A DNA stretch of 64,000 nucleotides from Nitrospina sp. GTDB lineage: Bacteria > Nitrospinota > Nitrospinia > Nitrospinales > JACRGP01. Below, piece by piece: positions 1-64,000 of this stretch. The DNA is taken from contig JACAVV010000011.1 in the NCBI GenBank assembly GCA_024648695.1, forward strand, positions 62,001 to 126,000. Reading direction: 5' to 3'. Each line of letters opens with the position of its first letter. Position 1 is the first letter of the stretch. A program made the translations under genes and the position numbers. The notes beneath the pieces are model-generated. The model worked only from the letters and a program-made list of their open reading frames with translations, made no database searches and had not been told where the DNA came from.

Positions 1-107
1 TGAGAGGAAAAAAAACTCCTGGCCTTCTTCTATTTTCACTCATGCAATACGTGGTTTAGATAACAAAAACTTTATCCAACTTAAACAACAAGGAGATACA
101 AAAATAT

Positions 108-437
108 ATGGCACCCCAAGTCAATCCGATCCTGTTGGAACTCAGTTTGCAATTGCCTAAAGACTCCAAACTCTATTTATCCATTCAGGAAGCCAAACCT
201 TACGACGCAATTTCTGATCAGGCCAAACTGGACATCACTTGTCTGGAAAATTTTGAGGGGCAATTCAAGGAAGGCCAACCCGCCCAGTCAGTAATGGAGC
301 AAAACGGTTATAAAAAGTGGTTAGGTCAACTGGAAGAAGACATTGACGAAATGGAAAATAATAAAATGCGTTTGATGGGAGCTTTGAAACTGATTGCAGA
401 ACTGGCTGAGGAACTTGCTGAAGATGAGGATTTCTAA
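108..437 (+). CDS. hypothetical acidic protein, 109 aa
   Basis: I do not recognise this family. The ATG follows an AAGGAGA Shine-Dalgarno-like sequence about 10 nt upstream, which supports a real gene. The product is predicted to be soluble, without signal peptide or membrane segment. It has an N-terminal half of mixed character and a C-terminal third that is helical and strongly acidic, ending in repeated Glu/Asp-rich turns (residues about 72-109). The convergent methyltransferase gene ends 10 nt downstream. The first 107 bases of the window hold no other gene that I can see. No function is proposed. Confidence 0.7.
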   Translation: MAPQVNPILLELSLQLPKDSKLYLSIQEAKPYDAISDQAKLDITCLENFEGQFKEGQPAQSVMEQNGYKKWLGQLEEDIDEMENNKMRLMGALKLIAELAEELAEDEDF

Positions 438-446
438 CCTTTAATT

Positions 447-1115
447 TTACGCACCTCCTTTTCTAACGATAAAAACGTTATCACCGAAAATATCGATATC
501 ATAGTTTCCCATTTCGGCTAGTTTGGAAATGGATTGATTGCAGAAAAAACTCAGGTGTGTGGGATCGTCTTTATACCACCAGGTTTTAAATGACTCGACT
601 TCCTGCGGAGTATCAATAAAAGCATTGGTGAACAGGGTGGAGAAAAAAAGAATTCCGCCGGGAACCAAAACTTTTTCTATTTCCTTCAATTCCCCCCAAA
701 TATCAGGCAGGTGTTCAATCACCTCAATACCTACCACCAAATCGAAGGGTTCCGGATAACTTTGGTCCTTAAGATAACCATGAATCATGGGTTCCAGAGG
801 TGTTACCTGAAAACCTCTGCGTTGCAGTTCGCGAGTCGCTTCGCCCGACCCGGAACCAAAATCAAGAATGTTTTCACCCACATTATAATGTTGCACGTAA
901 TCCAGCATCGCACCCACCTGGCCTTGCCAAAACCCTGGGTCTGTAGTTTCCCATTGTTTCTTATAATGAGCTTCCTCCCTGGCCTTTTCAGGAATATCGA
1001 GCGTAAAAATCAAACGGCATTCCGGACATTTATAGAAGGCTCTATGATCGGACCAAAACTCATTGCTTAGGGTAGAACAAATCCTGCATAGAACCTGACT
1101 GGTGGTATCGCTCAT
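447..1115 (-). CDS. zinc-ribbon class I SAM-dependent methyltransferase
   Basis: The 222-residue protein begins with a four-cysteine knuckle (C10, C13, C30, C33) that should bind zinc. A Rossmann-fold methyltransferase of the Methyltransf_12/23 kind follows. Motif I reads ILDFGSGSGEATREL, and a later segment (VVGIEVIEHLPD) matches the usual post-motif II region. The layout resembles enzymes that modify sugars, lipids or small molecules in envelope gene sets. The substrate cannot be told from sequence, and no glycosyltransferase neighbours help here. The gene stands alone on the minus strand, convergent with the small acidic gene. Confidence 0.85.
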   Translation of the reverse strand: MSDTTSQVLCRICSTLSNEFWSDHRAFYKCPECRLIFTLDIPEKAREEAHYKKQWETTDPGFWQGQVGAMLDYVQHYNVGENILDFGSGSGEATRELQRRGFQVTPLEPMIHGYLKDQSYPEPFDLVVGIEVIEHLPDIWGELKEIEKVLVPGGILFFSTLFTNAFIDTPQEVESFKTWWYKDDPTHLSFFCNQSISKLAEMGNYDIDIFGDNVFIVRKGGA

Positions 1116-1322
1116 AGGTCACTCAAAACTATCGAATTATAAATCCTGAAACTTCATCTATTTGTAACATCAATTTTATCCGGATGCCACTCAATCCCGT
1201 AAAACCTGACTCTTCAAATTCAGGAGTGTTCTTTGAACCCAATAGGATTATAATTTTATTAGCTGATTCAATCCTTTATCTGTAAAACACCGAATCGCAA
1301 ACCCAAGCGGGGAACCCGGACG

Positions 1323-2588
1323 ATGCCGGATGATTTCAAAAAGATGGCTAATGGAGACACGGTCTGCATTATTGGTGGAGGACCCGGAGGTTCTGCCTGT
1401 GCTATCGCACTCAATCAAGAAGCGGCGCAATTGGGATTAAATCTGGATATCGTCTTAATAGAGCAAAAAAAATTCACTGAGCACCGCCAATATAACCAAT
1501 GCATCGGAGTCCTTTCCCCGCCTTTGGAATCGATTCTTAAGGAGGAATTTGGGATCAACCTGCCCTTCGATTTAATAGTAAGAGAAATAAAAAAATATCG
1601 TTTGCATTCAGATCATTTTTCGCTGGATCTGGAAGGCGAAGAACACGGAAAATCCTGGGCGGTTCATCGTGCAAGCTTTGATGCTTATATGCTTGAACAG
1701 GCCAAAAACGCTGGGACAAGGATTATTCATAACCGGGTCACTGGAATCGAAATTTTTGATGATGAAGTAATGATTTTCACCGACGGGGATAACTACCGGG
1801 CCAAAGTAGCCGTCGCCGCTTTTGGATTGGATGACGGTTCCTGCAGAATTTTCGAACAAAGCACGCCCTATAAAGCACCTGACTTTTTAAACACGGTTAT
1901 CACCAAGCTGGAACCTGGAGAGGAGTTCATGAAAAAAATGGATTCCACCATTCAGGCCTTTTTATTATCGTTCCCAGGACTCGAATTTGGAGCCATCACC
2001 CCAAAAAAGGATCATATCTCCATAAACATTGCGGGCCGTAAAGTTTCTTCCGACGTAATGCTTCAGTTTCTAAGATCAGAACCGGTACAACGGTTTCTAC
2101 CTCCTCACAAACGTCGGGAAAAGCCTCTGAATTATTTTAGAGGGAAGTTTCCCATCGCACCAGCAATGAATTATTATGGAGACCGTTATGTAAGTATAGG
2201 TGATGCCGCAGGGCTGATCCGGCCATTCAAGGGGAAAGGAATCAATTCCGCCATTTTAACGGGAATGTTTGCCGCCCGTTGTATTGCACGGCAAGGCGTT
2301 TCCAAATCGGCCTTTGAAACATTTTATAAATGGGACTGTAAAGTTTTCACCGACGACCTCCCCTACGGTAAAGGTTTGCGGTTTTTAGCCAATGCAGGCA
2401 ATCGATTTAAATTCATGGATCAGGTCTTAAAAATCGCAAGCGAAGACAAAATATTTATGGCATGTATGTTCAATTGCGTTACCGCTCATAAAACCTATAA
2501 GGAAATCATTCGCGAAACCCTATCCATTCCTCTGGGGTACAAGTTCCTGGTTGCCGTTTGCCGCCATCTTTTATCAATAAAAGATTAA
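1323..2588 (+). CDS. FAD-dependent oxidoreductase, geranylgeranyl reductase family
   Basis: The 421-residue flavoprotein has an N-terminal dinucleotide-binding motif ([16 protein letters not shown]) and the second FAD signature ([18 protein letters not shown], about residues 297-314). Both are typical of geranylgeranyl reductases and related PHBH-fold enzymes. Members reduce isoprenoid double bonds in chlorophyll, quinone or archaeal lipid synthesis, or hydroxylate aromatic substrates. No photosynthesis genes are nearby, so a quinone or isoprenoid lipid substrate is only an inference. An in-frame ATG at 1344, seven codons in, is an equally possible start. The 3' end overlaps the convergent glnS by 4 nt. 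Confidence 0.82.
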
Positions 2589-4279
2589 CCTTTCGCCTTT
2601 TTTTGAAGTTTGGCCCACTCGTCCTTCAAAGTTACGGTTCGGTTGAAAATCCTTTTGCCCTGAGCCAAGGCGACCGGATCCAGGCAAAAATAACCGAGAC
2701 GCAAAAACTGAAACGGTTGGTCTCCATTCGCATCGGCCAATCCCGGTTCCACCTTGCAATCTTTCAGGATTTCAAGGGAATCCGGATTCAATGCGTCTTT
2801 TAATTCAGGGCATTCTTTTTCATCTCCCGGGTTTGGAGATGTGAACAAATTTCCGTATAAACGAACTTCAGCATCGATCGCATGGCTGGCAGAAACCCAA
2901 TGCAAGGTTGCCTTCACTTTTCGACTTTTTTCAACCTGGCCGCTTTTGGTATCTGGATCGTATGTACAGCGCAATTCGACGATATTATCCTGTTCATCTT
3001 TAATAACTTCCTCACACTTAATAATATAAGCATGTTTTAAACGGACCTCTTTCCCAGGCGCCAGGCGGAAAAATTTTTTCGGCGGTTCTTCCATGAAATC
3101 GTCGCGCTCGATATACAATTCCCTGGAGAACGTAAGTTTGCGCGATCCCGCATCCGGATCTTCCGGATTGTTTTCCGATTCCAACTCCTCCGTTTGGCCT
3201 TCCGGGTAATTCGTGAGAATCACTTTGATAGGTCTCAAAACAGCCATTACCCTGAGCGCCGTTTTGTTTAATTCTTCCCGAAGGCAATGTTCCAGCAAAG
3301 CCAGATCAATGATGCTGTTACTTTTGGCAACGCCTATTCTTTCACAAAAATCACGAATGCTATTTGAAGTAAAACCTCTACGTCGCATTCCGGAGAGAGT
3401 CGGCATTCGCGGATCATCCCATCCATCAACATGGCCATCTTCCACTAACTGCAGGAGCTTGCGCTTGCTAAGAACCGTGTAGGTAAGGTTCAAGCGGGCA
3501 AACTCTATTTGTTGGGGATGATAAACTTCCAGGGTATTCAGAATCCAGTCGTAAAGGGGACGGTGGTCCTCAAATTCCAGTGTACAAATGGAATGGGTAA
3601 CCCCTTCAATCGAATCGGAAAGGCAATGGGCAAAATCATACATCGGGTAAATACACCATTCGTCACCGGTCCGGTGATGGTGCGCCTTTAAAATTCGATA
3701 CAGAACCGGATCGCGCATATTCAGATTACCGGACCCCATGTCAATTTTGGCGCGAAGTACTTTAGCACCTTCTTCGAACTCACCTGTCTTCATTCTCTGA
3801 AACAAATCCAGGTTTTCCTCGACGGAACGGTTTCGAAAGGGGCTTTCCTTACCGGGTTCCTTTAAAGTTCCACGGTACTCCCTTATCTGATCCGGACTCA
3901 AATCATCCACATAAGCCTTTCCTTTACTAATTAATTGACGAGCACAATCATATAAAGCAGTAAAATATCCCGATGCGAAAAAAGGGGCCTCTCCCCAATC
4001 AAACCCAAGCCATTCGACATCCTCCTTGATCGATTGAACGTATTTTTCGTCTTCTTTTGCGGGATTGGTATCGTCAAAACGTAAATTGCATTTACCTTGA
4101 TACTCTCTTGCAATACCAAAATTCAGGCAGATGGATTTTGCATGACCAATATGGAGAAACCCATTAGGTTCCGGAGGGAAACGCGTGTGTACACGCCCCT
4201 GGAACTTTTGTGACTTCATATCGTCATCAATAATATAGCGAATAAAATTTGAGGGTAAATTGGAATCGGAGGTATTCAA
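2585..4279 (-). CDS. glnS: glutaminyl-tRNA synthetase
   Basis: This enzyme charges tRNA(Gln) with glutamine in the cytoplasm. The class I signature HIGH lies at residues 43-46 within [15 protein letters not shown], and the KMSKS loop appears as VLSKRKLL. The N-terminal [10 protein letters not shown] segment and the two C-terminal beta-barrels separate it from GluRS. I chose the TTG at 4279 because GGAGA sits 6 nt upstream of it. A TTG five codons earlier (4294) has no such site, and no ATG comes before the conserved region except Met21. A glnS implies that Gln-tRNA is made directly rather than only by GatCAB. Length, about 564 aa, is normal. Confidence 0.95.
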
Positions 4280-4320
4280 ATTAAGTCTCCACAATTATTT
4301 AGACATTAACCTTAGGGGTA

Positions 4321-4350
4321 AATATAAAACAGGTGCAACAAGTTCATCAA
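4321..4350 (-). promoter_or_regulatory. candidate sigma-70 promoter of glnS
   Basis: Reading the minus strand, a -35-like TTGATG (4345-4350) is followed by 18 nt and a -10-like TATATT (4321-4326). The predicted transcription start lies about 35 nt ahead of the chosen glnS start. The match is by eye and moderate. Confidence 0.4.
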
Positions 4351-4474
4351 ACTAAAATACTCTAATCGACACAATTTATTGAAATAGCTTAACTTATTTA
4401 GCAGTTTACTATATTTTCAAAAATTCACTATTGGAAAATAATCTGCTTTTAGGGATATACAATGTAAAATTATT

Positions 4475-4483
4475 TGATATAAT
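4475..4483 (+). promoter_or_regulatory. extended -10 promoter for the GGDEF/EAL gene
   Basis: TGATATAAT is a perfect extended -10 element (TGn plus TATAAT). There is no good -35 box 17 nt upstream, as is usual for extended -10 promoters. Transcription would start near 4490, downstream of the first possible TTG start at 4431. This argues that translation begins at the ATG at 4530. Confidence 0.5.
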
Positions 4484-4529
4484 TTGTCATGTAATTTATT
4501 TAAATTTTATTAATTTACAGTCATACGAT

Positions 4530-6677
4530 ATGAAAATTATTGAATCCAGATCCATAGACACCCTGGAGCATTTTAACAATATTCCTTTTTTAGGCCTTTT
4601 ATCCGAAGAGGAGAAAAAGGACCTGTTAAAAGATTCTTCCCTTCTCAATTTTGAAGCAGGTGAAAGAGTTTTTAATGATGGTGATTCTGGAACATCCATG
4701 TTTGTTGTTATTAAGGGAGAATTACTGATAAGTAAACAACAGTTTACCTTGACACGAAGAGGCCCCGGCCATTTTTTTGGGGAGATGTCTCTTTTGGAAT
4801 CAAAGCCCCGATCCGCCACCGTGACTGTTCTAAAGGATTCTATTCTCCTTGAAATCGATCAGGATGAATTTGAAAAACATGTTGCTAAAAACAGCCAAGC
4901 CCTCCTTTATATGCTGAAAAACCTCTCCGGGAGATCCCGGGGCGATCTTAATGCCCTAGCCATCGGGTTTGAACAATTAAAAGCCCAGGAGCGAATATCT
5001 TTACGACTGCAAAGGATTTTAAATGATACATCCAATGAAATTTATCTCATTGACTCTACAACTTTCAATATTATTGAGTCTAATTCCATAGGACTCGAAA
5101 ATCTGGGGTACGCTGAAACCGAACTGGTTAGTCTGAATTTAATGAAACTGGTAAAAGACTTGACCCGCGAGCAATTTGAAGCTCTGGTCAGTCCTCTTCG
5201 TTTAGGAACCCAAAGCTCTATCAATTTTGGAGGGTTCCATATTCGTAAAGATGGTAGTGTCTACCCTGTGGAAACCCGTCTGCAAATCATTGACTCTGAA
5301 CATTACCCCGTTTTTGTGGCCATCGTTGAAAACCTGACGGAACGGCACCAAATGGAAGAAAAGCTCAACAGCGTTTCATATTACGATTCCCTCACCGGTC
5401 TTCCCAACCGAAGCCTTGTGGAGGATCGGCTGGAAGTAAAAATGAATCAGGCCAACCGTCACAAATCAATGTTGGCTATTATCCTTTTGGATCTAGACAA
5501 TTTCAACAAAATCAATGAATCTTTAGGCCATTCTGCTGGCGACTTGTTACTTCAACAGATCGCACAGCGTCTGACCGCATGCTTGCGTGCTGAGGATACG
5601 GTGGCCCGCATGGGAGGAGACGAGTTTATTATTCTGGCGATGGTTCAGGACGAAAATGATGTTTTAATTGTGGTTAATAAAATCATGGCCCGCCTGCATC
5701 CCTCTCACAAGATTTACTCCCATGAAATTTTCGCCCATTATAGTGTGGGTATAACGATTTACCCCAATGATGGATCCGATACAAAAACCCTGATGCGCAA
5801 TGTGGATGCCGCTATGTTTCAGGCCAAGGAATCCGGAAAAAACAATTTTAAACTGTATACACCCAAAATGCTGGCCCAGGCAACCAGGCAGATGACCCTC
5901 GAAAGCGGTCTTCGCAAAGCATTGGATCGCCAGGAATTCGTTTTAGCCTACCAGCCGAAGGTTGATATCCATAACGGCAAGCTTGTTGGAATGGAAGCAC
6001 TCATCCGTTGGAAACACCCTGAAAAAGGGTTCATTTCACCAGGGGAATTCATTCCGGTGGCTGAACAAACAAGGCTCATTATTCCCATTGGGGAGTGGGT
6101 ATTATCTACCGTCTGTGCTCAATTGAAAACCTGGGTTTCCATGGGCCTTGCCCCCTTAAGCGTTTCTGTAAATCTTTCTGGTCACCAATTGGGGCAAAAG
6201 TTTCTGGTGGATCGGATTAAGGAAATTCTTACTCTTACGCAAATCAGTCCGGAATATCTGGAGCTTGAGGTTACCGAAACCGTCCTTATGGAACGTCCCG
6301 ATGCGGCGGTGTCCATGCTGAATCAACTCAATGATTTGGGGATACAGAGTTCAATCGATGATTTTGGAACCGGATACTCGTCCCTTTCTTATTTAAAGAT
6401 TTTACCCATTAAAACATTAAAAATTGACCAGTCTTTTGTTAGGGACATTGATAAACCAGATAACGAGGCCAACGGACTGATCACCAAAGCGATTGTTTCG
6501 CTGGCTAAAGCTTTAAGCTTGAAAACAGTGGCCGAAGGAGTTGAAACAGAAAATGAAAAAGCGGTCCTTAAAAATATTGGGGCGGATATCATGCAAGGGT
6601 ATCTTTTTAGCAAGCCTTTGCTTGTAGAAGAAATCACCGAATTGATTATTAAACACCAGAATAAAAGCAACGATTGA
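4530..6677 (+). CDS. cNMP-binding/PAS/GGDEF/EAL cyclic-di-GMP signalling protein
   Basis: The 715-residue protein couples sensing to cyclic-di-GMP turnover. A Crp-like cyclic-nucleotide domain (about 20-140, with GHFFGEMSLLESKPRSATV) is followed by a linker helix, a PAS domain (about 165-290), GGDEF and EAL. The synthase site is intact (GGDEF at 362-366) and is preceded by an RAED inhibitory site (353-356) five residues upstream. The phosphodiesterase is also complete: EAL at 489-491, DDFGTGYSSL, KIDQSF and AEGVET. There is no membrane segment, so it is cytoplasmic. A TTG at 4431 would add 33 residues but lies upstream of the candidate promoter. Confidence 0.93.
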   Translation: MKIIESRSIDTLEHFNNIPFLGLLSEEEKKDLLKDSSLLNFEAGERVFNDGDSGTSMFVVIKGELLISKQQFTLTRRGPGHFFGEMSLLESKPRSATVTVLKDSILLEIDQDEFEKHVAKNSQALLYMLKNLSGRSRGDLNALAIGFEQLKAQERISLRLQRILNDTSNEIYLIDSTTFNIIESNSIGLENLGYAETELVSLNLMKLVKDLTREQFEALVSPLRLGTQSSINFGGFHIRKDGSVYPVETRLQIIDSEHYPVFVAIVENLTERHQMEEKLNSVSYYDSLTGLPNRSLVEDRLEVKMNQANRHKSMLAIILLDLDNFNKINESLGHSAGDLLLQQIAQRLTACLRAEDTVARMGGDEFIILAMVQDENDVLIVVNKIMARLHPSHKIYSHEIFAHYSVGITIYPNDGSDTKTLMRNVDAAMFQAKESGKNNFKLYTPKMLAQATRQMTLESGLRKALDRQEFVLAYQPKVDIHNGKLVGMEALIRWKHPEKGFISPGEFIPVAEQTRLIIPIGEWVLSTVCAQLKTWVSMGLAPLSVSVNLSGHQLGQKFLVDRIKEILTLTQISPEYLELEVTETVLMERPDAAVSMLNQLNDLGIQSSIDDFGTGYSSLSYLKILPIKTLKIDQSFVRDIDKPDNEANGLITKAIVSLAKALSLKTVAEGVETENEKAVLKNIGADIMQGYLFSKPLLVEEITELIIKHQNKSND

Positions 6678-7077
6678 CCTGCCCCGCCACCTTCCTTTTT
6701 TCATCTTCAAATTTTCCCTCTGTTTCAATTATCCCTTTCAGGAAAAATAAAGACACCTTCCCTTGAGCTTGCCCGTATGGAATTATCCACACTCCATTCC
6801 CTTTACATTCCAAATTAGTCAGGTTAATAATAATTGCTTGCCGTGTTAAGATAACCAGGCTTTAAGAACTAGATCCAATTTACAAGTCAACACTCTAAGG
6901 ATCATGTACATTTCATTAAAATACCAGCAATCTTTAGATCATTTTTTGTTAGTGATTTGAACAAACCTGATTTTTTTATCCAGTTTACCGGATACTCATA
7001 AGATCCTGTCATTAGCCCTATTTTGTTGTACCCATAACACTCTTGCACCCTAAGCGTAGGCAAATTATCCGACACAT
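6678..7077. other. 400-nt intergenic region, no gene seen
   Basis: No credible gene, RNA or terminator hairpin is visible here. The octamer AATTATCC recurs three times (near 6728, 6780 and 7065), which may be chance in AT-rich DNA. An 18-codon frame starting at an ATG near 6904 has an upstream AAGG but is too short to call. Confidence 0.5.
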
Positions 7078-7974
7078 ATGGTAAATGTTAGTTCAAAAAT
7101 CAAAAACCACCCTTTGGTGGAAACTGGAATAAAAGTTTTTATCGGGATCGATCTGGTAGTTCTGGTCCTGATTTTTCTAAACAATTACCTAGGCTTTGAA
7201 AGCGTTCCCGCGCCAGGCCGTAGAATGAATAATCCTTTGGGAGCCCTTATAATCAGCCTGCTACTATTATTATGGGTACGGCCCGACTTGCAATCAACCT
7301 GGTTTGCACAAATTAAAAGGGTGCTCGGGGCTCTCAAATACAAGCTCTTTCTATTTTCCGTTTTAATCGGAATCGACATTTTTCTAATAGCCATGCACTT
7401 TATCTTTCCGGACCGGATTCATTGGTATCTTGAAGTTGAACGGGGCTATGCCACCTATTTTTCTTCCATTCAACTCCTGTTCCTTGCCAGTTTAATCTGG
7501 ACTATAAAATACACGCGTCAAAGCAACCCGGGAATCCGATTGAAGGCCTTGCACTGGAACCTGGTCGCCGGTTTGTTCCTTTACCTGTGTCTGGACGAGG
7601 TGTTGGGTATGCATGACCAAATAGGCAAATTGGCAAAATCCCTGAGCCCGGACTCAACCACCTATCATTTAATCCATGAATGGTTATGGATATACGCCCC
7701 CTTTATTCTTGGAGCTATTGGTTTTCTGGGGTTTGTTTTAATTGAAATCGGCAAATACTTTCGTCGCGCCCAAATGTTCTTGCTGTGCGGGCTCTGCTTT
7801 TGGGTCTCCGTAATAATATTGGAAGCCCTGGGAAAAAGCAGTGGTGCGCATTACACCTTGTTCGTTGGACTGGAAGAAGGCGCAGAGTTGTTGGGTGCAA
7901 CTTTTTTTGTGATTGGATTTGGCGAATTCATCAGCTTTTTGTTAAGGAATCCCACAGTTGGAGATCAACGTTAA
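7078..7974 (+). CDS. eight-helix integral membrane protein, unknown function
   Basis: I do not recognise the family. The 298-residue protein has about eight hydrophobic helices covering most of its length. The loops are short, apart from one with FPDRIHWYLEVERGY between helices 3 and 4 and one with DEVLGMHDQIGKLAKSL after helix 5. Acidic and His residues in the helix-5 segment (LDEVLGMHDQ) could form a site inside the membrane. There is no signal peptide beyond the first helix. The HAD phosphatase gene starts right after the stop codon, so the two are probably co-transcribed, which might suggest a role in membrane lipid metabolism (inference only). Confidence 0.8.
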   Translation: MVNVSSKIKNHPLVETGIKVFIGIDLVVLVLIFLNNYLGFESVPAPGRRMNNPLGALIISLLLLLWVRPDLQSTWFAQIKRVLGALKYKLFLFSVLIGIDIFLIAMHFIFPDRIHWYLEVERGYATYFSSIQLLFLASLIWTIKYTRQSNPGIRLKALHWNLVAGLFLYLCLDEVLGMHDQIGKLAKSLSPDSTTYHLIHEWLWIYAPFILGAIGFLGFVLIEIGKYFRRAQMFLLCGLCFWVSVIILEALGKSSGAHYTLFVGLEEGAELLGATFFVIGFGEFISFLLRNPTVGDQR

Positions 7975-7975
7975 T

Positions 7976-8551
7976 ATGGCATCGCAATCACCTCCTACAA
8001 GAGAGGGTCTGACTTTTTCCAAGGTATCCAGGTTTCTGACCCTTCCATTTTTTCCATCGAAATCGAAACCTTATTTAGCTGTCAAAAAGTTTGAGGACAT
8101 TAATCCTGAGTCTTTGTTTAAAGACGGGGTCAAGGGACTGCTACTCGATGCGGATGGTACCCTGGGAACTCACAAAACCGAACGCTTTCCTCAATCCAGT
8201 GTCGATCATGTAAAACTTTTAAAAGCTTCCGGTCTTCGTATCGCCATATTCACGAATTCCATTGAATCCAGGTTTCAGCAATTTGAAGGGATTCCGGTAG
8301 TGAAAGATGTGGCAGCGAAACCGGATAAATCGGCATTTATAACAGCCGCCAAACATTTTCTCGAAATAAACGATCCGCAAACTGTGTGTATGGTGGGTGA
8401 CAGCTTTATAACTGATGGAGGTGCAGTCGAAACTGGAATGCGTTTTATTTACGTTGATCCAATACCTGGCAAAGAGAATATTTTTCATCGTTTCACACGA
8501 AAAATCGCGTTCTGGATTGCAAAAATTTATTTCCCTGATAGATTCAAATAA
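7976..8551 (+). CDS. HAD-family phosphatase, YqeG-like
   Basis: The protein has the HAD motifs in order: DADGTLG (motif I, two catalytic Asp), IFTNS (motif II), a Lys in AAKPDKSAF (motif III) and MVGDSFITDGGA (motif IV). It is compact and lacks a large cap domain. This matches the YqeG/GEP4-like HAD-IIIA group, whose characterised eukaryotic member dephosphorylates phosphatidylglycerophosphate. That substrate fits a membrane-protein neighbour but is not proven. I chose the ATG at 7976, just after the upstream stop. A TTG at 7958, with AAGGA upstream, would add six residues and overlap the upstream gene. Confidence 0.8.
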   Translation: MASQSPPTREGLTFSKVSRFLTLPFFPSKSKPYLAVKKFEDINPESLFKDGVKGLLLDADGTLGTHKTERFPQSSVDHVKLLKASGLRIAIFTNSIESRFQQFEGIPVVKDVAAKPDKSAFITAAKHFLEINDPQTVCMVGDSFITDGGAVETGMRFIYVDPIPGKENIFHRFTRKIAFWIAKIYFPDRFK

Positions 8552-8574
8552 CCTCAACATAAATTTTAAGAGTC

Positions 8575-8669
8575 ATAACTTATTAAAATTCAAATAATTA
8601 GCTTTCTATTCAAATTACAGAGGAAAATTAGCTATTTACTTCAATAAAATAAATAATAAAATAAGTTAT
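8575..8669. repeat. 10-bp inverted repeat in an AT-rich spacer
   Basis: ATAACTTATT (8575-8584) and AATAAGTTAT (8660-8669) are perfect inverted copies 75 nt apart. They lie in the very AT-rich gap before the next gene. They could be operator half-sites or chance in low-complexity DNA. No terminator T-run follows. Confidence 0.3.
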
Positions 8670-8719
8670 TATAAATCAATCAACACGTTCCAAAATCCAT
8701 TTACCTACAAGAGAGAGTT

Positions 8720-9235
8720 ATGGACCCCCTTCATCCAGAACAAATCAAGGACTTGTGTGAAGAAGCTTTGGACATCACTGAACAGGATGGTGTCGACGAA
8801 GGTTTATCTTTCCTCATTGGTACGAAGTTTTGCCAGGTTTACCGGAAACTACAGGTTTTGCAAAGCAAACTGAAATTTGTTTATGACTTTGATCCTCAGG
8901 AAGCCTTGCAAAGTGTGAAGCAGGATTCCAATGCCTACAAACTCAATTTTGCCATGACGGTCAATGATAATTATCAAAAACAACTGGATGAAATTAAAAG
9001 CTTAAGAAAAACCAAGGATCAATTTGTTTCTGAGATTCAAAATGCATTCGAATCTCACGATATCGCCGAATATCTGAATTCTTATCCGCGTCTGGGAATT
9101 AAGGAAAAGTCGGGACTTTATGATTGGGATGAATCTCAGAAAAATGCCGACCTGTCCAAGGAAGATGTTTTGGCGGAAGTGGACGATATTTTAATTGTTG
9201 AAGATTTTAAAAAGATTTTCGGTACCACATCCTGA
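8720..9235 (+). CDS. hypothetical soluble protein, 171 aa
   Basis: I do not recognise this family. The ATG has a GAGAGAG purine run about 3 nt upstream. The product is predicted to be cytoplasmic and mostly helical. Residues about 50-110 look like a weak coiled coil (LQVLQSKLKF, then KQLDEIKSLRKTKDQF). The protein is acidic, with 'EEALDITEQDGVDEGL' near the N-terminus and a conserved-looking LYDWDESQKN segment near residue 133. No signal peptide or membrane helix is seen. Confidence 0.72.
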   Translation: MDPLHPEQIKDLCEEALDITEQDGVDEGLSFLIGTKFCQVYRKLQVLQSKLKFVYDFDPQEALQSVKQDSNAYKLNFAMTVNDNYQKQLDEIKSLRKTKDQFVSEIQNAFESHDIAEYLNSYPRLGIKEKSGLYDWDESQKNADLSKEDVLAEVDDILIVEDFKKIFGTTS

Positions 9236-9305
9236 ATGCTCATATAAATCTGCATGGCATCTCGTTTACAGAAGCCTCCTCTCCCCTGGAAAAAGGTTTC
9301 TGCTT

Positions 9306-9467
9306 ATGAAAGACCAATTAAGTCCTACCGTCAGAAAAATCCTGGCTTTCACAATTTTATGTGCGTGTACGGTAATGATCCTCTTTACCGGACCCGGGTT
9401 CAATTTCGCACTTCAGGTGGTTCTTTCCTGTATCCTTCTTTTCTTTTTATTCTGGCTGGTGACTTAA
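9306..9467 (+). CDS. small two-helix membrane protein, 53 aa
   Basis: A short frame starts at an ATG with AAAAAGG 9 nt upstream and encodes 53 residues. After a charged start (MKDQLSPTVRK) come two hydrophobic helices separated by FTGPGFN, so it should be a hairpin in the inner membrane. The function is unknown. A longer reading from 9195 would overlap the preceding gene and lacks a ribosome site. The downstream neighbour is a convergent coiled-coil membrane protein 14 nt away. Confidence 0.55.
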   Translation: MKDQLSPTVRKILAFTILCACTVMILFTGPGFNFALQVVLSCILLFFLFWLVT

Positions 9468-9481
9468 TCCCACTTGTCTCT

Positions 9482-10057
9482 CTAAAGCACCATCCAACCC
9501 ACACCTAAAGCCAACCCAACCAAAAGCGAAACCATTAGGGCCAAAATAGCCATTTTCCCCAACCGGCTCAATTCGTTTTCGGTGTTTTTCTTAAACTCAA
9601 TTAAAGAGGCTTCTACTTCTTTACCAATATCATTCTTTAAACCAGTTTCCAGGATTTCCCGAATTTCCTCGGTCTTTCCCTTAATCTCAGTCTCAAGTTC
9701 CTTGACCATCCTGTCCGCCAAAGACTCCGACTCGCTTTCCAGCTCCTGCCGAACCATGGAGGGTAATTGGTCTTTTAACTTTGCCATCCTCTTGTCAATT
9801 TGCTCCAGTTTTTCATTGACGATTTTCTGAACCTTGGGATCCAGGTTTTCCTGGATCCGTTCCAGGGAATCGCGCGCGTTTTGAATGGACTCATGCAGGC
9901 TTTCTTCAATCTCCTCCTCCAAAGCTTCTTTTCTCGACTCCACATGTTCGGTCAAAATTTCCAGCTTTTCTTTTAACTCTGAAATGACCTGAAATTGTTC
10001 TTTAACTTTCCTTACATAATCATCAAATTCATCTTCCCTAAACTTTTCCTGAGACAT
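9482..10057 (-). CDS. coiled-coil protein with C-terminal membrane anchor
   Basis: The 191-residue protein is almost entirely charged coiled coil (residues about 10-165, rich in Glu and Lys with heptad Leu/Ile). It ends in one hydrophobic helix (about 169-190, ILALMVSLLVGLALGVGWMVL). This gives a tail-anchored topology with the coiled coil in the cytoplasm. A GGAAA ribosome site precedes the ATG. It resembles structural or scaffold proteins in layout, but I can assign no family or partner. Confidence 0.75.
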   Translation of the reverse strand: MSQEKFREDEFDDYVRKVKEQFQVISELKEKLEILTEHVESRKEALEEEIEESLHESIQNARDSLERIQENLDPKVQKIVNEKLEQIDKRMAKLKDQLPSMVRQELESESESLADRMVKELETEIKGKTEEIREILETGLKNDIGKEVEASLIEFKKNTENELSRLGKMAILALMVSLLVGLALGVGWMVL

Positions 10058-10160
10058 AAAATTTCCTTTTCTAATCCTGAAGAATTACTATTTGTCGCAA
10101 AATAAATTTTCCGGCCTCAATCCCTACCCTAAAAAGCCTTATATTAACTTGGTTACCAGC

Positions 10161-10189
10161 TTGACTAAAATTTTTCTGTAGGTTAGATT
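10161..10189 (+). promoter_or_regulatory. candidate sigma-70 promoter of xerC-hslVU
   Basis: TTGACT (10161-10166) and TAGATT (10184-10189) are separated by 17 nt. The predicted start lies about 15 nt ahead of the xerC TTG codon. It could drive xerC, hslV, hslU and argB together. Confidence 0.55.
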
Positions 10190-10211
10190 AAAAGATTACG
10201 GAGAATTTCAT

Positions 10212-11144
10212 TTGAAATCTTTTATCCAAAAATACGAACAGTATTTGATTGCTGAAAAGAATGCGTCAAAGCATACTTTAATCAATTACCTGAATGACCT
10301 CAATCAATTTGAAGCATTTCTGAAAGAAACAGATCATGCATGCAATAACGGCGAAGTCGATATTGAACAAATTGATCGATTGGCCATCCGCTCTTTTATG
10401 GGTTATTTGTATCAGAAATCCAGTTCGGGTGCCACTATGGGCCGTAAACTGGCATGCCTCAGTTCCTTTTTCAAATACCTTTGCAGGGAAGGCTATTTAA
10501 CAGTAAACCATGCCAAATCCATTCCCACGCCCAGGAAAGAAAACAAATTGCCAGGCTTTCTGACGGTGGACGATATGTTTCGTCTTCTGGATTTACCCGA
10601 TCCAAAAACGTTTGCCGGTGCACGTGATCTGTCGATGCTGGAAATGTTTTATGCTACCGGGATCCGTATAAGCGAACTGGCCGGACTTCAAATGGATAAA
10701 CTTCACATTGTGAATCGAATGGTTAAAGTGCTCGGCAAAGGCAATAAGGAACGCCTATTGCCCCTGGGGCAAAAAACCGTTGAAGCTCTCAAGGTCTACC
10801 TTCCTTTGCGGGACGGATTGATCATTCGGAAAAAATTAAACCCGGCTCCCCAACACCTCTTTTTAAATCAGCGGGGCCAGGGATTGAGCGTTCGGGGCAT
10901 TCGAAAAATCGTGACCACTTATATCAATCGAAACAGTTTTCCGGCGCATATTTCTCCACATTCCCTGCGCCATTCATTTGCCACCCACATGTTGGATGCA
11001 GGGGCGGATTTAAGAGCCATCCAGGAAATGTTGGGCCACGCCAGCTTGTCCACAACACAAAAATACACGCATCTTTCCGTGGACAAATTGATAAAAACTT
11101 ATGATCTGGCTCACCCCAGGGCACACGCGGAACCCAAAACCTGA
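10212..11144 (+). CDS. xerC: tyrosine recombinase XerC
   Basis: This site-specific recombinase resolves chromosome dimers at dif with a partner Xer protein. The N-terminal SAM-like core-binding domain (about 1-100) is followed by the catalytic domain. The full catalytic set is visible: R152 (ATGIRISELAG), K176, H250 and R253 (HSLRH), H276 (GHASLSTTQKYTH) and Y285. The start is TTG with GGAGA 8 nt upstream. XerC is favoured over XerD because it precedes hslV-hslU, as codV/xerC does in Bacillus and other bacteria. Length, 310 aa, is normal for XerC/D rather than a phage integrase. Confidence 0.92.
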   Translation: MKSFIQKYEQYLIAEKNASKHTLINYLNDLNQFEAFLKETDHACNNGEVDIEQIDRLAIRSFMGYLYQKSSSGATMGRKLACLSSFFKYLCREGYLTVNHAKSIPTPRKENKLPGFLTVDDMFRLLDLPDPKTFAGARDLSMLEMFYATGIRISELAGLQMDKLHIVNRMVKVLGKGNKERLLPLGQKTVEALKVYLPLRDGLIIRKKLNPAPQHLFLNQRGQGLSVRGIRKIVTTYINRNSFPAHISPHSLRHSFATHMLDAGADLRAIQEMLGHASLSTTQKYTHLSVDKLIKTYDLAHPRAHAEPKT

Positions 11145-11214
11145 ACCCGGTGTTCTCAATCCTTGACGAACAGCACAATTTACAATCACACTTATCCCAA
11201 TTAGAATACAAATT

Positions 11215-11751
11215 ATGGAACAAAAAATACGTGGAACGACAATCCTTGCCGTGAGGCACAAAGGTAAAATTGCAATCGGCGGCGATGGTCAGGTTTCCCT
11301 TGGCAATACCGTCATCAAACACTCCGCCAGCAAGGTGCGTTTGATGTACCAGAATAAAGTCATCGGCGCCTTTGCGGGTTCGACCGCAGACGCTTTTGCT
11401 TTATTCTCCAAATTTGAGGAAAAACTTGAGAAACACGGGGGAAACCTTGCGCGATCGGCTGTGGAACTGGCCAAGGATTGGCGTACCGACAAGATGCTTC
11501 GTAGACTGGAAGCTATGCTCATCGTTGCTGATAAGGAAAATACATTTTTGATATCCGGTACCGGGGATGTGATCGAACCTGATGATGGCATCATCGCCAT
11601 CGGATCTGGCGGCATGTATGCGCAGTCTGCGGCAAAAGCTCTGGTGGACCATTCTGAATTGGACACCAGATCCATTGTCGAAAAGGCCATGGAAATTGCC
11701 GGGTCTATCTGTATCTATACCAATGATAAAATCACCATTGAGGAACTGTAA
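11215..11751 (+). CDS. hslV: ATP-dependent protease subunit HslV
   Basis: HslV is the threonine peptidase of the HslVU (ClpYQ) protease. The sequence [18 protein letters not shown] shows the catalytic Thr at position 8 after a short propeptide. GGDGQVSLG and [11 protein letters not shown] complete the proteasome-like fold. Unlike the E. coli protein, in which Thr follows the initiator Met, this form needs removal of seven residues. It sits 71 nt after xerC and 3 nt before hslU, so the pair is coupled. Confidence 0.96.
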
Positions 11752-11754
11752 TTA

Positions 11755-13161
11755 ATGGAAGACATCGTACAAACTTTAAATCCTCCCAAGAAATCCCCTT
11801 TAGAGGATTTTATGGCGGCTTTAACCCCAGCCAAGATTGTGGAGGAGTTGAATAGTTATATTGTTGGCCAAAACAAAGCCAAACGCGCTGTTGCAATAGC
11901 CTTGCGGAACCGGTGGCGACGGCAACAACTGGATGAATCCATGCGCGATGAAGTGGCGCCAAAAAATATTATGATGATTGGCCCCACCGGCGTGGGAAAA
12001 ACAGAAATAGCACGCAGACTGGCAAAGCTTTCGAAGTCACCCTTTATTAAGGTCGAGGCCTCAAAATATACCGAAGTGGGATACGTAGGCCGGGATGTGG
12101 AGTCCATGGTTCGTGACCTGGTGGAACTCACCAGGAATATGGTGAAGGAAGAACTGGAAATTAAACACAGGGCCAAGGCACGGGAATATGCTGAGGAGCG
12201 ATTATTGGATTTATTATTGCCACCCCCTCCATCCAAATCCGGATTCAATATTTCCTCTAATAACGATAAAGACAGCCAATACGAGCAATCGCGCGATAAG
12301 TTTCGCAAACTGCTTAGGGAAGGAAAGTTTGACGATAAAATGGTCGAACTGGATATTCAGGAAAAGCAAGGTCCTTTGGTTGAAATCATTCCTGGGTCCA
12401 ACATGGAGGAAATGGACAACAATTTAAAGGAAATGCTGGGTTCTCTACTTCCTTCCAAGAAAAAACGAAAAAATTTGAAAGTGCCGGAAGCATTTAAAGT
12501 TTTGGCCCAGGAAGAAGCGGCGAAACTGGTGGATCAGGAGGTGCTGACTCAGGAAGCTATCGAACGGACCCAGCAAAATGGCATCATTTTCATTGATGAA
12601 ATCGACAAGATAACAGGTAGACAAGGTATGCAGGGTCCCGATGTTTCACGCGAAGGGGTACAAAGGGATCTTCTCCCTATCGTCGAGGGTTCTTCCGTTA
12701 ACACCAAATATGGAATTGTAAAAACCGACCATATCCTCTTTATCACAGCCGGTGCTTTTCATTCAGCCAAGCCCTCGGATCTGATTCCTGAGTTTCAGGG
12801 CCGTTTTCCTATTCGGGTGGAACTGGATTCGCTGAACAAGGAAGATTTCATCAGGATTCTAAAAGAACCGGACAATGCCTTGATCAAGCAATACATCGCT
12901 TTGCTGGAAACGGAAGGGGTGCACCTTGATTTTAGTGAGGACGCCATTGAGGAAATCGCCGGCATGTCCGCTACGGTGAACCAGAGAACGGAAAACATTG
13001 GCGCCCGACGTTTGCAAACGATCACAGAAAAAATTCTGGAAGAAATATCTTTCGCCGCTCCAACGCTTGAGGAAAAAAGCATCAAGATCGATGCGGTTTA
13101 TGTGAAAGAAAAGTTGGATGAAATTATTCAGAACGAAGATCTCAGCCGCTATATTCTGTAA
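11755..13161 (+). CDS. hslU: ATP-dependent protease ATPase subunit HslU
   Basis: HslU is the AAA+ unfoldase that feeds HslV. Walker A is GPTGVGKT (residues 76-83), Walker B is IIFIDEIDK and sensor-2 is in [11 protein letters not shown]. The C-terminal LSRYIL tail matches the segment that docks into HslV and activates it. The intermediate I-domain (about residues 130-260) is present but is a little unlike the E. coli form. A roughly 20-residue N-terminal extension is present. The GAGGA at the end of hslV serves as ribosome site. argB follows 5 nt later. Confidence 0.97.
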
Positions 13162-13166
13162 ATATT

Positions 13167-14048
13167 ATGGAACGAATCATTCAAAAAGCTGAAATTCTTC
13201 TGGAAGCCCTCCCCTTCATCAAAAGCTTTTTCGACAAGACCATCGTCATAAAATACGGAGGCAATGCGATGGTGTCCACGGATCTGCAAGATGATTTTGC
13301 GCGGGACGTGGTCTTGATGAAATACATCGGTATCAATCCTGTCATCGTTCATGGTGGAGGACCCCAGATTGGCGAAACGCTTGAGACTTTTGGAATAAAA
13401 TCTGAATTCATCGATGGCCAGCGGGTCACCAGTAAAGAGATGATCGATGTCGTCGAGATGGTCCTTGGTGGAAAGATCAATAAACAAATCGTTTCGCTGA
13501 TCAATCGGCATGGGGGATCGGCTGTAGGGATTACCGGGAAAGACGGCGATCTCATCAAGGCCAAAAAATACCGCAAAGTAAAAAATTGCCCCGAAACCAA
13601 CCGTCCCGAAATCATTGATCTGGGATTGGTGGGCGATATTCAGGAGGTGAACCCAAAAATCCTGGAAGCTCTGGACCGAAATGAATTCATTCCTGTCATC
13701 GCTCCCACCGGCCGTGGTGAGGAGGGAGAAACCCTGAATATTAATGCAGACTTTGTCGCATCCAAAATAGCCGCGGCCTTAAAGGCCGAAAAGTTGATTC
13801 TTATGACCAACACGGAAGGGGTTCAGGACAAGAAAAGGAAATTGATCCCGGAACTGAACCGGAAAAAAGTTCAAACTTTAATCCGCAATGGTACCATAAT
13901 AGATGGGATGCTACCCAAGGTACAATGTTGCCTGGATGCCTTGAAAGAAGGTGTGCGTAAAACGCATATTATTGACGGCAGAATCAAGCATTCATTATTG
14001 TTGGAAATTTTCACAAAAGAGGGTGTCGGAACCCAAATTATTCAATGA
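13167..14048 (+). CDS. argB: acetylglutamate kinase
   Basis: ArgB phosphorylates N-acetyl-glutamate, the second step of arginine synthesis. KYGGNAM (ATP phosphate site), [11 protein letters not shown] (substrate loop) and [13 protein letters not shown] are clear. The extra N-terminal helix (residues 1-25, before the first strand) is the feature seen in hexameric, arginine-inhibited enzymes, so feedback control by arginine is likely (inference). It ends the xerC-hslVU operon, which is an unusual place for an arginine gene. No other arg gene is in the window. Confidence 0.96.
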
Positions 14049-14132
14049 GGCCGCTAGCTACTTTATAATTCCATGGGAATTTGAATTTACATTTTAAGAA
14101 AATCCCCTAAAATGCCAGTAGGTCACCTAATT

Positions 14133-14160
14133 TTGACAACTGAACGATAATTCTTATAGC
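14133..14160 (+). promoter_or_regulatory. candidate sigma-70 promoter of hrcA-grpE
   Basis: A perfect TTGACA (14133-14138) is followed by a 16-nt spacer and TATAGC (14155-14160). Transcription would start only about a dozen bases before the hrcA ATG, so the leader is very short, and no Shine-Dalgarno site is visible. No CIRCE inverted repeat is present in this gap. Confidence 0.6.
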
Positions 14161-14178
14161 ATTCAAATTTGATTACTC

Positions 14179-15243
14179 ATGCCACTTCAGGAAGATACCC
14201 AGTTAAATAGCCGGAGCCAATCCATATTAATGGAAATCATTAATGACTTTGTGGCCACTGCGGAACCGGTGGGTTCAAGAACCCTTGCCAAAAAACATTT
14301 TGAAAACTTGAGTGCGGCCACCATCCGGAATGTCATGTCCGATTTAGAGGATCTGGGTTACCTCCAGCAACCGCATACATCGGCAGGGAGAATCCCCACG
14401 GATAAAGGATATCGGTATTTTGTTGACCAGCTTCTCGGAACCGATCCCAGCATTGAAGAGGCTTCCCTGTTTCCGCCAAATTACAACCTTCAAAACCATA
14501 AGTTGGAAGAGGTGTTGGGCCAGGTTTGCAGTACTTTGTCTCAAAACTCCAATCAAACGGGCCTGGTGATGGTACCCCGTTTTTCACATATGTTGTTCAA
14601 ACATATCGAATTTGTGAAAGTAGGAACCCGGGAAGCTCTTGCTGTTTTTATTTCTGACATGGGTGTATCGCAGAACAAGGTCATCCCGATTCATGAGTCC
14701 ACCACTCAGGAGGAACTTGCTTCAGTTTCCAATTACCTGAACAGGGAATTTAGCGGAAAATCCCTGAAGACTATTCGAAAGGAAATCCTCCACCGCATTC
14801 ACAATGAAAAAGAACACTATGATCAATTGATGAAAAAATCCATGGAGTATTGGGCCAAAACCTTTTCTGAGGAAGAGGAGGTTGATGGCGAATTGTATGT
14901 AGAAGGGACACTGAATTTTTTTGATCACCCGGAATTCGTAACGGATCTGGCAACAATGAAAGCCCTGTTCAAGGCTCTGGAAGAAAAGAATAAGATGATC
15001 AACTTGCTTGATTTATGTTTGCAACAGGACGGTATGACTATCATCATTGGCAAGGAGAACAGCCAGGAAGAAATGCACAATTGCAGTCTCATTGCCCAAA
15101 ACTATCAAATTGACAAGGAAAGCAAGGGAACCATGGCTATTTTTGGTCCCAAACGAATGGACTACAAAAAGATGATCTCCATCGTAAACCAAACGGCCAA
15201 AACGGTTTCTACACTTTTATCAAAAAGACATCACTCTGGTTAG
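14179..15243 (+). CDS. hrcA: heat-inducible transcription repressor HrcA
   Basis: HrcA binds CIRCE operators and represses chaperone genes until heat shock draws GroE away. The N-terminal winged helix is recognisable (ILMEIINDFVATAEPVGSRT, then SAATIRNVMSDLEDLGYLQQPHTSAGRIPT). The C-terminal two-thirds is the GAF-like dimer domain of the family. Length, 354 aa, is typical. It leads grpE by 12 nt. CIRCE sites, if any, must lie in front of other genes, because I find none upstream here. Confidence 0.95.
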   Translation: MPLQEDTQLNSRSQSILMEIINDFVATAEPVGSRTLAKKHFENLSAATIRNVMSDLEDLGYLQQPHTSAGRIPTDKGYRYFVDQLLGTDPSIEEASLFPPNYNLQNHKLEEVLGQVCSTLSQNSNQTGLVMVPRFSHMLFKHIEFVKVGTREALAVFISDMGVSQNKVIPIHESTTQEELASVSNYLNREFSGKSLKTIRKEILHRIHNEKEHYDQLMKKSMEYWAKTFSEEEEVDGELYVEGTLNFFDHPEFVTDLATMKALFKALEEKNKMINLLDLCLQQDGMTIIIGKENSQEEMHNCSLIAQNYQIDKESKGTMAIFGPKRMDYKKMISIVNQTAKTVSTLLSKRHHSG

Positions 15244-15255
15244 AAAGGTTGGAAC

Positions 15256-15948
15256 ATGGTAAAAAAAACTTCATCCCAGGATGAGGCATTGAACTCTGAG
15301 GAAAATGATTCTACAGAAATGGAAAACGAATCTGATTCAGATATTGAAAACTTCGACCCTTCCCTGCTTGACGAAGAATTGGTAGAAGGTGAAAAGGAAG
15401 AGGAAGAACTCGACCCAGTCGCTATGCTGGAGAAACAGCTCAAGGAAACGGAAAACGAACTGCTGGAAAAAAAGGAAGCGTTTCTTCGATACCAGGCTGA
15501 AACTGAAAACTTCAAAAGACGCTTGACCAAAGAGAAAAATGATTATGCTCAATTTGCCAATGAAAAACTCATAAAAGCCCTACTCCCGATTTACGATAAT
15601 CTGGATCGTGCTCTTTCCGTCTCCAATGCAACTGTGGAAAGTTTGAATGAGGGGGTCCAAATGATATTCAAACAGTTCACCTCGTTTTTGGAGAAAGAAA
15701 AAGTGAAGCCCATTCCAGCGATGGGTGAAAAATTTGATCCTTCAAAACATGAAGTGTTAAACCATATCCCTTCAGAGGAACACGAAGAAGGCACCATTAT
15801 TGAAGAATACGCCAAAGGTTACTTTCTTAACGACCGGGTCATTTTGCCTGCCAAAGTGGTGATCGCAAAAAAGCCTCCTGAATCTGAAGAAGCCCCAGAT
15901 ACCGCCACCGATTCCGAGAACCCGCCGACCATCGATACCGAAGTCTGA
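15256..15948 (+). CDS. grpE: nucleotide exchange factor GrpE
   Basis: GrpE releases ADP from DnaK. The protein starts with an acidic, disordered stretch (about 1-70), then the long dimerising coiled coil (KQLKETENELLEKKEAFLRY through ENFKRRL) and the C-terminal beta domain (FDPSKHEVLNHIP, then YAKGYFLNDRVILPAKVVIAK). An AAAGG site lies 7 nt before the ATG. A further acidic, Pro-rich tail ends the protein. dnaK and dnaJ, which often follow, are absent here, and mutM comes next. Confidence 0.95.
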   Translation: MVKKTSSQDEALNSEENDSTEMENESDSDIENFDPSLLDEELVEGEKEEEELDPVAMLEKQLKETENELLEKKEAFLRYQAETENFKRRLTKEKNDYAQFANEKLIKALLPIYDNLDRALSVSNATVESLNEGVQMIFKQFTSFLEKEKVKPIPAMGEKFDPSKHEVLNHIPSEEHEEGTIIEEYAKGYFLNDRVILPAKVVIAKKPPESEEAPDTATDSENPPTIDTEV

Positions 15949-15996
15949 TTTCAGAAATACCGCCTGCCAGGTTCTCACGAAGGTACTATCCATCCT

Positions 15997-16815
15997 ATGC
16001 CAGAGTTACCGGAAGTTGAAACTTTACGAAGGGCGCTTCTTCCTCTGGTAGAAAATAAACGTATTCTGGGCATCCGTTTTTTTCGAAAAGATCTGAGATT
16101 TCCGATTCCTCAGGACCAAATTAAAGTCCAGGTAATTAATAAAAAAACACAACGCATCGTGCGCAGGGCAAAATATTTGTTACTGCAAGTTGAAACGGGT
16201 TCCATGCTATGGCATTTGGGAATGAGTGGCAGGGTGATTCAAAAAAACACCATGGACCCAGACGAACCCCACACCCATGCCATCTTCCATTTTGAACCGG
16301 ACACTTTCCTTCATTATATTGATCCGCGCCGATTCGGTTGTATTCTTTGGGTTCCTGCAAGTGAAGGCCATCCCCTGATCAACCATCTCGGCCTGGAACC
16401 TCTGGCACCGGATACGACAGCCAGGGCATTGAAACAAAACGCACGGGGCCGAAAAGCATCGATCAAGTCATTTTTGATGGACAGCCGTCAGCTCGCCGGG
16501 GTGGGAAATATTTACGCTTGCGAATCTTTGTTTAAAGCCGGGATTGGTCCCAAAAAACCAGCAGGTAATTTGCGTCTGAAAGATTGGGAAATCCTGTTGC
16601 AATCACTCAGGGAAACCCTGGAAAAAAGTATTCAGGCAGGCGGGACCACACTCAGGGATTTTTTTAACACAGACGGTAAAAAAGGCTACTATATTATTCA
16701 GTTAAATGTATATGGCAGAGAGAACCAACCCTGCCCGCTATGCAAAACCCCGATTTCAAGAATTGTTCAAATCGGCCGTTCGACTTTTTTCTGTAAATCC
16801 TGTCAAAGGATTTAA
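15997..16815 (+). CDS. mutM: formamidopyrimidine-DNA glycosylase
   Basis: MutM/Fpg removes 8-oxoguanine and ring-opened purines and cleaves the abasic site. The N-terminal MPELPEVETLRR carries the catalytic proline (P2) and E3. The H2TH segment is in DSRQLAGVGNIYACESLF. The C-terminal zinc finger (CPLC near residue 245 and CKSC at the end) is complete. Length, 272 aa, is standard. The 48-nt gap after grpE lets it share that transcript, linking oxidative DNA repair to the heat-shock operon. Confidence 0.96.
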   Translation: MPELPEVETLRRALLPLVENKRILGIRFFRKDLRFPIPQDQIKVQVINKKTQRIVRRAKYLLLQVETGSMLWHLGMSGRVIQKNTMDPDEPHTHAIFHFEPDTFLHYIDPRRFGCILWVPASEGHPLINHLGLEPLAPDTTARALKQNARGRKASIKSFLMDSRQLAGVGNIYACESLFKAGIGPKKPAGNLRLKDWEILLQSLRETLEKSIQAGGTTLRDFFNTDGKKGYYIIQLNVYGRENQPCPLCKTPISRIVQIGRSTFFCKSCQRI

Positions 16816-16854
16816 AATGTTCGAGATTTTTTTCAAAAACCAAAGGAGGAAGTG

Positions 16855-17226
16855 ATGAACCAGAAGTCACTTTATGAGCGTCTTGGGGGTTATGATGGCC
16901 TTACCGCATTTGCAAATGACCTGCTCCCACGTTTGCAGGCGGACTCTCAATTAGGCCGTTTCTGGCAAAACCGGGGAGACGATGGTATTGCCAGAGAAAA
17001 GCAATTGCTGATTGATTATTTATGTTCAGTGACAGGCGGCCCTATGTACTACACCGGTAGAGATATGAAAACCACGCATAAGGGAATGAAAATAAATGAA
17101 GAGGACTGGGCTCTGTTTTTACAGCATGCCGGCGCGACTATGGAATTATTGCAAGTTCCAAAGCAAGAGTGTGATGAGGTGGTTACATTCGTGTTGGGCT
17201 TGAAAGAAGATATAGTCGAACAATAA
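16855..17226 (+). CDS. truncated haemoglobin-like protein
   Basis: The 123-residue protein has the 2-over-2 globin layout. SLYERLGGYDGL forms the A/B region and TTHKGMKINEEDW supplies the proximal histidine. Aligned by eye with group I proteins, the B-helix DFY...VLADDQL pattern reads DLLPRLQADSQL. Leucines therefore stand at B9 and B10, where the ligand-stabilising tyrosine normally sits. Haem binding is likely, but oxygen or NO chemistry may differ. The ATG at 16855 is preceded by AGGAGG at 5-nt spacing. The gene follows mutM by 39 nt and may belong to the same operon. Confidence 0.88.
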   Translation: MNQKSLYERLGGYDGLTAFANDLLPRLQADSQLGRFWQNRGDDGIAREKQLLIDYLCSVTGGPMYYTGRDMKTTHKGMKINEEDWALFLQHAGATMELLQVPKQECDEVVTFVLGLKEDIVEQ

Positions 17227-17274
17227 TCCTCTCCAGAACAATTTCTCTAATTCCGACGGAAGAGTAAAAGATTC

Positions 17275-18918
17275 ATGGAAATATCTATCGGCCTAATAAC
17301 GATCAACGCAAAATACATCCACACATCTTTAAGCTTGCGTTACTTGAGAAACGTAAGCCGGGAAGCGGGATATACCAATACCTGGATTCGCGAGTACACA
17401 TTAAAACAACCCGTTTGGAAAATGGCTTCAGAAATCACCGAAATGAAACCGGATGTGGTGGGAATCGGCATTTATATCTGGAACCGGGTTCAAAGCTTTC
17501 AATTGATCGAGCTTTTAAAAAAGCAAAACCCCAATCTTAAAATCGTGATAGGCGGACCCGAGGTTTCTTTTGAATGCGACTCAACACCGGACTACACGGT
17601 ATTGGCTGGCGAAGGGGAAAATAAATGGATTGAATATCTGACCCTTCTTTCTGAAAACAAACAACCTTCCCAGAAAACACTCATTCGCTGGTCCACATAT
17701 GGGGAAGACTTGCCCGATTTGAAGACACCTTACAATAGAGAAGATTATTCGCAATTAGCCAATCGAATGGTATACCTCGAAACGTCTCGGGGATGCCCCT
17801 ACCGATGCTCCTTTTGCTTATCAGCCCTCGACAAATCGGTCCGTTACTTTGAAGAAAATCAAATCCGTCAACAAATTGAATCCTTATTGGCTCATGGAGT
17901 AAAAAAGATAAAATTTGTGGACCGCACTTTTAATCTGCAACCTAAGCGTTTCTTAAAATTAATGAAGTGGTTGATCCAATTTAAAGGGGCTTCCTTTCAT
18001 TTTGAAATTGTCGGCGACCTTCTGACGCAGGAGTTTTTCGACACAGTGGAACAAGGTCCACCTGGAATGTTTCAATTCGAAATTGGAATTCAAACAGCCA
18101 ACGAACCGATTCAACAAAGCATTGAGCGTCAACAGAACAAAACAAAACTATTCGACAACATTAAAAAATTAATCGATCAAAACCGCGCCCATATTCACGC
18201 GGACCTGATATTTGGTTTGCCGGGAGAAACCCTGGATCAAATCCTGGCGTCCTTTACAGAAGTTTTGCTGTTAAATCCTCACGAACTGCAACTGGGGTTT
18301 TTAAAATTTCTTCCTGGAGCCCCAATTAAATCCTGTATTGATAGTCATGAGTACCAGTACCAATCCTTCCCTCCCTATGAATTAATTTCCCATAAAGACC
18401 TTTCAGCGCAGGAAGTGATTTATTTAAAATTTTTTAATGAAATTTTTGAACTGTTCTACAATTCAAAACGCTTCCGTTTTACCCTGCAGTATCTTCTGAA
18501 CACTTGGCAACCCCTGGACTTATTCAACCACTTACTGGACTATTTTAAGTCTAATGACCTCTTAAATGCTCCATTGTCTTTGGATCGACAATACGAGCAT
18601 TTTCATTCGGCTTTTTCACTACGAGGGGACACGGTTACAACAGATTTATTAAAGCTCGATTTTATTTACAGCCAAAAGGTATTTCGTTTGCCAGGATTTT
18701 TACATGCGACCCTCCCAAAAGGCAGTCCCAAGCATTTCAAAGCCTGGCCCGGTGACCGCAAAACGCCCATGATACCATTCCTTCATCGAATCGAATTTAA
18801 TGGCAGTAAGGTCCAGTTGCAATCTGTCGAAACCCCAATTCACTACGCAGCCGTCCATCCCCCGGATTCTTCAGGGTATTTCGCTAATCCGACACTTGTT
18901 TCCTCCGATTCCATTTAA
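17275..18918 (+). CDS. B12-binding-domain radical SAM protein (DUF4080 type)
   Basis: The 547-residue protein starts with a cobalamin-binding-like Rossmann domain (about 1-130). A radical SAM domain follows, with its cluster motif in SRGCPYRCSFC (CxxxCxxC) and FVDRTFNLQP and DLIFGLPGET further on. A C-terminal domain of about 200 residues matches my recollection of DUF4080. Many relatives are uncharacterised; cobalamin-dependent radical enzymes often methylate or rearrange unactivated carbons. The canonical DxHxxG cobalamin motif is not evident, so B12 binding is uncertain. The gene stands between the globin and ilvD without a clear partner. Confidence 0.85.
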   Translation: MEISIGLITINAKYIHTSLSLRYLRNVSREAGYTNTWIREYTLKQPVWKMASEITEMKPDVVGIGIYIWNRVQSFQLIELLKKQNPNLKIVIGGPEVSFECDSTPDYTVLAGEGENKWIEYLTLLSENKQPSQKTLIRWSTYGEDLPDLKTPYNREDYSQLANRMVYLETSRGCPYRCSFCLSALDKSVRYFEENQIRQQIESLLAHGVKKIKFVDRTFNLQPKRFLKLMKWLIQFKGASFHFEIVGDLLTQEFFDTVEQGPPGMFQFEIGIQTANEPIQQSIERQQNKTKLFDNIKKLIDQNRAHIHADLIFGLPGETLDQILASFTEVLLLNPHELQLGFLKFLPGAPIKSCIDSHEYQYQSFPPYELISHKDLSAQEVIYLKFFNEIFELFYNSKRFRFTLQYLLNTWQPLDLFNHLLDYFKSNDLLNAPLSLDRQYEHFHSAFSLRGDTVTTDLLKLDFIYSQKVFRLPGFLHATLPKGSPKHFKAWPGDRKTPMIPFLHRIEFNGSKVQLQSVETPIHYAAVHPPDSSGYFANPTLVSSDSI

Positions 18919-19007
18919 TTTAATTTTTAAAATACGGCCCCTTGGGTATAAAATAGCCTTCCAAATAAGAAATCTATTCAACGACCCACATTTAGGAGAA
19001 GCATGCA

Positions 19008-20696
19008 ATGTCAGACCCCAAGAAAAAACTGAATCACAAAAGCCACACCGTCACACAAGGAGACAAGCGTTCGCCCAATCGGGCTATGCTCCGCGCTGTG
19101 GGCTTTACCGACGGGGATTTTGACAAACCGATTATTGGAATCGCCAACGGGCAAAGCAATATCACTCCCTGCAATGCAGGTTTGGGCCGGCTGGCCGACA
19201 TCGCCGCGGCATCTATTAAAGGGACCGGTGGCATGCCGCAAATGTTCGGCACCATTACCATCAGCGACGGAATTTCCATGGGAACCGAAGGCATGAAATG
19301 TTCCCTGGTGAGCCGTGACGTCATTGCCGATTCCATTGAAACTGTTTGCCGCGGACAAAACCTCGATGCTGTTATTTGTATCGGTGGATGTGATAAAAAC
19401 ATGCCGGGAGCCATGATGGCTATGGCGCGTCTCAACATTCCCGGAATTTTTGTTTATGGAGGCACCATCAAACCCGGTCATCTTGAAGGTGAGGACCTTA
19501 CCGTCGTGAGTTCTTTCGAAGCGGTAGGTAAATTCAGTGCGGGATTGATCGATCACGATCAACTCACAGATATTGAAAAGAATGCTTGTCCCGGCTATGG
19601 TTCCTGTGGGGGTATGTTCACTGCTAACACCATGTCGTCTGCATTTGAAGCCCTGGGGATGAGCCTGCCGTTCAGTTCCACCATGGCCAATGAGGACAAG
19701 GAAAAAGAAACCAGCACACAGGCCAGCGCCGAGGCCCTGTTCCCACTTTTAGAAAATAATATTTTGCCCAGAGACATCATGTCCCGAAAGGCTTTTGAAA
19801 ATGCTATTGCGGTTGTAATGGCAGTGGGCGGCTCCACCAATGCGGTATTGCATTTATTAGCAATTGCCCATTGCCTGGATATCGATTTGACCATCGAAGA
19901 TTTTGAAACCATTCGTAAAAAGACTCCTCATTTTTGCGACTTGAAGCCATCCGGAAAATACGTTGCCGTCGATCTGCATCGGGTTGGAGGCATCCCTCAA
20001 GTTATGAAATCCTTGCTGAATGCAGGACTTATCCACGGCGATTGTATGACGGTTACCGGAAGAACCATTGCTGAAAACCTGGAAAATGTTCCGGATCAGC
20101 CCGATCTCAATCAGGATGTCATTCTGCCCCTGGATCGGCCCAAGTCCCCTGAAGGACACTTGGTTATTTTGAAAGGCAACCTGTCACCCGAAGGCTGTGT
20201 AGCAAAAGTTTCAGGTGTTGCTGTAAAAAGTTTGGAGGGTCCTGCAAGAATTTTTGAATCTGAAGAAGAATGTCTGGACGCTATCATGGAGGACAAAATT
20301 CAGGCAGGTGACGTCATTGTGATCCGGTATGAAGGTCCCAAGGGAGGACCCGGAATGAGAGAAATGCTGGCTCCCACATCTGCAATTGTTGGTAAAGGCC
20401 TGGGAGATAAAGTAGGCCTGATCACAGACGGTCGGTTCTCAGGCGGCACCTTTGGTCTTGTTATCGGCCACGTCGCGCCAGAGGCTCAGGTAGGGGGTGC
20501 CATTGCCCTCATCCATGAAGGTGATACCATCAGCATTGATATTGAAAAACGAGTGCTCGAAGTTAAACTGAGTGATGAAGAACTGGCCCGCAGAAAAGAC
20601 CAATGGAAAGCCCCAGCTATAAAATACCAGCGTGGGGTCCTGGCAAAGTATGCGAAGCTGGTGTCCTCCGCTTCCAAAGGGGCCGTCACGGATTAA
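19008..20696 (+). CDS. ilvD: dihydroxy-acid dehydratase
   Basis: IlvD makes the 2-keto acids of valine and isoleucine by dehydration and carries an iron-sulfur cluster. The cluster and metal motifs are plain: [11 protein letters not shown] and [16 protein letters not shown]. The C-terminal active-site loop ([16 protein letters not shown]) is also conserved. AGGAGA lies 8 nt before the ATG. The 562-residue length is normal. No other branched-chain gene is near. The end nearly abuts the convergent lipoprotein gene. Confidence 0.97.
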
Positions 20697-20702
20697 ATCG
20701 AA

Positions 20703-21509
20703 TCACGGCCTTTTCAGCAAAATCCAGGGAGAAATTCCTTTTTGCCCATTGGTTTCCCGGTTGCCGCCGTTCCAGGCGGCAATCGCCATGGGCTGGTAGG
20801 CGCCGAACTGCACATCGGCGTTGTCTTTATTCTTCCAGCTTCGTTTAAACACAACCTGCCACTGATCGTTTGCCCAGAAACCCAATCCATTCACATCCTG
20901 TTCGTCCTGGCGCGTAAGAGTGCTGAAACCTTCGGCATTTAAATCGTCTACGGGAGTTGTCCTTTTCTGAAAAGGACTGCCTGCAACACTGTGCTCCTGC
21001 ACCGATGTTCCCGACACCTTTTCTTTTTCCAATGCCTTTTGCCAGGCCGCCTTCCATTGCCAAATGTTGACCACCTCTCCATCGCTTCCCATAGTGATAG
21101 GGGGAAACTCTCCCTTTATATTTAAAGGAAACATCAAAGCCACCTGATCGGTATAATCAACACCAAATGAAAAATCCTCGTTTTTACTGTTATCCTTCCA
21201 GCTCAACAGGAAAGCAATATCGGAATCGTTGCCCACAGCCCGGATTTGAATTTGTTTGACAAAAGGATCGGGCCATTGCGGATTAGTGATCAATTGCGGT
21301 CCCAATTCAATTATGACCGGGTTTCCTTTTCCCTCATTTTGCCAAAATGGATCACGAGGTGACAATGGAATCTCCCCCTTAACTTTCTTTACCTTGATTT
21401 CATAGGAACAAGTTTCTTCTTCCAGACAATTCGCAATTTGGGACTCGTCGCACCCAGCAAGAAATATCAGAATCCCGGACAGCAACAAACACAAAACCCT
21501 TCTTGGCAT
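20703..21509 (-). CDS. haem-binding lipoprotein, ethylbenzene-dehydrogenase gamma-like
   Basis: The 268-residue protein has a lipoprotein signal ending in LAGC (C20), so it should be anchored on the periplasmic side. The rest resembles the haem b domain of DMSO-reductase-family gamma subunits (EB_dh family). TDQVALMFPL (M126), GEVVNIWQWKA and DVNGLGFWANDQWQVVFKR (K222) match the segments that in ethylbenzene dehydrogenase hold the Met and Lys haem ligands. WNGGNRETNGQKGIS is the usual C-terminal signature. No molybdopterin or iron-sulfur subunit is beside it, so it either acts as a free electron carrier or serves a distant complex. It lies 23 nt after an M16 protease gene, with AAGGA before its ATG. 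Confidence 0.82.
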   Translation of the reverse strand: MPRRVLCLLLSGILIFLAGCDESQIANCLEEETCSYEIKVKKVKGEIPLSPRDPFWQNEGKGNPVIIELGPQLITNPQWPDPFVKQIQIRAVGNDSDIAFLLSWKDNSKNEDFSFGVDYTDQVALMFPLNIKGEFPPITMGSDGEVVNIWQWKAAWQKALEKEKVSGTSVQEHSVAGSPFQKRTTPVDDLNAEGFSTLTRQDEQDVNGLGFWANDQWQVVFKRSWKNKDNADVQFGAYQPMAIAAWNGGNRETNGQKGISPWILLKRP

Positions 21510-21532
21510 AATTTTCCTTTTTATATATTCAT

Positions 21533-22843
21533 TTAAAATTCAGCGGCTAGACGCCGCACTTCATTACACATTTCAGGGGTATGGGGCCCGACCAGCACCA
21601 GATTCAAACGTTCAGGAACAAACAACCTGCGGCCCAATTCCCACAAGTCCTCAGCGCTTATGGATTGAACCAAAGCTCGCTCCTCTTCCACAGAAACCTG
21701 GTACGAATACAAGTCTGCAAATCCATAGCGTAGAATTTGTTTATAGGGATCATCCAGTTCAAAATCCAGATCGAAAAAATAGCGATTCCTGAAATGTTCC
21801 ACTTCCTCATGACTCGGTCCTTCCCGAAGAAATTTTTTGATTTCCCTGAAAATAATTTCAACAGCGGTCTTAACCTTTTGTGGACTCACAGAGATGTCAA
21901 AATCGAAGGTACCCGTATCAGACAAACTGGTCGCACTGCATTCAATAGAATAAGCCAAGCCTTCATCTTCCCGAACCGCCTTTTGCAAACGGGATGAAAC
22001 CCCATCATCGAACAAACTGCTCAGCAAAATAATCTTGTAATAATCTTCATGATTGTACGACAGCCCTCGAAAACATATCTGGATCTGCACCTGACTGTCT
22101 TTATCATACTGAAACAACACGCCTGGTTGAACCTGGCGTTCCTCCACAGAGCCCAAAAAATGATTTCTGGCAATTCTCTTTCCACGTTCAGGAAGCCTCG
22201 AAAAGTATTTTTCCGCCGATTCGACCAGGGTCTCATGAGTAACCGCGCCAGCAACGGCAAGGACCATGTTGCCGGGATTGTAATACTCTTCAAAATAATT
22301 TTTAAGTAATGGAACATCAATAGCCCGAATAGTCTTGTCCGTTCCAATGATCGACATGGCAAGAGGGTTATCCTTGTACAAAAGACGGCAAGCCAGATTA
22401 TCGATATCCGTAATGTTGCCATCTTCGTTAATTTCTTCCAGATACTCTTCGAGAATGATCCCTCTCTCGATTTCAATGGAAGGGAAAGTCGGTTGAGTGA
22501 AAAAGTTGGAAAAAATTTCTATACCCCGGTCCAGCCGGGAGCTTTGGGGACTGAAACCATAAAAGGTATATTCATTTGTGGTGTAGGCCCGCATATCACG
22601 ACCGATTTTTTCGAACTCTTTATTAAGGGATATAGAATCGGGAAACTTACTATTGCCCCGAAAAATCATGTGCTCTAAAAAATGGGACACCCCATTATTG
22701 GAGGCGTTTTCAAAACGCAATCCAGCCCGAATAAACATGGCCACCTCAACCGTATGGATATGAGGCATCTCGATGGTAACGACGGAAAGGCCATTGGACA
22801 ACACATCTTTGTAGTTTTTTATCTCCGCTAAGGCTAAACTCAT
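21533..22843 (-). CDS. M16 zinc peptidase (processing-protease type)
   Basis: The 436-residue protein carries the inverted zinc motif HFLEHMIFRG (HxxEH) and the distal Glu segment EEYLEEINEDGN, so it should be catalytically active. The length fits the single-repeat PqqF/mitochondrial-processing-peptidase-like subgroup. I see no signal peptide, which suggests a cytoplasmic site, where it would digest small proteins or peptides. It is the first gene of a likely two-gene unit with the haem-binding lipoprotein. A link between the two functions is not known. Confidence 0.9.
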   Translation of the reverse strand: MSLALAEIKNYKDVLSNGLSVVTIEMPHIHTVEVAMFIRAGLRFENASNNGVSHFLEHMIFRGNSKFPDSISLNKEFEKIGRDMRAYTTNEYTFYGFSPQSSRLDRGIEIFSNFFTQPTFPSIEIERGIILEEYLEEINEDGNITDIDNLACRLLYKDNPLAMSIIGTDKTIRAIDVPLLKNYFEEYYNPGNMVLAVAGAVTHETLVESAEKYFSRLPERGKRIARNHFLGSVEERQVQPGVLFQYDKDSQVQIQICFRGLSYNHEDYYKIILLSSLFDDGVSSRLQKAVREDEGLAYSIECSATSLSDTGTFDFDISVSPQKVKTAVEIIFREIKKFLREGPSHEEVEHFRNRYFFDLDFELDDPYKQILRYGFADLYSYQVSVEEERALVQSISAEDLWELGRRLFVPERLNLVLVGPHTPEMCNEVRRLAAEF

Positions 22844-22996
22844 CAGGTATTATTTGGATTCAAAAGCTGGTGAAATGAATTGGAGGAAAACCTAAATGGC
22901 GGTCCTTCCTGAAAGAAATTTATTATCTCACAAGCCACGAAATTCGATAAAGTAATTTTCCTTTCGACAACCAGATTTTAAAGAGCACTTCTTACT

Positions 22997-23899
22997 GTGT
23001 CAAAACAAAACCGAAATTCAATTGAAGCCGTTTCACCTTCCAAGCTGTTTTGCTTCGGATTGGGTTATACCGCGCTCAACCTTGCGAATCGTTTGAAGTA
23101 TTTGGGCTGGGAAATTTCGGGAACCACCCGCAATCCTGAAAAATATAAATCGTTAAAAAATCAGGGCATTCGATGCATGTTAATTCCTGATGAGCCTGTA
23201 GATAACATCCATCAAGCAGTTAGAGAGTCTTCTTGCATACTGATTTCGATTCCGCCGCAGGGGAAACAAGACTGGGTGTTGGAAATTTTTAAAGAAGATA
23301 TCGCCAGGTCTTCCAATCTTCAATGGCTGGGCTACCTTTCTACCACTGGAGTCTATGGAAACCATGATGGCGAATGGGTCGATGAGGAGACTCCTCCTCA
23401 ACCCAACTCTGAAAGAAGTTTTGTTCGAGCACAGGTTGAAAAGCAATGGCTTGAATTGTTTCATGAGTCCGGTCTGCCCGTTCACTTATTTCGATTAGTA
23501 GGGATTTACGGTCCGGGGAGAGGCATGTTAGCTAGACTCCTTAAGGGAACCATGCAGAGAATCGATTCCCCCGGACAATTGTTTTCACACATTCATGTCG
23601 ACGACATTGTGCAGGTCTTGACGACATCCATAGGGCAACCCAATCCAGGCTCGGTTTACAATCTGTGTGACGACACACCCGTATCCCAAAGAGAAGCGGT
23701 TGAATACGCTTGCCAGTTACTTAAAATGGAGCCCCCACCCCTCGTTGCTCTCGAAGACTCCAACCTGGGTCCTTTAGGAAAAAGTTTTTATCTGGACCGA
23801 AAACGTGTCTCGAACAACAAATTAAAGTCTGAACTTGGTGTGGAATTGATTTTTCCGGATTATTTCAAAGGACTGGAAAGCTTGATAAAAAACGCCTAA
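22997..23899 (+). CDS. NAD-dependent epimerase/dehydratase-family protein (extended SDR)
   Basis: The 300-residue protein has an N-terminal Rossmann motif (FCFGLGYTALNLANRL), a YLSTTGVYG active-site-like segment, and FRLVGIYGPGRGML, as in YeeZ-type atypical SDRs. In this group the usual YxxxK Tyr/Lys pair is often missing, and here the second residue after VYG is not the classic Lys. Its role may be in nucleotide-sugar or stress metabolism, but the substrate is unknown. The start is GTG. The CbiX-like gene follows on the same strand 43 nt later. Confidence 0.8.
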   Translation: MSKQNRNSIEAVSPSKLFCFGLGYTALNLANRLKYLGWEISGTTRNPEKYKSLKNQGIRCMLIPDEPVDNIHQAVRESSCILISIPPQGKQDWVLEIFKEDIARSSNLQWLGYLSTTGVYGNHDGEWVDEETPPQPNSERSFVRAQVEKQWLELFHESGLPVHLFRLVGIYGPGRGMLARLLKGTMQRIDSPGQLFSHIHVDDIVQVLTTSIGQPNPGSVYNLCDDTPVSQREAVEYACQLLKMEPPPLVALEDSNLGPLGKSFYLDRKRVSNNKLKSELGVELIFPDYFKGLESLIKNA

Positions 23900-23942
23900 A
23901 ATAGGTTGCCCCTATATTCAACTTTCCATTGTCAGGAATACC

Positions 23943-24470
23943 ATGCCAGAAATTAAAAACGGTGTGATCCTTGTGGGTCATGGCGGCGTGCCTACCGATT
24001 TCCCTCCTCAATTGCTCTCAAAACTAAAACGGCTGGAAGGAGAACGTCGTAAAGCGGGAAAACCTGCTACTGAGGAAGAATTGAAGCTGGATCAAAAACT
24101 AAGAAACTGGCCCCGCTCTCCGGAATCCGATCCATATCAGGCCGGATTCCTTTCCCTGGCGGACCACTTAAGGGAACGTTTACAAAATGTAACGTTAGCA
24201 ATCGCTTACAACGAATTCTGCGCTCCCACGCTGGAGACGGCCGCCAAAGGGTTGATCGATTCAGGAGTGAATCATATCACGGTCGTTCCCACCATGATGA
24301 CCCCGGGTGGATCACATTCCGAGATTGAAATCCCAGAAGCGTTGGACCATCTAAAGAGTTCCTATCCAAAGGTTGAATTTCGTTACGCCTGGCCTTTTGA
24401 TCTGGGGAAAATAGCCGAGTTGCTCCTTGAGCAAATCCATTCAGGTTTTCAACGCAACCAATCATCCTAA
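23943..24470 (+). CDS. CbiX-like chelatase-family protein
   Basis: The 175-residue protein has the chelatase-like metal site of the CbiX/SirB family: VGHGG near residue 14 and TPGGSHSEIEIPEAL near residue 120, plus NEFCAPTLETA in the middle. Family members insert cobalt or iron into sirohydrochlorin. A charged insert of about 45 residues follows the first strand (residues 20-60), which is unusual for the short archaeal form. No cobalamin genes are nearby, so the natural substrate is uncertain. AGGA precedes the ATG by 5 nt. The 3' end overlaps the convergent dnaE by 9 nt. Confidence 0.78.
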   Translation: MPEIKNGVILVGHGGVPTDFPPQLLSKLKRLEGERRKAGKPATEEELKLDQKLRNWPRSPESDPYQAGFLSLADHLRERLQNVTLAIAYNEFCAPTLETAAKGLIDSGVNHITVVPTMMTPGGSHSEIEIPEALDHLKSSYPKVEFRYAWPFDLGKIAELLLEQIHSGFQRNQSS

Positions 24471-27400
24471 GTTTACTGAACCTTCACCAAGCAGGGTTTC
24501 GATTTTATGGATTGCCTCTTCAGAGGGCTGGATTTTCATATCCGTTCTTACTGTCCGGTTGGGAGTATGATCCGGGAAAATGAAGTGCAATAGCAATTCA
24601 TTATTTCCCGGAAAGGGATCCAGAATTTTTTTAACTTCCATAAGGGTTTCTCGCTCCAAACCGGGTGTGCGTAACTGGATATTGACTTTCCCCTTCCAAT
24701 TATATCTGGCCTCGCTTAAGGGAAAAACCTCCTTCGCAATCAATTTGGGCAGGTTGCCATCGGAATCGATAGTCCCTTTGACCAACAAAGGCTCATCGGC
24801 CTGAACCAGTTCCTGAATAGTTGCATACAATTCGGGCCAAAGAGTAACTTCAACAGTCCCTTGAAGATCTTCCAGAGTCAGAAGACCCATTTTATCACCC
24901 TTCTTTGTCGTCTTTTCCGCAAGCTTGGAAGGAACCCCCCCCAGACTCACAGACTTGCCGTTAGGTTCTTCAGAAATCAGGCTGGAATTGGTATCTGAAA
25001 ACCAGGCCAGATCTTTTTCGAATCTTACAAGGGGATGACCCGATACATAGAACCCGAGCGTCTCTTTTTCGTATTTCAAGCGTTCCTGGTCCGACCACTC
25101 CTCCGCATCGCTGGCACTTATCTCCTTATCTTCTGCCCCGGTATCCTCTTCAAACATGTCGAACATGCTGGACTGGCCCAATTGCCGATCCCGTTGCAGG
25201 GATTGTCCCATTTCCATAGTGGCCGTCAGGTTTTCCATCATCACCGATCGTTTTTCTCCGAAGGAGTCAAACGCACCGCTTTTGATCAGGCTTTCAATCA
25301 CGCGTTTGTTAACTTGCCGCAAGTCCACATGTTCGCAAAACTCTTTCAGTGAGGAAAATCTGCCCAATTCCTTGCGCACCTCCAAAATACCATCAATCGC
25401 CGCCGACCCCACATTCTTGATCGCGCCCAGGCCAAATACCAGTTGATCGTCTGCAATAGTAAAGTCTTTTCGACTTTTGTTCACATCCGGTGGCATGATC
25501 TTGATCCCCATGCTCCGGCAATCGTTGATGGATTTCAGAACCTTGTCGGTGCTGTCCATTTCGCTGGTGATCAGGGCACCAAAAAACTGCAAAGGATAAT
25601 AGCTTTTCAAATAGGCGGTCTGATAAGAAACCAGGGCGTAGGCCGCACTGTGCGATTTGTTGAATCCGTAGCCCGCAAACTTGGCCATCAAATCGAAAAT
25701 TTTCTCCGATTTGGTTTTTGGAAATTTGTTCTTTTCAGTTCCCGATAGAAACTTTTCCTTTTGCTGGTCCATCTCCTCCTGCTTCTTCTTTCCCATTGCC
25801 CGACGAAGGAGGTCAGCGTCCCCCAGAGTGAACCCAGCCAGAACACTGGCGATCTTCATCACCTGTTCCTGATAGAGGATAACCCCATAAGTTTCCTTTA
25901 AAATATCTTCCAGTTCGGGAAGGTCGTACTGAACTTTTTTTGTACCGTGTTTGCATTTCACATAATCATCCACCATACCGCTTTCCAACGGACCAGGCCG
26001 GAACAGTGCAAGCAAAGCGATGATATCCTCAAAATGGTCGGGCTTCATTTTTTTCAGGAGATCCCGCATGCCAGAGCTTTCCAACTGAAAAATCCCTTGC
26101 GTTTTGGCTGAGCTTAAGAGTTCAAAGGTCTTCGGGTCATCCATAGGAATGGCGTCGATATCGAGGTCCTCACCCACCGAATCCTTGATGAGCTTGAGTG
26201 TGTTATGAATCACCGTGAGGGTACGCAGACCCAGGAAATCCATTTTCAACAACCCAAGCTTTTCGATATGGTTCATGGTGAACTGGGTCACGACTTCGTC
26301 ATTGCCACCTTTATACAAAGGCAGAAATTCCCACAGCGGTTTGGGCGAGATCACAACACCGGCGGCGTGGGTTGAACAATGGCGCGGCAGACCTTCCAGG
26401 TTTGAAGCGATGGTTAACAATTCTTCGACCTGTTCATTCGCCTTGCGCATCTCTTTGAATTTTTTCTCTTCCTTGAACGCATCTTGCAAGGTGATGTTGA
26501 GTCGATTGGGAACCAGTTTCGCGATTTTGTCCACTTCCCCGTAGGTCATATCGAGGACCCGGCCCACATCCCGAATAACGCCCTTCGCGTTCATGCTTCC
26601 AAAGGTGATAATCTGAGTGACATTTTCATTGCCGCCATACTTTTCGGTAACATAGCGAATGACTTCGTCCCGCCCTTCAATACAAAAGTCGATATCGATA
26701 TCCGGCATGCTCACGCGTTCCGGGTTTAAAAACCGCTCGAAGAGGAGGTCGTAGGTGATGGGGTCCAAATCGGTAATTTTTAGAGCATAGGCTACCAGGC
26801 TTCCAGCGGCCGACCCCCGGCCCGGGCCAACAGGAATATGGTGTTCGCGCGCGTAGCGAATAAAATCCCAGACAATCAAAAAATAACCGGGAAACCCCAT
26901 GCTCTTTATGATTTGCAATTCTTCATTCAGACGTTCTTCATAGACAGCCCCGGGAACTTCAATATTTCTTTCGCTGTAGAACTCCAGACGCTCCTGCAAA
27001 CCTTCCCTGGATTTTTTTTCCAGAAAGGAATCCAGAGTATCCTCTTCCGGGACAGGGTATTCGGGTAAATTGTACTTTCCAAATTCGATATCCAGATTGC
27101 ACCTTTGGGCAATCTCAATGGTGTTCTCTATGGCACCCGGGATGTGGCCAAACAGGGCGGACATCTCTTCAGGCGACTTAAAATAGTATTGTCCTCCGGG
27201 ATACTGCATGCGATAAGGATCGCTGATGGTTTTTCCAGTCTGCAAACAGAGCAGAATTTCATGAGCCCGGGCATCTTCAGGATTGAGGTAATGGCAATTA
27301 TTGGTGGCAACTACCGGAATAGATAACTCGTCACCCAATCGAACCATATCCTTATTGACCTTTTCCTGCTCATCTTTATTATGATATTGCAGTTCCAGGA

Positions 27401-27926
27401 AAAAGTTGTCCTTCCCCATGATCTCACTGTATTGCCCTGCCATTTTCCTGGCCCGCGGCAGGTTTTCGCGGTTGATGTTCCAGGCAACTTCGCCACGCAT
27501 GCAGGAACTGAGTGCGATTAAGCCTTCGGAATGTTGCGAAAGGTATTCCTTGTCAATTCGTGGCTTGTAATAAAATCCATTCAGATAACCCTCGGAAACA
27601 ATTTTGAGGAGATTTTTATAACCCGTTTCGTTCTTGCAAAGTAATATCAGGTGGAACGAAGCATCGCGTAGACCATGTTTTTCTTTTTTGTCGAGTCGGC
27701 TTTCCGGTGCCACATATACTTCACATCCGATGATGGGTTTCAATCCGTGTTTCTTTGCACCATTGTAAAATTCGACAGCACCAAACAGGTTTCCATGGTC
27801 GGTCATTGTGATAGCGGGCATTTTAAACTCTTCGGCTTTGCGGAACAGGGCCTCATGCCGTATGGACGAATCCAGCAGGCTATAAAACGTATGAAGGTGC
27901 AAATGAACAAAATTGGAATGATGCAT
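24462..27926 (-). CDS. dnaE: DNA polymerase III alpha subunit
   Basis: DnaE is the replicative polymerase. The order is PHP domain (HLHLHTFYSLLDSS and TMTDHGNLFG), palm with the aspartates in PDIDIDFCIEGRDEV, thumb and fingers (FRPGPLESGMV; GYGFNKSHSAAYALVSYQT), helix-hairpin-helix (VNKRVIESLIKSGAFD) and a C-terminal OB fold (SLGGVPSKLAEKTTKKGDKMG). The 1154 residues and this order match the DnaE1 class. The PHP His residues seen at the N-terminus are kept. No strong ribosome site is visible. The gene is alone on its strand, with ald upstream by 64 nt. Confidence 0.97.
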   Translation of the reverse strand: MHHSNFVHLHLHTFYSLLDSSIRHEALFRKAEEFKMPAITMTDHGNLFGAVEFYNGAKKHGLKPIIGCEVYVAPESRLDKKEKHGLRDASFHLILLCKNETGYKNLLKIVSEGYLNGFYYKPRIDKEYLSQHSEGLIALSSCMRGEVAWNINRENLPRARKMAGQYSEIMGKDNFFLELQYHNKDEQEKVNKDMVRLGDELSIPVVATNNCHYLNPEDARAHEILLCLQTGKTISDPYRMQYPGGQYYFKSPEEMSALFGHIPGAIENTIEIAQRCNLDIEFGKYNLPEYPVPEEDTLDSFLEKKSREGLQERLEFYSERNIEVPGAVYEERLNEELQIIKSMGFPGYFLIVWDFIRYAREHHIPVGPGRGSAAGSLVAYALKITDLDPITYDLLFERFLNPERVSMPDIDIDFCIEGRDEVIRYVTEKYGGNENVTQIITFGSMNAKGVIRDVGRVLDMTYGEVDKIAKLVPNRLNITLQDAFKEEKKFKEMRKANEQVEELLTIASNLEGLPRHCSTHAAGVVISPKPLWEFLPLYKGGNDEVVTQFTMNHIEKLGLLKMDFLGLRTLTVIHNTLKLIKDSVGEDLDIDAIPMDDPKTFELLSSAKTQGIFQLESSGMRDLLKKMKPDHFEDIIALLALFRPGPLESGMVDDYVKCKHGTKKVQYDLPELEDILKETYGVILYQEQVMKIASVLAGFTLGDADLLRRAMGKKKQEEMDQQKEKFLSGTEKNKFPKTKSEKIFDLMAKFAGYGFNKSHSAAYALVSYQTAYLKSYYPLQFFGALITSEMDSTDKVLKSINDCRSMGIKIMPPDVNKSRKDFTIADDQLVFGLGAIKNVGSAAIDGILEVRKELGRFSSLKEFCEHVDLRQVNKRVIESLIKSGAFDSFGEKRSVMMENLTATMEMGQSLQRDRQLGQSSMFDMFEEDTGAEDKEISASDAEEWSDQERLKYEKETLGFYVSGHPLVRFEKDLAWFSDTNSSLISEEPNGKSVSLGGVPSKLAEKTTKKGDKMGLLTLEDLQGTVEVTLWPELYATIQELVQADEPLLVKGTIDSDGNLPKLIAKEVFPLSEARYNWKGKVNIQLRTPGLERETLMEVKKILDPFPGNNELLLHFIFPDHTPNRTVRTDMKIQPSEEAIHKIETLLGEGSVNLG

Positions 27927-27990
27927 ATTTTAATAAATTTTCTAATTTAAAAGTACGTGCTGAAAAACAGTAGAAACCACAAGGTCCGAT

Positions 27991-29103
27991 TTAATTCAAC
28001 ACTTTTTCCAAAGGAACATATTCCTTATCGAGAGCATCCGCTACTGCGGGATGGGTGACCGACCCTTTATATAAATTCACTCCCCATCGAAACGGAATAT
28101 TTTCCTGTACTAATTTATTAAAGCCCTTATTGGCCAGTTCCAAAGCATAGGGAAAGGTGGCGTTGGTTAGCGCAAATGTGGATGTTCGGGAAACAGCGCC
28201 TGGCATATTGGCCACGCAATAGTGGATCACCTCATCCACCTGGAAAATGGGATTGCTATGCGTTGTAGGATGCGACGTTTCCATCATACCTCCCTGATCG
28301 ATTCCCACATCCACTAGCACAGAACCTTTCTTCATCATGGAAACCATTTCGCGGGTCACCAGTTTAGGAGCTTTTGCGCCAGGCAGAAGCACTCCACCGA
28401 TCACAAGGTCGGCAGATTGTATCGATTGGTTAATATTAATTCGATTCGACATCAAGGTTCTTAAACGCCCACCAAAAATATCATCGAGATAGCGAAGCCG
28501 ATTGAGATTGATATCGAGCAAAGTCACCTGAGCCCCAGCGCCAATAGCCATTTTTGCGGCATTCGAACCGACTATACCGCCTCCGACGATAACAACATTT
28601 GCAGGGTCGACACCAGGAACTCCGCCTAATAAAATACCCCTTCCACCCGATTCCCGTTCAAGATATTTAGCCCCTTCATGAACCGCCATGCGGCCGGCCA
28701 CTTCGCTCATGGGAATCAATAAGGGGAGCGAACGGTCCTCCAACTGAACGGTTTCATAAGCGATGCCGATAATTTTCCGGTCCAGCAAAGCCTGGGCCAA
28801 TTCAGGGGCTGGCGCCAAATGCAAATAAGTATACAGAATCTGCCCTTCCCGGAATAACTGAAATTCTTCTGGCAAAGGCTCCTTAACCTTGATTATCAAT
28901 TCGGATTGGTCAAAGACCTCGTTGCGCTCGACAATTCTAGCCCCTTCCGCCTCGAACTGGTCATTTTCAAGTCCGCTTCCCACACCTGCGTTATCCTCTA
29001 TAAGCACCGTATGGCCCGCCTCAACCAAATGATGGACCCCTGCTGGGGTCAACGCTACCCGATATTCATCTGTTTTAATTTCCTTAGGAACACCAATGAT
29101 CAT
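27991..29103 (-). CDS. ald: alanine dehydrogenase
   Basis: Ald interconverts L-alanine and pyruvate plus ammonia with NAD. MIIGVPKEIKTDEYRVALTP is the family start. The NAD loop is in VVIVGGGIVGSNAAKMAIGAGA, and the substrate region contains YLHLAPAPELAQ. The 370-residue length is normal. GGAG lies 9 nt before the ATG. It is followed by dnaE on the same strand, but a functional link is unlikely. It may serve nitrogen assimilation or alanine breakdown. Confidence 0.97.
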   Translation of the reverse strand: MIIGVPKEIKTDEYRVALTPAGVHHLVEAGHTVLIEDNAGVGSGLENDQFEAEGARIVERNEVFDQSELIIKVKEPLPEEFQLFREGQILYTYLHLAPAPELAQALLDRKIIGIAYETVQLEDRSLPLLIPMSEVAGRMAVHEGAKYLERESGGRGILLGGVPGVDPANVVIVGGGIVGSNAAKMAIGAGAQVTLLDINLNRLRYLDDIFGGRLRTLMSNRININQSIQSADLVIGGVLLPGAKAPKLVTREMVSMMKKGSVLVDVGIDQGGMMETSHPTTHSNPIFQVDEVIHYCVANMPGAVSRTSTFALTNATFPYALELANKGFNKLVQENIPFRWGVNLYKGSVTHPAVADALDKEYVPLEKVLN

Positions 29104-29308
29104 AATCCAGAACTCCGTTCTACAGGCCAGTCGGTTTGAATAAATTTAACTCCATCACATATAATAAAATACCCTTGGTCCATTAGGTAAAAAATCTTTT
29201 TCGGGGATTAGCACCTTCACCTTTTTTGAATGATGACATCAATTTTTTCAACAGAACCCTTTAATTTAGGTAAATGTTCATTTAAACTATTGCCATAATC
29301 AAACACTT

Positions 29309-30133
29309 ATGGAGTTAATCAGCTTGAAAGATGTAGAAGTTTCCGCCTGGGAACAAAAAATCCAGGACGCCCTGGATTCACGAGAAAAATCCCTCGACCT
29401 TGACGACTGTTCAATCGGCGAGGACGAATTAAAAACCCTTAGCGAACTTGACGGGTTTTATGAAGTCAACAAGTTGCACCTGTCCCACAACGATTTGGGG
29501 GACAGTGCCATGGAAATATTATGCAAAAATGTATCCAGTAACATCCACTCACTTTTTCTAAGTCATAACCGGATCAGCGATGCCGGAATCGAAGCCCTGG
29601 CGCACTCCGAATTTGCCCGCAGTTTGACTTATATCATGTTTGAATCAAACCATATTGGACCAAAGGGTGCAACCACCATCTCCAACTCAGATAATTTTCT
29701 AAACCTGGAAGTATTGTGCCTGGACTCCAATCCCATTGGAGCAGAAGGAGCGCAAGCGATTGCCAAATCCCGGTCGCTTCCAAAACTGACTGCGCTCCAT
29801 TTGGACAGCGCGGAACTTGGGAATCCGGGAGCTCTGGCACTGGCCGGGACAACCACGTTGCCAAACTTGCAAAAACTGTATTTATGCTCCAATGAAATCG
29901 GTAACGATGGAGCTATAGCTCTGGCCAATTCTCCGGCGATGAAAGGATTGAAAGTGCTCAGCATCTGGAGGAACGAAATTCGTGACGAGGGCGGCAAAGC
30001 CATTGCTGATTCTCCCATATTTTCTAACCTGGAGCGCCTGTACATGAGTCTCAACCTCATTGACCGGCCGGTACGAAAGCAAATTCGCGGATCTGATTTA
30101 GCCAAAAGGCTTAAAACTTTGGTTATGGATTGA
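29309..30133 (+). CDS. leucine-rich-repeat protein, RNI type
   Basis: The 274-residue protein has no signal peptide. It is built of about seven tandem repeats of 27 residues beginning near residue 60. Each contains a core like NxIGxxGAxALAxS..LxxLxLxS. This is the ribonuclease-inhibitor (LRR_6) pattern, which forms a curved helix-strand solenoid for protein binding. Repeat units 3 to 6 are all exactly 27 residues apart. The first 55 residues form a helical cap. The partner is unknown. Such proteins are commoner in eukaryotes but occur in planctomycetes and other bacteria, so transfer is possible. A 38-residue membrane protein follows 26 nt later. Confidence 0.85.
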   Translation: MELISLKDVEVSAWEQKIQDALDSREKSLDLDDCSIGEDELKTLSELDGFYEVNKLHLSHNDLGDSAMEILCKNVSSNIHSLFLSHNRISDAGIEALAHSEFARSLTYIMFESNHIGPKGATTISNSDNFLNLEVLCLDSNPIGAEGAQAIAKSRSLPKLTALHLDSAELGNPGALALAGTTTLPNLQKLYLCSNEIGNDGAIALANSPAMKGLKVLSIWRNEIRDEGGKAIADSPIFSNLERLYMSLNLIDRPVRKQIRGSDLAKRLKTLVMD

Positions 30134-30159
30134 GTTTAATATCAAAAGGAATTTTATAC

Positions 30160-30276
30160 ATGGAAGAATACAAATTCACCTACAGCAAATTTTTCAATAT
30201 CGTCTTCCACATTGGAGTGATCATCAATGTGATTGTGGTGATCTGGCTATACCTGGTATTGTTCGAAGTGATTTAA
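30160..30276 (+). CDS. single-pass membrane miniprotein, 38 aa
   Basis: A short frame starts at an ATG with AAAAGGA 9 nt upstream and ends at 30276. The 38 residues begin with a polar helix (MEEYKFTYSKFFN) and continue into a hydrophobic segment of about 20 residues (VFHIGVIINVIVVIWLYLVLF). The coding signal is the ribosome site plus a clean membrane helix; no homologue is known to me. It may be co-transcribed with the LRR gene. Its stop overlaps the convergent transferase stop by 4 nt. Confidence 0.5.
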   Translation: MEEYKFTYSKFFNIVFHIGVIINVIVVIWLYLVLFEVI

Positions 30277-31076
30277 AGAGGGTGTATGGTAGGTTGAGAA
30301 AAACTTTGCGGGTGGGTCGCCTTTACGAGAAAATCCGAGTTTTTCCAATTCAATTTATCCGCAGAAACGAGGCACTCCCCCTTGGCGTTGTAAAAAGGAC
30401 GCCATTCGTTTTCAATATAAACTTCATTAGGCCTGAAATTGGACTTGTAACGTAAGGACTGATTTTCTGCAATAAAGTAACCCAGGTAAAAAAAATTGAT
30501 GCCGCGTTTCGTAGCATAATCAATCTGATTCAAAATACTATAGGTGCCCAGGCTCATTTTGGGGTCGGGTGAATCATAAAAAGTGTAAATCGCGGAAAAA
30601 GATTTACTGGTAATATCCCCTAGCGCCACTCCAACCAATTCGTTTCCAATATAATATTCAAACTCGATCCCAAACGATGTTTGTACATAAAATGATAATC
30701 GAAAATTTTGTTCGTCCTCCACATCGTCCTGCAGGGGTTTGAACCTTTTTTTATGTTTCAGGTACAAAGCGAATTTATCTTCTGAATAACGCGGAAGGCC
30801 CACCTTCATTTTTATATTTCGGCAAGCTTTCAAAGCCCTTTTCTGGCTTCGGTTCATTTGAAACTCCTGGGTTCGTACTCGAATAGGAATACAATCGAAG
30901 CATACTTTGCAACGCGGCCGAAAATAATAATCCCCAAAATGGCGCATGCCATGCGATAACAAATACTCAAATTCCATTTCCGAAATATCTTCCAGCAGGT
31001 ATTCCTCGAATAAGGATTGCCGGTCCTGGAAATAGCCGCATTGGAATGATTTGGAGTCAATAAAGTGAGCCAGCAT
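30273..31076 (-). CDS. N-end-rule aminoacyl-tRNA-protein transferase (Bpt/Ate family)
   Basis: This enzyme transfers an amino acid (leucine in bacterial Bpt, arginine in eukaryotic Ate1) from tRNA to an N-terminal acidic residue, marking proteins for degradation. The N-terminal domain has the Cys-rich segment RPRCKVCFDCIPIRV. The C-terminal acetyltransferase-like fold holds FYDSPDPKMSLGTYSIL and NFFYLGYFI, as in the family. Length, 267 aa, suits Bpt. I prefer the ATG at 31076 over a TTG three codons earlier. The destroying protease would be ClpAP with ClpS, neither of which is in this window. Confidence 0.88.
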   Translation of the reverse strand: MLAHFIDSKSFQCGYFQDRQSLFEEYLLEDISEMEFEYLLSHGMRHFGDYYFRPRCKVCFDCIPIRVRTQEFQMNRSQKRALKACRNIKMKVGLPRYSEDKFALYLKHKKRFKPLQDDVEDEQNFRLSFYVQTSFGIEFEYYIGNELVGVALGDITSKSFSAIYTFYDSPDPKMSLGTYSILNQIDYATKRGINFFYLGYFIAENQSLRYKSNFRPNEVYIENEWRPFYNAKGECLVSADKLNWKNSDFLVKATHPQSFSQPTIHPL

Positions 31077-31316
31077 AAAAAACAAACCCGAAAATTACAA
31101 AAACAACACAATTTATTTCATTATTTGATTTTATCTCAAATGATTAAGCAACCCTAGCTTTAATTTGCTTTTGCTTAAATTTCCGAAAAACTTTACATAA
31201 CTTTATGGTTTTTAAGAAATTATGGCCGGTTTCCCCGGAACCGATGATTGCTAAAATTTTTGAAACAAGGTATATTTTCCATAAATGGTCAACCTTTAGA
31301 AATCAGGAAATATCAA

Positions 31317-31679
31317 ATGGATATCATCCAAAGTTTCATGAATTCACCAGTGTATTGGATTTCCTCCGAAGCTAATATTCGGGAAACTGCCCTGGAAATG
31401 CAAAAGAAAAAAGTAAGCGCGTTGTTTATTAAAAATAAGGAAGAAATTGTCGGGATAATTACCAAAACCGACCTCGTATTCCGGGTGCTGGCAAAGGGTC
31501 TGGGGAGTGAAACCACAAAAGTTGCAGAGGTCATGACTTCTCCGGTTCTTTCCCAGGATCATTATGTATCCCGAAGCCAGGCTCATGATTTCATGCAACG
31601 CAACAAAATCAAACACCTTGCGGTTTCGGAACATGGGAAAATAGTTGGAATGCTCACTCTTCGTGATTTGGTGACCTGA
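31317..31679 (+). CDS. CBS-domain pair protein
   Basis: The 120-residue protein is a tandem CBS (Bateman) module: VYWISSEANIRETALEMQKKKVSALFI is split across the first domain and VMTSPVLSQDHYVSRSQAHDFM starts the second. Such modules bind AMP, ATP or similar adenosine ligands and regulate attached or partner enzymes; here nothing else is attached. I chose the ATG at 31317 because AGGA sits 8 nt upstream; an ATG at 31248 would add 23 residues. It is alone on its strand. Confidence 0.85.
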   Translation: MDIIQSFMNSPVYWISSEANIRETALEMQKKKVSALFIKNKEEIVGIITKTDLVFRVLAKGLGSETTKVAEVMTSPVLSQDHYVSRSQAHDFMQRNKIKHLAVSEHGKIVGMLTLRDLVT

Positions 31680-31716
31680 CTGTTCTGTAAAGTTTGATGA
31701 TAACCCGGCGTAACCC

Positions 31717-32601
31717 CTATCTATTGTTGAAAAAGTTTTTAATCTCGATAAGGATTTTTTCATAACAGTCTTCCACCACATAATGTCCGGCATCGGGAAG
31801 TTCCAGACAATCGGCGTTAGGGAAAACTTCACGCCACCGTTTTAAAAAATGCCGGTTGAAACAAAAATCCTTCATTCCCCAGATTATCAGGATAGGGTGA
31901 TTGGAAAACAGGTGGAGCCGGGATTCGATATCCTTGACCACTTCATGGCTTTTAACATGGGGTTCCAAAGGAATGTCCTGAACGAACCGTAAATTGGCGA
32001 TCCGGTTAGCGAAGGAATTATATGGCGCCAGATAGCCTGCCCTCACCTCCGGGGTCATGCGTTCCTTTTTCTTGCAGGCTCTCAACACTCCTCCCAATGC
32101 AAAAGCATTGAAGCAACGGATTAGTATACTTCCCAATATCGGGGTTCGGCAGAGGTTGATACTTGCGGGAATCCGGTTGGACAAAAATGCTGCTGTATTA
32201 AAAATCACCAAACGCTTCACATTTTCCGGGTGCCTTACCGCATAGCCCATTCCGATAGCACCACCCCAATCATGCAAAACAAGGGTTAGATCTTTTAACT
32301 GCAAATGCCCGCACAGGCGTTCAATGTTTGCTATATGAGTTTTTAATGTGTAAGGGTAATCTTGCGGCTTGTCTGAAAGACCACAGCCCATGTGGTCGGG
32401 AACGATACAGCGGTGAGTTTTTTTAAGCTCCGTGACCAGATGACGGTAATAAAAAGACCAAGTAGGATTGCCATGCAACATCAAAAGAGGTTCGCCCTCT
32501 CCTTCATCCAGGTAATGCAAACGGTGCCCGTCAATTTCCAGGTAATTCGAGGCAAAGGGATACAGCTTTTTTAACGACCCAGAAACTTTAAAGCTCACCA
32601 C
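31717..32601 (-). CDS. oleB: OleB-type beta-lactone decarboxylase
   Basis: OleB converts the cis-beta-lactone of long-chain olefin synthesis to the cis-alkene and CO2. It belongs to the haloalkane-dehalogenase branch of alpha/beta hydrolases. HGNPTWSFYYRHL (oxyanion region), the nucleophile D111 in LVLHDWGGAIG, and the base H273 in DAGHYVVED are seen. By sequence alone it would be called a haloalkane dehalogenase. The adjacent oleA, overlapping its start by 7 nt, makes OleB the better call. The remaining Ole proteins are not next to it. Confidence 0.8.
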   Translation of the reverse strand: MVSFKVSGSLKKLYPFASNYLEIDGHRLHYLDEGEGEPLLMLHGNPTWSFYYRHLVTELKKTHRCIVPDHMGCGLSDKPQDYPYTLKTHIANIERLCGHLQLKDLTLVLHDWGGAIGMGYAVRHPENVKRLVIFNTAAFLSNRIPASINLCRTPILGSILIRCFNAFALGGVLRACKKKERMTPEVRAGYLAPYNSFANRIANLRFVQDIPLEPHVKSHEVVKDIESRLHLFSNHPILIIWGMKDFCFNRHFLKRWREVFPNADCLELPDAGHYVVEDCYEKILIEIKNFFNNR

Positions 32602-33641
32602 TCAACGCCTAACATCAAGCAAACCAGTCCGCTTCCGATACCGAGCATCGCCGCCTTCTGGCCCTTCCGAATCGCCCCCTGCTCGACTCCCAGCCCCATT
32701 GTCACCGGCAATGAGGCGGCACCTGTGTTTCCCAAAAACTCCAGCGTGGAAAAATCTTTTTGAATGTCCAGGCCTAGGGTCTGGTACATCAACTTTCGAT
32801 GCATGCCACCTACCTGATGGCAGAATACTCTATCAATATCGTCATTGTTCCAGCCTAAAACCTTTCTAGCATCAACCCAGGTTTCTCCGGCAAATGCACA
32901 ACCCTCTTTCATCAGGGTTTCGGAATCGGTTTCCATTAGAGGTGCGGTGCTGGAATGCATACCACTGTCCTGACTACCTCGGCATAAATGGTTGAACCGG
33001 GTTTTGGCCCGAACCACGCCCCCTACCAGCTTATGCCCGGTTTTGGAAACGTTTTTATGAGTCAGCAAAACTCCCACCGCCGCGGAACCAATGGTGAGGG
33101 AGGCAAATGCCAGTTTTGCACGCGACCTGTTCAGTTCGGTGGATGCAAGCATGGTTTCAATGGTGTGATCCACCAGCGGACCGCCGTTTTCTCCGGCAAC
33201 AACCAAGCCTGCTTCAATTTGACCCAACTCGATCATGTTGGCTACAGTCACCATTCCATTAAGCACACCCAGGCAGGCGTTTGATATATCCATGACGACC
33301 GCCTGACCGGGAAGCTTCAGGTTGTCATGAATCACCGATGCCGTAGCAGGCTCCAAAAAGTCGCGGCATACAGAGGCGTTGATGAGACACCCAATGCGTT
33401 GCCTGTCAAAGTCAGCACGCTTGATGGTATCTTCTCCGGCAATCGAACTCACTTCGCTGGGAAAGGTGCCTTTTTCCCAAAACCGACGCTCTTTTATACC
33501 GCTCATCAACTCCAATCGTCCAATGGGCATTTTGAGCCTGTCATACAAGGGTTTTAAGCGAGTCTCCAGTTCCAGGGACGTCACTACATTTTCTGGCAGG
33601 TGATACCCAATAGCCTCTATACAGACATTTTCAAATCTCAT
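32595..33641 (-). CDS. oleA: OleA-type thiolase, long-chain acyl condensation
   Basis: OleA joins two long-chain acyl-CoAs head to head to give a 2-alkyl-3-ketoacid. The protein is a FabH-like thiolase of 348 residues. The catalytic Cys is C123 in DISNACLGVLNG, and the OleA-specific Glu is E97 in VCRDFLEPATAS. CHQVGG supplies the active His and FLGNTGAASLP the Asn. This RDFLEP segment separates OleA from FabH and fits the pathway of Xanthomonas, Stenotrophomonas and Shewanella. AAGGA is 8 nt before the ATG. The genes around it run ABC exporter, oleA, oleB. Confidence 0.85.
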   Translation of the reverse strand: MRFENVCIEAIGYHLPENVVTSLELETRLKPLYDRLKMPIGRLELMSGIKERRFWEKGTFPSEVSSIAGEDTIKRADFDRQRIGCLINASVCRDFLEPATASVIHDNLKLPGQAVVMDISNACLGVLNGMVTVANMIELGQIEAGLVVAGENGGPLVDHTIETMLASTELNRSRAKLAFASLTIGSAAVGVLLTHKNVSKTGHKLVGGVVRAKTRFNHLCRGSQDSGMHSSTAPLMETDSETLMKEGCAFAGETWVDARKVLGWNNDDIDRVFCHQVGGMHRKLMYQTLGLDIQKDFSTLEFLGNTGAASLPVTMGLGVEQGAIRKGQKAAMLGIGSGLVCLMLGVEW

Positions 33642-33659
33642 TCAAACATTCCTTAAAAT

Positions 33660-35402
33660 CTATTCACGGCTTTTAATATCGATCAGTTGCATTTCATAAT
33701 ATTTTTGATAGATACCGCTTCTCTGTAACAACTCCTCATGGTTGCCCGATTCCACAATTTGCCCCTGATCCAATACGATAATCCGGTCGGCGTGCTTGAT
33801 AGTTGACAGGCGGTGGGCAATCACAAACGTCGTCCGGTGTTCCATTAAATGATACAAGGCATCCTGCACCAGTTTTTCCGATTCTGAGTCGAGAGAAGAT
33901 GTGGCTTCGTCCAGTACCAGAATGGGAGCGTTCCTCAACAAGGCCCTGGCAATGGCAATACGCTGGCGTTGTCCGCCAGAAAGTTTGACTCCTCGTTCTC
34001 CAATCAGGGTTTGATACCCGTCGTCCAGAGTGGAAACGAAAGACTCCACATGCGCGGCCCGGGCCGCGGAATGAACTTCTTCTTCATCAGCTTCCGGGTT
34101 TCCAAAATGGATATTATTCCAAATCGTGTCGTTAAACAAAAAGGTTTCCTGAGTCACCAGGGCAATATGCTGGCGCAGGGAATGGATTTCGAAATCATTG
34201 ATATCCACTCCATCGATTAAAATCTGGCCGTCGGTCACTTTAAAAAAACGAAACAGTAAATCCACCAGGGTTGTTTTTCCAGCTCCACTCATTCCCACAA
34301 TAGCGAGCACTTCCGATTTTTGAACAACCAGATCGACATGGTCCAACACCAGGGCATTGCGTGTGGGGTATTTAAAAGATACTCCCTTATATTCAATCCT
34401 GTCTTCAAAGCTTTCAAATGGCATGTCTCCACCCTGCAAGGATTCTCGCTCTTGATCGAGAACTGAAAACACGCGCTCTGCAGAGGCCAGCGAAGTCTGG
34501 AATTTGGCGTATAGTTTAAACAACAAGCGAACCGGAGCATACATCATGAACAGGGCCACGATAAAAGCAATGAAAGTACCCTGCGACACTTGACCCGTCA
34601 ATACCTGGGTTCCACCATACCAAAGAATCATGCCACCACACACGGCTCCCAAGGACTCCATAAAAGGAGAAGCCATTTCGACGTACTTGACGTCTTTCTT
34701 TTTCACCCTAAGAAACTGCTCATTTTCCTTTTGAAATTTGTCGCTTTGTTGAGATTCCAGACCAAAAGCACGAATAATTTTAATTCCTGAAAACGACTCC
34801 TGCAGAGTGGAGAGGATATCGGCAAGGATCTCCTGCCCCTGGTGCCCCAGTTTACGCAGTTTTCTGGCGATGGTTCCAATTGGAAACGCCGCCAGGGGAA
34901 AAATAATCATCGCCATCCAGGCCCAATCCCATTTCAAATAAAACAACCAGATGATAAGTCCGATCAACATGATAAAGTTTTGCAAAAACTCCTTGACCAG
35001 GTTTGTAACCGAAGATTGCATAACCTGCACATCATTGTTGATTCGTGAGATCAGGTGCCCGGTGGTACTTTCCTCAAAATAGCCCATGGGAAGTTTGTGA
35101 ATATGTTCAAACATTGCGCTTCTAAGAGAAACCACCAAAACCCAGGAGGTGCGATAAATGATCAGATTTTGCAGATAGGTCAACGCGCCTTTAATTAAAT
35201 AGAGTCCGATAATAAGGAGGGGGATTACTTTGGCCATGACAAAATCTTTATTGACCAAAACATCGTCAAACGCTTTTTGAACTATTGGGACGGGAGAAGT
35301 AGAGATGGCGCCAACGATAACAGAGCAACCGATGGCCAAAAGAATTCTCTGCCAATAAGGTTTCAAATAGGCGACAAGGCGTTTATATAAATGAATTCTC
35401 AT
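33660..35402 (-). CDS. MsbA-like lipid ABC exporter (fused permease-ATPase)
   Basis: A half-transporter of 580 residues has six membrane helices (about 15-310) and an ATPase with Walker A (GMSGAGKTTLVDLLF), the ABC signature (LSGGQRQRIAIARALL) and Walker B (PILVLDEATSSLDSES). It dimerises. MsbA relatives flip lipid A or phospholipid, while others export drugs or peptides. It starts a three-gene minus-strand unit with oleA (18-nt gap) and oleB, so it might move olefinic lipid products or simply be a linked envelope gene. The ribosome site before its ATG is weak. Confidence 0.9.
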   Translation of the reverse strand: MRIHLYKRLVAYLKPYWQRILLAIGCSVIVGAISTSPVPIVQKAFDDVLVNKDFVMAKVIPLLIIGLYLIKGALTYLQNLIIYRTSWVLVVSLRSAMFEHIHKLPMGYFEESTTGHLISRINNDVQVMQSSVTNLVKEFLQNFIMLIGLIIWLFYLKWDWAWMAMIIFPLAAFPIGTIARKLRKLGHQGQEILADILSTLQESFSGIKIIRAFGLESQQSDKFQKENEQFLRVKKKDVKYVEMASPFMESLGAVCGGMILWYGGTQVLTGQVSQGTFIAFIVALFMMYAPVRLLFKLYAKFQTSLASAERVFSVLDQERESLQGGDMPFESFEDRIEYKGVSFKYPTRNALVLDHVDLVVQKSEVLAIVGMSGAGKTTLVDLLFRFFKVTDGQILIDGVDINDFEIHSLRQHIALVTQETFLFNDTIWNNIHFGNPEADEEEVHSAARAAHVESFVSTLDDGYQTLIGERGVKLSGGQRQRIAIARALLRNAPILVLDEATSSLDSESEKLVQDALYHLMEHRTTFVIAHRLSTIKHADRIIVLDQGQIVESGNHEELLQRSGIYQKYYEMQLIDIKSRE

Positions 35403-35444
35403 TCTACTATGGCCGCAATCTCAATCGGGCAAGAATTACCAGAC

Positions 35445-35491
35445 ACAAAAAAGCCCCTGCCTATGAATGAATCATAGAAACAGGAGCTTTT
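35445..35491 (-). terminator. intrinsic terminator after the USP/PCP_red gene
   Basis: On the minus strand, an 11-bp GC-containing stem (outer arms 35449-35459 and 35481-35491, one G-T mismatch) carries an inner 6-bp stem (CTATGA/TCATAG, 35461-35466 and 35472-35477). It is followed by a run of six T. It lies 37 nt beyond the USP stop codon, before the ABC exporter. Confidence 0.75.
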
Positions 35492-35527
35492 AAGAATTAG
35501 TTTGCTTACAGATATGATTAGATTAAT

Positions 35528-37501
35528 TTAAACGTTGGATTCCTTCTTGGGTAAAAAATCATCCAAAGTCAAACCATTGGCCAAGGCATTTTCCATCATT
35601 TTTTTGGACTCTTCGATGCCTTCTTCCGCCACCGTCAAGGTGATATCCGTAATATTGTTCTTTTGGGCATATTCAAGAACACGTTTTTTCGTGTTGTCCC
35701 GCATAAAACCCTGGGGAACCAGTTCAAGACGTTGAATCGCTTCCGGACTCCAATTGAATCCGCTATCATCAATATCCTGAGCATTGACGCCCATTTCAGT
35801 TTTAGAATCGCCATTCCCATTATCGCCGTTGGTTACTGCTTTTTCATTCAGGATCTTGTTCACAAAAGCAACGGTAATGGGTGAAATTTTCTGAACCCGG
35901 GCATTTTTCTCAATGCGCGCATGTGCCTTGCGGCGAATATGCCCCTCAGGATACTCATTCAACCGGTCAATCGCTTCCTGGGTCCAGTTAACCTCAACTG
36001 AATCAAAGGTGGTCACCGTGGTGACATCCCCTTCGTTTGCGCCTTCCGCTTCCAACTGGTCGTAATCAATGGGGAGAAGGCGTTCAACTCCCGCATTACA
36101 TACACCACATTTAACAGCATCATGACCCATAACGGCTCCACAATCGCCACATTTCATCCGAATGTCTTCCGGATTCTTTCCGGCATGAGCGGCCATCATT
36201 TCATCTTTCAGGCTATTGAGGTCAACATTTTCATATCCACCTTCCTCAGCTCCTGTTTTCTCACGCATTTTTTCACCGATTTTCTGCATCGCCTGCATAG
36301 CACCGGCAGGTAAAATATTCTGAACCGCTTCAGTGATAACCCCGGATGTGATCATGCTGTGCCCGCGCTCCAGCGCATATCTTAAAATAGCCGAAGTTGC
36401 CATTGGGCGAACAAAACCGGGAATATTCTTCAGGCGCTCTTTAGCTTCCACAGTCCAGTCGATGCTTTCCTCAGCTTGCATATCGATCGGCGGCTTGAAG
36501 ACTTTACTCGACAGGAATACGTTACAGGGAACAAGGCGTAAAAGATTCTCTGCGTTTCCACCAATATCCATATCCTGCGCACTGTGAACACCAATTCGAC
36601 CTAAAATCAGCAGAAATGGATTTTCTTCCCGGGCATACTGGAGAACTTTTTCAAATACTTTTCCATCCAGCAAGCGAATCGTACAATCAATGCCTTCCTC
36701 TTCAACAATCTTGCGGGAAATTTCCAGATGAGCCTGATAGATTTTAGCCAATCCCTTATCGATAATATCTTCGTGTAGTTTTTCCTGCTGTTCAAATTTG
36801 AATACCTTTCCAGCTTCTTTGGAAAGAACGCCAGTCAGGCTGTTGAACATTGCGTAATGGAAATAAGGATCAAAAGTAGAAATAACTTCCAGAGGTCGAC
36901 CGGTCAATTTTGATAATTCGATACCCGTTTTCAACCCGCCAAAAGATTGGCCACTGCCATCTACCGCCACAACGATTTTTCCACTGGATGGCTTGTCTTC
37001 ATGCAAGCCCGGTAAATGTTTAACCACCAGTGTATCTGTTTGAATTCGGCGAATCACACGCTCCGCAACGGTTCCGATCATACTGTCTTTAATAGCGCCG
37101 AGACCCAAAGCCCCCAGCACCACCAAATCATAATCCGATTCTTTAATATCACGGACCAATTCGATCCAGTTTCTGCCCTCAAGAGATTTTCCAACAAAGG
37201 GAATCTTTTCCTCTTCGCATCTAAACTTGGGAACATCCAGATAGGAATCGGTAATAACTTCCATTCCCTTTGTGATCAACTGATCGTGAATATTCCTTTG
37301 CTTTTCCAACTCTTGCTCGTCCTGATATTCCTCAGGCAGACCACTTTCCATCTGGCGAAAACGAACATCGTGCATTTTTGCGGCATACACATGGCTTGCC
37401 GTGATCGTGGTATCATTTCCCTTGGCAAAGCCCAAGGCAATATCGATACATTCGTTTGAGTAGTCCGAATTGTCTACTGGTATATAAATGTTTTTAAACA
37501 T
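35528..37501 (-). CDS. tandem universal-stress/PCP_red/zinc-ribbon fusion protein
   Basis: The 657-residue protein holds two UspA domains (1-163 and 174-332). Three copies of a PCP_red module follow (about 347-395, 503-552 and 582-637). They begin IDWTVEAKERLKNIPGFVRP, VNWTQEAIDRLNEYPEGHIR and FNWSPEAIQRLELVPQGFMR, the pattern of the C-terminal domain of light-independent protochlorophyllide reductase subunit B. A four-Cys zinc ribbon (C451, C454, C465, C468) lies between the first and second modules. The first UspA has a full ATP motif G130-x2-G133-x9-G143-T. The second has G301-x2-G304-x9-G314 followed by G. There are no chlorophyll genes nearby, so a role in light-independent pigment reduction is unlikely; redox or stress sensing is inferred. 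GGAGAG is 9 nt before the ATG. Confidence 0.85.
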   Translation of the reverse strand: MFKNIYIPVDNSDYSNECIDIALGFAKGNDTTITASHVYAAKMHDVRFRQMESGLPEEYQDEQELEKQRNIHDQLITKGMEVITDSYLDVPKFRCEEEKIPFVGKSLEGRNWIELVRDIKESDYDLVVLGALGLGAIKDSMIGTVAERVIRRIQTDTLVVKHLPGLHEDKPSSGKIVVAVDGSGQSFGGLKTGIELSKLTGRPLEVISTFDPYFHYAMFNSLTGVLSKEAGKVFKFEQQEKLHEDIIDKGLAKIYQAHLEISRKIVEEEGIDCTIRLLDGKVFEKVLQYAREENPFLLILGRIGVHSAQDMDIGGNAENLLRLVPCNVFLSSKVFKPPIDMQAEESIDWTVEAKERLKNIPGFVRPMATSAILRYALERGHSMITSGVITEAVQNILPAGAMQAMQKIGEKMREKTGAEEGGYENVDLNSLKDEMMAAHAGKNPEDIRMKCGDCGAVMGHDAVKCGVCNAGVERLLPIDYDQLEAEGANEGDVTTVTTFDSVEVNWTQEAIDRLNEYPEGHIRRKAHARIEKNARVQKISPITVAFVNKILNEKAVTNGDNGNGDSKTEMGVNAQDIDDSGFNWSPEAIQRLELVPQGFMRDNTKKRVLEYAQKNNITDITLTVAEEGIEESKKMMENALANGLTLDDFLPKKESNV

Positions 37502-37572
37502 GGGGTTAAACTCTCCATTGAAGCAACTTTTATGTTTTCAAATTTTCTGGAATTTATTTATAAATTTCCCGT

Positions 37573-37584
37573 ATACAATTGTAT
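37573..37584. promoter_or_regulatory. 12-bp palindrome in the USP leader
   Basis: ATACAATTGTAT is a perfect palindrome, lying about 72 nt before the USP start codon and about 47 nt downstream of its predicted transcription start. It could be a dimeric repressor site. Confidence 0.35.
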
Positions 37585-37637
37585 GAGGAATTAAGCCTGG
37601 GTCAGAAAAAACTTCGTTTAGAAGATTTAGCAGAAAA

Positions 37638-37665
37638 ATTTTAACAAATAATTACAAACTGTCAA
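37638..37665 (-). promoter_or_regulatory. sigma-70 promoter of the USP/PCP_red gene
   Basis: On the minus strand TTGACA (37660-37665, perfect) and TAAAAT (37638-37643, 5 of 6) are 16 nt apart, with TG just before the -10. The predicted leader is about 130 nt. This is one of the strongest promoter matches in the window. Confidence 0.7.
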
Positions 37666-37793
37666 TATAAAAGGAGTCTCGTCTCTCACAAGAAAATAAT
37701 GTTTTTTAACTGCTTTTCAGATATCACTATGCATTACATTTCCAATACTTTAAACCTTTTATTATGATTCCTTAAGCATACCTTTTGGATACA

Positions 37794-37848
37794 TTAGATA
37801 ATAACAGGCCATCATACTTAATGCTTTAACTTTAATAGTATTATCTAA
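37794..37848. repeat. 10-bp inverted repeat
   Basis: TTAGATAATA (37794-37803) and TATTATCTAA (37839-37848) are perfect inverted copies with a 35-nt centre. They lie between the USP promoter and the macroglobulin gene. They may be paired operator sites or a chance AT-rich match. Confidence 0.35.
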
Positions 37849-38053
37849 CATACTGTAAATTTTAATTTTTTATAAAACTAAACCCAGTTTTCCAAAACAC
37901 AATTTTCCCATAGTTTCGGACAAAACTTACAGCTTCAAATGACTCTACCAAATTGGGCCAAACACAATGGACGCTTTAATATTCATACATTTCAGGTCTT
38001 GGTTTGTGATAAATTATTGAATACTCATCCTAAAAAAAATTGATTCCGGACCC

Positions 38054-41000
38054 ATGAAAATACTCCCTTTGCAGAACTCAAAAACCCATTTGCCTATCTT
38101 GACCCTGTTTTTATTTTTAGTATTTTTTCCAAATTCCCATTTATTTGCCTCCGAAGACCCTGCTTCCTCTGAATTGCAGGTTTTAGCCATCAAGCCGAGC
38201 ACTCTGGATTCGCCATCGGTGGATCAGATCACAGTTTCATTCAACAAACCGATGGTTCCCCTGGGAGATTTCGAAGATTTGGCCAAGGATTTCCCCATAA
38301 ATATTTCGCCCGATATATCCTGTCAATGGAGATGGCTCAACCGTCAAACTCTGGCCTGTCAACTTAATAAGGCTTTGCCTGCTTCCAATGCCTATTCGGT
38401 CACGGTTTCGAAAGGGGTGAAAGCGTTTGACGGTTCCCGATTGGAAAAACCGGCCACGGCAAGATTCTCCACCAAAAAGTGGAAAGTGGTCTATAAAAGA
38501 CGCGAATGGCTGAAACCGGATTTGCCTTTAATTTATATGGCATTCAATCAACCCATGAATCTGGATTCCCTGGTTACAAAAACGGTGAGCACGTGTGGTT
38601 CTTTGGAAATTATTGCGATTGAGAAAAAAAAGGCACAAAGGTTTGGAATGGATCCCGCCCGCGCGTATCAATTCTCACTGGTAAGTAACCCCGGTCTGGA
38701 CCGGGATTGTAAAATAATCATACCCAAAACGGCCGAATCGGCCCTAGGAAAGGAACCTGGAAAAAAACTCGCCTATTCCTTTAAAACGTATCCAGAGTTC
38801 AGAGTCCAGGCTCTTTCCTGTTATAAGGATAACAAGATTTCTTTTCCTTATGAAGATGGCACCCTGATCCAAGGATGCGACCCCGATTCCGGTCTCCATG
38901 TCCGATTTAGCAGTCCGGTTCTGGGAAAGGATTTGTCCAAGCATTTACAAACGGACCCTCAATTCGGATGGACTCCGAAAGGCTACGGTTCGCCGGAATA
39001 TTACGAACAAAATCCGGGAAGGAAATGGGACCAGATTTTTCTGGCTGGCCCCATCCAGCCCAGATCACGCTACAAAATCATTCTAGAGGGAATGGAGGAC
39101 AGGTTTGGCAGGGAAATTCAGGGGCCAGCGCGGTTCAGTGTTGAGGCACAGGACTTCCGGCCCTCCTTTAATCTTTCCTCCAATTTCGGGGTTCTGGAAC
39201 GTAAGGGCCCTTACAAAACCCCTTTCACTTCAATTAATGTCGATTCCTTCGATTTAAGTTATTTTAAATCGAACAGCCCCGACGACATATTGCTTTGGGA
39301 AGGTTTCAGAAAGTCTTACGACCAGTGCCGCGGAAAAATCAGTAAAAAATTTGCTTCCCGATTCAAGCTCGACAGGCAATCTATGGTAGGGGGTGAAGCT
39401 CTCAATATGTATCAAACCCTGCCCCTGGACTTAAAAAAAATCTCTCCCGATTTCAAGTTTGGGATGTTTTTGGGTCGCAGTGAAAATATATCTCCCCGCG
39501 AAGACATCACAGCTTTGCCTATAAGCAACTACAACAAGTGCCAAAGTTTTTTCCTGGTGGTGACCGATCTGGGGATCATGTCCAAAGTCGGTTTCTACGA
39601 TTCCGGGGTCTGGATTCATTCCATTTCCGAAGGCAAACCTTTGAGCAATGTAAAAGTGAGCCTGCGCTCCTATGACAAAATTCTGACCCAGGCCGTCACC
39701 GATAACAATGGTTTTGCAAAACTTGCCGGGGCCAAGGAATGGGATCCGGATCGCCGTATTTACCAATCCTGGAAACAACCGCTTTTCGTGGTAGCGGAAA
39801 CTGAGGACGATTTATCAGTTCTTCCCTTTGAAAATGGGCGTAGCGGCATCAACAATTACAATTTTTCCAATTATGAGGAAGGGATATATCTATACGATAA
39901 CAACCTTCTGGAGAGGGAAAACCACATCGTCCATGTTATACCAGACAGGCCGCTCTACCAACCTGGGCAAGAAGTGCGCCTGAAATTTGTGGCCCGCCAC
40001 TGGGAGCCGGAGACCTTTGGTCTGCGTCCCGAAGAGAAGGCGACCATCGTGGTCAATGATTCTATGGGAAAGGATATTTTCAAAAAGGATATCCAATTTT
40101 CCGAGTTTGGTACAGCGCACACTCAATTCCGGCTGGATCCGGGATCGTCCCTGGGTTCCTTTTCCATTCGCGCCAAAATTGGCAAATGGAACCGCTACAT
40201 TGGAAATTTTAATGTGCAGGAATTCAAACTGCCACCTTTCAAAGTAAAAGTAGAAGCGTCTTCCCCTTTTGCCCGTGTCGATGAATCCCTAGCCTTTAAA
40301 ACCAAAGCGCTTTACCATTTTGGTGGCGGTGTGGCCAAAACCAGGGGGGAATATAATGTCGTTTTCAATGAGCGGCGTTGGACGCCAAAAAAGCGGGAAT
40401 GGAAAAAATTCAACTTCGACAACCCGGTTTCCCTTCATTTAAAGGGATACGAAAAGCCGCGTAGCCTGCGCACGATCATATTGGCAAATGGAAATTTTGA
40501 AACGGATTCAGCGGGCAATGCTGAGCAAGTGATCGAACTGAAAAGCGACCCCATCCATTCCTACGGGCGCATCAATTTTGAATCTAAAATAAAGGACAAT
40601 CGCGGGAAAACAATTGCTGGCTTTGCAGGAGCCGAAGTGTTTTATTCAGACTTTCAACTGGGACTCAGAAAAAAGAAATGGACCAACGCCGCTGGTGAGG
40701 ACATTGAAACGGAAGTAATTCTGGTGGGCCCGAAAGAGCAAGTGGTCAGCAGTCAAAAGGTCGAACTGAAACTGGTGCATCGAAAGTACAACACGGTCCG
40801 CATCAAAAGCAGTGGTAACTATTATAATTACGAAACGCGCACCCAGGACGAAATCATCGACTCCTGTGAAATCACCACATCCGATACGGCGGAAACCTGC
40901 TTGCTGACTCCCAAAGCCGCGGGAGCCCATTTTATCGTGGGTGAGGTCAAAGACTCGCACGATAGGGTCGCCAGGGCCTCGGTCCATGTATACGTCACCG

Positions 41001-43831
41001 GAAAAGAGTACGTGGGCTGGAACAGGGAAAACCACGACCGAATCGATATCATTCCCGACAGACCCAAATACAAGGTGGGTGACACGATCTCCCTACTGGT
41101 TAAAAACCCATATAAAAGTGTGGAAGGGATATTCACTCTGGAGCGGTTCGGAATTTTAAAACAGTTTCGGAAAACACTAAATCAGGGAGCGGAACTGGTA
41201 TCGATTCCCATTGACTCCAAACAATACGCACCGGGATTCAATTTATCAGTGCATTTGATAAAAGGCCGGATATCCGAGAAAATTGAGAATAATGTCGATT
41301 TGGGCAAACCTTCCTTTAAAATGGGGTTGACGCAAATCAAGGTGGTAGACCCGGATTCCTGGCTCGAAATTGGAGTAGACACAGACCGAAAGGAATACCG
41401 GCCCGGCGAGGAGGTTTCCGTTTCTGTCAAGGTCGCATCACCTTCGGGTCCGAACCGCTCGGAACTCATGATAGCGGTGGTCGATGAACGCATATTGCAA
41501 TTGGCCGGAAACTACAAAAACAATTATCAATTGCACGACAAGTTTTACCAATTGCCCTATGGAGACGTGCACACCTCGCAATTATTGACCGAATTGATCG
41601 GCCGGCGTCATTATGGCAAAAAGGGTGCGCCGTCCGGAGGAGATGGCGGTGGGGTTCCCATACGAAAAAACTTTCTCCCGCTCGCCTACTGGAATCCGTC
41701 CCTGATTTCAGACCTGTCCGGAAACGCCACGTTTCAGTTCAAGACTCCCGACAATTTAACCGGTTGGAAAATTCTGGTAGTTGCCCTCGACAAAGAGCAC
41801 CGTTTCGGATTTGACCAAACATCCATTAAAACTAACAAGAAACTGATGCTGGAACCTGCCCTTCCCTCCTTTTTAACAGAAGGCGATTCACTCACCAGCC
41901 GGGTCACTGTTTTCAATCGAACCGAAATCCGACAAGAAGTTGCTGGCCGATTAAAACTGAAAGGCGCCAAATTGGAGGGTGATGAGGAACTAAACATTTC
42001 AGTAGAGTCCCATTCAAAAGCCAATCTGGAATGGCCGATCACAGCCCCCGTCGAGTCAAAAAAAGCCATGCTTGAAGTCCAGGCCAAATCCAGCCAACAT
42101 TCGGATGGCGCGTTGTATTCGTTTCCCATTCGGCCCTTTCTCTCCTACGAAACCTTTGCGACCTATACATCCACTACCGGCGAACCGGTTTCGGTCCCCA
42201 TCCAGTTTCCTGAAAAAATCCGTACCGATGTTGGTGGGGTCAACGTCATTTTCAGCGCCTCATTGATCTCTCATCTGGATGATGTGTTTCGCTATGCGTT
42301 CAATTATCCCTATTCCTGTTGGGAGCAAACTCTGGTCCGGGCCTTAATGCTGAATAATTACGTTCAACTTAAAGAATACGTTTCCATTCCGGAACTGAAA
42401 CGGGACCCATTGCAATGGATCGACGACCTATTGGGGTCGATGACCAAGTTCCAGGCACCCAATGGCGGCATGGCGTATTGGAAACCGCAGGACCGGACGG
42501 CAGACCCGTATCTATCGGCATTCACTGGCCTGGGATTGGTTCAACTAAAGCGAAACGGAATTTCAATCCCGGGAAACCCGCAGGACAGGTTACTGAAATA
42601 CATTCGCCGCCTGCTGAAAGGAAAAATTAATTTTCCTTCACGTTATAACAAGCGGACACGGGCTACCGTACGCGCTATGGGAACCTATGTCCTGGCCCAA
42701 TATGGCGATAATGTTAAATCTTTTGTGGAAAAATCGTTTGAGGAAAAAGATTTGCTCAGCTTGTTTGGAAAATCTTTTTTATGGATGGAAGCCTTTCATT
42801 TAGATAAAGACTCAAAGAAAACGAAAACCCTAAAAAAGGAAATTTTTTCACATTCCGATCAAACTTCCGGATCCATACAGTTTAAGGAAGTGCTCGACGA
42901 CGGATTCGAGAGTATTCTACACAGCAAAACGCGAACCAATTGTAATCTCCTCTTTGCGCTGATAGAAACGGATCCCCAGTCACCCTTTATGGAGCCCTTG
43001 GTCCGACATGTGATCAAGGAAAGAAAATCGAATCGGTGGAACAACACGCAGGAAAACCTGTATTGCCTCAATGCCCTGGCCAATTACGCCAAAACCTATG
43101 AAACGAAGACACCGGATTTTTCCTTGCATGCCAATCTCCTGGGGACCAAATCTAAAAAAATCGCGTTTAAAGGGTTTAAGGAGGCTCCTAAAACAATCAA
43201 TAGCAATATTCCCGTCGACCAGGTAGGTGAAACGTCTGAGGTTCGCGTTGAGCATGAGGGTGAAGGCCGCGCCTATGTGACCACTCGATTACGTTTCGCT
43301 TACAAGGAAGTGCGGCCCGATCCGGTCAATTCCGGAATGCAGGTGAACCGTGAATACTATTTAAAGAATGAGAAGGGCGATTGGGAACGCGCAGAAGACA
43401 ACCTGCAAGCCAAACGTGGCGATTTATTGAAAGTTCGTTTGAAGGTAAAAGTTCCCGCAACCCGTCATCAAGTGGCCTTGGCCGATTCCCTTCCTGCGGG
43501 ATTTGAACCGCTAAATACAGCCCTTGCAAGCACCTCAACATCAGATGCCAAAGGTGAAAAGCTTTCCAATGCCAACACTTGTTTTTGCTGGGACGCCGAT
43601 GAGTTCTGGTGGGATTTTTATATTGGCGGAGGATTTTATCATCGCGAAATGCGCCTTCACGGTGCTCATTATTTTGCAGATTATTTGTCGCCTGGCGAAT
43701 ACACCCTGGATTATATGGCCCAGGCCATTGCAACGGGAGAGTTCAACGTCAACCCCACACTGATTGAAGAAATGTACCATCCAGAAGTATATGGGAAGTC
43801 GGCTCCGGCAAAATTTATTGTCGAGGAATAA
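38054..43831 (+). CDS. bacterial alpha-2-macroglobulin
   Basis: The 1925-residue protein is a periplasmic protease trap with MG domains in tandem. A Sec signal peptide (residues about 1-34, ending near LFASED) has no lipobox Cys, so unlike the E. coli protein it should be soluble in the periplasm. The thioester motif CWEQ is at 1422-1425, so it can trap proteases covalently. The bait-like Gly-rich segment is near GAPSGGDGGG. The gene is followed directly by pbpC, the usual partner. It leads a two-gene operon, with the stop and the pbpC GTG adjacent. Confidence 0.93.
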   Translation: MKILPLQNSKTHLPILTLFLFLVFFPNSHLFASEDPASSELQVLAIKPSTLDSPSVDQITVSFNKPMVPLGDFEDLAKDFPINISPDISCQWRWLNRQTLACQLNKALPASNAYSVTVSKGVKAFDGSRLEKPATARFSTKKWKVVYKRREWLKPDLPLIYMAFNQPMNLDSLVTKTVSTCGSLEIIAIEKKKAQRFGMDPARAYQFSLVSNPGLDRDCKIIIPKTAESALGKEPGKKLAYSFKTYPEFRVQALSCYKDNKISFPYEDGTLIQGCDPDSGLHVRFSSPVLGKDLSKHLQTDPQFGWTPKGYGSPEYYEQNPGRKWDQIFLAGPIQPRSRYKIILEGMEDRFGREIQGPARFSVEAQDFRPSFNLSSNFGVLERKGPYKTPFTSINVDSFDLSYFKSNSPDDILLWEGFRKSYDQCRGKISKKFASRFKLDRQSMVGGEALNMYQTLPLDLKKISPDFKFGMFLGRSENISPREDITALPISNYNKCQSFFLVVTDLGIMSKVGFYDSGVWIHSISEGKPLSNVKVSLRSYDKILTQAVTDNNGFAKLAGAKEWDPDRRIYQSWKQPLFVVAETEDDLSVLPFENGRSGINNYNFSNYEEGIYLYDNNLLERENHIVHVIPDRPLYQPGQEVRLKFVARHWEPETFGLRPEEKATIVVNDSMGKDIFKKDIQFSEFGTAHTQFRLDPGSSLGSFSIRAKIGKWNRYIGNFNVQEFKLPPFKVKVEASSPFARVDESLAFKTKALYHFGGGVAKTRGEYNVVFNERRWTPKKREWKKFNFDNPVSLHLKGYEKPRSLRTIILANGNFETDSAGNAEQVIELKSDPIHSYGRINFESKIKDNRGKTIAGFAGAEVFYSDFQLGLRKKKWTNAAGEDIETEVILVGPKEQVVSSQKVELKLVHRKYNTVRIKSSGNYYNYETRTQDEIIDSCEITTSDTAETCLLTPKAAGAHFIVGEVKDSHDRVARASVHVYVTGKEYVGWNRENHDRIDIIPDRPKYKVGDTISLLVKNPYKSVEGIFTLERFGILKQFRKTLNQGAELVSIPIDSKQYAPGFNLSVHLIKGRISEKIENNVDLGKPSFKMGLTQIKVVDPDSWLEIGVDTDRKEYRPGEEVSVSVKVASPSGPNRSELMIAVVDERILQLAGNYKNNYQLHDKFYQLPYGDVHTSQLLTELIGRRHYGKKGAPSGGDGGGVPIRKNFLPLAYWNPSLISDLSGNATFQFKTPDNLTGWKILVVALDKEHRFGFDQTSIKTNKKLMLEPALPSFLTEGDSLTSRVTVFNRTEIRQEVAGRLKLKGAKLEGDEELNISVESHSKANLEWPITAPVESKKAMLEVQAKSSQHSDGALYSFPIRPFLSYETFATYTSTTGEPVSVPIQFPEKIRTDVGGVNVIFSASLISHLDDVFRYAFNYPYSCWEQTLVRALMLNNYVQLKEYVSIPELKRDPLQWIDDLLGSMTKFQAPNGGMAYWKPQDRTADPYLSAFTGLGLVQLKRNGISIPGNPQDRLLKYIRRLLKGKINFPSRYNKRTRATVRAMGTYVLAQYGDNVKSFVEKSFEEKDLLSLFGKSFLWMEAFHLDKDSKKTKTLKKEIFSHSDQTSGSIQFKEVLDDGFESILHSKTRTNCNLLFALIETDPQSPFMEPLVRHVIKERKSNRWNNTQENLYCLNALANYAKTYETKTPDFSLHANLLGTKSKKIAFKGFKEAPKTINSNIPVDQVGETSEVRVEHEGEGRAYVTTRLRFAYKEVRPDPVNSGMQVNREYYLKNEKGDWERAEDNLQAKRGDLLKVRLKVKVPATRHQVALADSLPAGFEPLNTALASTSTSDAKGEKLSNANTCFCWDADEFWWDFYIGGGFYHREMRLHGAHYFADYLSPGEYTLDYMAQAIATGEFNVNPTLIEEMYHPEVYGKSAPAKFIVEE

Positions 43832-46165
43832 GTGAAAATTTCACACAAAGGTATTTTACTTTGTTTGGGAGTTCTGGTTCTTTTAAGCTTCCCCCTTTTG
43901 CTGGGAGTATGGCAAGTCCACAGTTTGCCCGACAGGCTCCCTTCCCTCCCTAAAGAAATGAGCCTTCGTGTGTTGGACCGGAACGGTACTCCAATTCGGT
44001 TGCCGGTCAATATTCGAGGGGAGAGGACTTCCTTTTTACCTTTAGCGCAAATTCCGGAATCTATTCAACATGCATTCATCGTAGCCGAGGACAAGCGATT
44101 TTTCCAACATCGTGGCGTAGACTGGAAAGCATTTGCCCGGGCAGGCTTTCAAACCCTGACCCATTTGAGACCGGTGTCCGGAGCCAGCACCATCACCATG
44201 CAGTTGGTACGGATTTATTGGCCCCAGCTTTCGGGTCCTTTGCAAAAGCCTGCACAAATCCTGCAAGCCTTACGCATCGAAGTCAATCACAGTAAAGGAG
44301 AAATATTAACGCACTATTTGAATGTGTTACCCTTTGCTTATCAGGTGGGCGGCATTCAAAACGCCTGCCTGACCTATTTTGATAAACACTGCAAACGCCT
44401 GACCCTTGCTGAGGCCTCAGCTTTGGCCGTACTCCCAAGAAACCCTGCGCATTATTCATCCAATGCCAAAGCTTTGAACAAGGCCAAAAACAGGGTTTTG
44501 AACCAGTTTCATACCAACCAGGGTTTTTCGAAACAAAAAATTCAGCAAGCAAAATTAAGCAAAGTTTCTGCGGGACATTTTAAATCCAGGCCTTCAACGG
44601 CCCCGCATTTCGCATTACGCATTCTTGAAAAGACCCGGCCCAGGCAATCCGGTAAAATCAAAACCACTCTCGACATTCCGCTTCAAAACAAAATTCAGGA
44701 ATGGTTATCAAGAGACGTGACACTCCGTCCCGGCCTCGGTAATACGGGGGCTGTTCTCGTTGTGGATAATAGTCAGTCACAAGTCCTCGCCTATGTTGGC
44801 AGTGCGGATTTCAACGAAAAAAATCATGGCATGGTGGACACCGTTCAAACCCTGCGTTCGCCGGGTTCCACACTCAAACCTTTTATTTACGCGTATGGCC
44901 TGGAAAGGGACTGGACCTTGTCTTCACTCCTTCCCGATGTACCAATGCAATTCAAGACCGGAAACGGTGTGTTCACCCCGAAAAATTACGGTGGTACGTT
45001 TTCGGGTCCGCGACAAATGCGTTTCGCCCTGGCAAATTCATTCAATCTTCCTGCCCTTTTTATGTATTCTCAATTGGGCGAATCGAACGTGATGGATTTT
45101 TTCAAGAAAATCGGCTTCAGCCATTTCAATCAAGATGAAAAGTATTACGGGGTTGGTTTTGCCATTGGCAACGGGGAAGTTTCCCTATGGGAATTGACTC
45201 AGGCATACACCATACTTGCCCGACAAGGCGCTTTTAAAAGCTTGCAAACAATAATGAAAAAGCCAGCATCATTTTCTTCCTCCGATGCGCAAGTTATAAG
45301 CCCATCGACATCCTGGCTGATTGCAGATGTATTGAAGGATCCTATAGCTCGGTCCGAAGAATTTGGCAGAATGGGTCCGCTTGAATTCGACTTCCCGGTA
45401 TCCGTAAAAACCGGCACGTCCAGCAGTTATCGTGACCACTGGACCCTGGGTTTTACTCCCGATTACACAGTGGGTATCTGGAAAGGAAACGCCAACGGCC
45501 AAGCTTTTAAAAACAAACTACCTGCCGCCATGGGAACGGGAATTTTGTTTCATCAAATCATCAAGTATTTATACCGGAATAGAAAACCAGGGTGGTTCCG
45601 GAAACCGTCAAATGTAATCAGCAAAAAAGTATGCAGTCTGAGTGGAAGTTTGGCAGGTCCCCATTGTCGCGCGACCCGCATGGAACATTTCACAAACGGA
45701 AAAGAACCGAAGGTGTTTTGCATGATGCACCGCTCTCTTGAGGTTCCAAACTGCAAAGGGAAAACCCGGAAAATAGAATACGTTAAACTTCCGGAACAAT
45801 ACAAAGCCTGGTCAGTGGCGCAGGAACTCCCTACTTTGGAAAAACAAATGAAATCAATTTGTGGCATTGAAGATTTCACACTTTTCGAATCAATTAAGGC
45901 GAACACTCCTAAAATTTTAAACCCTATTCATGATTCCATATTCGCCCTAGACCCAACCATTCCCATCTCCCATCAAAAATTACGGATCTCTTTTGCCAAC
46001 ATCTCGCCCGGCACCTCTTTGACTCTTTGGGTAAATGGAAAGCTGTTGGAAGAAATAACCAACAAGGAGGAAATATTTTGGCCGCTAACTAAAGGAGATC
46101 ATGTGATGGAAATTCGAAGCCCTACAAATGGAGTGCAGTCGCGAGTCCGGTTCAAGGTTCTATAA
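43832..46165 (+). CDS. pbpC: penicillin-binding protein 1C
   Basis: A bifunctional peptidoglycan glycosyltransferase and putative transpeptidase. The N-terminal anchor (residues about 6-27) is followed by a transglycosylase with catalytic E86 in VAEDKRFFQHRG. The transpeptidase domain has S346 in SPGSTLKPFIY, SFN in ANSFNLPA and KTGTSSSYRDHW. A C-terminal BiPBP_C-like domain ends the protein. The start is GTG with GAGGA just upstream. Its pairing with alpha-2-macroglobulin is widely conserved and is thought to guard the wall during outer-membrane breach. Confidence 0.94.
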   Translation: MKISHKGILLCLGVLVLLSFPLLLGVWQVHSLPDRLPSLPKEMSLRVLDRNGTPIRLPVNIRGERTSFLPLAQIPESIQHAFIVAEDKRFFQHRGVDWKAFARAGFQTLTHLRPVSGASTITMQLVRIYWPQLSGPLQKPAQILQALRIEVNHSKGEILTHYLNVLPFAYQVGGIQNACLTYFDKHCKRLTLAEASALAVLPRNPAHYSSNAKALNKAKNRVLNQFHTNQGFSKQKIQQAKLSKVSAGHFKSRPSTAPHFALRILEKTRPRQSGKIKTTLDIPLQNKIQEWLSRDVTLRPGLGNTGAVLVVDNSQSQVLAYVGSADFNEKNHGMVDTVQTLRSPGSTLKPFIYAYGLERDWTLSSLLPDVPMQFKTGNGVFTPKNYGGTFSGPRQMRFALANSFNLPALFMYSQLGESNVMDFFKKIGFSHFNQDEKYYGVGFAIGNGEVSLWELTQAYTILARQGAFKSLQTIMKKPASFSSSDAQVISPSTSWLIADVLKDPIARSEEFGRMGPLEFDFPVSVKTGTSSSYRDHWTLGFTPDYTVGIWKGNANGQAFKNKLPAAMGTGILFHQIIKYLYRNRKPGWFRKPSNVISKKVCSLSGSLAGPHCRATRMEHFTNGKEPKVFCMMHRSLEVPNCKGKTRKIEYVKLPEQYKAWSVAQELPTLEKQMKSICGIEDFTLFESIKANTPKILNPIHDSIFALDPTIPISHQKLRISFANISPGTSLTLWVNGKLLEEITNKEEIFWPLTKGDHVMEIRSPTNGVQSRVRFKVL

Positions 46166-46172
46166 AGGACTT

Positions 46173-47723
46173 TTACTCCAGCCAAACCTTGACATAACGC
46201 TCATCGTCGCGTACCTCGAAGACCACCTGCTGGGTGAAACCGCTAGCAATCACATCTTTTTTAATGACATCCAAATCAATTTTTTGCCTTTTGATCGTTT
46301 CCATGACTGGAGGATCAATGACCTCTTCCAGGTCTTCAATTACCCGTGCAGGCATGGTTAGCCTCACTTTATTCCCATTCGGCTTTTCTACATAAACTTT
46401 TAAATACTGGGAAATGCCATCAAACTTTGGAAAAGCATCGGAAGCAAATTCAGGTTCGGGCAAGGACAGCTGACGGGCTGGGATGAATTGATCCCCCCCG
46501 CAAAGTTCATCGAATAACTGCAACCAGGATACTTTACAATCCAGACGGCTGAGCATGGTGGTCAGTCCGTGGAGGGTTCTCATTAGGAATATCATTTTCG
46601 GTGGGGCAGATGACCGGAACCACCATTTTAATTCTCCCGCAAGCCTGTCAATCCGCTCACCAAGATTCCAATCTTTCACTCGATATGGAGCCTGGTCGAG
46701 GAAGGGTTCGAAAAGTATATTTAACAAGGCAGGGAGTTTGGGTCTTAAATCCTGAAGCTTTTTGGAGTCAAACCCAAGGGCTGTCAAACAACTAACAGGA
46801 TCCAGAGCTTCCCGGGTCCTGAGGGCCAGAATGATTCGTACCAAAGCCAGCCGGGTCGTGTCTTCGAGTTTTAAAACACAACCAAAATCATAAATGATCA
46901 AGGAATAGTTTCTGGATGAAACTTTTTTAAAAGCAAAATTCCCAGGATTGGGATCGGCATGAACAAACCCCTGACAAAAAATCATATAAAAGTAATGCCT
47001 GAGAATTGCCTTCCCCATGGCATTGCGGTCCTGGATATCCATAGTTTCGGCCTTGTCCAGGGTAAACCCTTCTTCCAGGGATTGAACCAAAATATGACCA
47101 AAACAGTGGTCCCTAATGATTTCCGGAATGATGAGATCATTCAAGGGGACGGCCAGATTTCTATACTGCTCTTGATGGTTGGCTTCAGTTTCATAATCCA
47201 TTTCCTCGGAAAAGTTATCCCAGAAAACATCCCGATACCCTTTAGTATCGAATCCCCAGCGAGCCGCAGGTCCCACATTGGGTAGCAGGCCCAGGATTTT
47301 CATTTCTGATTCGACGGAACCACGAATTTCAGGATACTGGACTTTAACCGCCACTTTTCTTCCATCGTTCAAACGGGCGAAATGAACCTGTCCAAGGGAG
47401 GCAGGCTTTCCTTCCCTGTCAAACGATTTAAAAACCTTCTTCCAGGGTTTGCCGTAGGCGCTTTCTATAATGGAAACAACTTTATCAAAGGGAATCGCCG
47501 GAACAGAATCGTTCAAGGTTTCGCGCAACTCCAAGTCGTCCTCACCCATAGTCATAAACTGACCGACCTTGGCTTGCAAACCACGGGATTTGCCCAGAAG
47601 GCTCACCAAAAACTGGTGTGCACGTAATTTATTGGCTTCTCCTTCCGCAAGCTTTACCTTGCGAACGGCATTGCCAACACGAATTAACCCGAACCCTCGT
47701 TTAACAAATGTCCAGGGATTCAT
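46173..47723 (-). CDS. ABC1/UbiB-family atypical kinase
   Basis: The 516-residue protein has the UbiB/Coq8 core: the KxGQ motif in GLQAKVGQFMTMG, the nucleotide loop in PASLGQVHFARLND, VAVKVQYPEI (Lys), HADPNPGNFA and IIYDFGCV. Usual members support ubiquinone synthesis, and this one may act on quinone or lipid metabolism. The A-rich loop is short (PASLG rather than AAASIG). The C-terminal 120 residues extend past the kinase and are unassigned. The gene starts inside the end of the upstream M16 protease gene (4-nt overlap), so the two are co-translated. Confidence 0.85.
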   Translation of the reverse strand: MNPWTFVKRGFGLIRVGNAVRKVKLAEGEANKLRAHQFLVSLLGKSRGLQAKVGQFMTMGEDDLELRETLNDSVPAIPFDKVVSIIESAYGKPWKKVFKSFDREGKPASLGQVHFARLNDGRKVAVKVQYPEIRGSVESEMKILGLLPNVGPAARWGFDTKGYRDVFWDNFSEEMDYETEANHQEQYRNLAVPLNDLIIPEIIRDHCFGHILVQSLEEGFTLDKAETMDIQDRNAMGKAILRHYFYMIFCQGFVHADPNPGNFAFKKVSSRNYSLIIYDFGCVLKLEDTTRLALVRIILALRTREALDPVSCLTALGFDSKKLQDLRPKLPALLNILFEPFLDQAPYRVKDWNLGERIDRLAGELKWWFRSSAPPKMIFLMRTLHGLTTMLSRLDCKVSWLQLFDELCGGDQFIPARQLSLPEPEFASDAFPKFDGISQYLKVYVEKPNGNKVRLTMPARVIEDLEEVIDPPVMETIKRQKIDLDVIKKDVIASGFTQQVVFEVRDDERYVKVWLE

Positions 47724-50548
47724 AAGTCCTTCGTTGCCTTATCCTTTCCCGCACTTTTTTTTCGGTTTTTAAATTGATCCACTTCGACAAAAACGCTTTC
47801 AGGAACCGTATCCTTATTTTGGTTGGAACGAATCAAAATGGCTAAACTGGGCGTTTGCGAATTCAAAAACAGTTTTTGCGCCAGTTTCTGGACTTCTTCC
47901 TTTTTTAACTTTTTAACCGCTTCAATCAAGCGATCTTTATAGTCAAAGTCTCCCTCTTCCTCAGTTGCCAAATAGTACAAGTCGGAAGCCACTTCCGCGA
48001 TGCTGTCGCCTTCTTTTTCCAGAGAAACAATAAGGCCCTGACGATGCTTTTCGAAGTCTTCATCGCTCAATTCCTCAAACAATTTTTGCGTACTGGACTT
48101 CCAAGCTTCAATCCGCTTTTGAAGCTCAAAGGGACCGTAGGTAGCCGATTGGATGATGAACTTAAAAAACAGCCTGTCTTCAATCCTGCGGTTGAAGCTC
48201 CAGACAATATATCCCAATTGCTGATTGGTGCGCATTTGCGTATAAAAATCACTCTCAATGATGGATGCCACCATAGAAGTCCTGGCCTGCAAAGGAATTC
48301 CCCGCTCACCGATTTGTATGGTATAGGAAATGGAATTATTATTATCGAGAACTTTTTTGGAGAACATCACATGTTCGCCCTCGTTTAAAACCTCAACCCT
48401 TTGCTGAAAGCGTTCATTTTGGGCAAGAGCCTGACTACCGGTTTCTTTCAACAAAGTATTCAGGCTGGTACGCACCCCTTCATCGGTCCAGTTTCCATAT
48501 CCGGAACCAATGATGTATACCTTTTTATAAAGCTCTTTTGCAAAGGCATTGACCTCACTTAAGGTGAGAGGTTCCATTTCTTTCAACAGGTCATCCTCAT
48601 TATGCTGTGTTTCCAACCACAGTAATGAAGAAAAATACCCGCCACGGGAATAGGCCTTCGATAGCTTACGGTTTTTTAATCCCCGCAAAATAGCCTGCTT
48701 TAAGTCATTAAATTTTTGCTCATCTATTTTGGGACGAATCAAGTTGCCTGCAACGAGTTTGACCAGATCCGAAATTCTTTCCGAATATCCGCCCACTGTA
48801 AGCACCACACCCTTTTTAACTAATGCAAGATGATAAGAAAGCCCGGCAAGTTTGATTGGATAAACCTCCTCGTTGAGTCCTTCCAGAACAGCGGCATTGT
48901 ACAATTTGCCCAAAGCATTGTGCCTGGTAGTTTTGTAAACCAGTGGAGTCTCAATACGTAATTTCAAATACACCTTAGGTTGCTTGAACCGGTCATCGAA
49001 CTGAAACCACACTTTGGCAAGATCATCATCGCGAACCAGATGCGGTTCATTTTCTACCAGCGCCAAATTATAAGGTATGAACTGATTCTCTCTCGGATAC
49101 TCAAATCCCTTTACTTTTGGAGGATGAACCAAACGATCGAAATCCTTGCCTCCCACTTCCTGAATGGAATATTCAGCGCCATAATATTTGTCTTTCTTAT
49201 CGGTTTCGACAGAATTGGTTTCCAAAACCACCATCATGTTTTCCGGAGTCAAAGTTTCCAGCACAGCCTTGTAAACTTTGGGATCGTATTTCCTGAAGAG
49301 AAAGGGAAGCGTTTCTACATCCTCCAATGAATAATCATGCATCAATGCGGCGCGCTGGGCGACAAAACCCATGCCTTCATCGGGATCCTTCCAATCAAAA
49401 TCAATCTGAGCCATGGTCTGGTTTTCCCGAAAGGTATATTCCTGTATACCTTTGGATTTAAGCATTTCCAAATACGAAAAAACCAGATCCAGCACTCTTT
49501 TGTATTCCTTAACACCCAGGTCCGTAAGAGATACGGAAATATCAAACGAGTTTATATTGGGATGACTGCTCCCCCCTCCCGCACTGAGCCCCAGCACAAG
49601 TCCCTCTTCCTTCATTTTGGAAAGAAGGGATCCCTTTCCTTCGTGGCCAATCACCGACGCCACCACAGAGGCCGGTTTACTGTCCTGATGATCCTTAAAC
49701 CGAATGGAAGGAAATGTCAGGATCAACGTCTTCACATCCTTGATCATTTTGATTTTAAGGAGGCGGTATTTATCTTTAAGAGGTTTGCGGTAATTAGGGT
49801 CTATTTCCGGAAGGGAAACCGGAAAGCTGGGAAGGTCGGAAAAATATTTATTGACTAGAGCTTCCTGTTCATCCAGTGTCCGGTTAGAGATGATGGACAA
49901 GGTCATATTTTTAGCAGAGTAATACTTTTTATAAAAATCCAATAAAGCAGGTCGGTTATCCCCCGCCAGGGTATCCTTGTTTCCCGTACCAAATTTACCC
50001 ATGGGATGACCCGGTTCGGAAATCAGGTCCTGGATATAATTGGCTCTCCAGCCATCAGACAAGGTGTTCTTGTCGTGCTCACTGCTTACCGCATTAACTT
50101 CGCGTTCCGCATACTTTTTGTCAAACAGAGGCGCTTTAAAGAATTGGCTGTGCCTATCCAGAGCCCCTTCAAAAGCTTCATGGGACACTTGAAAAAAATA
50201 ATTAGTGACATTGCCACTCGTGTAAGCGTTACTCCCTCCCGAGTTTTCATTAAGGTATTTCTTGAATGACTCCACCTCAGGATATTTTTCCGTTCCAAGA
50301 AATAACATATGCTCCAGATAATGCGCCAGGCCCATTTTATTTTTCGGATCATATAAATGCCCTACACCAACCGCCAAAGCTTCGGCGCTTCTATGAACCT
50401 TGGCGTCATGGACCAATAATACCTTCAAACCGTTTTCTAAGACCAGGGTACGGGTCTGGCGGTCTCTCGCCAATGCTGAATCCCATATCCCCAATAACAA
50501 GGTAATAATCAGGGTTGTAAACAAAATGTATGTCTTGAATATCCGCAC
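47720..50548 (-). CDS. M16 metallopeptidase, pitrilysin/insulinase type
   Basis: The 942-residue protein belongs to the long pitrilysin/insulysin group. HYLEHMLFLGT gives the HxxEH zinc site near the N-terminus. EREVNAVSSEHDKN supplies the third ligand Glu and ERGIPLQARTSMVASI and QQLGYIVWSFNRR mark the inactive C-terminal half. I place the start at the GTG at 50548, since GGAGG lies 5 nt upstream. This also gives a proper signal peptide (RIFKTYILFTTLIITLLLG), so the enzyme should be periplasmic. An upstream TTG at 50560 would lack a ribosome site. It degrades small unfolded peptides by analogy with E. coli protease III. Confidence 0.9.
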   Translation of the reverse strand: MRIFKTYILFTTLIITLLLGIWDSALARDRQTRTLVLENGLKVLLVHDAKVHRSAEALAVGVGHLYDPKNKMGLAHYLEHMLFLGTEKYPEVESFKKYLNENSGGSNAYTSGNVTNYFFQVSHEAFEGALDRHSQFFKAPLFDKKYAEREVNAVSSEHDKNTLSDGWRANYIQDLISEPGHPMGKFGTGNKDTLAGDNRPALLDFYKKYYSAKNMTLSIISNRTLDEQEALVNKYFSDLPSFPVSLPEIDPNYRKPLKDKYRLLKIKMIKDVKTLILTFPSIRFKDHQDSKPASVVASVIGHEGKGSLLSKMKEEGLVLGLSAGGGSSHPNINSFDISVSLTDLGVKEYKRVLDLVFSYLEMLKSKGIQEYTFRENQTMAQIDFDWKDPDEGMGFVAQRAALMHDYSLEDVETLPFLFRKYDPKVYKAVLETLTPENMMVVLETNSVETDKKDKYYGAEYSIQEVGGKDFDRLVHPPKVKGFEYPRENQFIPYNLALVENEPHLVRDDDLAKVWFQFDDRFKQPKVYLKLRIETPLVYKTTRHNALGKLYNAAVLEGLNEEVYPIKLAGLSYHLALVKKGVVLTVGGYSERISDLVKLVAGNLIRPKIDEQKFNDLKQAILRGLKNRKLSKAYSRGGYFSSLLWLETQHNEDDLLKEMEPLTLSEVNAFAKELYKKVYIIGSGYGNWTDEGVRTSLNTLLKETGSQALAQNERFQQRVEVLNEGEHVMFSKKVLDNNNSISYTIQIGERGIPLQARTSMVASIIESDFYTQMRTNQQLGYIVWSFNRRIEDRLFFKFIIQSATYGPFELQKRIEAWKSSTQKLFEELSDEDFEKHRQGLIVSLEKEGDSIAEVASDLYYLATEEEGDFDYKDRLIEAVKKLKKEEVQKLAQKLFLNSQTPSLAILIRSNQNKDTVPESVFVEVDQFKNRKKSAGKDKATKDL

Positions 50549-50705
50549 AAGATCCTCCAATAAAGACAGGGTGGGTTTAATTTCAGATTCCGAAACTTGA
50601 AATTCGAAAGGACTTCTCAGGTAAACAAACGGGACTCTTTAATTTTAATTATACCGATCCTGCAGGATTCATTGAAAGCTAAATCCACCTGCACAAACCA
50701 TTATT

Positions 50706-51599
50706 TTAAATGCCAATCAGGGCGACCCCAATAAATATTAAAATCGAAGCGAGTAACCTTTTCTGGCCAAAAGGCTCGCCCAGTTTCCAGCATCCCCAAT
50801 ACACAACCAAAATCACACTGGTTTGGCGAAGCGACACCACGGCACTCACGGACTCCATTTGCAGAACCACACAAATGAGACCATAGGAACCCACAGTAGC
50901 AAGCCCCGCAATCATGGCTATTTTCCATTCGCCTTTCCACACCTGCACAATTTCTGCTCTGGGGAAAACCAGGAATAGATACGTTAACGCCAAACTGAAA
51001 CCCACCAAAGATTCCAGAAAAAAGAACATCAAGCCATTCACAAAAAAGCGGTCGGGGTAATAGGACAGGACCACTTCCATTCCCCGCTTGTCCACCAGGC
51101 TATAAGAAACGACAAGCGCCAGGGTAAGAAAAGCCCATTTCAGATCCTTGTGCAAAATGGCATCAAACAGGTTTTGAAATCCTTGCTTGAGCTTTCCATC
51201 AAAATGGAGAATATAAATGGCCATAAGGATCATAATGATGGCCATTGCCATTTTGAAGGTCACCACTTCGTTTAAAAACAACCAGGCAAATACAGGGACG
51301 AAAACCGGGGCGGACCGTGCTATGGGATAGACATAGGAAATGTCCTGCGTTTTGTAAGCCCGCGAAAGACTGAGAATATAAACACCATGCAATATGCCGG
51401 ATAAAGTGGTCCAGAATAAAATTTCCTTAGGATAATTCCAGGTTCCAAGCAAGCTTAAAAAAACAAGGCCGAACAGGATTATGAACAGTCCTTTCAAACC
51501 CGAAAAGAACTGTGAATTTTTACTGGTTTGGGTCAGGACATTCCAAAGGGAATGAAAAACGCTGGACAATAGAACCAAACCAAGATTTAAAAGAGACAA
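50706..51599 (-). CDS. EamA/DMT-superfamily transporter
   Basis: The 297-residue protein has ten membrane helices in two inverted EamA repeats, typical of drug/metabolite transporters. Substrates in this family range from amino acids to nucleotide sugars and cannot be told here. The start is a TTG with AGGAG 9 nt upstream. It is divergent from the VOC gene, which starts 65 nt away. Confidence 0.82.
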   Translation of the reverse strand: MSLLNLGLVLLSSVFHSLWNVLTQTSKNSQFFSGLKGLFIILFGLVFLSLLGTWNYPKEILFWTTLSGILHGVYILSLSRAYKTQDISYVYPIARSAPVFVPVFAWLFLNEVVTFKMAMAIIMILMAIYILHFDGKLKQGFQNLFDAILHKDLKWAFLTLALVVSYSLVDKRGMEVVLSYYPDRFFVNGLMFFFLESLVGFSLALTYLFLVFPRAEIVQVWKGEWKIAMIAGLATVGSYGLICVVLQMESVSAVVSLRQTSVILVVYWGCWKLGEPFGQKRLLASILIFIGVALIGI

Positions 51600-51664
51600 T
51601 TCAACTCGCTCCTGAGATAATTATAAATATTCATTCAATTGCTAAAAGCAAAGGATCTACTTTT

Positions 51665-52036
51665 GTGATACAAAAAATCGCTTTTGTTCATTACACAGTT
51701 CGAAACATGGAGGTTTCAGTGAAGTTTTACAACGAAACTCTAGGACTTCCGATCCTTTTTAAAGGGGAAGACTGGTCTGAATTTGATGTGGATGGACAAC
51801 GCCTGGCTTTAAAAAAAGCAACTCTCGAAAATGAAGCCAGAGAAAACCCCACATCCATGGTTTGGTTTCTTGCCAAACCGATTGAGGCAATCGTTGGTGA
51901 CCTGAAAAGAAAACATGTCCAATTTATCGATGATATTGCTACCCACTCTTATGGAAAAATGTGCCGGTTTTGCGATCCCGATGGAAATCCTCTAGGACTC
52001 TATGAGCCTCCTCCAAAAAACTCAATGGATGGGTGA
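51665..52036 (+). CDS. VOC-family (glyoxalase/bleomycin-resistance fold) protein
   Basis: The 123-residue protein is one vicinal-oxygen-chelate unit with FVHYTVRNMEVSVKFYNETLG at its start and CDPDGNPLGLYEPP at its end. A His near residue 9 and the Glu in LYEPP are likely metal ligands. It forms dimers in characterised members; the substrate is unknown. I chose the GTG at 51665 since AAAGGA is 9 nt upstream and longer readings would run into the divergent EamA gene. The end overlaps the convergent DUF218 gene by 15 nt. Confidence 0.75.
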   Translation: MIQKIAFVHYTVRNMEVSVKFYNETLGLPILFKGEDWSEFDVDGQRLALKKATLENEARENPTSMVWFLAKPIEAIVGDLKRKHVQFIDDIATHSYGKMCRFCDPDGNPLGLYEPPPKNSMDG

Positions 52037-52657
52037 CCACAGGGCTTTATTAAAATAATAATAAAGAATTCTGAAAAACTCAGCCGCGAACAAGTTGTCC
52101 AACATGGTATTTTTCCACCATTCGTGCAAGAGATTTTCATAATTATCTTCCAGAGGTTGAACGTATATTTTTAAGTTTCCGGATTTTAAAAACCGTGAAA
52201 AATAAAAGTCGTAGCGGCGGGTTTTATAAAAGGGTTGAACAAACAGTGCAGAACGAACTCCCTTCCGGGAAAACAAAGTCTCGAAATAATTCACGTATTC
52301 TACATCGGATGCAAACACGGGACTCAAGGTTATCAAATCCTCCATTCGTATCCCAGCCTCTCGCGCCTTTTTTCTTGCCAGGGACTCCAGATTAATCGAA
52401 CGCAAGGCTTTCCAGCTGTGGCTTAAATCACCGATAAATAAATATACCCTGGGACAACGCCCTTCCTTATAGCAGGAAATCACTCGCTCTGAAATATCAA
52501 CCGTCACCACAGCATCCACTGTTTCTACAGCCTGATCGACGATCAGAAGGTGAGCAAATTTATTCAAAACTGCCTCTTTTAAAACAATCAAGCCCAACAA
52601 AAACATTCCCACCAGGGCAAAAACGATTTTTCCCTTATGTGGTTTCCAATCAGACAT
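52022..52657 (-). CDS. DUF218-like membrane protein, divergent copy
   Basis: The 211-residue protein has one N-terminal membrane helix (about 11-30) and a periplasmic domain. Its arrangement follows the YdcF/SanA (DUF218) fold: DAVVTVD near residue 47, VYLFIGDLSHSWKAL and LITLSPVFASDVEYVNYFETL. The family's Ser-Thr-rich loop (EEGIP..ST..T) is not clear, so it is a diverged or inactive copy. It overlaps the upstream DUF218 gene by 8 nt, giving a translationally coupled pair. The function is unknown, but envelope polymer processing is typical for relatives. Confidence 0.6.
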   Translation of the reverse strand: MSDWKPHKGKIVFALVGMFLLGLIVLKEAVLNKFAHLLIVDQAVETVDAVVTVDISERVISCYKEGRCPRVYLFIGDLSHSWKALRSINLESLARKKAREAGIRMEDLITLSPVFASDVEYVNYFETLFSRKGVRSALFVQPFYKTRRYDFYFSRFLKSGNLKIYVQPLEDNYENLLHEWWKNTMLDNLFAAEFFRILYYYFNKALWSPIH

Positions 52658-53306
52658 TATTTTTCAGCATCAAAAGGTAATTTATGGGAAACTTGATCCA
52701 TTCCTTGCAGACGAAAATAAAACCGGGGACGTTTCGCCACCACAGATCCTTTTCATGGGACCCTTGCAAAGTTTGACCTTGATGAACATATCTCAGAATA
52801 AAATCGGAATTTTTAAACACTCGATCAAAGACCAATGCCAAGCGCCTCATATTGTATTTGTCACTGACTACGGTGATCGTCTTCAGGTTTCTTTCCTCCA
52901 ACCAACGTCGACCGATTCGGGCATCGTGACGTGTGCTTGTAGAATGTTCAGTAAAAATGCGGTCCTTTGGAATGCCTTCTTCTATGGCCTCGTCCAAGGC
53001 CATTTGCAGAGTCGTGAGATTAACCAGATCCACTTTTAATCGCGTGTCTCCAACCAGTAAAAGGTATTCCGCCTGATTTTCCTTCATCAATTCCAACGCA
53101 TAGCGGAACCGAACGTAAGACCCCGTGGACACCAGGATAACATCGGATGATTTAAGGGGTGTGTGGATTACCAGAAAACTGCCAAACCAGGGAAGCCACA
53201 AGGTATGGGACAACACAACAAAAAGGTATATTATAAGAGAGTACCCGATCCTTTTAACCCAACGGGATTTCTTCAGAAAAAGGATGGTATTGTTGGAATA
53301 TATCAA
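52650..53306 (-). CDS. DUF218 (YdcF/ElyC-like) membrane protein
   Basis: The 218-residue protein has a membrane helix at about 18-38 and a typical DUF218 domain: SDVILVSTGSYVRFRYALELM, LLLVGDTRLK, EAIEEGIPKDRIFTEHSTSTRHDA and TVVSDKYNMRRLALVF. SanA, YdcF and ElyC in E. coli belong here and affect envelope permeability or wall lipid carrier use. The domain should face the periplasm. The start is a TTG with AAAGG 6 nt upstream. The next gene on the same strand is the diverged second copy. Confidence 0.8.
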   Translation of the reverse strand: MIYSNNTILFLKKSRWVKRIGYSLIIYLFVVLSHTLWLPWFGSFLVIHTPLKSSDVILVSTGSYVRFRYALELMKENQAEYLLLVGDTRLKVDLVNLTTLQMALDEAIEEGIPKDRIFTEHSTSTRHDARIGRRWLEERNLKTITVVSDKYNMRRLALVFDRVFKNSDFILRYVHQGQTLQGSHEKDLWWRNVPGFIFVCKEWIKFPINYLLMLKNNV

Positions 53307-53405
53307 ATTTTGCCTTTAGAAAAGTTTGATTTTGAATTTAGCATTTTGGAATGATACTATGTGACAATAATACCTGAAACCTCATGGACCGCATTGTAAT
53401 AGATA

Positions 53406-53921
53406 ATGGAAAACGAATTCACACATTTTAATGAAGAAGGCCGTGCTCGCATGGTCGATGTCAGCGAAAAAGGCATTACCGACCGAATCGCAACCGCCCA
53501 GGCCAAGGTGTTACTGCAACCCGCTACATTAAAGTTGATCAAGGAGGGCCAGATCAAAAAAGGCGATGTGTTTGCCGTGGCTCAGGTTGCGGGAATCTGT
53601 GGAGCGAAAAAAACCTGGGACATTATTCCCATGTGCCATCCACTCATGTTGGCGGGTATCGATATCAGTTTTACAGACAATCCGGTCCCGGACTCCGAAT
53701 CAGGGTTATGCAGTATCGGAATTACCGCCTCCGTAAAGGTGACGGGTAAAACCGGCGTGGAAATGGAAGCTCTCACTGCGGTCAGTACCGCCGCCCTGAC
53801 GATATACGATATGTGCAAGGCCGTGGACCGCGGTATGATAATCACCAACATCGGTTTAACCTATAAGGCCGGTGGAAAATCCGGAGTTTACTCCAGAGAA
53901 TTGCCGGAAAACGGAAAATGA
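53406..53921 (+). CDS. moaC: cyclic pyranopterin monophosphate synthase
   Basis: MoaC turns the 3',8-cyclo-GTP product of MoaA into cyclic pyranopterin monophosphate, the first stable intermediate of molybdenum cofactor. The catalytic D135 and K138 lie in YDMCKAVDRGM, and AKKTWDIIPMCHPL is the substrate region. The 171-residue length is somewhat longer than usual. It overlaps moaD by 4 nt. moaA is not adjacent. Cofactor from this pathway would serve molybdoenzymes elsewhere. Confidence 0.95.
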   Translation: MENEFTHFNEEGRARMVDVSEKGITDRIATAQAKVLLQPATLKLIKEGQIKKGDVFAVAQVAGICGAKKTWDIIPMCHPLMLAGIDISFTDNPVPDSESGLCSIGITASVKVTGKTGVEMEALTAVSTAALTIYDMCKAVDRGMIITNIGLTYKAGGKSGVYSRELPENGK

Positions 53922-54172
53922 TCACTGTAAAGTATTTTGCCAGTTTAAAGGAAATTGCCAAAAAGGAAGAAGACCAGTTTCAATTGGGTAATTCAGCTTC
54001 CTTCGAGCAATTGTGTCAAGCCATCAGTCAAACCTCGCCGACCCTTGGGGACATGGTGCGGGAGAAAAAAGTCATGGTTTCCGTCAATATGGATGTCGTC
54101 CAACCCGACACCATCATTCAGGACGGGGATGAAGTGGCTTTACTGCCCCCATTCTCAGGCGGCCTTGCATGA
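53918..54172 (+). CDS. moaD: molybdopterin synthase small subunit, C-terminus GGLA
   Basis: MoaD carries a C-terminal thiocarboxylate made by MoeB and gives its sulfur to precursor Z. The 84-residue protein has the ubiquitin-like start MITVKYFASLKEIAKK and the LPPFSGG end. Here two residues, Leu-Ala, follow the Gly-Gly. Mature MoaD must end in exposed Gly-Gly, so a trimming step is implied unless the residues are tolerated. It sits between moaC (4-nt overlap) and moaE (10-nt gap). Confidence 0.92.
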   Translation: MITVKYFASLKEIAKKEEDQFQLGNSASFEQLCQAISQTSPTLGDMVREKKVMVSVNMDVVQPDTIIQDGDEVALLPPFSGGLA

Positions 54173-54182
54173 GAATACATTT

Positions 54183-54620
54183 ATGAGCACCGCTACAGAA
54201 TCCAAAGTAAGAATTCAACGGGAAGATTTCGTTGTAACCGATGAAATCGAGATGATGAAACGCGTGTCGCAGAATATTGGCGGCATTGTCACTTTCCTGG
54301 GAACAGGAAGGGAGCTGTCCAAAGGCGAAAACATCAGCAAGCTGGACTTCGAACACTATCCGCAAATGGCGGAAAAGAAACTGGAAGAATTGCGTGTGGA
54401 AGCTATTGAGCGTTTTAAAATTATAGACATGAGCATTGTCCACCGCATCGGCGAAATTGATATTGGTGAAAATATCGTATTGATTGTAGCCTGTGGAGAA
54501 CACCGGGCAGAGGCATTCAAGGCCTGCGAATGGGCCATTGCGGAACTCAAACGCACCACGCCTATCTGGAAGCGAGAAACCACATCCAATGGCGATGTTT
54601 GGGTTTCGGCCACTCCCTGA
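54183..54620 (+). CDS. moaE: molybdopterin synthase large subunit
   Basis: MoaE with MoaD converts cyclic pyranopterin monophosphate to molybdopterin. The 145-residue protein has the family features: GGIVTFLGTGRELSKG (substrate loop), SIVHRIGEIDIGENIV and ACGEHRAEAFKACEWAI. The active Lys is in PIWKRE. It follows moaD closely on the same strand and is probably coupled to it. An ATG at 54183 fits the family start. It completes a moaCDE cluster. Confidence 0.95.
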   Translation: MSTATESKVRIQREDFVVTDEIEMMKRVSQNIGGIVTFLGTGRELSKGENISKLDFEHYPQMAEKKLEELRVEAIERFKIIDMSIVHRIGEIDIGENIVLIVACGEHRAEAFKACEWAIAELKRTTPIWKRETTSNGDVWVSATP

Positions 54621-54704
54621 AATTTCGAAGCATCCGTTTCTCTCAATTTTTGAGCGGTGGCTTTCTCCTCTGGGAACCCACCGCTCTTGCGGGATCCATC
54701 ACCC

Positions 54705-57362
54705 ATGCTTGACTTTGATCCCTCCTCAACCACAGTTATCACCGTAAATTCCCGCCTTTCTCGATGGCTGTTACTCAATTTCCATCAGACTCAAAAAGAT
54801 CAGGGTAAGGTTATATGGGATACTCCTAAAGTAATCCCCTTGACCGCATGGCTGAATCAAGTTAGGAATGATTCCTGGCCCGAACGGCCCATTCTCTCGA
54901 AAGTGCAAGCGATCAAGCTTTGGGAGTCTATCATTCAGAAGGATCCCGAAACACCCCATCAGGAATGGTTGCGTTTGCGAGGAATTGCGGAGGAAGCCAG
55001 CAAGGCGTATAGCCTGATTCAAAATTATCGCATCCCGATAAACTTGTTGGACTCTCATTTTGCCAGCCTCGAAGTTTTGAGTTTTTTGCGCTGGACCCGG
55101 GTATATGAAGCTCAGCTGGAACTCCTGAATGCCTGTGCGCCAGAATGCTTGCTCGAATTGGTTCGGTCCGGAATAGAGGCCAAACGTGTTTCCATTCCCA
55201 AGGCTTTCGTTTTTGCCGGTTTTGATGAGATATTCCCTCAGTTGGAAGAACTCCTGAAAACCTTGAGTGGTCTGGGTTCTAAGGTAAGTTTCTATCCGGA
55301 TAAACCGGAATTAAAATTTGAGCATCCGGATACTCTCACTTTTTCTGAAAACACTCATCTCTATTCTTTCCCGGACCCCCAACAAGAAGTCATTCAATGT
55401 GCCCGCTGGATCCGGAAAGTATTTCAACCTGGGAAAACGGTAGGTGTGGTGGTCAGTGATTTAAATCAGTATCTGGATATTATAATGAAGGAGTTTTCAG
55501 CAGAATTAAAACCCGATTCTGTTTTTCCCTGGTCCGGGCAAGATATGCCCTTCAACATTTCCCTAGGTACCTCCCTTGGACAACAACCGCTCGTTTCTAC
55601 AGCTTTACAATTCTTAAAAGCAGACACCTCTCCGCTTCCACTGATCCTCCTGGGAAACATTTTTAATACCCCACTGATTCAAGAATCTCACAATGAGGAA
55701 ACCGAACGTCTTAAAATTTTAAAGAGATTCAAACGGAACAAACAAATTCAGGTTTCCTGGCAAGAATTGTCTGGGAATATCTTAGAAACCCGTTGCCCAC
55801 AATTATCCGGAATTTTTAATCATTGGAAACAATTCTGCCAAAACACGGATAAATCACTTCCCAGTGAATGGGCCCGAACCATTCACAACTTTTTGCGGGA
55901 TATTGGCTGGCCCGGCAAAGATTGTCCTAACAGTGAGTCCCTTTACCAAATTCAAGAGAGTTTCAAAGAAAACCTCGATTCTCTTTCCTCCCTTGACCAA
56001 ATTATGGGCAAACTATCGCGTAGTGAAGCAGTTCGAATTTTGGAACAATCTATAGAGGATACTGTGTTCCAAGTTAAAAGCCGGGAAACACCCATACAGG
56101 TCGTTGGTTTGCTGGAATCAGCAGGGATGGAGTTTGATCACCTTTGGGTGATGGGTTGCCATTCGGAAGCGCTTCCGGCAATTCCTTCTCCTTCACCCTT
56201 TATTCCTGTTGAAATGCAAAAGCGCTTCCAATTGCCGCACTCCAACAGCCATCGGGAGTTGCAATTTGCCGTTCAAATTGTGCATCGACTTACGAAAGCA
56301 TCTCCTCAAATAATTTTCAGTTATCCCGAGCAGGACCAAACCACGGAACTTCAAGCCAGTTCATTACTTAAAAAGCTCAGCCCGGTGGACCTGAACAATC
56401 CCCTTTCACATCGGTTCCAGGACCAGTTTCCTCCGGAAAATTTGCTGATCGAACTTGAGGAATCAGGAACGATTCCTTTGGATGCCCATGTCCTTGAGAA
56501 TCCTTTTCCAGGGGGATACTCCATTTTGAAAGATCAGTCCGATTGCCCTTTCAGAGCTTTCGCCAAGTATCGATTACGTGTCCCGGACCCCACAATACCC
56601 GAACTCGATTTTGAAAGCGCAGAAAGGGGGACACTGATTCATAAGATCATGGAATATTTTTGGGAACGCGTGAAAAGTAAATCAGGCCTGCTGGAACTAA
56701 AGAATTCTGGAAGGGTAAAGGAAACTGTTAAGTCCTGTATTGATCTAGCCCTTAAGGAGAATTCCTCCGGCATGCTTCCAAAACAGCCTGGTTTTATGGG
56801 TCTGGAGCGCTCCACTTTAATTACCCGAATCATGAATTGGCTGGATGTGGAAGAAAATCAACCAGACTTTACGGTGGTCCATATGGAAAAAAGGGAGATC
56901 CTTGAAATTGGAAATTTAAAGCTGGTAACCCGAGCGGACCGACTGGACCAAAGGGTCAACGGTGAATGGGTACTGATCGATTATAAAACCGGAAACATTC
57001 GGACTACTGACTGGTTTTCCGATCCTTTGCAGGAAACGCAACTTCCGCTTTATGCAATCAAGCTGAATCCTGTCGAGGTGGTAGTGGCCCTTCTCAACCA
57101 GGAAAAACTCGAATGGAAGAAAGTTTTTCACGCGGATATGAAATCGAAAAAAATGAAAGGTTCCCAGGAAAAGGAATTGGACTTTTCAAATACATTGGAT
57201 TATTGGACTGTTCAATTAAATCAACTGGCAGATAATTTTGTCCGCGGAGAACTGAAAATCAATCCTTATAAACCGTACACCTGCAGATATTGCCATATCA
57301 AACCCTTGTGCCGGATCAACGAAATTGAACCGGAAATAGAAGACGAGGATCCCGAATCGTGA
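54705..57362 (+). CDS. AddB-like nuclease of a helicase-nuclease pair
   Basis: The 885-residue protein resembles the AddB-type partner in double-strand-break processing, and is close to the family named probable DNA repair protein (TIGR03623). The N-terminal two-thirds is helicase-like without a readable Walker A. The C-terminal PD-(D/E)XK nuclease has GTLIHKIMEYFWERV, RADRLDQRVNGEWVLIDYKTG and an iron-staple cluster C614, C860-x2-C863-x5-C869. The start could instead be a GTG at 54657. Its stop overlaps the helicase gene by 4 nt. The pair may load RecA. Confidence 0.82.
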   Translation: MLDFDPSSTTVITVNSRLSRWLLLNFHQTQKDQGKVIWDTPKVIPLTAWLNQVRNDSWPERPILSKVQAIKLWESIIQKDPETPHQEWLRLRGIAEEASKAYSLIQNYRIPINLLDSHFASLEVLSFLRWTRVYEAQLELLNACAPECLLELVRSGIEAKRVSIPKAFVFAGFDEIFPQLEELLKTLSGLGSKVSFYPDKPELKFEHPDTLTFSENTHLYSFPDPQQEVIQCARWIRKVFQPGKTVGVVVSDLNQYLDIIMKEFSAELKPDSVFPWSGQDMPFNISLGTSLGQQPLVSTALQFLKADTSPLPLILLGNIFNTPLIQESHNEETERLKILKRFKRNKQIQVSWQELSGNILETRCPQLSGIFNHWKQFCQNTDKSLPSEWARTIHNFLRDIGWPGKDCPNSESLYQIQESFKENLDSLSSLDQIMGKLSRSEAVRILEQSIEDTVFQVKSRETPIQVVGLLESAGMEFDHLWVMGCHSEALPAIPSPSPFIPVEMQKRFQLPHSNSHRELQFAVQIVHRLTKASPQIIFSYPEQDQTTELQASSLLKKLSPVDLNNPLSHRFQDQFPPENLLIELEESGTIPLDAHVLENPFPGGYSILKDQSDCPFRAFAKYRLRVPDPTIPELDFESAERGTLIHKIMEYFWERVKSKSGLLELKNSGRVKETVKSCIDLALKENSSGMLPKQPGFMGLERSTLITRIMNWLDVEENQPDFTVVHMEKREILEIGNLKLVTRADRLDQRVNGEWVLIDYKTGNIRTTDWFSDPLQETQLPLYAIKLNPVEVVVALLNQEKLEWKKVFHADMKSKKMKGSQEKELDFSNTLDYWTVQLNQLADNFVRGELKINPYKPYTCRYCHIKPLCRINEIEPEIEDEDPES

Positions 57363-60300
57363 CGAAACCCATTAAAGATGCTAAAGAGCGCGAAGAGGCG
57401 CTGGATCCCCGGCACTCCTATATTGTGCAGGCTCCTGCGGGATCAGGCAAAACGGAGCTATTGATCCAGAGATTTTTGCGTTTGTTATCCATGGTCGAGC
57501 AACCGGAACAAATTCTGGCCATGACTTTCACCCGAAAAGCGGCAGGTGAAATGAAGGCGCGTATTCAGGAAGCTTTACAATTGGCCAACTCAGGAATAGC
57601 TCCAGAACAGGACTACAAGCAGGTGACTTACCACTGGGCACGGGAAATATTGAAAAGGAATTCAGAGAAGTCCTGGCATCTCCTTGAAAATCCCAATCGT
57701 TTAAAAATCCAGACCATCGATTCCTTTTGCGCCTATTTGCTTGGCCGAATGCCTCTTCTGTCGCAAAGAGGGGGGGCTCTTTCTTTAAATGACAAACCAT
57801 ACAATCTCTATCGGGAATCGGCCCGGCGCTTATTGAAAGAAGTTGAATCTAGTTCCCCTGAAACTGAGGCCATCCGTTCCATTCTGCTTCATCTGGACAA
57901 TGCGAAATCCTCTTTTCTTGAGAAATTGACCGCCTTGTTTGAAAAACGCGATCAATGGATGACTCCATTTTTTAATGATTTTGAGTTGTCGGAAGACACA
58001 CGTACATTTTTTGAAAAGTCTTTAGAGGGGTTGGTTCTATCCAAACTTCAACTGGCCTCCGATTTGGTACCTGAAGAAGAGAAGCGACGGTTCATGGAAG
58101 TGCTACCCTATGCCGGAAGAAATGTTCCTGAAACCGATGAATTGGCCTGCCTGAGCGAAATGAAAGCTTTTCCAGAACCCCAGATTGCGTATTTAAATTA
58201 CTGGCGCGCAATCGCCAACATCGCACTCAAGCAGGATGGAAATTTCAGAAGTACCGTCGATAAACGTAAGGGGTTTCCAGCTAAGTCGGCGGGTGGGAAT
58301 CCAATCAAGAAGGAAGTCTTTTTAAGTATCCTTCACAACCTTTCAACCATTAGCGGCGTATCAGAAGTATTTTATTCATTAAGCATGGCCCCCGATCCAC
58401 AATTTTCAGAATCCGAATGGACCGTTTTAAAATCGATGCTCTCGCTGATGCCCAAAATGGAAAGCATATTGCGCCAGGTGTTTCGGGAACGGGGTTGTAC
58501 CGATTTTAGTGAACTGGCCATTTCTGCCAGATCCGCACTGGGAACCGAGGATAATCCCACCGACTTGATGCTGTATCTGGATTATAAAATCCAGCACATT
58601 TTAATCGACGAATTTCAGGACACCTCATTCAAGCAATGCCAACTCTTTCAACAATTGACCGAGGGCTGGTTGCCGGACGATGGCCGTACCCTTTTCATCG
58701 TTGGAGATCCGATGCAATCGATTTACAGATTCCGCGACGCTGAAGTGGGACTGTTTTTAAAAACCCGGGACATGGGACTAGGCAATATCCATCTCAAATT
58801 CCTTCAGTTAAAAACTAATTTCCGCTCGCAAGAGAAAATCGTCAATTGGGTAAACACATGTTTCCAATCCGTATTCCCGCAAAAAGAAGAACGGGATCTG
58901 GGTGCCATTACCTACTCGAATGCTGATTCCGCCCCTTCCCCCGGCTCATTGGAAGGTGTGCTTTATCATCCCGTACCAGAGGGCGATCATGATTGGGAAA
59001 GCAGAATTGTTTTGGAACAGATTATTAAAATCCGCAAAACGAATCCCCAAGATAGCATTGCCATTTTAGTCCGTTCCCGCAATCATCTTCAGGGCATTGT
59101 TCGTCAATTCAAGGAAAACAACATCGTTTTCAAAGCAGAAGAAATCGATCCGCTGGTTACGCGTCCGGAAATCATGGACCTCGTATCGTTTCTTCGGGCT
59201 TTTTTATCACGGGATGATCGAGTCGCGTGGCTTTCGATACTGCGCGCTCCCTGGTGCGGCCTCAGCCTGGAGGACCTTGCTAAACTGTGCGAAAACTCTG
59301 AAGACGCTTCAATCTGGTCGCTTTTAAATGACTCCCAACGAATTCAACAATTGAGTGAAGAAGGAAAAATCAAATGCAATCGAGTCGTTGAGATAATTGC
59401 AAAGGCCCAAACGGCCCTGTATCAAAGTCCATTAGACCAGGTTTTAAAAGGCTGTTGGCTTGCTCTAGGTGGGCCCGCCTGTATTGACCAGGCACAGCAG
59501 GGAGATGTGGATTTGTTTTTTGATCAGGTGGCCACCGTCGTTCGTGACGACGACCTGGAGGCTCTTTACCGCTTCGACCAAGTTCTTGATAAACTGTTCG
59601 CCAGCCCGACCGTATCCGACCCGAATCCCGTGCAAATCATGACCATGCACAAAGCCAAAGGTCTGGAGTTCGATCATGTATTTTTACCAGGATTGGGAAG
59701 AAAGCCGCGCGGGAATACAAAGCGCCTTGTGTATTGGACTCCTTTTGGAGAGACTCTGCTAATAGCGCCTATTCAGGAAACCGGATCATCAGAATCCAGA
59801 ATTTACGATTTTCTCCAATTATTGGACAAAGAAAAAGAAGCCCACGAAATCGTACGCCTGTTATACGTTTCCACCACCCGTGCGAAAAAACAGCTTCACC
59901 TGTTGGGTGACCTCAAAGAAAAGGAAGGGAAAGCTCCACGACCCCAAAAAGGCACCTTACTGGAAAAGTTATGGCCGTCCATTGGAGAAACCTGGATAGA
60001 CTACTATAGACAATTGGATATCCCGAAAACACCAAACATCCTCAAAAACAAATCAGTCCCGACTACCTTTCAACTTCCCGGCGGATTCGAATTGCCAGGA
60101 TTCCTTTTGGACCTGACAGTAGATGATTCTATTGAATTGCAACTAAATGAGGAGTCAAAGCCAGAATTTATTTGGGCGGGCAATCAAGCACGATGCATTG
60201 GCAATGTCTTGCATCGATGGTTTTGCGACTATGCAGGTAAAGAATTGCCAGAACCAGAGAACCTGCCAAAAGATGAACTAAAGCAAGTTCTTTCATCAGC

Positions 60301-60703
60301 ATTACTGAGCGAAGGCCTGCCAGAATCCCAACTTGTTCAATCTGTTAACAAATGTTTAAAAGCTATTCAAAACGCTTTAGAGGATGACACCGGACGATGG
60401 ATCATGCAAACCCACAAGGACCATCGTTCTGAATATGCCTTGACCCGAATTCAAAACGGGCAGTTCAAGGAACGTGTTATAGACCGTACCTTCATTGATG
60501 AAAATAATGAGCGGTGGATCATCGACTTCAAAACCGGAGAACACCAGGGAGCGAATTTATCACACTTTTTTTCAGAAGAATCGGATCGCTACCGAAATCA
60601 ATTAACGGCTTACAAAGAGCTTTTAAAATTGAAAGGCGAGACAAGGACAATCAGGCTGGCTTTGTATTACCCGATGCATCAAAAGCTGGTTGAGATACAT
60701 TAA
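57359..60703 (+). CDS. AddA-like helicase-nuclease
   Basis: The 1114-residue protein is a UvrD/RecB superfamily-1A helicase. Walker A (APAGSGKT) is at 25-32, and motif Ia (MTFTRKAAGEMKARI), motif II (ILIDEFQDT), motif III (FIVGDPMQSIYRFRDAE) and motif VI (VSTTRAKKQL) are visible. The C-terminal nuclease has RTFIDENNERWIIDFKTG with D1056 and K1058. The start is GTG, overlapping the partner by 4 nt. With that partner it should resect DNA ends, in place of RecBCD. Chi recognition cannot be judged by eye. Confidence 0.9.
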   Translation: MTKPIKDAKEREEALDPRHSYIVQAPAGSGKTELLIQRFLRLLSMVEQPEQILAMTFTRKAAGEMKARIQEALQLANSGIAPEQDYKQVTYHWAREILKRNSEKSWHLLENPNRLKIQTIDSFCAYLLGRMPLLSQRGGALSLNDKPYNLYRESARRLLKEVESSSPETEAIRSILLHLDNAKSSFLEKLTALFEKRDQWMTPFFNDFELSEDTRTFFEKSLEGLVLSKLQLASDLVPEEEKRRFMEVLPYAGRNVPETDELACLSEMKAFPEPQIAYLNYWRAIANIALKQDGNFRSTVDKRKGFPAKSAGGNPIKKEVFLSILHNLSTISGVSEVFYSLSMAPDPQFSESEWTVLKSMLSLMPKMESILRQVFRERGCTDFSELAISARSALGTEDNPTDLMLYLDYKIQHILIDEFQDTSFKQCQLFQQLTEGWLPDDGRTLFIVGDPMQSIYRFRDAEVGLFLKTRDMGLGNIHLKFLQLKTNFRSQEKIVNWVNTCFQSVFPQKEERDLGAITYSNADSAPSPGSLEGVLYHPVPEGDHDWESRIVLEQIIKIRKTNPQDSIAILVRSRNHLQGIVRQFKENNIVFKAEEIDPLVTRPEIMDLVSFLRAFLSRDDRVAWLSILRAPWCGLSLEDLAKLCENSEDASIWSLLNDSQRIQQLSEEGKIKCNRVVEIIAKAQTALYQSPLDQVLKGCWLALGGPACIDQAQQGDVDLFFDQVATVVRDDDLEALYRFDQVLDKLFASPTVSDPNPVQIMTMHKAKGLEFDHVFLPGLGRKPRGNTKRLVYWTPFGETLLIAPIQETGSSESRIYDFLQLLDKEKEAHEIVRLLYVSTTRAKKQLHLLGDLKEKEGKAPRPQKGTLLEKLWPSIGETWIDYYRQLDIPKTPNILKNKSVPTTFQLPGGFELPGFLLDLTVDDSIELQLNEESKPEFIWAGNQARCIGNVLHRWFCDYAGKELPEPENLPKDELKQVLSSALLSEGLPESQLVQSVNKCLKAIQNALEDDTGRWIMQTHKDHRSEYALTRIQNGQFKERVIDRTFIDENNERWIIDFKTGEHQGANLSHFFSEESDRYRNQLTAYKELLKLKGETRTIRLALYYPMHQKLVEIH

Positions 60704-60711
60704 CCCAACAA

Positions 60712-60742
60712 ATCGGATTGCATTAAGATAGATCGGGTTGCA
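60712..60742. repeat. direct repeats with a 20-bp period
   Basis: ATCGGATTGCA (60712-60722) and ATCGGGTTGCA (60732-60742) differ at one base and start 20 bp apart, about two helical turns. The second lies just before an extended -10 box, in the position of an activator or repressor site. Confidence 0.5.
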
Positions 60743-60749
60743 ATTTTTT

Positions 60750-60758
60750 TGTTATAAT
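60750..60758 (+). promoter_or_regulatory. extended -10 promoter in the convergent gap
   Basis: TGTTATAAT is a perfect extended -10 element. No consensus -35 box precedes it; the direct repeats take that place. Transcription would start near 60765 and run into the hairpin and then antisense to clpB. Confidence 0.4.
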
Positions 60759-60775
60759 TTACGGGAAATACGCAG

Positions 60776-60812
60776 GGGCGGGAGAAAAAGGAGGTTGGCA
60801 TTTCTCCCGCCC
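60776..60812. terminator. perfect 12-bp GC-rich hairpin, terminator-like, without T-run
   Basis: GGGCGGGAGAAA (60776-60787) pairs perfectly with TTTCTCCCGCCC (60801-60812) around a 13-nt loop. The loop starts with AAGGAGGT (60788-60795), identical to a full Shine-Dalgarno sequence. Neither strand has a T-tract after the stem, so it is not a canonical intrinsic terminator. It sits between the convergent ends of the helicase and clpB genes and could protect or end either transcript. Confidence 0.5.
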
Positions 60813-60833
60813 GATCGGCACGCAGGTAGGAAA

Positions 60834-63476
60834 TCACGTGCTTGTTTTAAATTCCAGGCTTTCGCCATCTTCATTCAAATCGACAGATATTGAATCACTA
60901 TCTTTAATTTCCTCTTCCAGAATTTTCATGGACAGAGGATCCTGAATAAATTTCTGAATAACCCGTTTCAATGGCCTCGCTCCGAATACCGGATCAAAAC
61001 CTTTTTGTGCAAGCAATTCTTTCGCTCCATCACTCAGGGCCAATGTCATTTTTCGTTCAGTCAGGCGGGAACGCAAATCAGCCAATTGAATGTCGACGAT
61101 TTCCTTGATCCGTTCCTTTGGAAGGTTACGAAAGATCACAATATCGTCAATACGGTTGAGAAACTCGGGACGAAAATAATTCCTCAATTCTGCCCGAACA
61201 CCCTCTTGCACTTTTTCGTATTCGCGCTCCCAGTTTAGAGAAGAGTTTTTATCATCAGGGTTCAGAATTCCCAATTGCATACCTGCATCCTGAATCAATT
61301 TACCGGCGATGTTGGAAGTCATTAAAATCAGGGAATTTTTAAAATCGACCGTTTTGCCCTGGCCATCCGTCAAGCGGCCATCATCTAGAATTTGCAGGAA
61401 CAAATTAAATACGTCCGGATGGGCTTTTTCTATTTCATCGAACAGAACCACGGAATAGGGCTTTCTTCGAATTGATTCGGTGAGGTAACCGCCTTCCTCA
61501 TGCCCGACATATCCTGGAGGCGAGCCGATCAAACGGGCCACACTGTGTTTTTCCATGTACTCGGACATATCGATTCGAATCATTGCCTGCGTATCATCGA
61601 ATAAAAATTCGGCCAAGGTACGCGCCAATTGAGTTTTACCCACACCTGTGGGCCCTAAAAATAGAAAGGATCCAATGGGTCTATCAGGATCTTGCAACCC
61701 CGACCTGGCACGCCGAATGGCATTGGAAACCAACTGCACCGCCTCGTCCTGACCCACCACCTTTTCACGCAGGTGGTCTTCCATTTGAAGCAAACGGAGC
61801 TTATCCGATTGCAACATTTTGTCGACAGGAATACCGGTCCAGCGCGAAACAATAACTGCGATTTCATCTTCACCCACTTCTTCATCTAGAACCTTTTCAC
61901 CCTTTTGCAATTCGGCCAATTTGCTTTGCAGGCCCTGCAGCTCATCATGCAAGCGGGGTAAGGTGCCGTACTTCAACTCGGCGGCTTGTTCCAATTGCCC
62001 TTCCCTCTCGGCTTTTTCGGACAAATTGCGGGTCTGTTCAATTTTTTCCTTTAATGAACGTTTCTCTTCGATGACCTTCTTTTCATTTTTCCATTGAGCG
62101 AGAAACGAATCGCAAACAGATTTCAAGGAATCGATTTCTTCCTCGATACGTTCCAATCGCTTTTTGGAATCTTCGTCGCTTTCTTTAAGCAACGCCTGTT
62201 TTTCAATTTCCAATTGAGTGATTTTACGTTGTTGCTTATCGATAGCCGCTGGCATGGAATCGATTTGCATTCGCAAACTGGAAGCGGCTTCGTCGATTAA
62301 GTCAATGGCCTTGTCCGGCAAAAAGCGGTCCCCAATGTAGCGGTGCGATAGCTTAGCCGCCGCGACAATCGCGGCATCCTGTATGCGAACGCCATGATGT
62401 AATTCATACTTCTCTTTCAAGCCACGTAAAATGGAAACCGTGTCTTCAACCAAAGGCTCGCCTACCTGAACCGGCTGGAATCTCCGTTCTAGCGCGCTGT
62501 CTTTTTCGATATATTTGCGGTATTCCGTTAACGTGGTCGCACCCACACAATGCAGTTCGCCTCGAGCCAACGCAGGTTTCAGCATGTTGGAAGCATCCAT
62601 CGATCCTTCGGCTGCGCCCGCGCCAACCAGAGTATGCAATTCATCGATAAAGAGGATGATCTCCCCTTCGCTCTGATTGATTTCTTTAAGAACCGCTTTC
62701 AGGCGATCTTCAAATTCGCCCCGGTATTTCGTACCCGCCACCAGGGAAGCCAAATCAAGCGCAACAATCCTTTTTTCCTTTAGACCCTCGGGTACATCCT
62801 TATGGACCACCCTTTGGGCCAAACCTTCGACGATAGCAGTTTTACCCACTCCCGGTTCCCCGATGAGCACTGGATTATTTTTGGTGCGCCTGGAAAGCAC
62901 CTGGATCACACGACGAATTTCTGAGTCACGTCCAATCACCGGATCCAGTTTGCCCGCTTGGGCTTTTTGGGTGAGATCGACACAATAACGTTGAAGCACC
63001 TGATATTTGTCTTCCGGATTCTGGTCTGTGATCCTCTGGTTTCCACGAATATCTCTCAAGGCCTTGAGGAGAATATCCCTTTTCAATCCCATGGAATTCA
63101 GCAGTTTTCCAGCTCCCGTTTTGGGAGAGTCTGAAACAGCCAGAAAAAAGTGCTCGGCGCTGATAAATTCATCCTTCATCGCTTGGGCTTCATCAAAGGA
63201 TTTTTCCAGAACCGCTTTACAGTCGGTGGACAAATAGACCTGGTTGCCACCACTGACCTTGGGGAACTGCTCAATGCTCTGCTCCAAAGAATGAGCTAAA
63301 CGTTGAGGTTCAATTCCGGTTTTTTTAAGGATAGGGACAAGGATGCCTTCCTGATCCTCGAGTAAGCTCAGAATCAGGTGTTCGCACTCCAATGCAGAAT
63401 GCTTGCGCTTCTCACACATGGATTGTGCTTGCGACAAGGCCTCTTGTAATTTAATCGTCAACTTATCAAATCTCAT
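60834..63476 (-). CDS. clpB: ATP-dependent disaggregase ClpB
   Basis: ClpB frees aggregated proteins together with DnaK. The 880-residue protein has the N-terminal Clp domain (1-145), first AAA+ with Walker A GEPGVGKT (206-213), the coiled-coil M-domain (about 400-525, [13 protein letters not shown]) and second AAA+ with GPTGVGKT (about 610). [14 protein letters not shown] is the second Walker B. Presence of the M-domain distinguishes it from ClpA/C. GGAGGG lies 7 nt before the ATG. It has no adjacent chaperone genes. Confidence 0.97.
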
Positions 63477-63518
63477 AATTCAACCCTCCAAAAAACCAAA
63501 TCTATTGGCTATAGGAGA

Positions 63519-63547
63519 TAAATAAAATGAGATATTCGCCTTGTCAA
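63519..63547 (-). promoter_or_regulatory. candidate promoter of clpB
   Basis: On the minus strand a perfect TTGACA (63542-63547) lies within the palindrome CCTTGACAAGG. A 17-nt spacer leads to TATTTA (63519-63524), a weak -10. A heat-shock sigma-32 reading does not fit because the spacing is too short. Confidence 0.4.
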
Positions 63548-63738
63548 GGTCCCTCAAAACTTTACCCGAGGGTCTTTTGGATAAAAAAGGTAGAAATCAG
63601 GCTTTTCACAAGCCCGAAAGAGGAAGGAAAATGAGTAATAGGCCAGGTTATTAGGAAGGGAATTTAAAGCAAACCTTTAACTTTGATACAGGGGGCAAAG
63701 GAAACCCTCACCCCGAAAAACTGGAAACCTGAAAAAAA

Positions 63739-63915
63739 TTAAACACCCGGATGAAACTCACCGGCTTTTTTACTTAAGGCTTTTACCTTATTTGAAAGGC
63801 TACGGTTTTTCCATTGTAATTGAAACTGGTTCAAAAACCCAAAAAACCATGCCAGGAAAAACCCGGCGATCATGGAAGCGGCGATCACATTAAACAAAGG
63901 AGTTTCAAGACTCAT
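63739..63915 (-). CDS. small single-pass membrane protein
   Basis: The frame, read from the ATG at 63915, gives 58 residues. One hydrophobic helix (about residues 8-27, NVIAASMIAGFFLAWFFGFL) is followed by a basic, polar tail (QWKNRSLSNKVKALSKKAGEF), so the tail should lie in the cytoplasm. TATAAT about 16 nt before the ATG suggests a nearby start of transcription. A longer reading from 63990 has 25 extra residues of less typical composition. The layout resembles LapA-type small membrane proteins, but I do not recognise it. The 260-nt gap towards clpB holds nothing else I can support. Confidence 0.6.
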   Translation of the reverse strand: MSLETPLFNVIAASMIAGFFLAWFFGFLNQFQLQWKNRSLSNKVKALSKKAGEFHPGV

Positions 63916-64000
63916 AAGTTCAATTTTGGTATTATAATAATTTACCTTTACCGCATGCATGTTTTTTACAGAAAAAGAAGCGATCACCATTAAAACCGAA

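Follow-up and report, generated by a model that had tools for sequence, protein, structure and literature searches.

The best-known owner of the PCP_red domain (PF08369) is BchB/ChlB, which carries it at its C-terminus (PDB 2kru) and acts on protochlorophyllide, and a stand-alone copy is represented by Asr4154 (2l09). Proteins such as Rv2623 (3cis), UspE (5cb0) and the ATP-bound TTHA0350 (3ab8) are made up of a pair of Usp domains bearing ATP-type glycine motifs, and two unrelated proteins, AhbD and HemQ/ChdC, carry out the same step from coproheme to haem b (PMC7242693). The gene described here is located in a 64,000-nucleotide stretch of Nitrospina sp. DNA, which we refer to as the window, and combines both kinds of domain in one chain (Table 1). 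It encodes a complete protein of 657 aa starting from an ATG. Its first PCP_red module can be aligned to 2kru and 2l09, but in contrast to BchB/ChlB the protein has no nitrogenase-like DPOR domain, bears three copies of the module per chain, occurs in genomes without BchL and is accompanied by respiratory and haem partners.

A Pfam search of the protein identified two stretches of Usp (PF00582; E=1.2e-30, 107 bits in total) and three stretches of PCP_red (E=1.5e-30, 105 bits in total vs. a cut-off of 32.5), and both matches are far beyond chance. Together with a profile search of the own genome, in which the middle PCP_red module reached an E-value of 2e-6 for one genome, this bears out the domain order proposed in an earlier, sequence-only reading of the window, including the assignment of all three C-terminal units to PCP_red and of two units to Usp with totals above the cut-offs. 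A comparison with the profile of DPOR subunit B (TIGR01278) revealed that the C-terminal segment alone matches the window protein, with 53 bits vs. a cut-off of 490, and that the nitrogenase-like DPOR domain is absent from it.

Table 1. Features of the fusion gene in the window and further PCP_red proteins encoded in the same genome
Feature	Position	Strand	Evidence and remarks
Promoter-like TTGACA-16-TAAAAT, extended -10 (TG before the -10)	37638..37665	-	11/12 consensus matches; about six sites with at least 9/12 expected by chance in the region
Fusion gene, USP-USP-PCP_red-rubredoxin-like knuckle-PCP_red-PCP_red	35528..37501	-	ORF, Pfam, full-length homologues in the same bacterial order
USP domain 1 (residues 1-161)	37019..37501	-	66 bits vs. 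cut-off 24, C54:99019-99501; GxxG-9x-GT ATP motif; invariant H37, Y39, H44, Y59, H72, Y87
USP domain 2	36515..36979	-	47 bits vs. cut-off 24, C54:98515-98979; GxxG-9x-G motif; invariant H215, H243, Y255, H306
PCP_red module 1 (residues 349-392)	36326..36457	-	53.4 bits, above cut-off 32.5
Four-Cys knuckle C451, C454, C465, C468	36068..36157	-	rubredoxin-like in relatives
PCP_red module 2 (about residues 506-548)	35858..35986	-	30.3 bits, slightly below the single-domain cut-off of 32.5
PCP_red module 3 (about residues 584-626)	35624..35752	-	34.1 bits, above cut-off 32.5
Intrinsic terminator hairpin followed by U's	35435..35510	-	fold z=-5.4; no report from the consensus scanner; lies between the gene and the MsbA-like ABC exporter that follows it
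CxxC-PCP_red protein adjoining Mrp	L013		own genome
NirJ2/AhbD-like radical SAM-PCP_red protein	L014		own genome
278-aa protein with three PCP_red modules, no other known domain	L015:5168-6004	-	contig C55
Chlorite dismutase domain, coproheme-decarboxylase-like, with PCP_red fused N-terminally	L016:5057-6016	+	contig C10; PF06778, 191 bits

The description of the gene as a stand-alone unit with its own promoter and terminator applies to the window and the order it belongs to, but not to most other phyla, in which the fusion is part of a same-strand cassette. On the 3' side of the terminator (31717-35402) there are genes for the MsbA-like exporter, a ketoacyl synthase III-like protein and an alpha/beta hydrolase, arranged in the same order in 11 to 12 of 13 loci of the phylum; the latter two may be OleA/OleB-like.

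For the analysis of conservation we used an alignment of 67 sequences from the phylum of the window and nine or ten other groups. All six histidines listed for the two USP domains and the tyrosines Y39, Y59, Y87 and Y255 are invariant in 67/67 sequences, and the same is true for the glycines of both GxxG-9x-G motifs (G130, G133, G143 and G301, G304, G314). The residue following G143 is T, S or G across the alignment, and the window protein itself has GT in the first and GG in the second USP domain. Both glycine motifs are of the ATP type, and ATP binding is predicted. The motifs HVYAA-x2-HD-x-RF-x-QME and QE-x-LHxxxIDxGLxKIY are located in helical inserts of the USP domains, and in our reading of the alignment the pseudo-twofold of the tandem Usp seems to relate the two inserts to each other. 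According to Foldseek, the predicted fold matches Rv2623, UspE and TTHA0350, but these proteins have neither a long helical His/Tyr insert in each Usp domain nor PCP_red and rubredoxin-like modules. The AlphaFold2 model of the whole fusion has a mean pLDDT of 76.5 and a pTM of 0.61. As the linkers between the modules (417-432, 484-490 and 554-575) are predicted with low confidence (pLDDT<50), the model lends no support to the three PCP_red modules forming one rigid pocket, a shared pocket being a possibility that had been raised for structure prediction.

The Cys4 site (CGDC-x10-CGVC, residues 451-468) sits between PCP_red modules 1 and 2 and had been read as a zinc ribbon. The four-Cys knuckle is indeed present, and all four cysteines are retained in 60/60 sequences having this segment, but Pfam calls neither a zinc ribbon nor RUBY_RBDX at this site of the window protein, and the relatives display a rubredoxin-type pattern, so that we rejected a Pfam zinc ribbon. 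In most phyla the segment reads YICxxCGYxxxxxxPxxCPVCxxxxxxFxxI, which resembles the YxCxxCGYxxxxxPxxCPVC pattern of the C-terminal rubredoxin-like domain of rubrerythrin (RUBY_RBDX, PF21349). This profile exceeds its cut-off of 26.5 only in the relative at locus L050 (33.7 bits) and yields a weak 20.7 bits, below the cut-off, in that at L070. In the order of the window, in contrast, the aromatic and CPxC signature is decayed (KCGDCG...KCGVC), and the site may hold either Fe or Zn.

The same reading had considered that the architecture might turn out to be widespread and already characterised. It is widespread: the fusion is present in 63/77 genomes of the phylum, including 29 of the 31 of good quality, and a single scan of the genome collection yielded at least 512 relatives outside of it. 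A characterisation was not found in the literature searched, which comprised few subscription papers and contained no description of a USP-PCP_red fusion, of its cassette or of PCP_red in connection with haem. For the neighbourhood analysis we used the best 80 of these at least 512 relatives, i.e. those nearest to a Poribacteria query. This set covers Poribacteria, which account for 42/80 loci, Rokubacteria/Methylomirabilota, Rhodothermia and other Bacteroidota, Calditrichota, Marinimicrobia, a Planctomycete, TA06 and a deltaproteobacterial bin, and overall at least eight phyla of bacteria lacking chlorophyll synthesis possess the architecture. Its size varies: in family f9 the protein is short, with about 400 aa arranged as USP-USP-PCP_red, in f6 this form is extended by a second PCP_red, and in f5 five PCP_red modules surround the rubredoxin-like domain. 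As the core tree places each main group on one side of a branch, the fusion seems to be mostly old and vertically inherited, with the root and the deep order being unsure, and we rejected a recent lateral spread for the same reason.

The proposed absence of pigment genes was confirmed. In the own genome the only matches to DPOR BchL score about 30 bits vs. a cut-off of 345, and none of the 106 genomes surveyed (29 cassette genomes and 77 of the phylum) has a BchL above the cut-off; two genomes of the phylum contain nitrogenase-reductase-like matches of 211-216 bits. A remnant of phototrophy is therefore rejected for the own genome, the phylum and the 29 cassette genomes. The statement that PCP_red is known mostly from BchB/ChlB does not apply to the genomes examined, in which three to five protein families carry the domain and none of them is DPOR.

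In the genome of the window itself the profile search identified five PCP_red proteins, namely the fusion and the four listed at the end of Table 1. The 278-aa protein with three modules has relatives within the phylum (L082, L073, L074 and L078). The protein with the chlorite dismutase domain is the sole member of that family in the genome, and its gene is followed by one for a THAP4-type haem-binding protein. Coproheme decarboxylases are its best PDB matches and thus its best solved relatives, and the regions of the active-site tyrosine (YPF...WYLL) and of the proximal histidine (EH) can be aligned. It differs from HemQ/ChdC by the N-terminal PCP_red module and by scores below the NCBIfam HemQ cut-offs (131 vs. 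235 bits).

Among the best 80 loci the fusion belongs to a conserved cassette, and all counts given for it are lower bounds, as many contigs end within the cassette. The most constant neighbour is an Mrp/ApbC-type Fe-S ATPase (69/80, always on the same strand), which was found in nine of ten groups. A CxxC protein of 170-180 aa with a C-terminal PCP_red is present in 53/80 loci, and 44/80 encode an AhbD/NirJ-type radical SAM/SPASM enzyme, which in most cases also ends in PCP_red. Genes for CoxI, CoxIII or CoxIV of a haem-copper oxidase accompany the fusion in 61/80 loci, always on the same strand, together with CtaA (44/80), CtaB (50/80) and SCO1 (40/80). In 11/80 loci, from Rhodothermia, Calditrichota and the NC10 bacterium CSP1-5, a CydA-like bd oxidase subunit and two c-type cytochromes are found instead. 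Rhodothermia, Calditrichota, Marinimicrobia and one deltaproteobacterial bin (L132, L138, L141 and others) also have, 5' of the fusion, genes for two small conserved proteins of about 133 and 194 aa that give no Pfam match. The strongest evidence for a system is the phyletic lock-step of the modules: in 13/20 cassette genomes the number of PCP_red matches is exactly five, of which three belong to the fusion, one to the CxxC protein and one to the radical SAM enzyme, and in Rokubacteria this pattern holds though the CxxC gene is unlinked.

AhbD and NirJ2 (TIGR04545, TIGR04055) are the nearest families to the radical SAM partner in every group tested, but the cassette enzyme does not reach the curated cut-offs, carries an additional PCP_red at its C-terminus and mostly occurs alongside ferrochelatase. 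Against the AhbD cut-off of 500 bits, the f9 enzyme scores 459, that of the own genome 310 and those of other cassettes and relatives 298-334. Since outside f9 the enzyme attains just 60-70% of the cut-offs for AhbD/NirJ2, its substrate could be another one, for example a peptide. In those f9 loci whose contig extends that far, the gene immediately 3' of the fusion encodes the AhbD-like radical SAM-PCP_red enzyme. Where the contigs reach, the f9 loci (L053-L058) contain galT-like and glycogen synthase-like genes, a GAF histidine kinase, a response regulator, the USP-PCP_red gene, the radical SAM-PCP_red gene and a second radical SAM gene. Ferrochelatase is present in the own genome and in 16/20 cassette genomes; therefore the cassette is not required to replace ordinary haem synthesis, and an AhbD-type haem route in place of ferrochelatase is not supported.

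PCP_red is thus common to three unrelated types of tetrapyrrole enzymes, i.e. AhbD-like, ChdC-like and BchB, and its occurrence on relatives of AhbD and ChdC as well as on BchB argues that it concerns tetrapyrroles or a partner common to tetrapyrrole enzymes. Our preferred interpretation, to which we give slightly less than even credence, is that the fusion serves as an ATP-binding, redox-equipped scaffold of a putative tetrapyrrole (haem)-handling cassette for terminal oxidases. The PCP_red module would be small and helical, and its role would be to dock onto or hold either tetrapyrrole substrates or the enzymes carrying them; porphyrin binding by the domain is something we infer from its partners only. 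With three such modules on predicted flexible linkers, the fusion may bring the Fe-S ATPase together with the radical SAM enzyme; in the phylum of the window, the coproheme-decarboxylase-like protein fused to PCP_red would perhaps join them. ATP would be read by the USP pair, and the rubredoxin site would read or pass electrons, with the making, modification or delivery of haem being matched to the demand of the terminal oxidases. Such a device would be respiratory and not photosynthetic. A haem role is favoured because the two unrelated oxidase types found beside the cassette have haem in common. Against it, the linkage to oxidases could reflect general respiratory co-regulation. Moreover, the cassette genes of the own genome are scattered over contigs and its fusion does not adjoin an oxidase, and more than half of the loci analysed are from Poribacteria.

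The main rival to this interpretation, which we consider somewhat unlikely, is a docking system for Fe-S and radical SAM proteins. Here PCP_red merely mediates protein-protein docking, and the fusion scaffolds Mrp, the CxxC partner and the SPASM enzyme for cluster loading or electron supply, with a modified peptide, quinone or haem as product. The constancy of Mrp (PF10609, NUBPL iron-transfer NTPase) argues for it, and one PCP_red on each partner except Mrp together with three on the fusion is what a scaffold predicts. The rubredoxin-like and CxxC sites suit the handling of electrons or metals, and the best PDB relatives of the radical SAM partner include PqqE and SkfB; peptides are frequent substrates of SPASM radical SAM enzymes. 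However, pure docking leaves unexplained why PCP_red is fused to BchB and to a coproheme-decarboxylase-like protein, and also why oxidase, CtaA and CtaB genes are in the neighbourhood.

The sequence-only reading had suggested a lone sensor of a redox or porphyrin ligand under stress. An involvement of redox chemistry or porphyrins is supported, but the idea of a lone stress sensor does not fit the same-strand clusters of biosynthetic and assembly genes in which other phyla place the fusion. The tandem USP fold, the promoter-like site and terminator in the window and the histidine kinase and response regulator upstream in f9 would agree with a sensor; nevertheless, the fusion has no recognisable output domain, and the extreme conservation of the six-His helical USP insert suggests a fixed structural or catalytic role, so that we regard a stand-alone USP sensor as quite improbable. 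A factor for oxidase protein assembly that inserts subunits or copper, in which the USPs and PCP_red act as a chaperone and tetrapyrroles play no role, would be in line with the nearby SCO1 and the Cox subunits upstream but is very improbable, as the same cassette occurs beside the unrelated bd-like oxidase, where haem and not copper is the shared feature, and as the PCP_red-ChdC fusion stays unexplained.

Returning to the haem-handling scaffold, the domains involved were already known, and it is their combination and the cassette of which the literature searched gives no description. Beyond the fusion itself, it is possible but doubtful that PCP_red marks a widespread, undescribed bacterial haem system, consisting of the USP-PCP_red scaffold, Mrp, the CxxC-PCP_red adaptor and the AhbD-like radical SAM-PCP_red enzyme, which would make, modify or deliver haem for terminal oxidases, with BchB as a pigment-specific user. 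PF08369 has been used to flag phototrophs (PMC12815261). A domain that is named for chlorophyll synthesis and serves as its marker is here a core part of a cassette beside oxidase and haem-A genes in non-chlorophyll phyla; surveys of phototrophs based on PF08369 will catch these genomes at the pre-screen, which undercuts its use as a marker at that level. If the haem reading is true, the cassette would provide an entry point to the way in which large uncultured groups make haem for their terminal oxidases or deliver it to them, and it would also suggest a role for the unexplained C-terminal domain of BchB.
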